A stretch of DNA of 39,295 bases from Desulfurococcales archaeon (GTDB lineage Archaea; Thermoproteota; Thermoprotei_A; Sulfolobales; WANQ01), in NCBI GenBank assembly GCA_027030065.1, contig JALVFK010000045.1, forward strand, positions 1-39,295, given 5' to 3'. A program made the position numbers and the translations under genes. Positions 1-39,295 of the stretch are shown piece after piece (positions within the stretch are counted from its first letter, which is position 1; every line of letters begins with the position of its first letter). A model generated the notes under the pieces. It had not been told where the DNA came from and did not search any database. It was given only the letters and a program-made list of their open reading frames with translations.

Positions 1-2
1 AG

Positions 3-176
3 GAAAATGTTTTATATCTTAAGGAGAAACTAAGAGAAATAGATGAACATTTACCGGAATACATTGACCCTGAATACGTGATATTATATCCTCATGTAGA
101 ATATCTTCTTAAAGTGATGAAATTGAAACCTAAGATAGCATATAGACCAGACAATGTTCCAGAGGAACTTATTTAA
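3..176 (+). CDS. C-terminal fragment of an unrecognised protein
   Basis: An open frame enters from the left edge and runs 57 codons to a TAA at 174-176. The visible end is charged and ends PEELI. It contains the stretch YIDPEYVILYPHVEYL, and I recognise no domain in it. The gene is convergent with the DNA glycosylase gene that follows, and the two stop regions overlap by 8 bases. That overlap is usual for tightly packed archaeal genomes and supports a real gene end rather than a chance frame. The function cannot be judged from this tail; the upstream sequence is needed. Confidence 0.6.
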   Translation, partial: ENVLYLKEKLREIDEHLPEYIDPEYVILYPHVEYLLKVMKLKPKIAYRPDNVPEELI

Positions 177-1080
177 CTATCATATTTCGATTAAGACATA
201 TATCTCTAAACGGACAAAAATGGCATTTATTCTTAGAGCACCATAGGCTGTCATGAACATAAGCTATCGTTTGAATAAAGCCGCTAAGGCGACCATACAT
301 CAGATTGAAGAAACCAGTAATACATTTTTCCCTAAGAGGACATTGAGGACAGTACGCATCATATCCTAGGCATTGTTTTTTACTTGGAACTATGAGTTCC
401 TTGTCATTAATTAGTCTTAAACGGGTAGCAAATCTTCTTAAATGGATGTCACTTGGCGTAAAAATTGTATCGTATTTACTGAATAGAAGGAACGCGTCTA
501 CGACTTTAGGACCTATATACTTTATCTCCATTAATTCCCTTCTAAGCTTCCAGGAATTTTTCTTGAAGTCTATATCTGATAGAGATTCGAGTATTTCGTG
601 TAGTTGTCTTAGCTGGTAACTCCGACTCTTTATAGTATTAAGTCTTCTCTTTACTGTATAAGTTTCAAAGGATTCCAAGCCGTCGAATAAGTATCTTGCC
701 CAACGCCTTACATTCCTATGATAATCTGTGTTACGGGAAAGAAAAGTCAATACTAGTATAAAGGGCCTATCAAAACTACTAACGATTATTCTCAATCTCC
801 TATAGCTATTAGTAATTTTAAATATTGTCTTAGACTTATATTCTATCTTGCTAAGATGCTCAAAGGGATTAAACCATAATCCAGTCCACTCCTTAAACGC
901 CTCCTCACTACAACCTTTACAAGATAGGGTGTTTCTAGTTTCCTTTATTATTGCTCCGAGGTTATAGCCTGCTATCTTTATCCAAGCATTATCTTTTCTC
1001 ACAAAGAGAGCAGAGACAAAGCTCGGGTACATAGAGAGTTCTAAATCTATATCGCTATAGAGCTTCTTGATACTAGTCAT
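169..1080 (-). CDS. HhH-GPD DNA glycosylase with two Cys clusters
   Basis: This is a predicted base-excision repair glycosylase of the endonuclease III/AlkA superfamily, 303 residues. The helix-hairpin-helix is around residues 186-200 (IKYIGPKVVDAF). Lys192 sits where endonuclease III has its catalytic lysine, and Asp211 in PSDIHLRR where it has its catalytic aspartate, so a bifunctional glycosylase/lyase is possible. Cys237-X6-Cys244-X2-Cys247-X5-Cys253 matches exactly the spacing of the endonuclease III [4Fe-4S] loop. A second, similar cluster follows at Cys281-X4-Cys286-X2-Cys289-X5-Cys295, which is unusual. The N-terminal 140 residues are divergent and carry another CxxC (54, 57). The base specificity is unknown. 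The ATG start is the first in frame. The gene is convergent with the partial gene on its 3' side. Confidence 0.85.
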   Translation of the reverse strand: MTSIKKLYSDIDLELSMYPSFVSALFVRKDNAWIKIAGYNLGAIIKETRNTLSCKGCSEEAFKEWTGLWFNPFEHLSKIEYKSKTIFKITNSYRRLRIIVSSFDRPFILVLTFLSRNTDYHRNVRRWARYLFDGLESFETYTVKRRLNTIKSRSYQLRQLHEILESLSDIDFKKNSWKLRRELMEIKYIGPKVVDAFLLFSKYDTIFTPSDIHLRRFATRLRLINDKELIVPSKKQCLGYDAYCPQCPLREKCITGFFNLMYGRLSGFIQTIAYVHDSLWCSKNKCHFCPFRDICLNRNMIVK

Positions 1081-1129
1081 GGTTTGCCCTAAGTGTAACT
1101 GAGAGGTAAAATATATGGAGCAAAGAGTA

Positions 1130-2386
1130 TTAGGGTTCTAATATGTCCGGTGTTCGTGGGTATAAGGCTGCTTCATGTATTTTCTCCAATTGCAGAATAG
1201 TTTGTAGGAGCCTTTCAACACCTATACCAAAGCCTCCGTGTGGTGGGAATCCGTATTCAAACATGTCAAGATACCATGAAAAGCTCTCTGGATTCAATCC
1301 CTTTGCAAGCATCCTCTCTCTCAATCTTTTTGGATTATGTTCCCTTAAGCCTCCTGAAGACCATTCAACACCATATTGGCCAGGGCCATACATGTCTATT
1401 CTATGAGCCATTCGTGGATCCTCATCTTTTAGCTTATAGTAGAAGGCTACCACTTGTTCTGGAAACTCTGTTACAAAGAATGGAACATCAAACTCATTGC
1501 ATAGTGCTCTTTCCTCATCAGAGCCGAAATCATCTCCCCATTGTATATCAAAACCTTTTCTCTTAATTATCTCTAATGCTTCCTCGTAGCTTAGTTTGTG
1601 ATAGTATTCTGGTACTTCTAATTTTACGTTAAGTATCTTTAACTCATTCTCGTTTTCTTCAAGTATTTTCTCATAAATGTATTTTACCAGTCTGAACTGT
1701 ATTTCCATTAACTCGTCGGGTGTTGTCAATGCCTTCTCGACATCTATTTGCCAGAACTCGGTTAGATGCTTACGAGTTCTAGATTTCTCAGCTCTAAAGC
1801 TCGGGCCTATTGTGAAAACTTTACCGAATGCTGGAATAGCTGATTGCTTATATAGTTGTGCACTTTGCGCTAAGTAAGCTATTCTATCAAAATATGTTAC
1901 TTTAAAGAGATTTGCACCGCCCTCCGTTGCTGTCGCTATTATTATTGGGAAATTTAGTTCAACAAATCCCTCTTTATAGAAGTACTCGCGAGCCGCCTTT
2001 AATAGTGTTGATCTTACACGAAATATTGCTTTTACCTTAGGTCTTCTTATATCAAGATACCGGTACCTTATACGTGTCGGGAACTCTGCTTCAACTTTAT
2101 CAGATAAGTCTATTGGGAGGGGCTTTGAAGGCGCTATTACCTCTAATTCTTCTGCAATTATTTCGTGCCCTAGTTTAGCAATACTACTGATAACGTATTC
2201 TCCCTTAACTCTGATGAAATACTCGAAGCCTAGTTCTGTAAAGGTCTTCCAGATATCTTCTCCTACAATATTGCGTTTTACCGTAACTTGTTCTATTCCA
2301 TCAAAGGTTCTTAATACTATGAAGCCTACTCTACCAAGTCTTCTTATATTTAGGACGTGACCATAAACCTCTTTCTTCTCTGCCAA
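1130..2386 (-). CDS. aspS: Class II Asp/Asn-type aminoacyl-tRNA synthetase, probably AspRS
   Basis: This enzyme charges tRNA with aspartate, or possibly asparagine, in the cytoplasm. An OB-fold anticodon-binding domain occupies residues 5-85 and lacks the usual first 15 or so residues. It is followed by the class II core. Motif 2 is FRAEKSRTRKHLTEFWQIDVE-like around Arg198, and motif 3 is GGFGIGVERLL with Arg392. Lys180 in QSAQLYKQ and Arg348 in GGLREH correspond to the E. coli AspRS residues Lys198 and Arg489 that bind the aspartate carboxylate. This argues for AspRS. However, the motif 2 region and the WGDDFGSDEERALCNEFDVPFF insert closely resemble archaeal AsnRS. The start is a TTG at 2384-2386 preceded by GAGGTAGGGG. 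A TATA-like GGGTATATTTT lies further upstream. If archaeal AspRS is non-discriminating here, it would feed tRNA-dependent asparagine synthesis. Confidence 0.88.
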   Translation of the reverse strand: MAEKKEVYGHVLNIRRLGRVGFIVLRTFDGIEQVTVKRNIVGEDIWKTFTELGFEYFIRVKGEYVISSIAKLGHEIIAEELEVIAPSKPLPIDLSDKVEAEFPTRIRYRYLDIRRPKVKAIFRVRSTLLKAAREYFYKEGFVELNFPIIIATATEGGANLFKVTYFDRIAYLAQSAQLYKQSAIPAFGKVFTIGPSFRAEKSRTRKHLTEFWQIDVEKALTTPDELMEIQFRLVKYIYEKILEENENELKILNVKLEVPEYYHKLSYEEALEIIKRKGFDIQWGDDFGSDEERALCNEFDVPFFVTEFPEQVVAFYYKLKDEDPRMAHRIDMYGPGQYGVEWSSGGLREHNPKRLRERMLAKGLNPESFSWYLDMFEYGFPPHGGFGIGVERLLQTILQLEKIHEAALYPRTPDILEP

Positions 2387-2494
2387 AAACCCCTACCTCT
2401 AAGGTTAACGCTCTATTGTATTCGGAACATATAGCCTCTAAAAAATATACCCAGCCTAGCGGTAAAACATGTGGATATTAGATTAGATAGTGGC

Positions 2495-3868
2495 TTAGAA
2501 TTTTATTCCCAGTATAATTATTGCTAATGTAAAGTATAGCGTTAAACCTATGGAGTCTGCAATAGTTGTTATCAATGGTGCTGAGATTACTGCTGGATCT
2601 ATTCCTACACGAGCTGCTATTAATGGAAGTAAAGCACCTATCATACTGGCCACAAACACAACTAATATTATTGCAAGAGATACAACTATAGATACATTGA
2701 TTATATGTGCTATGGAATAACTTAATGTGAAGGCTAGAGGGGATAATATCAAACCTAGTAGGAGAGATGTAGTTGATTCCTTAATAATTATCCTTGGTAT
2801 ATCACTAAATCTAATCTCTCCGGTTGCAAGAGAGCGTATGACCAGTGTTGCTGATTGCGAGCCAGCGTTGCCTCCAGTATCAGTTAACAATGGTATAAAG
2901 AATGATAAAGCTATAACCGATGCCAATACTTTCTCGTAGAAGCTTAGTATACTTATAGTTACAGCTTCCGTGAGATACAAGAATATAAGCCATACCGCCC
3001 TTTTCCTAACAAGCTCAACTATACGTGCTGTAAGGTAGGGCTCTCTTATTTTAGGCATACCGCCGAACTTGACTATATCCTCCGAGGCCTCAGCAACTAT
3101 AACATCCATCAGATCATCAGCACTTATGGCACCCAGAAGTTTTCCATTTTCATCCACAACAGGTACTTCGTCAAGATCGTATTTTACTACGATTTTTATT
3201 ACTTCTTCTTGATCCATTGATGCTTTTACTGCAACAAAGTTTCTCGTCATTATTTCTTTTAACTTCTTATTTCTAGGTGACGTTAAGAAAACTTTAACAT
3301 CAACAACGCCTATCAGTTTTCCCTCATCATCAACTACATAAATATAACGTGATGTTTCATATTCTTCGAATTTAAGCCTTATAACAAACTCTTTTACAGC
3401 CTCATCAACAAGTTGGCTATAATGAAATATGGGAATTCGAGTAGTCATAACCCCGCCAGCACTCTCTGGAGGATAAGCGAGTAGTGGTTTTACCTCCTCA
3501 AGTTTCCATAAAGGTAGCTCCTTTATCAGTGCTCTTCGATAAGTAGGGGGAAGCTTTACTAGTAAATCAGCTACTTCGTCAGGAGGGAGATCAACTACTA
3601 TTCTAGCTAGACGGGCTGGTCCTATAACTTTTATAACATCTAGCAATATTTGTTGTGGAAGCCTTGAAATTATTTCAACATATACGTTATCTGGAATTAT
3701 TGCAGCGAGACGCCTCCTTTCATCGGAGTCTAATCGTTCAAATATATCTATAAGATCTTGTGGTCTGAGTTCAGCTAGTATCTTTGGATACCTTATACCC
3801 TTTTCTAGCTCCTCTCTAACTTCTTCTAGTATACGCTCAAAGTCCTTTGCTTCGCTCAACTTCATCAC
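2495..3868 (-). CDS. mgtE: MgtE-family magnesium channel/transporter
   Basis: This is a membrane Mg2+ channel of the MgtE family, 457 residues, the usual full length. The order is a helical N domain (about 1-130), two CBS domains (about 135-260) that sense cytosolic Mg2+ in characterised members, a connecting helix, and five membrane segments from about residue 290. The signature PLLTDTGGNAGSQ (about 326-338) is intact, and so is the late motif GIDPAVISAPLITTIADS (about 422-439), which contributes the pore aspartate region. A GTG at 3868 and an ATG at 3865 are adjacent start choices. A TATA-like TTTTATAAAG lies about 40 bases upstream. It stands alone on the minus strand, divergent from the unknown gene at 3938. 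Confidence 0.95.
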   Translation of the reverse strand: MMKLSEAKDFERILEEVREELEKGIRYPKILAELRPQDLIDIFERLDSDERRRLAAIIPDNVYVEIISRLPQQILLDVIKVIGPARLARIVVDLPPDEVADLLVKLPPTYRRALIKELPLWKLEEVKPLLAYPPESAGGVMTTRIPIFHYSQLVDEAVKEFVIRLKFEEYETSRYIYVVDDEGKLIGVVDVKVFLTSPRNKKLKEIMTRNFVAVKASMDQEEVIKIVVKYDLDEVPVVDENGKLLGAISADDLMDVIVAEASEDIVKFGGMPKIREPYLTARIVELVRKRAVWLIFLYLTEAVTISILSFYEKVLASVIALSFFIPLLTDTGGNAGSQSATLVIRSLATGEIRFSDIPRIIIKESTTSLLLGLILSPLAFTLSYSIAHIINVSIVVSLAIILVVFVASMIGALLPLIAARVGIDPAVISAPLITTIADSIGLTLYFTLAIIILGIKF

Positions 3869-3937
3869 CAGGTTTCAGTCAGTCTTTGTAACTTTTGCCT
3901 GCATCTTCTTTATAAAATACTGCCTCCCAGTAACGTT

Positions 3938-5044
3938 TTGGAGAGAAGAGTGCTTGCTCCTGATAACCGTTATCCGAACATTATCTTATACGCGGAGTAC
4001 GATGAGAGACTTAATGTAAGAGAGAGAATATATTTACCTAGCCCTCAAACAAAAATAATCCTTAGGAAACCAATAGATCTTCTAAGCATAGAGTTGAAAT
4101 CTTCTGGGAAAATAGAGGAGATCGAAAAGAAGAAATTATTGGTAATGTTAAATGACAAAACTAATGTAGTTGAAATAAACTATGAAGTAGAGGACAAGGC
4201 GCCGCTATATAGCGAATGGGTGATTGCTCCTCTAACATGCTATACAATTTATGCAACACTACGGGCTCCATTACCATTGAAATCTTTAATAAATGCAGAA
4301 GAATATGGCTTTCATGCTTGGGGAAAATATGGTTATAGTAGATGGATCAGTAATATACCTAGGCGAGAATACGCTCTCTCAATCGATGAGTACCTTATAA
4401 TGGATGAACAAACGCATGTAATTGCATCACTAGATGAAAAAGAACTTGACAAATTAAGAATACAAGTAGAACAAGCATATATGAAAACTAAAGAAATAAT
4501 ACCATGGAAAAGGCCCCTTATAGCTCATAACACTAGTATAGGTACTTTTATCTCGTCATACATAGTATTTTTGAATAATTTTTCTTGGGAAAACATAGTT
4601 GAATTAATTGTAAAAAGCATTATGGCAAACATCACTGGTATTCCGCTAGAGAACAAGTTATTAGAATCCATTAGAATATTAGTCAAGAGAGAAGGAGAAG
4701 AAAATATGGTTGAAAATAAGAATCCCTATCTTGGACTTATAAAAGTGTACGGCAAAGATTTCTTATCTAGAATGCTTGACGAAATGCTTAGTTCTTGCCC
4801 AAACAATTTTAAATTGATTCTAGGAAAAATCTTCAAGAAAAACGTTGACATAATAATATCATTACTAGAACGTAATGATGCAAAAATAAGCATAGAAAAT
4901 AACAGTATAACATGTATTAAGGGACCATGCATAATAGTTTTAGAAAAAGAAGGCATAGAATACTTAAAAGCTATACTTGAAGAAGGAATTTCATTAAAGA
5001 CAAGTGAAGAATATATTGGTAGGTCAACAGTTTATTTGTTCTAA
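3938..5044 (+). CDS. Conserved-looking protein of unknown function, 368 aa
   Basis: I do not recognise this protein. It is soluble in appearance, with no signal peptide or membrane segment. The N-terminal 100 residues look beta-rich. A middle part has aromatic and charged motifs (EYGFHAWGKYGYSRW, about 122-136; IIPWKRPLIAHNTS, about 188-201). The C-terminal 170 residues are lysine-rich and probably helical. Cys103, Cys282, Cys326 and Cys330 do not form an obvious metal site. The start is a TTG, and an in-frame GTG four codons later is an alternative. It is divergent from mgtE and convergent with the TatD-type gene, with only 17 bases between stops. Codon use is AT-rich like the neighbours. 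No function is proposed. Confidence 0.8.
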   Translation: MERRVLAPDNRYPNIILYAEYDERLNVRERIYLPSPQTKIILRKPIDLLSIELKSSGKIEEIEKKKLLVMLNDKTNVVEINYEVEDKAPLYSEWVIAPLTCYTIYATLRAPLPLKSLINAEEYGFHAWGKYGYSRWISNIPRREYALSIDEYLIMDEQTHVIASLDEKELDKLRIQVEQAYMKTKEIIPWKRPLIAHNTSIGTFISSYIVFLNNFSWENIVELIVKSIMANITGIPLENKLLESIRILVKREGEENMVENKNPYLGLIKVYGKDFLSRMLDEMLSSCPNNFKLILGKIFKKNVDIIISLLERNDAKISIENNSITCIKGPCIIVLEKEGIEYLKAILEEGISLKTSEEYIGRSTVYLF

Positions 5045-5061
5045 AATAAAAGTTAAATTAG

Positions 5062-5832
5062 TTATAAAACGTACTTCACTCCTAGTCTTCTAAATATTCT
5101 CGCAACATTCTCCTTTAACACCTTGATTAATTCTACGGGCTCTATTCCTTTTTCGGATGATATAATATGTATAAGCCACGGGATTAGAGAGGGGCCTAAT
5201 TTTCTGCCCCTATACTCGTAGGGGCCGTCACTCTCAGTTAATATGATTGAGAGTGGAGATTTCCTTAAGACTTCTTTATGCTTTCTTTGAAAATCAACTG
5301 AGGGGTTGATTGTTATATAGTATCCTAGGCTTTCAATATCCTTTATCATATTTATGGGACCGCTATACCAGTGTAAAATAGCTATTGGTACATCATTTCT
5401 ATATAGTTCTTCTAATACAATACGCCAAGTACCTAGTGCATGCACGTTAACTAGTAGATTGTTTTCAGCCGCTATTTTTACAAGTTCCTTAAATATTACG
5501 ACTTGCTTATCCATGGTGTCTCTTCTAAAATAAGAATCTAATCCTATTTCACCAAGCATTTTTATTTTATCAATATGTTCTCTAAAATAATCAATAGCTC
5601 CCAAAGCTTCTCTAAATGAGATATCGTGGTCTATAACCCATGGATGAATGCCTACGCCGGGGAAAACATTGTTAAATTTTCTAGAGATGTTTATTGTCTT
5701 GTTTGATGAATCTAAGTCATCTGATACAGCAAATATTAAAGTATCTTTAACTAGCTCGCCTATATAGTCCGTACTGTACTCGTAAAGGTGACAATGAGCA
5801 TCAATATAAGTTATATCAGATAAGTTATACAT
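5062..5832 (-). CDS. TatD-family metal-dependent hydrolase
   Basis: This is a TIM-barrel metallohydrolase of the TatD branch of the amidohydrolase superfamily, 256 residues. Members are metal-dependent DNases or phosphoesterases. All expected metal and catalytic positions are visible: His13 and His15 in DAHCHL, Glu95 in GEIGLD, His131 in NVHALG, His154 in LHWYSG, and Asp202 in TESDGPY. The GIHPW motif at 61-65 is also typical. The archaeal member is slightly divergent, so substrate assignment is uncertain. The start is an ATG. The 97-base gap to hppA upstream holds an inverted repeat and AT-rich promoter-like sequence. Confidence 0.88.
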   Translation of the reverse strand: MYNLSDITYIDAHCHLYEYSTDYIGELVKDTLIFAVSDDLDSSNKTINISRKFNNVFPGVGIHPWVIDHDISFREALGAIDYFREHIDKIKMLGEIGLDSYFRRDTMDKQVVIFKELVKIAAENNLLVNVHALGTWRIVLEELYRNDVPIAILHWYSGPINMIKDIESLGYYITINPSVDFQRKHKEVLRKSPLSIILTESDGPYEYRGRKLGPSLIPWLIHIISSEKGIEPVELIKVLKENVARIFRRLGVKYVL

Positions 5833-5902
5833 TTTCTCCCCACGTTTTCACATAATACAGAAGCCGTATCTACGAGTAAAAATTTTGTATGTGTAATTAG
5901 AT

Positions 5903-5925
5903 CTAGCTAAAAATATTTCAGCTAG
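5903..5925 (-). repeat. Inverted repeat downstream of hppA
   Basis: CTAGCT (5903-5908) and AGCTAG (5920-5925) form a 6-bp perfect stem around an 11-base A/T-rich loop. On the transcript of hppA it lies just past the stop codon and is followed by T-rich stretches. It could aid 3'-end formation or be a site for the TatD-gene promoter. The stem is short, so neither role is certain. Confidence 0.4.
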
Positions 5926-5929
5926 TTCA

Positions 5930-8074
5930 TTATACTGGCGGTAATCCCAGCACTATTCTAAGCAATATTATTAGCGGTAGGAATACCGATGATCCTATCG
6001 CCATTAGCTTTATCAGTATGTTCAATGAAGGACCCGCTGCATCCTTCAATGGATCACCTACAGTATCACCTATTACAGCTGCCTTGTGGGCTTCTGATCC
6101 CTTTCCTCCAAAGTGACCGGATTCTATGAATTTCTTAGCATTATCCCATGTATTGCCTACATTACCTTGGAATAAGCCTAGTAATAGACCCGTTATTATA
6201 GCGCCCATTAACATTCCTCCTAGTGCTACTGGTCCAAGCAGAGCTCCAACAATTATTGGTGTGATAAGTGCTAGTACACCTGGCGCTATGAGACGTTTGA
6301 GTGCGTATCTCGTAACAATATCGACTGCTCTATTATAATCGGGTTTCTCTTTCCATTCAAGTATTCCTGGTCTTTCTCTAAACTGCCTCCTAATCTCTTC
6401 CACTAGTGCAAATGCCGCTGCTGTTACCGCTTGTATTACTAGTGCTGTAAAGAACGCTGGTATAGATGCACCTATGAGAAGTCCTGCTAGTACATCGGGC
6501 CTAGTTATCGTGAACACGTTCTCTATATTGAAGCTTAGGTTCATAGAACTGGCATAGTCTTTTAGGAGCGATGCATATGTGAATAATAGTGCCAGCGATG
6601 TTAGAGCAGCAGAACCTATAGCATAGCCCTTAGATATAGATTTCATTGTGTTTCCAGCTGAATCAAGCTTGTCGGCTTGTTCTCGGACTTCTTCTGGATA
6701 TCCGGCTTGCTCGGCTAGTCCAGCGGTATTGTCGACTATAGGTCCGTAGGCATCCGCCGCTACAACGATACTAGCAACAGATAGCATGCCTACGCCTGCT
6801 AGGGCAACTGCATATACTCCTCCTATTAGTGAGGAGAAAGTTGCTAGTGTTGCCGAGCCTATATAGTAAGCAATAAAAGTTGCAATAGCTATTGCGATGG
6901 TTGGTGCAACAGTACTGTAGAAGCCCATTGAGAGACCACTCAGAATCGTTAACGCGGGTCCCGCTTGAGAGCTTGCTGCAACAGTTTTTACGGGCTTATA
7001 GGATCCTGATGTAAAGTAGTCGGATGTAAAGCCGACTATGCCTCCGGCTATAAGTCCCATAACGCCAGCTACCCATAAGTTCACTAATGGAATACCTGTA
7101 TTACTTGAATAAATTACGGATAATGTCAACGTTACTATTGCTACACCAATAATACTAACCAGCGATGTAGTCGTTAGGGTCTTTGAAGGCTCCTTTAATG
7201 GGGATACTTCCACGAATTGTGCTGTTAGAATCGTCGTCAGTAATGCCGCTGCAGCGAATATTAGTGGATAAGCTATCAGCGAGAGTTCTACAACGCCACC
7301 AATGAGCATTCCTATAGCCATTGCCGCTACAACGCTTTCAACATATGATTCAAATAAGTCAGCACTCATTCCCGCACAATCACCTACATTATCACCAACG
7401 TTATCTGCTATTACACCAGGATTCCTTGGATCATCCTCTGGTATTCCTACTTCTACTTTCCCAACAAGATCAGCACCGACGTCAGCTGCCTTAGTATATA
7501 TACCTCCACCTACTCTAGCAAACAATGCCACCGTGCTAGCTCCAAAAGCATATCCTAATAGTGCTTTCACAGCTTCACTATACATGCCGCTGAGACCACC
7601 AAACGCTATAAATAATAGTGATATACCGAGTAATCCTACACCCCCCACCATAAATCCTGTAACTGCGCCTCCACGAAAAGCTACTCTCAATGCTTTTGAT
7701 AGTCCTTGTTCAACTAGGACTCTGAGAACTCTAACATTGCTTAAAACCGCTATATACATGCCCAGTACTCCAACAAGAGTTGAACTCAACGCTCCAGCAA
7801 AATAGGCAAGCCCCGTCTTTAACATTAATGTACTTCCGCCTGCTACTCCAGCCGCTATAATTAGAGCAGCTACTATTACCGCTATTGTTAGGATAACACT
7901 GTATTGTCTCTTCATAAATGTTACTGCAGCACTTTTAATGTATCCATGTATTTCTGCCGCTTTGTCTTCTGGTACCTTAATCTTTAATATCATGTATATT
8001 AATGCAAGAACATATAGTATTGATGCAGTACCCGCTATTATTCCAAATGTTGTAGCTATGTTTAGCAAGTTCAT
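5930..8074 (-). CDS. hppA: Membrane-bound proton-translocating pyrophosphatase
   Basis: This enzyme hydrolyses pyrophosphate and pumps H+ across the cytoplasmic membrane. It has 714 residues and about 16 membrane segments, the normal size. The active-site run DVGADLVGKVE lies at about 198-208, followed by the acidic DNVGDNVGDCAG motif and VVAADAYGPIVDN (about 437-449). In GNTMKSISKG, Lys478 sits where K+-dependent enzymes have alanine. This predicts a K+-independent H+ pump. The start chosen is the ATG at 8072-8074, because the purine-rich GGGAGGG ribosome site sits 9-10 bases before it. The upstream TTG at 8098 would place that site inside the coding region. A TATA-like AATTATAAATC (minus strand, around 8133-8146) lies about 60 bases upstream. 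Confidence 0.95.
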   Translation of the reverse strand: MNLLNIATTFGIIAGTASILYVLALIYMILKIKVPEDKAAEIHGYIKSAAVTFMKRQYSVILTIAVIVAALIIAAGVAGGSTLMLKTGLAYFAGALSSTLVGVLGMYIAVLSNVRVLRVLVEQGLSKALRVAFRGGAVTGFMVGGVGLLGISLLFIAFGGLSGMYSEAVKALLGYAFGASTVALFARVGGGIYTKAADVGADLVGKVEVGIPEDDPRNPGVIADNVGDNVGDCAGMSADLFESYVESVVAAMAIGMLIGGVVELSLIAYPLIFAAAALLTTILTAQFVEVSPLKEPSKTLTTTSLVSIIGVAIVTLTLSVIYSSNTGIPLVNLWVAGVMGLIAGGIVGFTSDYFTSGSYKPVKTVAASSQAGPALTILSGLSMGFYSTVAPTIAIAIATFIAYYIGSATLATFSSLIGGVYAVALAGVGMLSVASIVVAADAYGPIVDNTAGLAEQAGYPEEVREQADKLDSAGNTMKSISKGYAIGSAALTSLALLFTYASLLKDYASSMNLSFNIENVFTITRPDVLAGLLIGASIPAFFTALVIQAVTAAAFALVEEIRRQFRERPGILEWKEKPDYNRAVDIVTRYALKRLIAPGVLALITPIIVGALLGPVALGGMLMGAIITGLLLGLFQGNVGNTWDNAKKFIESGHFGGKGSEAHKAAVIGDTVGDPLKDAAGPSLNILIKLMAIGSSVFLPLIILLRIVLGLPPV

Positions 8075-8132
8075 TGTTTCCGCACCCTCCCTACACAACT
8101 GTTTTAAGGGATTTAAGAAGTTAATTCTCTTT

Positions 8133-8146
8133 GATTTATAATTATT
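8133..8146. promoter_or_regulatory. TATA-like element between hppA and C/D box sRNA
   Basis: GATTTATAATTATT reads as a TATA box in either direction. On the minus strand it would start hppA transcription near 8112, leaving a short leader with the GGGAGGG site. On the plus strand it lies about 30 bases ahead of the C/D box sRNA; a second candidate, CTATAATAA, begins at 8153. Geometry is the only evidence. Confidence 0.4.
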
Positions 8147-8172
8147 AACCTACTATAATAATAAGAATACGT

Positions 8173-8236
8173 GGGCCGTGAAGATAGAACCCGAGCCTGA
8201 CCTCATATTGTGATGAGGGTCGGCGCGACGGAGCCC
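8173..8236 (+). ncRNA. Archaeal C/D box guide sRNA (first of two)
   Basis: The element order is exact: terminal stem GGGC (8173-8176), C box GTGAAGA (8178-8184), 12-nt guide (8185-8196), D' box CTGA (8197-8200), 9-nt spacer, C' box GTGATGA (8210-8216), 12-nt guide (8217-8228), D box CGGA (8229-8232), stem GCCC (8233-8236). Both guides have the ideal 12-nt length for L7Ae/Nop5/fibrillarin particles. The terminal C and D boxes each deviate at one base. In the kink-turn those two bases pair with each other (U-U normally, A-G here), so the change may be compensatory. By the D+5 rule the D' guide would methylate the fifth base, G, of GCUCGGGUUCUA, a T-arm-like tRNA sequence. The D guide would methylate the fifth base, G, of UCGCGCCGACCC. 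Targets are unverified. Confidence 0.8.
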
Positions 8237-8246
8237 ATTAATATTC

Positions 8247-8816
8247 TTAAAATTTCTCTATTACTTCATTGCTTATTCCTAGTCTACGTATAATTTCCTT
8301 TATTCTTCTTGAAACTCTATCAGACCTCCAAGGCATAATGGATGCCGTTGCAACGTTGTCTATTACTTCTATCTTCAACTCATATTCTATTCCTTTAAAT
8401 GCAAGTTCAAACCCCATTTCCTTTAATAATTTGAATATATTTTCCTCAATTACTTTCTTATTATAAAGATGTCCTCTTACAGTTATTTCCAATCCTATTC
8501 TTTTATCATTAACACGTTTCATTAATAATGATTTAATACATGGTAGTAATTTGTTAAGTTCGCTCTCAGTACAACATTCTACTACTATGATACGGGACGC
8601 CCCGTGTATGGGATATGTATTTACGAGCCAGAAGGCTCTCCAGGGACTAAGACTAGTATATACTAATAGTACTCCAGAATACTTTGTATGCTTTATGGTG
8701 ACATCTATATCCTCTATATATAGAGAATCGCCTACCTGGTTTTCAACGACCTCCTCCTTACCTGGTTTTGTAGTAACGATTAACTTAAGGTTTTTACACG
8801 AATGCAGAGTATACAC
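8247..8816 (-). CDS. THUMP-domain RNA-binding protein
   Basis: This is a small stand-alone protein of 189 residues resembling the THUMP family, which binds tRNA acceptor regions for modification enzymes. Typical features are an N-terminal LIVTTKPGKEEVVENQVGDSL-like segment, SPWRAFWLVNTYPIHGASRI (about 57-76) and a C-terminal strand with ITVRGHLYNKKVIEENIFKLL (about 111-131). No methyltransferase or acetylation catalytic domain follows. By analogy with Tan1-like proteins it could be an adaptor for a tRNA modifier, but that is inference. The start is GTG (8814-8816). CTATATAAA on the minus strand (8857-8865) lies about 45 bases upstream. The sRNA ends 11 bases before its stop, on the opposite strand. 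Confidence 0.75.
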   Translation of the reverse strand: MYTLHSCKNLKLIVTTKPGKEEVVENQVGDSLYIEDIDVTIKHTKYSGVLLVYTSLSPWRAFWLVNTYPIHGASRIIVVECCTESELNKLLPCIKSLLMKRVNDKRIGLEITVRGHLYNKKVIEENIFKLLKEMGFELAFKGIEYELKIEVIDNVATASIMPWRSDRVSRRIKEIIRRLGISNEVIEKF

Positions 8817-8856
8817 CCTTTTCTATGCGGCTCTTATCATCTTCAAAAAGCTAGGC

Positions 8857-8865
8857 TTTATATAG
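8857..8865 (-). promoter_or_regulatory. TATA box for the THUMP gene
   Basis: CTATATAAA on the minus strand is a strong archaeal TATA match. Transcription would begin near 8835, giving a leader of about 19 bases before the GTG at 8816. The divergent DapA-like gene at 8923 has its own weaker candidate, CTAAAAC (8891-8897), about 28 bases from its ATG. Confidence 0.5.
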
Positions 8866-8922
8866 AGTTTTCTCAACACCAGGGCTTAGATCTAAAACAC
8901 ATTAGCACGGTGAACTATAGTA

Positions 8923-9771
8923 ATGGATATAGTACTGCCACTAATAACACCCTTTAATAAGGATCTACAAGTAGACTATAAAGCTCTAGATATTCTTCTC
9001 GAGCACATAGCTGAGGATAAATTACTTGTAAATAGCTGGGTTGGAGAAGTGTATTCTCTAACATTAGATGAATACATTAAAATACTCTCTTATGCTAGAA
9101 AGAGGGTCCAGGGAGAAGTATTTGTTTATATCCCTTCATACAAGTATTGTTTAAGAAGATTACTAGATGAAATCAGAAATTATTACGGCACAGATGCCAT
9201 AGACGATGCCCTCGTAGTAGAGCTAGATTTAAATGATAAAACATGTAAGAGTGAGCTATGTCTTGCTAGACAAATAGCAATAACATTAAATAAAGTATAC
9301 AGCAACTCTACAATGTTATATATTAGAGGAGATATAGGCTACAATAGGGAAATAATTGAAATTATTAGAGGATTGCTAAGAATATATCCAGAACTAACAC
9401 ATGTGATAGTGGATCAAGACCTTCCGTTATCGCTTGTAATTGAATTGAGAAATTCTCTTAACGATCTTGATAGAGAAATAGGTTTATACTCATTTGGAGA
9501 CTATGGCTTAATTATAAATAAATTCGAAGGCACAATAACACCTATAGGGTTATTGAAGAACCTTATAGAGAAGAAACATCATGTTAAGATAGAGGATATT
9601 AGCCAGTTAACACGAATAACCGATTATGCTAACACTATTATAGGGGCAATAAAAGTAGCAATCAATATTTTAGAACCATCAATAAAAGAGTACACAAGGC
9701 TCCCGATACCTACAGAGTTTCCCACTATAAGAGATCATATTAAATCTATAATAAATTATTACATAAAATAA
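8923..9771 (+). CDS. DapA-like TIM-barrel protein lacking the Schiff-base lysine
   Basis: This 282-residue protein resembles the dihydrodipicolinate synthase/N-acetylneuraminate lyase family. The N-terminus (VLPLITPFNKDLQVDYKALD) matches the family opening. NSWVGEVYSLTLDEY (about 37-51) lies where GTTGE-S-L-EE is expected. LYIRGDIGYN (about 132-141) lies where YN-P-RT is expected, keeping one tyrosine, and TRLPIPTEFP (about 258-267) resembles the late LP-P segment. The strand that normally carries the Schiff-base lysine reads THVIVDQDLPL, with no lysine. It is therefore probably not a working class I aldolase, and may be a degenerate or repurposed paralogue. It is followed 12 bases later by a phosphoesterase in the same direction, so the two are likely co-transcribed. 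Confidence 0.65.
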   Translation: MDIVLPLITPFNKDLQVDYKALDILLEHIAEDKLLVNSWVGEVYSLTLDEYIKILSYARKRVQGEVFVYIPSYKYCLRRLLDEIRNYYGTDAIDDALVVELDLNDKTCKSELCLARQIAITLNKVYSNSTMLYIRGDIGYNREIIEIIRGLLRIYPELTHVIVDQDLPLSLVIELRNSLNDLDREIGLYSFGDYGLIINKFEGTITPIGLLKNLIEKKHHVKIEDISQLTRITDYANTIIGAIKVAINILEPSIKEYTRLPIPTEFPTIRDHIKSIINYYIK

Positions 9772-9783
9772 AGGGGGCCCTAT

Positions 9784-10452
9784 ATGCGCATAATTGCTGT
9801 AACGGATATTCATTCCTCGATAAGAAACGTAGAGAAACTAATAGACATCATTGAAGATGAAGACATTGATCTCATAGTAATTGCGGGCGATATAACTCAT
9901 TTCGGTTCAATAACTACTGCTAAACGTACGTTAGATCCCCTAATTAAGGCAGATATTCCCGTCTTCTTTGTGCCGGGTAACTGTGATCCTTTAGATCTAC
10001 TTAAATGGGAGGATCCTGGTCACAGAGTGTTTAATCTGCATGGTAGATGGCTTGGTCTTGGCGAGTATTATTTTGCGGGTGTTGGTGGTGGTATAAGATC
10101 TCCGTTCAATACGTTTATAGAGTATAGCGAAGATGAGTATAGAGAGCTACTTGAGAAGGCAGTAAGAGGCTTGAGTGATTATATGAGGCTTGTACTTGTA
10201 GTCCATAACCCACCCTATGATACGCGTTTGGATATAGTACGTACTGGTACACATGTTGGAAGTCGTAGTGTAAGAGTTTTTATTGAGGAGAAACAGCCAT
10301 TACTAGTCATTACTGGTCATATACATGAATCTAGAGGGATAGATAAGATAGGTAGAACTACCATGGTTAATCCCGGTCCGTTAAAATGGGGCTACTATGC
10401 GGTAATTGAGTTAAATAATAAAAGAGTAAGTATAGAGTTGAGAAGTCTCTAA
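9784..10452 (+). CDS. Calcineurin-like metallophosphoesterase
   Basis: This is a two-metal phosphoesterase of 222 residues. The metal-binding motifs are complete: Asp8 and His10 in TDIHS, Asp36 in AGDIT, Asn66 in PGNCD, His141 in VVHNPPYD, and His179 with His181 in GHIHE. The length and compact motif order fit the small archaeal YfcE/MJ0936-like group rather than large 5'-nucleotidases. The natural substrate is not predictable from sequence. It sits 12 bases after the DapA-like gene, with a GGGGG-rich ribosome site (aagggggcc) just ahead of the ATG, so an operon is likely. It is convergent with iorB, 6 bases between stops. Confidence 0.88.
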   Translation: MRIIAVTDIHSSIRNVEKLIDIIEDEDIDLIVIAGDITHFGSITTAKRTLDPLIKADIPVFFVPGNCDPLDLLKWEDPGHRVFNLHGRWLGLGEYYFAGVGGGIRSPFNTFIEYSEDEYRELLEKAVRGLSDYMRLVLVVHNPPYDTRLDIVRTGTHVGSRSVRVFIEEKQPLLVITGHIHESRGIDKIGRTTMVNPGPLKWGYYAVIELNNKRVSIELRSL

Positions 10453-10458
10453 TATTTC

Positions 10459-11070
10459 TCATTGAGAAAACATTGTCATGATTTTATTAACATTTCTTAG
10501 AACATCGTTAAATAGTTCTATGTTTTCTTTAGTTAATCTTCGTACAAAGGTCTTTATTCCCTTGATATAGTATTCTGGTTCCATTATGTTTGTCTTTGAG
10601 GCGAAAACAGCTAAGACGACTACGTTTGTAGAATAGGGAAGCCCTTTGTTCTTCGCATATTCTGTTGCATTTATTGCTATCATGTTTTGTGATATAGTTC
10701 TCAGTTCATCCAATATATCGAGTAACGGAGGATACTTTTCTCTTCCAGCAATAGTAGTGATTGTATGGATAGGCTCTGTATTTACTATTATTAGCGTATT
10801 ATTGTTTGCATATCTTCTAGCAGCACGTAGAGCTTCAACTGGTTCTAATCCTAGTATGGCGTCAGCTTCTCCTTCACCTACTATAGGCGATTCTACGGTA
10901 TCACCTATCCTAACATAGCTTTGAACTATCCCGCCCCGCTGAGACATGCCTAAAGTTTCACCTATCCTAACACGGTACCCCTTTAAGAGAGCTGCTTGAC
11001 CTATTATCCTTGAGAGAGTTAACCCTCCTTGCCCACCAACTGATGCTATGACTATATTGTATTCATTCAT
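10459..11070 (-). CDS. iorB: Indolepyruvate:ferredoxin oxidoreductase, beta subunit
   Basis: This is the small subunit of indolepyruvate oxidoreductase, 203 residues. The complex oxidatively decarboxylates aryl pyruvates from aromatic amino acids to aryl-acetyl-CoA and reduces ferredoxin. The gamma-type pyruvate-ferredoxin-oxidoreductase fold is shown by IASVGGQGGLTLSRIIG at residues 8-24, by MSQRGGIVQSYVRIG (about 42-56) and by ADAILGLEPVEALRA (about 69-83). The start ATG overlaps the end of iorA by 8 bases, indicating translational coupling in one operon with iorA upstream. Confidence 0.93.
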   Translation of the reverse strand: MNEYNIVIASVGGQGGLTLSRIIGQAALLKGYRVRIGETLGMSQRGGIVQSYVRIGDTVESPIVGEGEADAILGLEPVEALRAARRYANNNTLIIVNTEPIHTITTIAGREKYPPLLDILDELRTISQNMIAINATEYAKNKGLPYSTNVVVLAVFASKTNIMEPEYYIKGIKTFVRRLTKENIELFNDVLRNVNKIMTMFSQ

Positions 11071-12964
11071 GTTCGTCCACCTTCAACAAGGGATTATCTC
11101 TTAATACGAACGCGTCGAATGGACATACTTGTGCACAGAGATTACATCCATAACACTGCTCTTCTATTATCAGAGGTTTTCCTCCAGCGTCAATTATTGC
11201 AGGGCAACCAGTTGCTCTTACACATGCCATACAATTTGTACACTTTGAACGATCAATTACTGGGGGCTTATAGGATATGCCTCTACGCCATGCTTGTAGA
11301 GCGCATTCCCTCCTAGCTATTATTACCTTAACACCTGGCTTGTTAAGAGCATCCTTTACTGCTTCAACGACCTCCTCCAAGTTGAACGGGTCTACTATCC
11401 TAACATATTCTACGCCTATTCCCCTTACTACATCCTCTATTTTAACTGGTTTTACTTTTCTCCCACTCTCTGTTATAGTAGATTCTGGTGTTGATTGATG
11501 GCCTGTCATGGCTATAGAGAGATTGTCGAGAATCATTACTAGTAAGTCTATGTTTTTGTTTACAGCCTCCACAAGAGCAGGCATTCCAGCGTGGAAGAAT
11601 GTTGAATCACCTATTGTTGCGATAACCGGTTTGTCGTAGCCAGCGATTTTTATGCCTAGAGCTAGACCTATGCTAGCACCCATTGCGTGCTCTGTCCAAA
11701 TAGCTTCAAGAGGCGGTTCCAGAGATAATGCATAGCAACCTATATCACCCATTATAGGAACTTCTCTCTTACGATAACCAGATTTTTGTATAGCTTTTAG
11801 CAACCCCATATAGGAGCCTCTATGTGGACATCCTGGACACATTGGGGGAGGGCGTTGAGGCAGACGTACTTTATTTACCCTATTTTTCTGTGGATTATTT
11901 TTAATTGTAGAATTTAGATTAAAGAATCTCAAAAATGCATTATAAACTATTGTTGGATTGAGCTCGCCTACAAGAGGTATTCCTGCCTCGTTCTTTCCCC
12001 AAATTTCTAGTTCTAATCCATGTCTTTGTACGGTTTGTCTCAAGTGCTCCTCTAAGTAGGGATCAAGTTCTTCTACTACAAGTATGCGTTTGCACTTGGT
12101 TATATTATCTAGCAAGAATTTCTCAGGCCATGGATATGTTAACTCTAGTTTTATTATACTTGCATCTATTTGGAGTCTTTTCAAGTTTTCTTTAACATAT
12201 GTATATGATACCCCAGATGTGAGAATACAATCCTCTCCTTCTCCTTCAATTCTATTAAGGCCTAACTCACTCGCATATTTTTCAGCCTTAGATAATTGCT
12301 CTAATAACCACTCATGTCTTCTCCTATTCCAAGACATTGAAGCTCTTATGTACCGCTCCGGATTATACTCTACAAAGACTTCTTGTTTTTCATTAATAAA
12401 TTCCCCTACTACAACATCGCTAACAGTATGATTTACTCTCGTTGTCGTACGATATATTATTGGTAATTGCAAACGTTCTGAGAGAACATAGGCCTTTTTA
12501 ACATAGTCTAAAGCCTCTTGTACATTAGAAGGCTCTATCATTGGGAGCTTAGCTAGTTTAGCGGCCCATCTATTGTCTTGTTCCGTCTGCGTTGTATGGG
12601 GGCCAGGGTCATCCGCTATTACTATAACTAACCCCTTATTCACACCAGTATATGCTGCTGATACTATGGAATCAGAGGCAACATTGTAGCCAGGTGCTTT
12701 CATTGTCGCGAGGCTTCTTATACCGCTCATAGCCGCGCCGAGAGCTATTTCGAATGCTACTTTCTCGTTTGTAGCCCATTCAGCATACATTCCTACTTTC
12801 TTTGAAAGTGGTGCAAGTGTCATTATTATTTCACTTGATGGCGTGCCAGGATAGCCGGAGGCTACCTTAACGTTTGATTCTATTACTCCCCTCGCTATAG
12901 CTTCATTACCCATTAATAGAACGCGTTTGCCGGGCTCCGCTAAGACTCTCTCTGCTAGTGACAT
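11063..12964 (-). CDS. iorA: Indolepyruvate:ferredoxin oxidoreductase, alpha subunit
   Basis: This is the large, thiamine-diphosphate-dependent subunit, 633 residues from the chosen start. An N-terminal pyrimidine-binding half begins at MGNEAIARG and contains SGYPGTPSSEI. It is followed by a TPP-binding domain with CPGCPHRG, GDIGCYAL and GDSTFFHAGMPAL...DNLSIAMTG. The C-terminus carries two ferredoxin-type clusters, CTNCMACVRATGCP and CYGCNLCAQVCP, for electron transfer to ferredoxin. The ATG at 12962-12964 is preferred over the upstream GTG at 12994. AAGGTGA (12970-12976) precedes the ATG by 5 bases, and a TATA box at 13007-13016 places transcription start near 12985, after the GTG. This supports aromatic amino acid fermentation together with iorB. 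Confidence 0.94.
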   Translation of the reverse strand: MSLAERVLAEPGKRVLLMGNEAIARGVIESNVKVASGYPGTPSSEIIMTLAPLSKKVGMYAEWATNEKVAFEIALGAAMSGIRSLATMKAPGYNVASDSIVSAAYTGVNKGLVIVIADDPGPHTTQTEQDNRWAAKLAKLPMIEPSNVQEALDYVKKAYVLSERLQLPIIYRTTTRVNHTVSDVVVGEFINEKQEVFVEYNPERYIRASMSWNRRRHEWLLEQLSKAEKYASELGLNRIEGEGEDCILTSGVSYTYVKENLKRLQIDASIIKLELTYPWPEKFLLDNITKCKRILVVEELDPYLEEHLRQTVQRHGLELEIWGKNEAGIPLVGELNPTIVYNAFLRFFNLNSTIKNNPQKNRVNKVRLPQRPPPMCPGCPHRGSYMGLLKAIQKSGYRKREVPIMGDIGCYALSLEPPLEAIWTEHAMGASIGLALGIKIAGYDKPVIATIGDSTFFHAGMPALVEAVNKNIDLLVMILDNLSIAMTGHQSTPESTITESGRKVKPVKIEDVVRGIGVEYVRIVDPFNLEEVVEAVKDALNKPGVKVIIARRECALQAWRRGISYKPPVIDRSKCTNCMACVRATGCPAIIDAGGKPLIIEEQCYGCNLCAQVCPFDAFVLRDNPLLKVDEHE

Positions 12965-13006
12965 TAAAGTCACCTTAACATTAATAGAGTTCACGAAATA
13001 GTATTG

Positions 13007-13016
13007 TTTTATAAAA
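13007..13016 (-). promoter_or_regulatory. TATA box of the iorAB operon
   Basis: TTTTATAAAA lies about 26 bases ahead of the predicted transcription start near 12985. The resulting leader of about 21 bases contains the AAGGTGA ribosome site. This decides the iorA start in favour of the ATG at 12964. Confidence 0.6.
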
Positions 13017-13054
13017 GACTAAAAACGTTTTAGGTAAACTTTTCAAACATATAT

Positions 13055-13405
13055 TTAACTTTTTTCCTCATACACTATAATATTTTTTAGTTCCTCCAAA
13101 ATATCTTGCTCATTCCTATTTGATTCTATCAGTTGAGTTCTAGCAAAACCATGTTTCTTTTCATGCGAATAAAGTGTTCTTGATACTAGTTCAACTGCTC
13201 TCCTCTGTGGATGAAGAGAAACATTTACATATGCTCTAACAATGCCAGCAATAGTGGCTTCCTGAAATACTAGTACTTCACCGTTTCTGGTTTCAATGAG
13301 AATTCTTGTATGGACATGGCCCGGAGGTATAAATGCTATTACACGCTTAATATCGGCGTTACGGTAAATCCTTAGTTCCTGATTATTCTCCACGAAAATC
13401 ACCAT
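13055..13405 (-). CDS. Small protein of unknown function, 116 aa
   Basis: I do not recognise this protein. It looks like a compact soluble domain. Beta-strands at LRIYRNADIKRVIAFIPP and RILIETRNGEVLVFQEATIAGIVRAYVNVSLHP are followed by a helical C-terminal half (RRAVELVSRTLYSHEKK). The pattern of hydrophobic strands and the GHVH segment at 29-32 suggest a folded, conserved protein rather than a chance frame. It is divergent from the XPF nuclease gene and lies 90 bases downstream of nothing else on its strand. Starts at ATG 13405, GTG 13402 or GTG 13390 are all possible. Confidence 0.7.
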   Translation of the reverse strand: MVIFVENNQELRIYRNADIKRVIAFIPPGHVHTRILIETRNGEVLVFQEATIAGIVRAYVNVSLHPQRRAVELVSRTLYSHEKKHGFARTQLIESNRNEQDILEELKNIIVYEEKS

Positions 13406-13495
13406 TATCTAAATAGTTTTCTAAGTTCCTACCAATAACTAGTATTAAATTATTAATAGTGCTTTCAGTAACCATTATGAGGAGCGTGTGAGTAC

Positions 13496-14209
13496 ATGGG
13501 TATAGTATCAGGTAAGCTTCTCATACCGGTAGACATTATTGTAGACAGCCGTGAATACTCGAAGCAGCAACAACACATAGAGGAGTTAAGAAGAAAAGGC
13601 ATCAAAATAGCAGTTATGAAACTAGATGTAGGAGACTATTATTTATTGGCTCCAGAGGATAAGAAACCAGTCTTAGTTGAACGTAAAAGTGTGTCTGATT
13701 TCTTAAACAGTATACGAGATAATAGGATTTGGGAACAATCTCTATTACTAAAAAAAGCCGCAGAAGAAGAAGGTGCTATACCAATAATTATCCTCGAAGG
13801 CAGCTTAGGCATTATTAAGAGGTTTACCAAATGGAATATTACAGCCGTTTTAAGGATAATTGATGAATTAATCATAACTTACGACATAAAACTGTTACCA
13901 GTACCAAATAAAGAGGCTACTTTCCGATGGCTAGCTGCAAAGGCAAAGAGTCTAGGAAACACGAATAAGAAGAAAGTTTTCAGATTAAGAGTTGAGAAGA
14001 AACCTATGACGCTAAATGAGAGGATACTTTATGTAGCTGAAAGCATCGTGGGACCTACAATAGCTAGGCGGCTACTAAAACATTTCAAGACTTTAAGAAA
14101 TATTGCAAATGCAAACATCGATGACCTAATGAAAGTGGAAGGTATTGGAGAGAAACGTGCAAGAGAAATATATCTTATATTTAATACAACTTGGAAAGAA
14201 AACGAATAG
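13496..14209 (+). CDS. xpf: XPF/ERCC4-type structure-specific endonuclease
   Basis: This is a crenarchaeal short-form XPF nuclease, 237 residues, lacking the helicase of euryarchaeal Hef. The ERCC4 nuclease domain fills the N-terminal half, with VDIIVDSRE (12-20), GDYYLL (46-51) and the catalytic ERKSVSD (62-68). The tandem helix-hairpin-helix domain is C-terminal (about 175-230), with VGPTIARRLL and VEGIGEKRAREIY. It cuts 3'-flaps and branched DNA as a dimer in characterised relatives, which act with PCNA. I see no clear PIP box at the extreme C-terminus (TTWKENE). A GAGGAG ribosome site precedes the ATG by about 11 bases. Confidence 0.93.
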   Translation: MGIVSGKLLIPVDIIVDSREYSKQQQHIEELRRKGIKIAVMKLDVGDYYLLAPEDKKPVLVERKSVSDFLNSIRDNRIWEQSLLLKKAAEEEGAIPIIILEGSLGIIKRFTKWNITAVLRIIDELIITYDIKLLPVPNKEATFRWLAAKAKSLGNTNKKKVFRLRVEKKPMTLNERILYVAESIVGPTIARRLLKHFKTLRNIANANIDDLMKVEGIGEKRAREIYLIFNTTWKENE

Positions 14210-14211
14210 TA

Positions 14212-14445
14212 TTAAAGCCCGAAAGCTTTACGTCTATTCCTCAATTTCACTCTCCAGTATAGTTCACGAGCCTTTTTACCAGTTAACTCTATTATACCTT
14301 CCTTAGTTAAAAAGAGGATCTTACCCCTTACCAATGTTGCATCCAATATATTGTTTAAATCAAGCTTTATCCTACCACTCAAGGCAAGGTCCGCATTATA
14401 TACTATTGTATAGGAAAGAAATAAAGTTAATGCAAATAAAAACAA
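14212..14445 (-). CDS. Possible small membrane-anchored protein, 77 aa
   Basis: An open frame fills the gap between xpf and aor on the opposite strand. It begins with a hydrophobic segment (FLFALTLFLSYTIVYNADLAL, about 2-22). A short basic domain follows (GKILFLTKEGIIELTGKKARELYWRVKLRNRRK). The start would be TTG, with no clear ribosome site. A later TTG at 14382 would give a 56-residue soluble version without the hydrophobic segment. It is the only frame of its size here, and the protein looks plausible, but I cannot recognise a family. Confidence is low to moderate. Confidence 0.45.
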   Translation of the reverse strand: MFLFALTLFLSYTIVYNADLALSGRIKLDLNNILDATLVRGKILFLTKEGIIELTGKKARELYWRVKLRNRRKAFGL

Positions 14446-14496
14446 TAAAAGTGCCCTTTAAATATAACCGCCGACTTAAAAGAATAGGGTGACTTC

Positions 14497-16329
14497 TTGA
14501 AGGGTTGGAATGGGAGAATACTAAGAATAAATCTTTCTGAAAGAAAGGTGAGAACACAAAACATTGATTCTGAAGTCTTACTCAAATTCATTGGCGGACG
14601 CGGACTTGCAGCAAAAATTCTATGGGATGAACTAGAGCCGGGTGTAGATCCTCTCTCACCATACAATAAGCTAATTATTGCGGCAGGACCTCTCACTGGT
14701 ATCGTTGGCCCAAGTACTGGTAAGCTTGTAGTAGCAGCTAAAAGTCCTCTCACGGGAGGCTATGGTGATGGAAATATAGGTACTATGGCCTCTGTACATT
14801 TAAGGAAAGCTGGTTATGATGCTATAATAATAGAGGGGACTTCACGTAAGCCAGTATACATTTACATTGAGGATGAAGCTGTTGATATAATAAGTGCTGA
14901 GGGACTATGGGGTAGGGATACTTTTGAAACTGAGCGACTATTAAAGGAAATACATGGAAAGGATGTTGGAGTCCTACTAATAGGCCCAGCAGGCGAAAAT
15001 AGGGTCCGTTACGCGACAATAATATCCCAGGAAGGGAGAAGTGGTGGGAGACCGGGCTTAGGTGCAGTTATGGGTTCGAAGAAACTGAAAGCTATTATTA
15101 TAAGAGGAACCAAGGATATCCCCGTACACGATAAAGCAGAATTAGTTAAAACTGCTGCACAAGCATACTCTGACATAAAGAAAGCTCCACAATACGATTT
15201 CTGGATGCGCCAAGGAACAATGGCGACAATAGAGTGGAGTAACGAGAATAGTGTTTTACCTACAACAAACTTCCGTGAAGGAGTATTCGATTATTATAGA
15301 CTAATAGATGGATACTCCATGGAGGCGGCAAAAATCACTCAGAGAGGATGCCCCAACTGCAACATGACTTGTGGAAATGTAGTCATAGACGCTGAGGGAG
15401 ATCTAAGCGAGCTAGACTATGAGAATGTAGCAATGCTAGGTTCAAATATAGGTCTTGGTCACTTAGGAAAAGTTGCTGTTCTAAACAAGCTAGCAGACAA
15501 ACTAGGACTAGACACTATTTCACTAGGAAACGTGTTAGGCTTTGCAATGGAAGCATCTGAGAAAAAGCTAATAGACGAAAGGATAGAGTGGGGCGATTAT
15601 AAGAAAGCAAGGGAACTAGTACTTGATATAGCATACCGTAGAGGTATAGGAGACCTACTAGCAGAAGGAACAAAACGTATCGCAGAGAAAATAGGTGGCA
15701 ACTCTATTGAATGGGCTATGCAAGTTAAAGGCCTTGAAGTATCAGCATACGACTGTCATGCCGCACCAGCTATGGCTCTCGCATATGGGACCTCACCCAT
15801 AGGTGCGCACCATAAAGATGCTTGGGTGATTTCTTGGGAAGTACGTACTGGTAGATTCGATTATACAAGAGAGAAGGTAGAGAAAGTAATAGAATTACAG
15901 AGAATTAGAGGAGGAATCTTCGAAACACTAGTTGCATGCAGATTACCATGGATAGAATTAGGACTCAAACTAGAATACTATATGAAACTCTTTAAACATG
16001 CAACAGGAGTCTCAATGACTCTTCAAGACTACTATACAATAGCTGATAGAGTATACAGTTTGATAAGAGCATTCTGGGTAAGAGAGTACAAGGAACAATG
16101 GAGCCGCAAGATGGATTACCCGCCAATGAGATGGTTCAAGGAACCATTAACAAAGGGCCCCCTCAAGGGAGCAAAGCTAGATCTCGATAAATATGACCAA
16201 ATGCTTTCATGGTACTATGAAATAAGAGGCTGGGATGAGCGAGGCATACCTAGAAAGAGCACTCTTGAAAAACTAGGTTTAAATGATGTAGCAAAAACTC
16301 TTGAAAAATACGTTAAGTTATCACAGTGA
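14497..16329 (+). CDS. aor: Tungsten-containing aldehyde ferredoxin oxidoreductase
   Basis: This enzyme oxidises aldehydes to acids with ferredoxin as acceptor, using a tungsto-bispterin and one [4Fe-4S] cluster. It has 610 residues, the family size. The N-terminal domain has [14 protein letters not shown] (33-46) and GPLTG...GPSTGK...[13 protein letters not shown] (64-93). Cluster cysteines are Cys285, Cys288 and Cys292 in [11 protein letters not shown] plus Cys481 in ACRLPW. The pterin-binding segment [18 protein letters not shown] lies at about 417-434. The TTG start has GGGTGA 3-4 bases upstream and a TATA box near 14460. The MoaD-like gene follows after 4 bases, so they form a unit. It probably disposes of aldehydes made during amino-acid fermentation. 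Confidence 0.94.
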
Positions 16330-16333
16330 TATC

Positions 16334-16558
16334 ATGGTAAAAATAAGAGCCTTAGGCTGGATTGCCGAGAAATTAGGATTTAGGGAAAGAGAGATCCACT
16401 TAGATAAACCAGTAAAAATCATTGATTTTTTACCTCTATTAAACGAAATTAGTGAGGAACATTTAATAATACTTGTAAACAACGAACCCGCTGATAAGAA
16501 CACTATTATTAAAAATGAAGACAAAATAGTGCTAATGCCCGTAGTTAGCGGAGGGTAA
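16334..16558 (+). CDS. MoaD/ThiS-type ubiquitin-like sulfur carrier
   Basis: This is a 74-residue beta-grasp protein ending in VVSGG, the diglycine tail that is adenylated and thiocarboxylated in MoaD proteins. Other signs are the N-terminal VKIRALGWIAEKLG strand-helix and the LIILVNNEPADKNTIIKNEDKIVLMP stretch. The start chosen is the ATG at 16334, 4 bases after aor; a longer reading from a TTG at 16301 would overlap the end of aor. The tight coupling suggests that it delivers sulfur for the tungstopterin of the neighbouring AOR. This pairing is seen in other archaea, but the specific role here is inferred. Confidence 0.88.
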   Translation: MVKIRALGWIAEKLGFREREIHLDKPVKIIDFLPLLNEISEEHLIILVNNEPADKNTIIKNEDKIVLMPVVSGG

Positions 16559-16568
16559 AGTCCTTTTC

Positions 16569-17738
16569 CTATTCTGGATGAATCGCGGATCTCTTAATTA
16601 GAGTTCCTGGCTGGAGAATAGAACCCACTTTCACTCTACTTCTTGCCCCTATGAATGCCCCCAGTTTAGAATATTCATGTCCTCTTCTTTTCACCACGAT
16701 AGGTCTAATACTTGTATTCTTAAGTAATGTCATGGTTATAACATTGGGCTCGATTACAGTATTTTCACCTACTACGCTAAAGCCTAGATAGGTATTTCTA
16801 CCTATTGTAGTATTCCTCTGAATACTTGACCAGACAAGTTCTGTGTATGAGGAAACAATAACACCTTTCTCTATATCTGTATACTCTCTTATTAGTGTAT
16901 GACTGCCTATATAGGCATCTTTACCGATGTAGACTGGACCCTTTATTATAGAGTAATCATCTATTATTGCTCCCTCTTCAACTATTATAGGCCCCTTTAA
17001 TGATGCATTAGGAGATATAGATGCTTGCGGAGATATTATGGTGCTTTTAGTCTCACCTAGGATATAGTAAGCAGCCTTAAGGAGATCCCATGGAAATCCT
17101 ATATCAACCCACCAACCACTCCAGATAGAAGCCAGTATGCCATGCTCTAATGAGTATTTTGATATTGCTTCGCCAGTATCCTTGGACTCCTCTAATACAT
17201 CAAAGAACGTCTTATCAAGTATATATAATCCTCCAATGGCGTAGGCTCCTGGAATTGCTTTCTTAGGCTTCTCTATTACTTCTTTAACTATTCCACGTTC
17301 ATCAAGTATTGCTGCTCCATAGTATGACACATCCTCTTCCGGGACTACGGCCATTACAGGACGGCCATATACACGATATGCGTCAATTACATCGCGATAG
17401 AACTCCGTAGGTGCGAGAACATCACCATAAGCTAGTATGAAGAAATTACTTTTAATGGATTCTCTAGCTGATAGTATAGCCCCCCTTATCTCCGGCTCCT
17501 TCTGTTTCACTAAATCTATTCTTATACTTCGCCCATACTTTACTGATATATCTTCAAAATATTCAGTCCTATCGGAGACTATTATTATATCACTTAAACC
17601 TATTTTGATCGCGTTTAATATTACATACTCAATAACAGGTTTACCTGCTATATCTAGTAAGACCTTAGGCTTGCCATCAGTTATATCAATTATTCTCTGC
17701 CCAGCTCCTCCAGCTAGTATCACCATTATTAAATCCAA
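16569..17738 (-). CDS. GlmU-like sugar-1-phosphate nucleotidyltransferase
   Basis: This is a bifunctional-looking enzyme that activates sugar-1-phosphates (UDP-GlcNAc or dTDP/UDP-glucose type). The N-terminal nucleotidyltransferase has MVILAGGAGQR, a Lys in GKPKVLLDIAGKP, GDVLAP and EKPKKAIPGAYAIGGLYI. From about residue 235 a left-handed beta-helix of hexapeptide repeats follows (ISPQASISPNASLKGPIIV, IGKDAYIGSHTLI), as in archaeal enzymes with acetyltransferase activity. The glycine loop reads GAGQR in place of G-GTR. The TTG at 17738 is preferred because GAGGTGG (17747-17753) lies 8 bases ahead. A GTG at 17750 overlaps that site, and an ATG at 17726 is the third choice. It directly follows glmS and is probably in the same operon. 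Confidence 0.88.
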   Translation of the reverse strand: MDLIMVILAGGAGQRIIDITDGKPKVLLDIAGKPVIEYVILNAIKIGLSDIIIVSDRTEYFEDISVKYGRSIRIDLVKQKEPEIRGAILSARESIKSNFFILAYGDVLAPTEFYRDVIDAYRVYGRPVMAVVPEEDVSYYGAAILDERGIVKEVIEKPKKAIPGAYAIGGLYILDKTFFDVLEESKDTGEAISKYSLEHGILASIWSGWWVDIGFPWDLLKAAYYILGETKSTIISPQASISPNASLKGPIIVEEGAIIDDYSIIKGPVYIGKDAYIGSHTLIREYTDIEKGVIVSSYTELVWSSIQRNTTIGRNTYLGFSVVGENTVIEPNVITMTLLKNTSIRPIVVKRRGHEYSKLGAFIGARSRVKVGSILQPGTLIKRSAIHPE

Positions 17739-17756
17739 GACAGATACCACCTCTAC

Positions 17757-19592
17757 CTATTCTACTGTAACTGTCTTAGCTAAATTTCTCGGTTTATCGG
17801 GGTCATAACCCTTAACTATAGAAGTATAATATGCTAGCAATTGATACGGAATTATATGTAGTATTGGAGCAACCCAATGTTGAACCCTAGGTGTTTTGAA
17901 AACATTATTTGAAAGCTTTACTGCTTTTTCGTTTCCTTCAAAGGTATTCACTATTATCCAGGCCCCCCTGGCCTTCATTTCCTCAATGTTTGCGAGAATT
18001 AAATCTCTATACTCATCATCAAATATCGTAAAGAGAACAGGGAAACCTGGTTCTACGAGAGCTATTGGTCCATGCTTGCTTTCTCCAGCTGGATATGCTT
18101 CTGCATGTATATATGCTATTTCTTTTAATTTTAATGCCCCTTCCATAGATACTGGTACTGCTAGCCCCCTACCAAGATAATAGGCGCTTTGTTTACCAGC
18201 CATGTCTTGGGCTATTTTCTTTGCCAGGAACTCGTTTATACTTATAACATTCCTGGCATATTCTGGAAGTCTTCTAAGAGAAGAATATAGGGTCTTTGCT
18301 TCTTCTTCTGTTATAGAACCCTTAATCTGCGCTGATTTAATGATAATCCATGATAGTAGAAAGACTTGTGTTGTAAATGTTTTTGTAGCTGCGACACCTA
18401 TTTCGGGTCCAGCACGAGTGTATACTGCTATATTTGATTCACGTGGTATAGCACTATCTATTACATTTGATATTGCTGCTATAAAGACGTTCTTTTTCTT
18501 AGCTCTACGTACAGCCATTAAAGTGTCTATTGTTTCACCAGATTGGCTAACTGCTATTAATACGTCGTTTTTAGTAAGTATTTTGCCATATCTATTATAC
18601 TCCGAAGATATAAAGGAGAAAGCAGGTATTTCTGCTAGGTTATTCAATAAGTACTCTGCTATAAGAGTTGCATGATAACTCGTTCCAGCGCCAGTTAAGA
18701 AAACTCTCTGCGCTGATGCAAGTACCTCTGCGAGCTTTTCCACTTCTACACCTATGCCTGCTAGAGTACTTGATAATGCTAAAGGTTGCTCATGGATCTC
18801 CTTCAACATGAAGTGAGGGTATCCAGCCTTTTTCGCCATTTCTGGTGTCCAATCTACAATCCTTATACGTTTCGATTTATCTACAATTGTGCCATCTATT
18901 CCCTCGATATGGACTTCATCGCCAGTAATGTATCCGATCTCCCCATCCTGTAACACGATGACTCTATTAGTGTATTCGAGAAATGCTGGTATATCGCTTG
19001 AAACGAACATTATGTTCTTTCCTAAGCCTATTACTAGGGGGGAAGTATTTCGTGCAAAATATATTCTATCAGGTACCTCCTTGTCGATAAAAGCAAGTGC
19101 ATATGCACCCTTTAACTCTTTTATCGCTTTTTTGAATGCAGTAAAGGTATCATAACCTCTACTCTTATAATCTTCTATTAAATGAGCAATTATCTCAGTA
19201 TCAGTTTCACTTATAAAGAAATGCCCCCGCTCCTTTAGTTTCTCTTTTAATTCTTGATAATTCTCTATTATTCCATTATGAACTACTGCTATAGTATTCT
19301 TACAATCTACGTGAGGATGAGCATTGATATCGCTGGGTTTTCCGTGAGTAGCCCATCTTGTATGAGCGATTCCTAGTACTCCGTCATAATCATCGAATCC
19401 TAGTTTACGTGAAACATCGTCTATCTTGCCCTTACTTTTTCTCACAACTAGTTCTCCGTTCCACGTTATTATCGCGAATCCTACTGAATCGTAGCCTCGA
19501 TACTCTAGGTTTTTGAGACACCCCCTTAATACTGTACCCAGTTTTTTCTTCAGTATTTTACCTTTCTGGACTATCCCTATTATACCGCACAA
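17757..19592 (-). CDS. glmS: Glutamine-fructose-6-phosphate aminotransferase (isomerizing)
   Basis: This enzyme makes glucosamine-6-phosphate from fructose-6-phosphate and glutamine, the first step to UDP-GlcNAc. It has 611 residues. The glutaminase domain starts with the nucleophile Cys2 (MCGIIGIV) and includes EYRGYDS and HTRWATHG. Two SIS sugar-isomerase domains follow, with TGAGTSYHA, SQSGETIDTL and AYPAGESKHGPIALVEP. The C-terminal KTVTVE matches the family's conserved tail. The start is a TTG immediately followed by the cysteine codon, so initiator methionine removal can expose Cys. It is followed by the GlmU-like gene. It is divergent from thiL, and both may use a TATA element near 19633-19640. 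Confidence 0.96.
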   Translation of the reverse strand: MCGIIGIVQKGKILKKKLGTVLRGCLKNLEYRGYDSVGFAIITWNGELVVRKSKGKIDDVSRKLGFDDYDGVLGIAHTRWATHGKPSDINAHPHVDCKNTIAVVHNGIIENYQELKEKLKERGHFFISETDTEIIAHLIEDYKSRGYDTFTAFKKAIKELKGAYALAFIDKEVPDRIYFARNTSPLVIGLGKNIMFVSSDIPAFLEYTNRVIVLQDGEIGYITGDEVHIEGIDGTIVDKSKRIRIVDWTPEMAKKAGYPHFMLKEIHEQPLALSSTLAGIGVEVEKLAEVLASAQRVFLTGAGTSYHATLIAEYLLNNLAEIPAFSFISSEYNRYGKILTKNDVLIAVSQSGETIDTLMAVRRAKKKNVFIAAISNVIDSAIPRESNIAVYTRAGPEIGVAATKTFTTQVFLLSWIIIKSAQIKGSITEEEAKTLYSSLRRLPEYARNVISINEFLAKKIAQDMAGKQSAYYLGRGLAVPVSMEGALKLKEIAYIHAEAYPAGESKHGPIALVEPGFPVLFTIFDDEYRDLILANIEEMKARGAWIIVNTFEGNEKAVKLSNNVFKTPRVQHWVAPILHIIPYQLLAYYTSIVKGYDPDKPRNLAKTVTVE

Positions 19593-19632
19593 GGCTTAAA
19601 CCACTACTAACTCTAATAGGGTTTGAGAGTAG

Positions 19633-19640
19633 AATATATG
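19633..19640. promoter_or_regulatory. TATA element shared by divergent glmS and thiL
   Basis: AATATATG lies 26-27 bases ahead of the preferred thiL ATG (leaderless). On the other strand its reverse, CATATATT, lies about 45 bases ahead of the glmS TTG. No second good TATA match is visible in this 70-base gap. One near-symmetric element may serve both genes. Confidence 0.45.
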
Positions 19641-19663
19641 TATTAATCTTGATAGCGGTGTGG

Positions 19664-20659
19664 ATGGAATCCTTGGAGAAGACGGTCACAGTTGGCAATA
19701 TTGGTGAGAAGAAATTAGTAGAAATAATATTGGAGTATGTTGACGAAGTAGATAACGGGTTAGAAAAAGATGATGATATAGCGGTAGTTCAGGGAATTGC
19801 ATTAAAAATAGATGGGTTCTCTACATACAACTCTATGTTGCCTTGGAATACTTATTACGATATGGGGTGGAAGTCAGCAGTAATGGTTATAAGTGACTTT
19901 ATCGCTAAGGGAGTGAAACCTCTTGCAATAATGGTTTCAATAGGTGCTACAAGGGAAACACCAGTAAATGATATAATTGAAATAACTAAGGGGATTAGAG
20001 ATTCCGCACATTACTATGATGTTAAATTTGTTGGAGGCGATACTAATGCTTCTAAAAGTGATGTATGGATTGATGCTAGCGGTATAGGCTTGCCCGTAAA
20101 TAAGGTAATTAGTAGAAAGGGGGCTAAAGCAGGGGATTACGTTTTGGTTACTGGTTCTTTTGGCTTAACTGGTGCTGCCTTTTACGCCTACCTAACTGGC
20201 TATGACTTAAATTCGCTTAAGGAAAAATATCCAGAGATAATTAAAGCAACGAAGCAACCACTTGCCCCTAAATTTTTCTTAGAAATAGTGGGAAAATATA
20301 GAGAGTGTATATCGTCTTCTATAGATATAAGTGATGGGCTTGCGTTTTCATTGGGACAACTAGCTTTTAAAAATAATTTATCAATACATTTAATAGACTT
20401 ACCGATACACTATGAGGCCATAAAATATGCTCATGAACTAGACCTTGACCCCGAGTTTCTCGCTTTATATGGAGGGGAGGAATTTCAAATACTCTTCACT
20501 ATTCGTAGAGAGTGCGAAAATGTAGTACAATCATTGATTAGAGATTACAATGTTACTCTTATAGGATTTCTCAAAAAAGGAAAAGGAGTCTACTATAATA
20601 ATAGAGAAATAAAACCTATTGGTTGGGATCATTTTCAGAACCACAAGAATACAGGGTGA
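19664..20659 (+). CDS. thiL: Thiamine-monophosphate kinase
   Basis: ThiL phosphorylates thiamine monophosphate to the active diphosphate, the cofactor needed by IorA. The protein belongs to the PurM/AIR-synthase fold, about 331 residues. Recognisable family motifs are the acidic Mg2+ site (EKDDDIAVV), IDGF, MGWKSAVMVISDFIAKGVKP, FVGGDTNAS, SIDISDGLAFSL and the late YGGEEFQILFTI. The ATG at 19664 is preferred: a TATA box at 19633-19640 places transcription start at or just before it. The TTG at 19649 would be only about 12 bases from the TATA box. The stop overlaps the start of the radical SAM gene. Confidence 0.9.
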   Translation: MESLEKTVTVGNIGEKKLVEIILEYVDEVDNGLEKDDDIAVVQGIALKIDGFSTYNSMLPWNTYYDMGWKSAVMVISDFIAKGVKPLAIMVSIGATRETPVNDIIEITKGIRDSAHYYDVKFVGGDTNASKSDVWIDASGIGLPVNKVISRKGAKAGDYVLVTGSFGLTGAAFYAYLTGYDLNSLKEKYPEIIKATKQPLAPKFFLEIVGKYRECISSSIDISDGLAFSLGQLAFKNNLSIHLIDLPIHYEAIKYAHELDLDPEFLALYGGEEFQILFTIRRECENVVQSLIRDYNVTLIGFLKKGKGVYYNNREIKPIGWDHFQNHKNTG

Positions 20660-22368
20660 GTGTTATAGTAGATGCAAGGAAGGTGTTAATACTTGATGGG
20701 TATACTGATGAACCAGCTGGCTTAGGGGTTCCACCATACATTGATGTTTATCCACGATACATTGCTGGTGCTATATGGAGTATTGATAAGACTATAATGA
20801 TAAAATATTTAACAGTAGATCAAGCTAGAATGACATTACAAGATTTCATTAAGGAAGCTTCAAGTTACGATATTATCATAGTAGTAGCTGGAGTTACTGT
20901 CCCCGGAAAATATCTTGGAGGTACGCCTATTAGTCTCCGCGAACTCGATCAATGGTTTAGAGTAATTAGTAAACCATTGAAGATCCTTGTGGGTCCTGCA
21001 GCAAAGTTTGGTATAGGAGAAGTAGGAGGAAGAGTTGCTGAACTACCCTCAAAAGTAAAAGAGAATTTTGACTACATAGTAAAAGGCGATCCAGAAATCT
21101 TCATCTACGACTTATTAAGGTACGGTGAAGAAAAAGCATCACCATATATTACTAGAAGAGATTATACTCTCACAAATAAATTTGCCATTAAAGGATCACG
21201 AATAGTGGTACAACACCCGAATTACGGGTTAAACCTTATCGTTGAAATCGAGACTTTTCGTGGTTGCCCTAGAAGTATTGTGGGTGGCTGTAGCTTCTGT
21301 ATAGAGCCGGGCTACGGCCTACCAGTTTTCCGAGAACCCGAGGACATTGTAAGAGAGGTAGAAGCATTAGGTAAAATTGGCGTAGAGCACTTCAGAATAG
21401 GGCGTCAACCTGACTTGTTAGCATACAAGGCTTTTGATAGCAGTAAGGTAGAGTTTCCTAAACCAAATATTAGAGCGATAGAAAAACTGTTTAAGGGAAT
21501 AAGAAGCGTTGTTCCTAATCTAAGAGTACTACATATAGACAACGTTAATCCGGGAACCATAGTACACCATGTGAAGGAAAGTATTGAAGTATTAAAAACC
21601 ATAGTTAAATATCATACACCTGGAGATGTAGCAGCATTAGGCATAGAGACTGCTGACCCTAAGGTAGTTAAGTTAAATAACCTAAAAGTCTATCCGGAAG
21701 AAGCCTTAGAAGCCATAAGAATAATTAACAAGATCGGTGCCCACCGAGGAGAAAACGGGCTGCCCGAACTTTTACCTGGCATAAACTTCGTGCATGGACT
21801 AATAGGGGAGACGAAGGAGACGTACATACTAAACTATCTCTTCCTAAGGAGAATACTAGACGAGGGCTTACTTATTAGAAGAATTAATATAAGACAAGTC
21901 ATAGCATTCCCATCAACTAAAATGTGGATATATGGCGACAAAATAATTAAAAGAAATAAGAAATACTTCAAAATATATAAAGATAAAATACGTAGAGAAA
22001 TAGATCTACCCATGCTAAAACGCGTTGTTCCACGTGGAACTATCCTTAAAAGAGTATTTACTGAGAAATATAGAGGAACAAAAACACTCGGCAGACAAGT
22101 AGGGAGTTATCCATTACTTATTGAGATCCCGAAAAAAGTACCGCTTAATACATGGACAGATATTTTAGTAATAGATCACGGTTTTAGAAGTGTTACGGGA
22201 TTGCCTACACCTCTAAACATAAATAATGTAACTGTAAAGGAGCTTGAAATAATACCCGGGATAACCAAACGGGAAATCTTAGAAATAATTAGCAAAAGAC
22301 CCTTCAAAAGCCTAGACGAATTAAGAAGAATTTTAAGAGACGACCTATTAAATTATTTTACTATTTAA
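20656..22368 (+). CDS. Radical SAM protein with C-terminal HhH domain
   Basis: This is an uncharacterised archaeal radical SAM protein of about 570 residues. An N-terminal Rossmann-like part (to about residue 150) precedes the SAM core. The cluster motif is expanded: Cys204-X7-Cys212-X2-Cys215 (GCPRSIVGGCSFC) rather than CX3CX2C. Archaeal and YgiQ-related proteins use such variants. The C-terminus has a helix-hairpin-helix-like segment (VTVKELEIIPGITKREILEII) that may bind nucleic acid. GTG at 20656 is chosen because it gives a 4-base GTGA overlap with thiL; an ATG at 20623 is also possible. The substrate is unknown. tes follows downstream but appears to have its own promoter. Confidence 0.83.
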   Translation: MSVIVDARKVLILDGYTDEPAGLGVPPYIDVYPRYIAGAIWSIDKTIMIKYLTVDQARMTLQDFIKEASSYDIIIVVAGVTVPGKYLGGTPISLRELDQWFRVISKPLKILVGPAAKFGIGEVGGRVAELPSKVKENFDYIVKGDPEIFIYDLLRYGEEKASPYITRRDYTLTNKFAIKGSRIVVQHPNYGLNLIVEIETFRGCPRSIVGGCSFCIEPGYGLPVFREPEDIVREVEALGKIGVEHFRIGRQPDLLAYKAFDSSKVEFPKPNIRAIEKLFKGIRSVVPNLRVLHIDNVNPGTIVHHVKESIEVLKTIVKYHTPGDVAALGIETADPKVVKLNNLKVYPEEALEAIRIINKIGAHRGENGLPELLPGINFVHGLIGETKETYILNYLFLRRILDEGLLIRRINIRQVIAFPSTKMWIYGDKIIKRNKKYFKIYKDKIRREIDLPMLKRVVPRGTILKRVFTEKYRGTKTLGRQVGSYPLLIEIPKKVPLNTWTDILVIDHGFRSVTGLPTPLNINNVTVKELEIIPGITKREILEIISKRPFKSLDELRRILRDDLLNYFTI

Positions 22369-22413
22369 AATAATTATTTCTATATACCATATTAACTCTA
22401 CTTCTGGTAGAAG

Positions 22414-22422
22414 TATTTAATA
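22414..22422 (+). promoter_or_regulatory. TATA box of tes
   Basis: TATTTAATA lies about 26 bases ahead of a predicted start near 22443. The short leader then contains GAGGAA (22449-22454), 7 bases before the ATG at 22462. This rules against the TTG at 22447 as start. Confidence 0.55.
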
Positions 22423-22461
22423 CTACCATCATCAACATAAGATACATTGAGGAATAGTACA

Positions 22462-24222
22462 ATGACTAGCGTAGAGAATCTCCAGAAGGACATAATACTA
22501 GAACCCCCCGCCACATTCGATAAAGAGAAGAAGATAGTAAGAATCGCGAATAGAGAGATAAAGATAGGAGGACCCGCACCAAAGCTAAAGAAAGGAGAGA
22601 AACTGATAAAATACACATCAAGTGTATGCCCTTACTGTTATAGATTATTACCAGCTGTTATTTTTGAAAGAGATGGAAAGGTGTATATTAGAAAAGTATG
22701 CCCCGAGCACGGTGAATTAGAAGAACTCTACTTTGGAGACTCTTACTTATACTATAAGTTTGAAAGCTGGAAGCGAGAAGGAAGAGGCCCCCGCCACGTA
22801 TATACAAAACTAGCAGCACCTTGTCCCTTTAACTGTGGACTATGTCCTGTCCACAGACAACATACTGCACTAGCAAACATAGTGCTTACAAATAGATGTA
22901 ATCTTAGTTGCTGGTACTGTTTCTTCTACGCTGAAGCCGCAGGATACGTCTACGAGCCAAGCCTCGAGCAGATACGGTTCATGGTACGACAGCTGAAGAA
23001 ACAAGGAGTAACCATGGCTATACAATTAACTGGTGGTGAACCCACTCTTAGAGAAGACCTCGTAGACATCGTTAAAATGCTAAGAGAAGAGGGAGTAAGA
23101 CACATACAGTTGAATACCAATGGAATAAAGTTTGCTGAACTATACTTACAAGACCCCAAGAAAGCAGTAGACTATGTAAGGTCGCTAAGAGAAGCTGGAG
23201 TAAATACCGTCTACTTAAGCTTTGACGGTATAACTGGCAAGACCAATTGGAAGAACCACTGGGAAATACCCTTCATCTTTGAAGCATTTAGGAGAGGTGG
23301 AATGACAAGCGTTGTATTAGTGCCGACAGTGATAAGGAATGTTAACGACCACGAACTAGGAGGAATCATAAAGTTTGCTGCAAAACACATGGATATCGTT
23401 AGAGGAGTAAACTTCCAACCTGTAAGCCTTACTGGTATGATGAGCAAGCACGAACGTGATAGATTCAGAATTACTATACCAGACGCAATAAAGAAAATAG
23501 AAGAACAAACAGATGGACAAATACATAAAGATGCATGGTATCCAATACCAATAACAGTACCCGTTTCCCGCTTTATTGAAGCATTAACTGGCGAACCACA
23601 ATTCGAAATGGCTAACCATCCCCACTGTGGTGCAGCAACATATGTCTACGTAGAGAGAAAGAACGGTTTACCAACAAGATTTATACCTATAACCGACTTC
23701 GTTGACGTGAACGGGTTCTTCGAATATCTAGAAGAGAAAGCCGAAGAGATAAAGAAAGGAAAGAGTAGATTCGTAGCGGTAGCACAAATATTATACAATT
23801 TGAAGAAATTCATAGATAATGAGAAAGCACCAAAAGACTTTAACGTATGGAAGCTAATATTCAATATCTTCGTTAGAAGAAACTATAGCGCACTCGCAGA
23901 ATGGCATTATAAGTTCTTATTCCTAGGAATGATGCACTTCATGGATCTATATAACTATGATGTTGCAAGAGTAATGCGATGCAATATACACTACTTATCA
24001 CCCGACGGCAGACTCATACCATTCTGTACGTTCAACGTATTGAACGATATATATAGAGACTATATACAGAAGAAGTATCAGATACCTATCGAAGAGTGGA
24101 AAAAGAAGTTCGGTGAACATACCATAGGAGATTCAGTAAAGTATAAGAGACCACCAGTAAGAAAACTCGAAAAACATCCGCTTTACATCGAAACATATAA
24201 GGGTATTTTACCAGGACTCTGA
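22462..24222 (+). CDS. tes: Tetraether lipid synthase (radical SAM, MJ0619-like)
   Basis: Tes couples the tails of two archaeol-type lipids to make the membrane-spanning GDGT lipids of thermophilic archaea. The protein has 586 residues. An N-terminal Cys-rich module carries [10 protein letters not shown] (Cys56, Cys59) and VCPEHGE (Cys80). A second cluster sits at Cys121/Cys125/Cys128 ([15 protein letters not shown]). The radical SAM site is Cys146-X3-Cys150-X2-Cys153 (CNLSCWYC), followed by [13 protein letters not shown]-terminal cysteines in [11 protein letters not shown] and LIPFCTFN complete the pattern. This multi-cluster layout is that of the MJ0619 family. Older annotations call it a pterin methyltransferase-like protein. 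The ATG at 22462 is supported by GAGGAA and a TATA box. Confidence 0.87.
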
Positions 24223-24233
24223 TAATAAGAACA

Positions 24234-24908
24234 TTATTTTTCTAAAACATATCTAAGATGAATTTCTCTACCACATTCACAGAGCCTAGCTTCTAAAAGT
24301 CTTAACCTAACTGCATCATTAGTATCTCTAAATCCTTCACCGCCAACAATACTAACAGCTTTGTGTCCTCCAAAAACATAGGGAGAAATCGTTATTCGTA
24401 ACTCATCAAATAATCGCTCCTTTACAAAGAACCATATAGTTTCACCACCTCCCTCCACGAGAAGACTGCGCACCCCTCTTTTATAGAGATCCCTCAATAC
24501 AAGATCCATTGGAATAGGATACTCGTTGAAGACTACAACCTCTACTCCCCTAGATCGCAATAGTCTTATCTTTTTAGGCTCCGCTTTAATGGATGTATAA
24601 ACGATTGTTGGAGCTTCGTGTAGTGTATTATAAACTCTCGCGTTCACAGGTGTTCTAAGTCTACCATCCACAATTACTCGTAAAGGATTTTTACCCTCAA
24701 CTAGTCTTACCGTGAGTAAAGGATCATCCTTTAACACAGTATTTGCACCCACGAGAACTGCATCGCTGCTCGCTCTAACACTATGAAGTCTTCTTAGGTC
24801 ATAGGTACAACTTAGCTTGCTGTATCCCACCTTACTTGCTATTTTTCCGTCAACGGTCATTGTAGCATATACTACTACATAAAGGTACTTCAAGTAATCA
24901 CACCACAT
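24234..24908 (-). CDS. Diaminohydroxyphosphoribosylaminopyrimidine reductase (RED)
   Basis: This is the stand-alone archaeal RibD-C reductase, 224 residues. It reduces the ribosylamino-pyrimidine to the ribitylamino form with NAD(P)H, an early riboflavin step. Motifs are ATMTVDGKIAS, LRRLHSVRASSDAVLVGANTVLKDDPLLTVR, NPLRVIVDGRLRTP, RSLLVEGGGETI and SPYVFGGHKAV. The deaminase half of bacterial RibD is absent, as in archaea. Start options are the ATG at 24908, a TTG at 24911 and a TTG at 24893 (M-KYLYVVV) preceded by GGTGTGA. The last also suits the family N-terminus. The other riboflavin genes lie 2.7-5 kb away on the same strand. A symmetric TATA element at 24939-24946 may drive both this gene and the divergent THUMP gene. 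Confidence 0.9.
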   Translation of the reverse strand: MWCDYLKYLYVVVYATMTVDGKIASKVGYSKLSCTYDLRRLHSVRASSDAVLVGANTVLKDDPLLTVRLVEGKNPLRVIVDGRLRTPVNARVYNTLHEAPTIVYTSIKAEPKKIRLLRSRGVEVVVFNEYPIPMDLVLRDLYKRGVRSLLVEGGGETIWFFVKERLFDELRITISPYVFGGHKAVSIVGGEGFRDTNDAVRLRLLEARLCECGREIHLRYVLEK

Positions 24909-24938
24909 CAATCTACAGTATTTTCCCTACTACATAGT

Positions 24939-24946
24939 CTTATAAG
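24939..24946. promoter_or_regulatory. Palindromic TATA box between RED and THUMP genes
   Basis: CTTATAAG is a perfect 8-base palindrome and the only TATA-like sequence in the gap. It lies 34 bases from the RED ATG on one side and 37 bases from the GTG at 24980 on the other. Both distances fit leaders of about 10 bases. A single element may therefore promote in both directions. Confidence 0.5.
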
Positions 24947-24979
24947 GGGTGCAACATTTTATTTCATGCTGGTATAAGG

Positions 24980-25538
24980 GTGGCTAAAAATACGTGGTAA
25001 GAGTAACTTCAACCTAATAATAACACATGAACCCACATATGTTAACTATAAGTGGGCACTAGATCAACTAGAACAGATAATTGGTAGGTTTACTATAATA
25101 GATACAGCACAGTCAAGAATACTCGCAAAAGTTGATGACCCCTACGAGGCTGTAGACTTAATAGCAGAGTTTTTACCCGAAGATACCCCCATTTTACGAG
25201 TTATACCAGTTGATAGGGTTCTAGAACCATATGTCGAAGATGTTGCCGATGAAGCGTGGAGTTTAGCTGAAGAAAAGATCCCGGAGGATAAAACATATAG
25301 GGTTACGGTGGAAGGAGGGCATCTTTATTGGCGAAGGAATGGGCAATGGGCCCATACAATAGACGCTATAAAACATATTGCTTCAAAAATTAATCGAAAA
25401 GTAGACTTAGAAAACTACGATTGGATCGTGTATGTTAGGGTGCTAAGAGTACGTTATACGGAATACGCTGCTTTAACGGTTGCTCCAGCAAAGTATATTT
25501 TCTCAAAAGCTAAGCAAAAGAAAAGGGCTACTGCTTGA
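24980..25538 (+). CDS. THUMP-domain protein with frameshift or unusual start
   Basis: An open frame of 186 codons (24978-25538) encodes a THUMP-family RNA-binding protein (KIRGKSNFNLIITHEPTYVN, ILAKVDDPYEAVDLI, VIPVDRVLEPYVED, VEGGHLYWR). It has no ATG, GTG or TTG in frame until a GTG at 25308, which would discard two thirds of the conserved domain. The expected start, GTG at 24980 with GCT AAA next, is one base out of frame: a run of five A (24986-24990) would need to be four. Possible causes are a sequencing or assembly indel, a true frameshift mutation, a programmed shift or initiation at a rare codon. The stop overlaps the glmM TTG start by 4 bases, so the genes are coupled. Confidence 0.72.
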
Positions 25539-26941
25539 GGAGACTATTTGGGACAGCTGGTATTAGAGCTACCTATTTGAAAACAATAACTCCGGAACTA
25601 GCATTTAATATAGGTTTATCTATAGCTAAATACGTCGGCAACGAAGGCCACATAGTAATAGGTCATGATACAAGAACTACTTCACCATTACTCTCTTTAT
25701 CTGTAGCATCGGGAGCAATGAGTGGTGGATTAAATGTATTATTTCTCGGTCTAACACCTACACCAGTGGTAGCCTATGGTACTAGGAAACTACATGCAAG
25801 AGCTGGCATCGTTGTAACAGCAAGCCACAATCCTCCAACCGATAACGGCTTCAAAGTATTTGACGAAAACGGTATGGAATATACTGTTCCCATGGAGCTA
25901 GAATTGGAGGAACTCATATACAGTGTAAGCAACAATTACTATGTTCCATGGCACAAAGTAGGCAATATAGAAAACATACATCTAGTAAACGATTACATCA
26001 ATGATATTCTAGAAAAACTAGATACCAAGAAGAGAAGAGAACCTAAAGTAATAGTTGATTGTGCTAATGGAACCGCGTACAATGTTACACCGATCATCCT
26101 TAGATCAATGGGAGCAAAAGTAATCACATCCAACTGTCAACCCGATGGATTCTTTCCTGGAAGAGAACCAGAACCACGCCCAGACGTTCTAAACTACCTA
26201 AACTATCTATTAAAGGATTTGAACAGTGAAATAGCTCTCGCTCACGATGGAGATGCAGATAGACTAAGCGTAATAACGAGAAAAGAAGGATTCATACGCC
26301 AAGACAGAATAATCGCTCTCTTTGCTAAATTAAAACTCGAAAAACACGGTAAGGGCTTAATAATATCATCAATAGATACTGGAAGAGTACTAGATGACGT
26401 AGTCGAGAAATATGGTGGAAAACTAATAAGATGGAAACTGGGTAAAACACATGAAAAATTAAAGGAGCATCCTAACGCTTTACTTGCTGCAGAACCTTGG
26501 AAGCTTATAGACCCAGAATGGGGGCTGTGGGTAGATGGCATATATCAAGCAGCATTCATAGGAAAACTAATAATAGAAATTAGTGAATTAGATGAACTAT
26601 TAAAAGACATACCCGATTATCCCTTAGCTAGGTTTTCTTTAAAAGTAGATGAGAGTTCACGAGACAAAGTTTATGATTTAATCACTAAGAAAATCATGGA
26701 ACACTATAAGAATCCTATTAAAATAACAACAATAGATGGAATACGTTTAGACTTCGAAGATAAATCATGGATACTTGTTAGGAAGAGTGGTACTGAACCA
26801 AAAATAAGATTCTATATAGAGGCGTTAACTTTAGATAAGTTAAAGGATATTGTAAAAACTATTATAAACATAATAAATAAGGCGGCATCAGAGATTAATG
26901 TAAAGATAAAACACTTAGAGGGGGTAGAATCATTCCTCTAA
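25535..26941 (+). CDS. glmM: Phosphoglucosamine mutase/phosphomannomutase
   Basis: This is an alpha-D-phosphohexomutase of 468 residues. In the amino-sugar route it converts glucosamine-6-phosphate to the 1-phosphate. The N-terminal FGTAGIR is a family hallmark. The phosphoserine is Ser97 in TASHNPPTDNGFK, the Mg2+ loop is DGDADR (238-243), and the phosphate-binding loop is RKSGTEPKIRFY near the C-terminus. Substrate preference among glucosamine, mannose and glucose cannot be settled by sequence. glmS and a GlmU-like enzyme within 9 kb favour glucosamine. The start is TTG, overlapping the THUMP stop as TTGA. The end overlaps the convergent arfA by 12 bases. Confidence 0.9.
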   Translation: MRRLFGTAGIRATYLKTITPELAFNIGLSIAKYVGNEGHIVIGHDTRTTSPLLSLSVASGAMSGGLNVLFLGLTPTPVVAYGTRKLHARAGIVVTASHNPPTDNGFKVFDENGMEYTVPMELELEELIYSVSNNYYVPWHKVGNIENIHLVNDYINDILEKLDTKKRREPKVIVDCANGTAYNVTPIILRSMGAKVITSNCQPDGFFPGREPEPRPDVLNYLNYLLKDLNSEIALAHDGDADRLSVITRKEGFIRQDRIIALFAKLKLEKHGKGLIISSIDTGRVLDDVVEKYGGKLIRWKLGKTHEKLKEHPNALLAAEPWKLIDPEWGLWVDGIYQAAFIGKLIIEISELDELLKDIPDYPLARFSLKVDESSRDKVYDLITKKIMEHYKNPIKITTIDGIRLDFEDKSWILVRKSGTEPKIRFYIEALTLDKLKDIVKTIINIINKAASEINVKIKHLEGVESFL

Positions 26942-27649
26942 TATAATAATTTTGTTCTGAACTCCCTCTTTCCTCATTAAACGTATAGTGTCAAGAGCTT
27001 TTGAAGCAAGCTCCATGGCTTTTCGCGCAGTATATGCTATACCCACTCCTACCTTTAGATCGTCTCTTGAAATAATCTCTTTCAAGTTCTCTATCTTAGT
27101 GGGTGAAAAGAATGATACAATGTTGTCGCCTCCCAAATACTGCGTTATACCCCCTATGTTTTTCATTTTTAAACTTATATCGATACATAATTCCTCTATC
27201 TCAATAAAGGTATCATAGACGCTTACGGATTCTATTTTCCTAGTAAAACTATTTATATCAAAATGTGCCGCTGCTATCCTAGAGTCAACCCTATTATTAC
27301 AATCATCTATACAAAAGGTGTTATCACATTTTCTTAAAGCTTGAGTAGCTTTCATTTGAGCCTTGTATGGTGTTTCTTCACAGGATACAGCTAATTTTAG
27401 AGGAACAGGTGATATCCTAGCTAGTTTTGAAATAATATTCTTAGATTCCTCCATATCCACGTTATTTAGTATTAATACATAGTAATCATAGCGTAGAGGT
27501 AGGACAAAGCCGTTTATTCTAGAAAATTCTTCTTGAAGAAACTTATATAGTCCAGATTGAATGCTTTGTATAATCCATTCTCTATCACTTCCTAGTTCTT
27601 CCGTCCACTCTCTATAACCTATTAGCTCTAGTACCCCTATTCTCACCAA
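26930..27649 (-). CDS. arfA: GTP cyclohydrolase III (ArfA type)
   Basis: This enzyme opens the GTP imidazole ring to give a formylamino-pyrimidine phosphate, the archaeal entry to riboflavin and F420. The 239-residue protein has two ferredoxin-like halves, and the family signature is visible in both. Half one has the N-terminal IGVLELIGYREWTEELGSDRE and the ETPYKAQMKATQALRK segment. Half two has AHFDINSFTRK and the GGDEF-like YLGGDNIVSFFS (about 190-201), which places metal and nucleotide. It is the last gene of the ribB-ribC-ribH-arfA cluster, 23 bases after ribH. It overlaps convergent glmM by 12 bases. Confidence 0.9.
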   Translation of the reverse strand: MVRIGVLELIGYREWTEELGSDREWIIQSIQSGLYKFLQEEFSRINGFVLPLRYDYYVLILNNVDMEESKNIISKLARISPVPLKLAVSCEETPYKAQMKATQALRKCDNTFCIDDCNNRVDSRIAAAHFDINSFTRKIESVSVYDTFIEIEELCIDISLKMKNIGGITQYLGGDNIVSFFSPTKIENLKEIISRDDLKVGVGIAYTARKAMELASKALDTIRLMRKEGVQNKIIILEE

Positions 27650-27672
27650 TTCCTTTCCCTAATATGTCTTGC

Positions 27673-28140
27673 TCATTCTATTATTACTAGATTCTTGGTT
27701 TCTACACTAGTCTTATCAAGCTTTCTTATACGATTTACAAGTTTTACTGCTGCTTCAACAGCTCTTCTAGCATATTCTTCAACTCTTTCTAATGCCTGCA
27801 TCCTACTTGCACCAGGCCCTATAATACCCAATGTTACTGGTTTATCATATTCTAGGCTTAGATCCATAATACGGCGGGCTACTTGATGAGCGACAACCTC
27901 GTCATGTTTAGTTTCTCCCTGAACTACTGCACCAAGCGTAACAACACCATCTATATCGTTTCTTGATAAAAGTTTCTTTACAGCTAGCGGCATATCAAAC
28001 GAGCCTGGTACCTTAACTACAACCTTTACCTCTACACCGAGGAAGTCGGCATGACTTAAAGCCTTTTGTAACATCAGATATGTGATATCATAGTTAAACT
28101 CGGATACCACTATACCTAAACGAACTCTTTCATTACTCAT
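27673..28140 (-). CDS. ribH: 6,7-dimethyl-8-ribityllumazine synthase
   Basis: Lumazine synthase condenses the ribitylaminopyrimidine with dihydroxybutanone phosphate. It has 155 residues from the ATG at 28140, which follows GGTGTGG by about 3-6 bases; a GTG at 28149 lies inside that site. Family landmarks are [69 protein letters not shown], including the catalytic histidine in KHDEV. It sits between ribC and arfA on the same strand. The 70-base gap from ribC carries weak TATA-like sequence (TATAGTATATTAG on the minus strand), so it may have its own promoter. Confidence 0.94.
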
Positions 28141-28210
28141 TAACCACACCGCTATCTAGTACCTACTAATATACTATATGTTTGTAGGTTTAACCCAGTT
28201 AAAATATTAT

Positions 28211-28678
28211 TCATGTCTCCAAAGGACCCACATCGGGTCTTCCTTGTCTACGTCCCTTACCAGCCCAACGTGAAAGCGTTTCACCACCTTTCAGTAGTGC
28301 TATGAGGTTATGTGCATGTTTTCTAGCTCTGTCAATTGCTATTTGCACCAGCTCTTTCTCATCGCTACTCTCGTCCTCGTGAACTGTAACATCTATAACA
28401 TGTTTATTTGTTAATAATTGAACTAAGATTATACCCATACTTGACGCAAGATAACTATACTTATCTGTCTGAGTTTTACCCACCCATCCAAGAGTAATAA
28501 CTATATCGCAACCATATTCCTCGATTAGCTTCTTTGCTGCTACTGGTATGTCCTTTATGCCTGGTACTGTATACCGGATTATCCTAGCATTTGGTAGATT
28601 ATTCTTTATTTCTTCCACTACTATTTTAGCCATATCAACTCGAGAGAAAGTAGTATCAACAATTCCTATTTTGTACAT
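28211..28678 (-). CDS. ribC: Archaeal riboflavin synthase
   Basis: This is the archaeal-type riboflavin synthase, a paralogue of lumazine synthase unrelated to bacterial RibE. It dismutates two lumazines to riboflavin. The 155-residue protein shows YKIGIVDTTFSRVDMAKIVVEEI, YTVPGIKDIPVAAKKLIEE and TLGWVGKTQTDKYSYLASSMGIILVQLLTNKHVIDVTVHEDE. The C-terminal LSRWAGKGRRQGRPDVGP is also typical. The ATG overlaps the ribB stop (TAATG arrangement), showing translational coupling. Confidence 0.94.
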   Translation of the reverse strand: MYKIGIVDTTFSRVDMAKIVVEEIKNNLPNARIIRYTVPGIKDIPVAAKKLIEEYGCDIVITLGWVGKTQTDKYSYLASSMGIILVQLLTNKHVIDVTVHEDESSDEKELVQIAIDRARKHAHNLIALLKGGETLSRWAGKGRRQGRPDVGPLET

Positions 28679-29370
28679 TATTGTTCACTCCTACGCCAAT
28701 AGTTAATAATGCTTTCCCCATCTATTATTACAATATCATTCTTCTTAGCATATTGAAATGCCTTCTCAAGACTCAAAGATTCACCTTTATCAAGCATTTC
28801 GGCTAATACAATACTAGGTACTAGACTTGCCAACAATGCCAATGTCGTACTCAACTCTGTATGACCTCGTCTCTTATCTAGACCCCTTGATAAGAGTATA
28901 GGAACATGCCCTGGAGCCATAAACTCATTATAGAACATTTTTCTCGCTTTCTCTACGTTATTGTTCCATATTTCCGTAAATACTTCGTGTAGCTTCCTTA
29001 TTGTTAAAGCTCTATCCTTATCATTTATTCCTGTTCTTACATTGATATAATTTACCCATAAACTAAAAGCTGGTGGATCACCATAGCCTAGTCTTCTTGT
29101 CGCCATTTCCCTATAATTTTCATGACTACTCAATATGTCGGCTATGAACTTTAAGTCTATTCTTTCCGCTAGACTATATAGCGAAGCATAGCATATTAAT
29201 CCTCCAGCTTCCATTCGTAGCTTATATATTTTCTCATAATCTATTGCACCAGCATAGAAGACCATGTCTACTTCTTCTTCACGTCCCTTTGCATCAAATA
29301 TTAAGACAGGATTCCCTCTTTTAAGTTCTTCAATTGCTTCACTTATAGTATTAAAACGCATCGCTACCAT
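28678..29370 (-). CDS. ribB: 3,4-dihydroxy-2-butanone 4-phosphate synthase
   Basis: This enzyme makes the four-carbon unit of riboflavin from ribulose-5-phosphate. The protein has 230 residues and is monofunctional, with no GTP cyclohydrolase II fused. Recognisable parts are FNTISEAIEELKRGNPVLIFDAKGREEEVDMVFYA (acidic metal loop), RTGINDKDRALTIRKL, PGHVPILLSRG and RRGHTELSTTLALL. The ATG at 29370 or one three codons later may be used. It heads the riboflavin operon, and the 56 bases ahead of it contain a perfect palindrome flanked by direct repeats, a likely control region. Confidence 0.93.
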   Translation of the reverse strand: MVAMRFNTISEAIEELKRGNPVLIFDAKGREEEVDMVFYAGAIDYEKIYKLRMEAGGLICYASLYSLAERIDLKFIADILSSHENYREMATRRLGYGDPPAFSLWVNYINVRTGINDKDRALTIRKLHEVFTEIWNNNVEKARKMFYNEFMAPGHVPILLSRGLDKRRGHTELSTTLALLASLVPSIVLAEMLDKGESLSLEKAFQYAKKNDIVIIDGESIINYWRRSEQ

Positions 29371-29373
29371 CCC

Positions 29374-29442
29374 AAAACACTATTTTAACGTAGTGTAATT
29401 AGATTACACCACAGTCGCTTAAAACACTATTTGTTTAACGTA
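29374..29442. repeat. Two direct repeats flanking the ribB palindrome
   Basis: AAAACACTATTTTAACGTA (29374-29392) recurs at 29421-29442 with three extra bases (TTG) after AAAACACTAT. The copies flank the 17-bp palindrome. The distal copy overlaps the stop codon of the neighbouring surface-protein gene. They may be regulator half-sites or the trace of a local duplication. Confidence 0.55.
29393..29409. promoter_or_regulatory. 17-bp perfect palindrome ahead of ribB, candidate operator
   Basis: GTGTAAT-TAG-ATTACAC has perfect 7-base arms, with one further matching pair (29391/29411) beyond a mismatch. It lies 23-39 bases before the ribB start codon, within the promoter region. A flavin-responsive repressor such as an RbkR-type regulator is a candidate binder, but the motif match is not established. 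Confidence 0.55.
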
Positions 29443-30287
29443 TTATTTATTCGAATCCACAAGATCAATGATAAAAATAATAGGATCGTAGCAAAGATAA
29501 ATAAGGGATCCAAGAATATCTTGATCAAACTAGCGGTCATAGAATTTCTATTCAAAGTATTTCCCGTAATCGGCGTATAAATAGATACAGAAATATATGA
29601 AGTATTATTTGCCCCTACAATTCTAGTGTACGATCCTTCTACATTTTTATTAATTCTCGTTTTCTCTTCTAATACTAAAACTAGTTTAAGAACCCCCTTA
29701 TTTACATATAATAAGGCTTTTATAATATCATTGCTATGAAACTCTATAAAGGGTAAGCGGCCTTTCTCATAGTTTAAGCTCAGATATAGAGAACTATCCT
29801 CTATTTTTAGAGATGCAATATTTGTAATGTCTCTCTTTATCCCTTTAGATAATAAATACACGGATTCAACTGATGCATTCAAAATAGTATTATTTTCGAA
29901 TTCCATTAACATTAACAAGGCCTCACCAGAAGCTAGCTTTTCTTTAGCTACGGAAACCTCATGTACGGTTATGTTTATGTTAGATACAAAAAGTATAAGC
30001 GAATTACTGGTGAATATTGATGATACATATAACTGGTCATAATCGTTTATTCTAATACATGCTTTATAAAACTGCTTTAAGCATACACTTACTGGTTTAG
30101 GTAATATTAACAATCTACTTGATTCAACCTCAAGACTTTTGTTACCATTATAGTAAATCGTCACTGGAATGTTGGGTTTAATACTCACGGTAATGTTCTC
30201 ATTCTCAGCTAAGACCATGATGCAAGACAACAGGCACATGATAAGTACAAAAAATATTATTCCTCTATTTAGAAGTTGTTCGATCAT
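29427..30287 (-). CDS. Predicted cell-surface protein with C-terminal anchor
   Basis: I do not recognise a family. The 286 residues show a signal-peptide-like start (GIIFFVLIMCLLSCIMVLAEN, about 9-29), a beta-rich ectodomain and a C-terminal membrane segment (IFATILLFLSLILWI, about 264-278) followed by a short basic tail. Several N-X-S/T sequons (for example NIT, NKS, NAS, NTS) suggest N-glycosylation outside the cell. Two cysteines (about 68 and 76) could form a disulfide. Ahead of it the gap to the divergent DUF2208-like gene is 80 bases. It is followed by ribB on the same strand, but ribB has its own control region. Confidence 0.75.
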   Translation of the reverse strand: MIEQLLNRGIIFFVLIMCLLSCIMVLAENENITVSIKPNIPVTIYYNGNKSLEVESSRLLILPKPVSVCLKQFYKACIRINDYDQLYVSSIFTSNSLILFVSNINITVHEVSVAKEKLASGEALLMLMEFENNTILNASVESVYLLSKGIKRDITNIASLKIEDSSLYLSLNYEKGRLPFIEFHSNDIIKALLYVNKGVLKLVLVLEEKTRINKNVEGSYTRIVGANNTSYISVSIYTPITGNTLNRNSMTASLIKIFLDPLFIFATILLFLSLILWIRINNTLNK

Positions 30288-30367
30288 TGTGTTTATACCT
30301 GATTATTTCCTAATTAGTTCTGTGTTCCCTCTTCAACAATGTTTTTAACTAGCAAAGATATTTATAA

Positions 30368-31150
30368 ATGCTAGACATTATTATCCTTGCTAACAACGTA
30401 GTAGGGGAGAAACGAGAGGTGCCTTCACGCACACTAGTAAGATCACTGCTAATGAGCCAGGTATTTGCAATAGTATTTTCCTTAGTAGCCGCTTTTGCTC
30501 CTCAATATTTTTGGTTACTTGTAATAGCATTCATGCTAATAATACCTTTCACCATGGGATTCAGTGCCTTAAAGGCACGCGCTACTGGCAAATATAAGGA
30601 GATCGTAAATGCGAGGCGCTTGTTTAAGGAAGACAATGCTATGGATCTAGCAATGCGTGATCCCAAACTTTCAAGTGAACTCGGTCAGCAGATGAAAATG
30701 ATGCTGTATTCCTTTGTCACGCTACCATTATTTATCGTTGTATCAATGGGTTATCGAAGCTACGTGCTACCATATTTCCAAAATAGCAGTGACATAGTAA
30801 TAAGGTTCCTCGGATTTCTAATAATGTACGAGATATTCGTGGGAATAGGTCGCCTAGTACAAGCACTTATGATGAGAAAAACTGGTTTCACGCTAATGAT
30901 ACCACAGAAGTACATCATCACCGAGAAGGGGGTAATCGGTAAGGGAGTAACATTGACCTTCCCCTTGAAAAACTATAAGATTGAAGTAAACTATAGGAGA
31001 AAATTTGTACAACTTGTTCCAACAAAGACTGGTGGACGTATTAAAACTATTACCAGATTCTATACAAAAGATGTTGAACGATTAAAGAAGATACTAGAGA
31101 AATACGCGTTAGAAACCACATCCCTGGAATCTTCGGAGGAAAAGTCTTAA
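30368..31150 (+). CDS. DUF2208-like archaeal membrane protein
   Basis: This is a membrane protein with about four hydrophobic segments (30-48, 50-68, 110-130 and 145-165). A C-terminal cytoplasmic domain (about 175-250) has KYIITEKGVIGKGVTLTFPLKNYKIEVNYRRKFVQL. It resembles archaeal DUF2208 proteins of unknown function; this is a recollection of the family pattern, not a search result. The start is uncertain. A strong TATA box, TTTATAAA (30361-30368), overlaps the ATG. Transcription from it would begin near 30388, and the GTG at 30419, 9 bases after GGGGAG, would then be the start. A weaker upstream TTTTTAAC would permit the leaderless ATG listed. Confidence 0.75.
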   Translation: MLDIIILANNVVGEKREVPSRTLVRSLLMSQVFAIVFSLVAAFAPQYFWLLVIAFMLIIPFTMGFSALKARATGKYKEIVNARRLFKEDNAMDLAMRDPKLSSELGQQMKMMLYSFVTLPLFIVVSMGYRSYVLPYFQNSSDIVIRFLGFLIMYEIFVGIGRLVQALMMRKTGFTLMIPQKYIITEKGVIGKGVTLTFPLKNYKIEVNYRRKFVQLVPTKTGGRIKTITRFYTKDVERLKKILEKYALETTSLESSEEKS

Positions 31151-31176
31151 AAATATTTTTAATTTATTAAAAAAGG

Positions 31177-31434
31177 TTATCGTAGTCTGACTTCCATCAA
31201 CGGCTTTAAACCCAATAATACTTTTTGATATTTTAACTTCCTCTTTACTACTTTTATCTTAAGACTGTTGGCATTGTGTTCTAGGAACAATACCTCGTCA
31301 TCAACACGGTAACCGCATCTAGGGCATCGATAGAAGTATGTTATCCTCCTTAAACCATCACTCATATTCTCGGTCTCAGCCATGTACTCCAAGTTTATGC
31401 CACATCTTGGGCATATCAGTATTGTCCTCCTCAA
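31177..31434 (-). CDS. Small double-CxxC zinc-ribbon protein
   Basis: This is an 85-residue zinc-ribbon protein. CPRCG at residues 8-12 and CPRCG at 37-41 would bind one Zn2+. Between them lies a loop with GLRRITYFYRC. The basic C-terminal half (NANSLKIKVVKRKLKYQKVLL) could contact nucleic acid. Partners and function are unknown. The start is a TTG preceded by GAGGTGAAG. The TATA-like AATTATAATATAG (31454-31466, minus strand) is about 25 bases from the start. It is divergent from moaA across a 165-base region rich in palindromes. Confidence 0.75.
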   Translation of the reverse strand: MRRTILICPRCGINLEYMAETENMSDGLRRITYFYRCPRCGYRVDDEVLFLEHNANSLKIKVVKRKLKYQKVLLGLKPLMEVRLR

Positions 31435-31466
31435 TTATCTTCACCTCACTTAGCTATATTATAATT

Positions 31467-31484
31467 CCTCCTTGCCTCAGGAGG
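31467..31484. repeat. Palindrome CCTCCT/AGGAGG
   Basis: CCTCCT (31467-31472) and AGGAGG (31479-31484) form a 6-bp stem with a 6-base loop. The overlapping GCCTC-AG-GAGGC (31474-31485) is a second way to fold. It lies upstream of the TATA element of the zinc-ribbon gene, where an activator or repressor could bind. Confidence 0.45.
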
Positions 31485-31523
31485 CTATGGCTGGAACAAT
31501 GGTTTACTGCCCCAGTGTCTTCA

Positions 31524-31543
31524 AAGTAATCCTTAAATTACTT
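31524..31543. repeat. Palindrome AAGTAAT/ATTACTT
   Basis: This is a perfect 7-base inverted repeat with a 6-base centre in the moaA/zinc-ribbon intergenic region. It has no flanking gene end to terminate, so a protein-binding site is more likely than a terminator. Confidence 0.45.
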
Positions 31544-31557
31544 CTGTGGAAATTAAG

Positions 31558-31569
31558 TTTTCGCGAAAA
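31558..31569. promoter_or_regulatory. 12-bp palindrome just upstream of the moaA TATA box
   Basis: TTTTCGCGAAAA is a perfect 12-base palindrome, 8 bases ahead of the TATA box TATAAAA (31578-31584) of moaA. The GC core stands out in this AT-rich gap. The position next to the BRE suggests control of moaA initiation by an unknown regulator. Confidence 0.5.
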
Positions 31570-31605
31570 TAGTTTACTATAAAACAGTAAATGCTGTGAA
31601 TGTAT

Positions 31606-32532
31606 ATGTTAAGAGACTTATGGGGTAGGCCTCTAACAACATTAAGGATTAATGTTACAAGTAGATGTAATTTCTCATGCATATTCTGTCATAGAGAAGG
31701 GGAAAGAGAGCCTTGGAATAAAGAGGACTTAGTGCTAGATGATTTCGCGGTAATAGCTGAGGCCGCTTATCGTGTAGGTATTAAGAAGTTCAAACTAACT
31801 GGTGGCGAACCACTTGTTAGAAAAGATATTGTGAAAGTTGTTAAAATTATAAACGAGTATGGCCGACCTAGAGATATATCAATGACAACCAATGGTAGTC
31901 TCTTAGAAGAGTTTGCCGAAGCATTAAGAGAAGCTGGACTACAGCGTGTTAATGTAAGCCTACATAGCCTTCACCCCAAGAGGTTCGAATACATAACCGG
32001 GCGAAGTATGCTAGATAAAGTAGTTAGGGGAATTAGAAAAGCAAAAGATGTTGGAATGTCTGTTAAGATAAATACAGTAGTACTTAAAGGATTTAATAAA
32101 AGAGAGTTGGAGAGCCTCATAGATTTCGCCAGCAAACATGGAACAGATATCCAGTTAATAGAGTTGCAGCCCGTGGGATTAGGAAGAAAACTCTTCAACG
32201 ATTACTATCAATCCCTAGAAGAGATAAGAGAATTACTTTTTGAAATGAGCACGAAAACCACTATAAGGGTCGAGCAACACTACAGAGACATATTCATTGT
32301 AGGAAACGTAAGAATAGAACTTATCAGAGCATACAATAACCACTTATTCTGTATGGGGTGCAATCGAGTTAGAATCACAAGTAATGGAGTTATACTGCCC
32401 TGCATTATGCGTGAGACCGGCATATCACTTATAGACATACTTCACTCAAATAAAACCTTCGAAGAAAAAGTAAGAGAAGTGCAATCACGTCTAATGCTCG
32501 CCAACTTACTACGAAGGCCCTTCTATAAATAA
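31606..32532 (+). CDS. moaA: GTP 3',8-cyclase (molybdenum cofactor synthesis)
   Basis: MoaA starts pterin cofactor synthesis by rearranging GTP to 3',8-cyclo-GTP, needed for the tungstopterin of AOR. The protein has 308 residues. The radical SAM cluster is Cys21-X3-Cys25-X2-Cys28 (CNFSCIFC), followed by KLTGGEPLVRKD and MTTNGSLL. The second cluster, CMGC-X13-C (CMGCNRVRITSNGVILPC), is also intact, which separates it from other radical SAM proteins. The C-terminus stops at RRPFYK without the final GG found in bacterial and human MoaA. The ATG at 31606 is favoured over 31600, because it lies 25 bases from the TATA box at 31578-31584, a leaderless arrangement. Confidence 0.92.
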   Translation: MLRDLWGRPLTTLRINVTSRCNFSCIFCHREGEREPWNKEDLVLDDFAVIAEAAYRVGIKKFKLTGGEPLVRKDIVKVVKIINEYGRPRDISMTTNGSLLEEFAEALREAGLQRVNVSLHSLHPKRFEYITGRSMLDKVVRGIRKAKDVGMSVKINTVVLKGFNKRELESLIDFASKHGTDIQLIELQPVGLGRKLFNDYYQSLEEIRELLFEMSTKTTIRVEQHYRDIFIVGNVRIELIRAYNNHLFCMGCNRVRITSNGVILPCIMRETGISLIDILHSNKTFEEKVREVQSRLMLANLLRRPFYK

Positions 32533-32580
32533 CAAAGTATTATAAGAACAGTACTCTCTCATATATCAGGGAATTAAAAC

Positions 32581-33696
32581 ATGCGTGACTTATTTTCGAA
32601 ACATCTAAATAATCTTCTAGCGAGACTCGAAGAAAACAACATAGAGTGTGCCATAGTAAGTAATCCCTCAAATGTATTCTATTTAACAGGGTTTCAAGGA
32701 TCAGCCACATTACTGCTCTGCGAGAATACCTCATCTTTATACGTACCTGTCTTAGAATATACTAGAGCTAGAAAACATGTTCTCAGAGGCATAGAGGTAT
32801 ATGCATATTCAAAGTATCCTCTAGAAAACGTAGATTTTAAAAACTATATCCAAAAGGATCTTATAAGTATCATTAAAGACAAAACTCAGAATAAAAAGAG
32901 GATAGGAATTGAAGAGAGCCAAATATCCATGGGAACATACAATAAGCTGAGAGAAGCGCTAGGAGAGCGAGACTATGTAAATATTTCCGACTACCTTACA
33001 AAACTACGTAGTATAAAAGATGAGTTAGAAGTAGAAATCATAAAAAAAGCTATAGAAGTCAGCGAAAAATCTTATCTAAAAACAATAAATGAGCTTACTA
33101 ATGGTTTATCAGAACTAGAGGTTGCTGGCATTCTAGAGCTGAATATAAGGAGAAACGGTGGAGAAGGCTTTGCTTTCCCAACAATCACTGCGTTTAACGA
33201 AAATGCTGCATATCCACATGCACAGCCCAGTAATAAGAAACTCGAGGAAAACAGTATAGTACTAATAGATTGGGGAGCCCGTGTAAACGGGTATTGTAGC
33301 GATATGACGAGAACCCTTACCTACGGTACGAGTATCCCTAAGAGAATACTAGATAATATCGAGATAGTTAAAAACGCTCAAGAAGAAGCCATAGATAAGA
33401 TAGAGCCTGGAGTAAAAGCAGCTGAAGTAGATGCCCGTGCACGTGAAATCTTAAAGAAGGCGGGGTTATTGAAGTATTTTATACACGGACTGGGACACGG
33501 AGTTGGTATAGATGTGCACGAATCCCCATACTTGTCCCCAGGATCTAACGATATATTAGAGCCCGGAATGATAGTAACTGTTGAACCTGGAGTATACTTT
33601 GAGGGAGAATACGGTATTAGAATTGAAGATATGATATTAGTAACTAAGAGTGGAAGAAAAGTTCTAACAAGTGTAAGTAAGATAATACAAATATAA
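32581..33696 (+). CDS. pepQ: Xaa-Pro dipeptidase/aminopeptidase (M24B)
   Basis: This is a prolidase-type metallopeptidase that cleaves X-Pro bonds in the cytoplasm, useful for a peptide fermenter. It has 371 residues with the creatinase-like N-terminal domain (to about 140) and the pita-bread catalytic domain. The five metal ligands are Asp230 and Asp241 in IDWGARVNGYCSDMTRT, His306 in GLGHGVG, Glu335 in VTVEPG and Glu349 in RIEDM. The start is the ATG at 32581, 48 bases after moaA in the same direction. TATA-like and TATTATAAG sequence in the gap suggests a separate promoter. Confidence 0.93.
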   Translation: MRDLFSKHLNNLLARLEENNIECAIVSNPSNVFYLTGFQGSATLLLCENTSSLYVPVLEYTRARKHVLRGIEVYAYSKYPLENVDFKNYIQKDLISIIKDKTQNKKRIGIEESQISMGTYNKLREALGERDYVNISDYLTKLRSIKDELEVEIIKKAIEVSEKSYLKTINELTNGLSELEVAGILELNIRRNGGEGFAFPTITAFNENAAYPHAQPSNKKLEENSIVLIDWGARVNGYCSDMTRTLTYGTSIPKRILDNIEIVKNAQEEAIDKIEPGVKAAEVDARAREILKKAGLLKYFIHGLGHGVGIDVHESPYLSPGSNDILEPGMIVTVEPGVYFEGEYGIRIEDMILVTKSGRKVLTSVSKIIQI

Positions 33697-33730
33697 GTAG
33701 AACAATGAATATTAGTAGGGTATATTATAA

Positions 33731-34570
33731 TTAGTTGAGAGCTTGTCTAACCGCTTCTAATGCTTTTTCATACATTTTTTTCGTCCGCGCTACTATAACG
33801 TCTCCCACCATTACTACGTCCATTATTGTTGAATTAATATCAGATCCCTTAGAATTAGATACATAAGCTCCAAGTTCACGTGCTAGACCGAGCGCAGCTG
33901 CTACATCAACGTTTCTCAACCACCCTCTAATATCCATGAATAATTCAGCTCTACCTATTGCTGTGTAGACTATTTCTAGGCTTGCGCAACCTAGACTACG
34001 TACTTTGACGTCTTTTGTTATATTCATGAATGTTTTAAAGACCTTAGCTCCTTCCCGGGATTCAAAGTACCCCAATAATATGTTTCTTCCCACAAAGTAT
34101 TTCTCGTTAAAGACTATGCGTGATCCTCCGTAAAATGCGCCTCTCCCGCGAGCAAAAGAGAAGACGTTGAATCCTGGTACAATAGGTGCTATAGCTCCAG
34201 CTATTATATCAGATAATATTGCATCCTTCTTATATGGTGCAACTGCTATGCTGACGGCACTCCACGGAACACCTATTACGTAATTAGTACTCCCGTCTAA
34301 CGGGTCAATAACATAGATTAGCTGTGGCTTATCACCAATAGTGATTGCTCCTCTCTCCTCGGTCACGACTAATGCGTGAAACCCTGTGTTTTTAATCATA
34401 TCTAATACATAGTCTTCTGCTATAATATCTATTCTTCTAGTGGTATCACCTAGTTTTTGCCTAGCTACTATCTCGTCAAGTCTTTCACCAACAAGATCTC
34501 TTAATAAACCAGCTGTCTGCCCACTTATTCTCTCAACGATACGGCGGAGTTCTTCTGGATTAATGTTCAT
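33731..34570 (-). CDS. Inositol monophosphatase/FBPase-family phosphatase
   Basis: This is a Mg2+-dependent sugar phosphatase of the IMPase family, 279 residues. The metal motifs are VVTEERGA (Glu and Glu, about 68-75), IDPLDGSTNYVIG (about 88-100) and RNVDVAAALGLARELG (about 219-234), where the usual W-D-x-A-A is replaced by N-V-D-x-A-A, leaving the aspartate. Archaeal enzymes of this family act on inositol-1-phosphate and often fructose-1,6-bisphosphate, so the substrate is open. The gene overlaps the upstream B3/B4 gene by 11 bases, indicating one operon. Confidence 0.88.
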   Translation of the reverse strand: MNINPEELRRIVERISGQTAGLLRDLVGERLDEIVARQKLGDTTRRIDIIAEDYVLDMIKNTGFHALVVTEERGAITIGDKPQLIYVIDPLDGSTNYVIGVPWSAVSIAVAPYKKDAILSDIIAGAIAPIVPGFNVFSFARGRGAFYGGSRIVFNEKYFVGRNILLGYFESREGAKVFKTFMNITKDVKVRSLGCASLEIVYTAIGRAELFMDIRGWLRNVDVAAALGLARELGAYVSNSKGSDINSTIMDVVMVGDVIVARTKKMYEKALEAVRQALN

Positions 34571-35240
34571 AGACTATCTCACCTACTCTATTGCCTCGGG
34601 CAAAACGTATTATGTATTCAATGGCTTTCTCTGCCGCTTGTCTAACTAGTTCTCCTGGAACCCTGGGAACACCGCAAGCAACTACCAGAACACGTTTTGT
34701 ATCATTCCTAATCATTGTATACTTACTATCTCGGTGGGGATATAAGTGTAGTATCTTCTCCTCATCTGCAAGAACAGGTATACCTTCTTCTAAGACCTCT
34801 GTTGATCCGCCTATAGGCTCGAATATCTCACCGCGTTTCGATAAACGTAATACTAAAGAACCCTTGATTCTATCTAAGTCGTATATCCCTATCGGTACTA
34901 GGGTTTCCACACTAGCAAAATTACCAGCATCAACAACGTTATTTATTAATGGCATTGAACTAGACCTCAGTATCCTTCTTAAGAGAGCCTCACTACTAGG
35001 TCTTGTCTTAGTCGGGTCTATACCTATTCTCCAATAGAAGTCTCTATAGGCTCTTATTATAGGATGCTCCTTTAGTCTTTCAATACTATACTGCTCTCGT
35101 ATTTTCGATATCAATTGTTTAGCGTATTCTTTAACATCTACTCTATTCTTCTCAACAACAAGGCTCTCAACGATACCGTATGCTATATGTATACCCAGCT
35201 TCCTAGCCCCATTATCAATCCTTATCCTAACAATATTCAA
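34560..35240 (-). CDS. B3/B4 tRNA-binding-domain protein
   Basis: This is a stand-alone B3/B4 domain protein of 226 residues, related to the editing-like domain of phenylalanyl-tRNA synthetase beta. Typical parts are HPIIRAYRDFYWRIGIDPTKTRPSSEALLRRIL, LINNVVDAGNFASVETLVPIGIYDLDRIKG, EILHLYPHRDSKYTMIRNDTKRVLVVACG-like sequence and GVPRVPGELVRQAAEKA. A role in clearing mischarged tRNA or as another hydrolase is possible, with function unproven. The start is a TTG about 10 bases after a strong GGAGGAGAG ribosome site. It precedes the IMPase-family gene and overlaps it. Confidence 0.85.
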   Translation of the reverse strand: MNIVRIRIDNGARKLGIHIAYGIVESLVVEKNRVDVKEYAKQLISKIREQYSIERLKEHPIIRAYRDFYWRIGIDPTKTRPSSEALLRRILRSSSMPLINNVVDAGNFASVETLVPIGIYDLDRIKGSLVLRLSKRGEIFEPIGGSTEVLEEGIPVLADEEKILHLYPHRDSKYTMIRNDTKRVLVVACGVPRVPGELVRQAAEKAIEYIIRFARGNRVGEIVYEH

Positions 35241-35303
35241 AAGATCTCTCCTCCAATCAACTATGATGCTTACTTAAGATTTTAAAAACTTCCCAACAAT
35301 ACA

Positions 35304-35371
35304 GTTTTCTGGATGATGTATGCACGTCAAACTGAATACAGTGATGTTAACGGCCGTGAGCTGACGAAAAC
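35304..35371 (+). ncRNA. Archaeal C/D box guide sRNA (second of two)
   Basis: The order is terminal stem GTTTTC (35304-35309), C box ATGATGT (35313-35319), 12-nt guide (35320-35331), D' CTGA (35332-35335), 5-nt spacer, C' GTGATGT (35341-35347), 13-nt guide (35348-35360), D CTGA (35361-35364) and stem GAAAAC (35366-35371). The two C boxes share a T in the last place, and both D boxes are perfect. The 6-bp terminal inverted repeat closes the RNA. A TATA-like TTTTAAAA near 35279-35286 is about 26 bases from the 5' end. By the D+5 rule the D' guide targets the A at position 5 of UUUGACGUGCAU. The D guide targets the C at position 5 of CUCACGGCCGUUA. The RNAs being modified are not identified. Confidence 0.82.
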
Positions 35372-35414
35372 ACTATTCAGCTAGTAAATACCCCTTTACA
35401 TCATAGGTGTATAC

Positions 35415-35942
35415 ATGTTCCAAGTAGGGTTCGCAGGCATAGGTGAACCACCGCCAATAGAATTAAAGAATAAGGTACGAGTGATAATACGTCTCTTTAA
35501 AAACTGTTGCCCAAACGCCATTATAATGACAGGCGGCTATTGGGGAATAATGAAAACTGTTGTCGATGAGGCAGTACGGGTAGGTCTTATAACGGTAATT
35601 TTTCCGCCCGTTGAAAAAGAGGTATGCCATAATAGCTCAATATGTATTAAGAGTGGTTTGAGCTACAAGAATAGAAGTATACCTCTCGTAAGAAGCAGTA
35701 ATGTCCTTGTGGTAGTAGGAGGCGGAGCTGGAACATTATTGGAACTTGTAACTGCTTATGCTATTGGAGTACCCGTACTAGTGCTAGTTAATACTGGTTT
35801 TACTACAGACAACGTGGAGAACTGTTTTGGAGAATACCTTGACCATAGGAAAACTGTAAAGATACATTATTATAGGCAACCGGAGAATTTAGCACAAGCT
35901 TTATGTAGTCTCTGTAGAAAAGGCGGTTTACATGAACAATAA
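35415..35942 (+). CDS. SLOG/LOG-like Rossmann nucleotide-binding protein
   Basis: This is a 175-residue Rossmann protein of the SLOG superfamily, near the TIGR00725/LOG group (predicted nucleotide phosphoribohydrolases or cofactor carriers). The N-terminal MFQVGFAGIGEPPP, MTGGYWGIMKTVVDEAVRVG (about 38-57) and VVVGGGAGTLLELVTAYAIGVPVLVLVN (about 98-125) match the family's glycine-rich loops and the GG-GT-EL catalytic-like segment. The number of cysteines is high (about eight), with no clear pattern. The substrate is unknown. It overlaps the following aminotransferase gene by 11 bases, so the two are co-transcribed. The ATG is about 25-30 bases from a TATA-like GTAAATAC. Confidence 0.78.
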   Translation: MFQVGFAGIGEPPPIELKNKVRVIIRLFKNCCPNAIIMTGGYWGIMKTVVDEAVRVGLITVIFPPVEKEVCHNSSICIKSGLSYKNRSIPLVRSSNVLVVVGGGAGTLLELVTAYAIGVPVLVLVNTGFTTDNVENCFGEYLDHRKTVKIHYYRQPENLAQALCSLCRKGGLHEQ

Positions 35943-37050
35943 GCGCCATATTAAGATAACTGAGCCCGTAATAGGAGAAGAAGAAATAGAAAAAGTTGTT
36001 GAGGTACTACGATCAAGATGGCTTGTTCACGGCCCTGTTGTTGAAGAATTCGAACAAAAATTTGCGGAATACATAGGGGTTGATCATGCAATCGCGGTAG
36101 CTAATGGTACAATAGCGTTACAATTAATACTAGAGGCTTTAGGGATAGGTTCAGGGGACGAAGTAATAGTCCCGGACTTCACATTTATTGCAACTGCAAA
36201 TACAGTATTGATGAGAGGTGCAAAACCAGTTTTTGCAGATATAGAACTTGAGACGTACACTATTGACGTAGACGATGTCCTGGAAAAAATAACGTCTAAG
36301 ACAAGAGCTATTATAGCAGTACACTTATATGGTCATCCAGCCGACATGAGAGCTCTAAGAGAGATAGCCGATGACTACAAACTCTATCTAATAGAGGATG
36401 CCGCGCAGGCACATGGAGCCGAAATAGATGGTGTGAAAGTAGGCTCTATAGGCGATGCAGCAGCATTCAGTCTCTATGCTACAAAGAATATGACCACAGG
36501 TGAGGGCGGTATTATTACAACAAATATTGGCTGGATTGCTGAGAGGATACGCTTATTACGAAACCATGGCCAAGTAAGAAAGTATTACCATATAACGCTT
36601 GGAGGAAACTATCGTCTAACATCTATTCAAGCCGCTATAGGTCTCGTACAGTTATCAAAACTTGACAAACTAAATGAAAGAAGGAATTATAATGCACAAT
36701 ATCTAACTACAAGACTCTCAAAAATAGAAGGTATAAGGACACCTAAAGTTAAACCAGGCTATAAGCATGTATGGCACCAATATGTTATATGGATTGAAGA
36801 CACGTTTCCGTATACTAGAGATGAGGTAAGAGATAAGTTAAGCGAATATGGCATATCCACTGCAATACATTACCCCCTACCACTACACCTTCAACCATTG
36901 TATAGAGCACTAGGATACCCCGAAAACATTTGTCCTAACTCTATTGATGCATCCAGACACGTATTAAGTCTACCAGTACACCCCCTATTATCGAAGGAAG
37001 ACCTAGATTATATTGTTGAAACAATTCTACTTCTTTCCAAGAGAAGGTAG
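35932..37050 (+). CDS. DegT/DnrJ/EryC1/StrS-type sugar aminotransferase
   Basis: This is a PLP-dependent aminotransferase of the nucleotide-sugar type, 372 residues. The N-terminal segment has EPVIGEEEIEKVVEVLRSRWLVHGPVVEEFE and ANGTIALQLIL. The central domain has PDFTFIATANTVLMRGAKPVFADIE, and LIEDAAQAHGAE, where Asp156 is the cofactor aspartate. Lys185 in SLYATKNMTTGEGG is the Schiff-base lysine. These proteins transaminate keto-sugars attached to nucleotides for glycan or S-layer decoration. Coupling with the SLOG protein and the GlmS/GlmM/GlmU-like genes in the window hints at amino-sugar chemistry, but the sugar is unknown. The end overlaps the convergent DUF429 gene by 24 bases. Confidence 0.92.
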   Translation: MNNKRHIKITEPVIGEEEIEKVVEVLRSRWLVHGPVVEEFEQKFAEYIGVDHAIAVANGTIALQLILEALGIGSGDEVIVPDFTFIATANTVLMRGAKPVFADIELETYTIDVDDVLEKITSKTRAIIAVHLYGHPADMRALREIADDYKLYLIEDAAQAHGAEIDGVKVGSIGDAAAFSLYATKNMTTGEGGIITTNIGWIAERIRLLRNHGQVRKYYHITLGGNYRLTSIQAAIGLVQLSKLDKLNERRNYNAQYLTTRLSKIEGIRTPKVKPGYKHVWHQYVIWIEDTFPYTRDEVRDKLSEYGISTAIHYPLPLHLQPLYRALGYPENICPNSIDASRHVLSLPVHPLLSKEDLDYIVETILLLSKRR

Positions 37051-37608
37051 TAGAAATATCGCACCATCAACATCACTTATTTTTTCCGCTTTATTGCAGA
37101 CATAAACCCATGCCACACTAGCTGCAATAACTGCATCAACAACATCTTTTCCCTTATCAAGGAAACTCCAATCATTGACACTAATAATTTTTGATAAAGC
37201 AGCCATAATGTCTTTGAAACCCGTATTTTTTAATGCACTACTGGGATGCGTTTCTATAACGCTTATTCCCATAGATTCGAGTATTGACTTTATCCTAATT
37301 GCTCGTGAGACAAGCATTTTCATACCACGCCATCCGGGAGGAAGAACACGGAATCCTCTCTTCTTCATTTTAAGGTCTACATGCCTATATCCCTTAGCAT
37401 GACTTAGTGGAGCATCTATTGCTACGATACAAACATTATAGCTTCTCAGTAGACCTATTATTTCATCGTCAAAATATACTTTATCTGCGTATACCAAGAT
37501 TCCATTATATATTATTGCGACTCCCGAAGGTCTTCTCGGAGAACCAGCAAGATCTATTCCACCAACACGTTTGCAGTCCAAAAAATAATTACCATTGACT
37601 GCATTCAA
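37027..37608 (-). CDS. DUF429-family predicted RNase H-fold protein
   Basis: This is a 193-residue protein with the DUF429 pattern (predicted nuclease, RNase H-like fold). Seen here are GGIDLAGSPRRPSGVAII (16-33), CIVAIDAPLS (about 59-68), VDLKMKKRGFRVLPPGWRGMKML (about 77-99), IETHPSSAL (about 118-126) and the C-terminal KDVVDAVIAASVAW. The conserved acidic positions (Asp19, Asp65 and the late Asp pair) fit a metal-dependent nuclease site. Activity is unproven. The start is a TTG at 37608, or a TTG at 37581 that would remove nine residues and most of the 20-base overlap with the upstream small gene. It is probably co-transcribed with that gene. Confidence 0.8.
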   Translation of the reverse strand: MNAVNGNYFLDCKRVGGIDLAGSPRRPSGVAIIYNGILVYADKVYFDDEIIGLLRSYNVCIVAIDAPLSHAKGYRHVDLKMKKRGFRVLPPGWRGMKMLVSRAIRIKSILESMGISVIETHPSSALKNTGFKDIMAALSKIISVNDWSFLDKGKDVVDAVIAASVAWVYVCNKAEKISDVDGAIFLLPSLGKK

Positions 37609-37945
37609 CAGAGGTTTCCTCTAAGCCTAGTTTTTCTAGTACTCCCATATCGCGACGAGGACCTATTATTATATTTATATAACCATCGTATATTAATGGT
37701 AAACCTATATCTTTATCGCCCACGGTTATAGTGAGAACCCCATAGCCTCCTCCGAGTTTATTCACACTTATAGATACCTTTTCCTTATTGATCTCAGTAT
37801 AATATCGTAGAACCCCGCTTTTATTTCTTGATAAATCAAGGATCTTTCCCCAATCCTTTCTGCCTAATTTTACTTTACAGTTCTCATTATTTTCTATTGC
37901 TTTCTTATGCGCACCTACAATATATGCGATAAGCTTTTCTATCAT
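37589..37945 (-). CDS. Small protein of unknown function, 118 aa
   Basis: I do not recognise this protein. It is soluble-looking and basic at its N-terminal half (KKAIENNENCKVKLGRKDWGKILDLSRNKSG). Alternating strands follow (VSISVNKLGGGYGVLTITVGDKDIGLPLIYDGYINIIIG), ending in a helix. The pattern of strands and the glycine-rich middle suggest a small beta fold. It overlaps the DUF429 gene by 20 bases. It is the first gene of that pair, with ATG 37945 and GGGGGG-like sequence immediately ahead (GGGGGGAAC). Conservation with the DUF429 partner elsewhere would help assign it. Confidence 0.7.
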   Translation of the reverse strand: MIEKLIAYIVGAHKKAIENNENCKVKLGRKDWGKILDLSRNKSGVLRYYTEINKEKVSISVNKLGGGYGVLTITVGDKDIGLPLIYDGYINIIIGPRRDMGVLEKLGLEETSVECSQW

Positions 37946-38023
37946 GTTCCCCCCATAATAGAAATTATATTATTATCGCCGACTCACTTATTAACTTTAC
38001 ATAGATCTAAGGACTACGGCATC

Positions 38024-38031
38024 AATATAAT
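38024..38031 (+). promoter_or_regulatory. TATA box of the YkgJ-like gene
   Basis: AATATAAT is centred 25 bases before the ATG at 38053, fitting a leaderless transcript. The TTG at 38041 would lie upstream of the transcription start and is therefore unlikely. Confidence 0.5.
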
Positions 38032-38052
38032 CTCTTAGGGTTGACTATAGAC

Positions 38053-38649
38053 ATGTTTAGAGAAAGCTCTAGGTATAAGAAAATAAACTTAAACGGTAGC
38101 TTTAAGTTTAAATGCATACGCTGTGACTTATGTTGTGGCACAGGCCCTAATGTAACGTTAACAGTATTTGATATAGTGAGGATGGCTGAGTATCTCAATG
38201 TACATTGGCGTACATTTCTATACGAGTATACTAAAGTTCTCGTAGGAGACATGATGGTATTTGTAGCGTTAAGAGATAAGGGTAAAGGGGAATGTGTATT
38301 CATGGAATATGAAAACGGGCTAACGAAATGCCGTATTTATCCTGCTAGACCTATGCGTTGCCGCCTATATCCATTATATCTTGTATCACCAAGTGCAAAT
38401 TATCTCCACTTAGATACAGAATGCCCTGGTGTTGGAAAAGGACGTGAAGTTAAAGTACCAAAGAAACTCGTTGAAAGATACTCATTTGAGGTAAAATATC
38501 ATTATAAAGAGATAATGAGACTAGTACTTGATGAGGGCATGAGGCCTCTCGAGGCATTAGAGACCGTGCTTGAAAGGCTATGGGAAGAGGCTGAAAAAGG
38601 TGCTGAATGGGCTAAAACAGAGTTCTTGGAGAAACTAGGATCTACTTGA
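38053..38649 (+). CDS. YkgJ-like CxxCxxCC cysteine-cluster protein
   Basis: This is a 198-residue protein of the YkgJ type (putative zinc- or iron-chelating domain). The cluster starts with Cys21-X2-Cys24-X2-Cys27-Cys28 (CIRCDLCC). A middle ECVFM and the CRIYPARPMRCRLYP segment (about 106-120) supply further ligands, and TECPG near 135 another. The C-terminal 55 residues are helical and acidic. Family members are thought to hold Zn2+ or an Fe-S cluster, and their substrates are unknown. The ATG at 38053 is preferred, with a TATA box at 38024-38031. It stands alone between the divergent small gene and AMP phosphorylase. Confidence 0.82.
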   Translation: MFRESSRYKKINLNGSFKFKCIRCDLCCGTGPNVTLTVFDIVRMAEYLNVHWRTFLYEYTKVLVGDMMVFVALRDKGKGECVFMEYENGLTKCRIYPARPMRCRLYPLYLVSPSANYLHLDTECPGVGKGREVKVPKKLVERYSFEVKYHYKEIMRLVLDEGMRPLEALETVLERLWEEAEKGAEWAKTEFLEKLGST

Positions 38650-38790
38650 TTTCTGTAAATCGAGGAGTATTCGTAGTATCGTTGTACACTTGTTTAAATA
38701 TAAGTTTTGAAGTAATTATTTCCAATAAAGTTTATGTATCAGAAAAACCAATATTACTATCCCTCACACGTACTCGGAGGCCTATAGCCG

Positions 38791-39295
38791 TTGAGATTTG
38801 TGGTTAAAAAGATAGAATTAAATGATAAGCCTATTGCTATTCTAAACTATAGAGATGCTTTGCAATATGGTATACCTCAGAGCCGGAGAATAAGAGTATT
38901 AAATAATAGCAGGGTGGTATATGCGGAGGTACTCGTATCGAAAACTATTGTAAATCAGGGATATATAGGTCTGAACGAACCAGCACTAAACTTATTGAGG
39001 GTTAGAGAAGGCGATACTGTTATAGTCAAAATACCGCCTAACCCACGAAGCATACATGTTATCCATAAAAGACTGCGTGGTGAAAGACTAAGTGAAGATG
39101 AGATAAGAACTGTTGTAGAAGACGTAGTCTCTGGAGCTATAGGCGAAGCTGAAATAGCCGCTTTTCTGTCTTCTCAAATCCCTATACCATTAAGTAATGA
39201 GGAATTAACAGAGCTCATAAAGGCTATGGCTTATGCAAGCGAGGTTGTTGAATTCGATGAACCTGTATATGACGAACATAGCATAGGTGGTGTAC
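38791..39295 (+). CDS. deoA: AMP phosphorylase, N-terminal part
   Basis: The first 168 residues of an archaeal-type AMP phosphorylase (thymidine phosphorylase superfamily), cut by the window edge. It converts AMP and phosphate to adenine and ribose-1,5-bisphosphate, feeding the archaeal AMP/type III RuBisCO route. The N-terminal extra domain (MRFVVKKIELNDKPIAILNY) and the later FLSSQIPIPLSNEELTELIKAMAYASEVVEF and DEHSIGGV just before the edge are family landmarks; DEHSIGGV precedes the phosphate-binding loop. The start is a TTG at 38791, 10 bases after GGAGG (38776-38780). A GTG at 38800 is less well placed. The upstream TTTAAATATAAG is a possible TATA element. Confidence 0.87.
   Translation, partial: MRFVVKKIELNDKPIAILNYRDALQYGIPQSRRIRVLNNSRVVYAEVLVSKTIVNQGYIGLNEPALNLLRVREGDTVIVKIPPNPRSIHVIHKRLRGERLSEDEIRTVVEDVVSGAIGEAEIAAFLSSQIPIPLSNEELTELIKAMAYASEVVEFDEPVYDEHSIGGV

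Follow-up and report, generated by a model that had tools for sequence, protein, structure and literature searches.

A predicted box C/D guide sRNA of a Desulfurococcales-related archaeon with an A:G kink-turn pair and candidate tRNA targets

The box C/D sRNAs of archaea are dual guides carrying the boxes RUGAUGA and CUGA (Omer 2000, Dennis 2015 PMC4644070, Lui 2018), and their kink-turns show a strong preference for U:U at the 3b:3n pair (PMC5689011). In the ribosomal kink-turn Kt-7, A:G is among the 3b:3n pairs that fold best in ions and Watson-Crick pairs are poor, and L7Ae rescued even a G-C variant that does not fold (PMC4382518). Folding is raised by two exchanges, which give C:G at -1b:-1n and A:G at 3b:3n (PMC5689011). 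On the substrate side, C/D-guided modification of G26 has been predicted for tRNA-Val and tRNA-Gly of P. furiosus and m22Gm26 has been observed (PMC7668247), and a review lists the enzyme that adds the ribose methyl of m22Gm26 as unknown (PMC6313347).

The window, i.e. the whole stretch of 39,295 nucleotides that was analysed (G+C content 38%), contains at 8173–8236 on the forward strand a 64-nt candidate with the layout GGGC-C-GUGAAGA-UAGAACCCGAGC-CUGA-spacer-GUGAUGA-GGGUCGGCGCGA-CGGA-GCCC, which is almost certainly a box C/D guide sRNA from an archaeon related to the Desulfurococcales, as an earlier note on this DNA had proposed; both guides and boxes are conserved across genera and families. 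It resembles the described archaeal box C/D sRNAs in its length, the four boxes, two 12-nt guides, a terminal stem, the 3-nt bulge, tandem G.A pairs and the spacing from guide to box, and it is unlike them in having A:G and not U:U at 3b:3n, a slightly long spacer and no Rfam match, since a scan of the window gave no family that matches the sRNA at the gathering threshold.

The 5' half of the terminal stem, GGGC (8173–8176), ends in C8176, position -1b of the kink-turn, and pairs with the 3' half GCCC (8233–8236), in which G8233 is -1n; the stem can be extended by one pair, U8172-A8237, and GGC/GCC is kept in G003, a genome from another genus of the same family. A kink-turn bulge of three bases, C-G-U (8177–8179), follows, the last two of which double as the first two bases of box C, GUGAAGA (8178–8184), where A8182 at position 3b replaces U. 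The D' guide UAGAACCCGAGC (12 nt, 8185–8196) has C8192 as the fifth base from box D', predicted to lie opposite tRNA G51, and is followed by box D', CUGA (8197–8200), which was read from the sequence and from the relatives. The D'-C' spacer covers 8201–8209 (its end is 8209 or 8210 depending on how box C' is read), with 10 nt to the U of box C'. Box C' is GUGAUGA (8210–8216) with an optional leading G, (G)UGAUGA, and precedes the D guide GGGUCGGCGCGA (12 nt, 8217–8228), whose C8224 is the fifth base from box D and is predicted to lie opposite tRNA G26. Box D, CGGA (8229–8232), carries G8230 at position 3n in place of U. The tandem pairs G8180.A8232 and A8181.G8231 are present together with the bulge C8177-G8178-U8179 and the stem GGGC/GCCC, and the terminal motif departs from the consensus only at 3b:3n. 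The internal motif, formed by CUGA and GUGAUGA, has the U:U pair and what a k-loop or k-turn requires. Direct reading thus agrees throughout with the four boxes, two exact 12-nt guides and GGGC/GCCC stem that had been described in these 64 bases.

The sRNA is flanked by a membrane pyrophosphatase gene on the minus strand (ORF 5930–8098) and by an ORF of 189 residues, also on the minus strand (8247–8816), and no ORF of at least 60 amino acids covers 8173–8236 on either strand. Expression, which we infer, might start from TTTATAAT at 8135–8142 (+), a possible TATA box judged by its spacing to 8173, which overlaps the divergent promoter region of the pyrophosphatase gene; this upstream region is conserved in G001 and G002, two genomes of the same genus. 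A second C/D sRNA was seen at 35313–35364 (+) of the window, with box C AUGAUGU, box D' CUGA, box C' UGAUGU and box D CUGA, in the intergenic region between an ORF ending at 35240 and another starting at 35415.

The architecture was also used as a search pattern, with box C RUGANGA, box D CNGA, near-consensus D'/C' boxes, guides of 9–13 nt and a terminal stem with three or more pairs. The scan found the site at 8173 and three others in 348 kb of the organism's own genome, and in the 407 kb of G003 the orthologue was the single match; no site turned up in about 3.1 Mb of random strand with matched dinucleotides, in line with the earlier judgement that such an arrangement is very unlikely by chance. 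A second scan without the stem and with tighter boxes gave 11 matches in three genomes, to be compared with 0.3 expected.

The same RNA is present in G001 and G002, where changes are confined to the spacer and one edge base of the D' guide. In G003 UAGAACCCGAG and GGUCGGCGCGA are kept exactly, with guide identity over 10–11 nt, and the D'-C' spacer is shortened from 10 nt in the window to 4 nt; spacer and flanks diverge but the guides do not. The G003 sRNA lies head to head with a membrane pyrophosphatase gene, as in the window. The alignment that had been suggested as a check hence found boxes and guides conserved in all three of these genomes, including the sister genus. A covariance model built from the four sequences (the window, G001, G002 and G003) led to relatives in further families of the order, and 21 homologues with the same anatomy and guide order are found in at least two families. 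They keep GAACCCGNG before box D' and GGUYGGCG before box D, and their spacers measure 4–24 nt and in some contain a hairpin. In the f9 homologues L144, L219, L137, L151 and L182 the long D'-C' spacer can form a hairpin, which is perfect in some of them, and by its sequence such a hairpin can cap the k-loop with a stem and so make a genuine k-turn of it.

The sequence AGAACCCGAG is identical in f1, f3 and f11, and it recurs in the D guide position of another C/D sRNA in L143, L158, L160 and L181 (f3) and in L159 (f11), where the partner guide is AGGUCCGC in three of the five; the re-use of AGAACCCGAG between sRNAs suggests guide shuffling. A supposed paralogue with the guide AGAACCCCCGG (G003:C23, G002:C176) was rejected as it lies inside a shared open frame (EAVK.EPPAE) and has no boxes C' and D. 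Viral contigs gave nine matches to a 16-mer, which is about chance level.

Potential targets were ranked over about 19,900 sites in tRNAs, 16S, 23S, SRP and 5S RNA, with a scoring window of guide positions 2–11 and weights of our own choice. For the 13 distinct D' guides the best mean site lies in the T-arm of tRNA-Thr, at a tie with tRNA-Ser, with the fifth position opposite G51, and for the 14 D guides it is again tRNA-Thr (tied with some tRNA-Arg), with the fifth position opposite G26. By block-wise permutation of columns the score of each guide has p = 0.01, the same isoacceptor comes out on top for both guides in 0.75% of the permutations, and all conditions coincide in 0 of 400. The joint score has p = 0.001 for the whole family, p = 0.001 for f9 alone and p = 0.03 for f1 alone, the homologues not being independent of each other. 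When only the f1 guides are scored, the best joint site lies in a different tRNA, whose intron is matched by the D guide with a mismatch at the target base, and single-guide tests of f1 against its own tRNAs are not significant (p ~0.3–0.4). The search of the guides against tRNA that the earlier note had advised is significant at the level of the family ranking and not for the single guides of f1. The tRNA sets are incomplete, with no tRNA-Tyr found and only 13 tRNA sequences from G076.

The D guide and positions 24–32 of tRNA-Thr can form nine pairs, eight of them Watson-Crick and one G-U, set against a threshold for tRNA guides of at least nine consecutive Watson-Crick pairs that include the fifth guide position. 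Across the family, positions 8 and 9 of the D guide are CU, UU or UC, and both C and U pair with G29-G30. These family data point the D guide to tRNA G26. The D' guide makes seven consecutive pairs (50–56) plus C48 in f1, with mismatches at 49 and 57; both mismatches are seen in G000 and G003, and the one opposite position 57 had been foreseen. No tRNA with a U49/A49-C50-GGG-UUC arm, the full match of the D' guide, was found in 16 genomes when up to one mismatch was allowed. The proposal that the D' guide directs methylation of tRNA G51 keeps its top rank at the family level, is weak in the window's own species, and has against it the two mismatches in G000 and G003 and the lack of a fully matching arm in those 16 genomes. 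We put the chances at about even that the substrates are tRNAs, tRNA-Thr(UGU/CGU) above all.

In the mechanism that would follow, L7Ae should bind the two kink-turn/kink-loop motifs and be joined by Nop5 and fibrillarin, each guide would pair with its substrate, and the base opposite the fifth guide position would be 2'-O-methylated. The D guide would pair with tRNA-Thr 24–32 (GCGCCGGCC, one G-U pair) and direct the methyl group to G26, and the D' guide would pair with C48 and 50–56 of the T-arm and direct it to G51. A crude motif search for the L7Ae, Nop5 and fibrillarin genes, in partial genome stretches only, gave no match and is uninformative. The reading as a whole, i.e. a C/D guide sRNA with G26 and G51 of tRNA-Thr as likely substrates and a kink-turn of the Kt-7 type, is favoured by a small degree. 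Wider and more tentative, with the doubts prevailing, is the proposal that this sRNA family, conserved in several families of the order, is a double guide for 2'-O-methylation of tRNA-Thr at G26 and G51, and in part of further tRNAs that have CGCCGGCC stems, constituting an RNA-guided route to m22Gm26 in these thermophiles, and that in the genus of the window its terminal kink-turn has drifted into a Kt-7-like, protein-independent form. A published survey describes sRNAs targeting tRNA as usually having one orphan guide (PMC7994747), which counts against a tRNA double guide, and methylation at tRNA position 51 was not found in searches of PMC7668247 and PMC6313347. Should the tRNA prediction prove right, the ribose methyl of m22Gm26 would have a testable source, and both guides of one sRNA would act on one tRNA, unlike the usual pattern of one guide.

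The strongest of the alternatives, which we consider unlikely, is that the RNA is a C/D guide sRNA with lineage-specific rRNA targets that are hidden by assemblies without rRNA genes, so that the similarity to tRNA is a coincidence. The 16S and 23S genes of its own family are indeed absent from the assemblies G000–G003, more than half of the guides in a survey of Pyrobaculum have rRNA targets (PMC7994747), and AGAACCCGAG is shared by f1, f3 and f11 as if it had a conserved partner. Because of the missing genes the rRNA of relatives was searched instead, and this part of the advised guide search gave no consistent site. Although the f9 guides do not vary between genera, comparison with the 16S and 23S RNAs of four f9 genomes (G076, G011, G134 and G082) gave no shared match of at least 9 bp at a homologous site; applied to the sRNA at 35313 of the window and to one in G003, the scan did detect conserved 23S targets. 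The former served as control for the target method: its D' guide AUGCACGUCAAA has a 9-bp match to 23S that recurs at one and the same site in four related genomes, and in G134 its D guide matches 23S about 85 nt away. The f1 guides gave nothing consistent with the rRNA of G010, G032 and G008, and were no better than shuffled guides in the one genome so tested. The motifs CGGGUUC and GCCGACC near 23S positions 300–370 looked promising in G076 and G019 and were rejected by their misfit to the guides of G011 or G134, and the 16S leader of G076 matches both guides, which is not so in the other genomes. From these comparisons tRNA is the best remaining target class.

Rather improbable is that one or both guides are orphans, the RNA acting as a chaperone or on mRNA and directing no methylation of tRNA or rRNA. 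About a third of the archaeal sRNAs have no rRNA match (PMC4644070), and no tRNA, SRP or 5S RNA matches the D' guide in full; neither guide matches the SRP and 5S RNA of G003. Against this stands the conservation of both guides across families, and accumulated mutations have been described as what gives rise to orphan guides (PMC7994747). A whole-genome search for the target of the f9 D' guide also speaks against it, since apart from the sRNA itself the exact 11-mer matches lie in unrelated places. That the site is no guide sRNA and instead a GC-rich hairpin, a terminator, a regulatory element or a chance product is very improbable, since the hairpin spanning D'/C', which the strand forms slightly better than shuffles (z ~ -2), is missing in G003 (z +0.85) where boxes and guides are retained, and since the homologues, the empty random strand and the lack of a long ORF over the site all argue for a guide sRNA.

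Returning to the guide sRNA and its kink-turn, A8182 and G8230 face each other, as had been pointed out, and in Lilley's nomenclature their positions are 3b:3n, so that the pair is A:G and departs from the U:U consensus. The terminal 3b:3n pair among the 21 homologues is U:U in 14, A:U in three, A:G in two, and G:C and A:A in one each. The internal pair is A:A, U:U, A:G, U:G or A:U, where the C' box of G129 can be read in two ways and was counted as U:U but could be A:U. The two unusual bases had been explained as a compensating box change. This holds in so far as both sides vary partly together in the homologues (G:C being a replacement of the Watson-Crick type), but in G003 the orthologue combines the C box AUGAAGA with the normal CUGA as D box, i.e. 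A:U, so the changes are not obligately coupled. With A:U and a normal D box in the sister genus the simplest route is from U:U over A:U to A:G, and A:G has probably arisen in this way and not by one compensating event.

Further unannotated C/D sRNA candidates in the organism's own genome, L096 (-) 11429, L100 (-) 5055 and L110 (+) 11896, have U:U, A:A and G:C at 3b:3n. As homologues and other C/D sRNAs of the clade depart from U:U, this pair is no strict requirement. An unrelated C/D sRNA in G003, L121 (-) ~17239, has the same GUGAAGA/CGGA boxes and a D guide with a 10-bp 23S match that is conserved in three genomes, and the A:G variant is thus compatible with an ordinary sRNA. As judged from the aligned sequences, 3b:3n is a variable, partly coupled position of the kink-turn, and A:G is one tolerated state and no new device.

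The 64-nt RNA itself is of an ordinary, known kind, and what it adds is a double-guide family that is conserved and has predicted tRNA substrates. Among the known systems, the Pyrococcus C/D sRNAs for G26 of tRNA-Val and tRNA-Gly (snoRNAdb, as cited in PMC7668247) have the same predicted 2'-O-methylation at G26; the likeness is one of predicted target, and they differ in that both guides here would aim at one tRNA, at G26 and G51 of tRNA-Thr. The Haloarcula marismortui ribosomal kink-turn Kt-7 (PMC4382518, PMC5689011) shares A:G at 3b:3n and C:G at -1b:-1n with the window RNA, which unlike Kt-7 has G:C at 4b:4n and a CGU loop, as in box C/D. With these pairs in this loop context the terminal kink-turn probably folds in Mg2+ before protein is bound, without L7Ae, by analogy to the Kt-7 type. 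The family offers a natural series of U:U, A:U and A:G at the pair that sets ion-dependent folding, which should be useful for asking whether C/D kink-turns must wait for L7Ae. The CGU loop sequence is the same as in the A. fulgidus box C/D kink-turn studied in PMC5689011, and in the elements exchanged there the window RNA equals the engineered box C/D variant with the double change.
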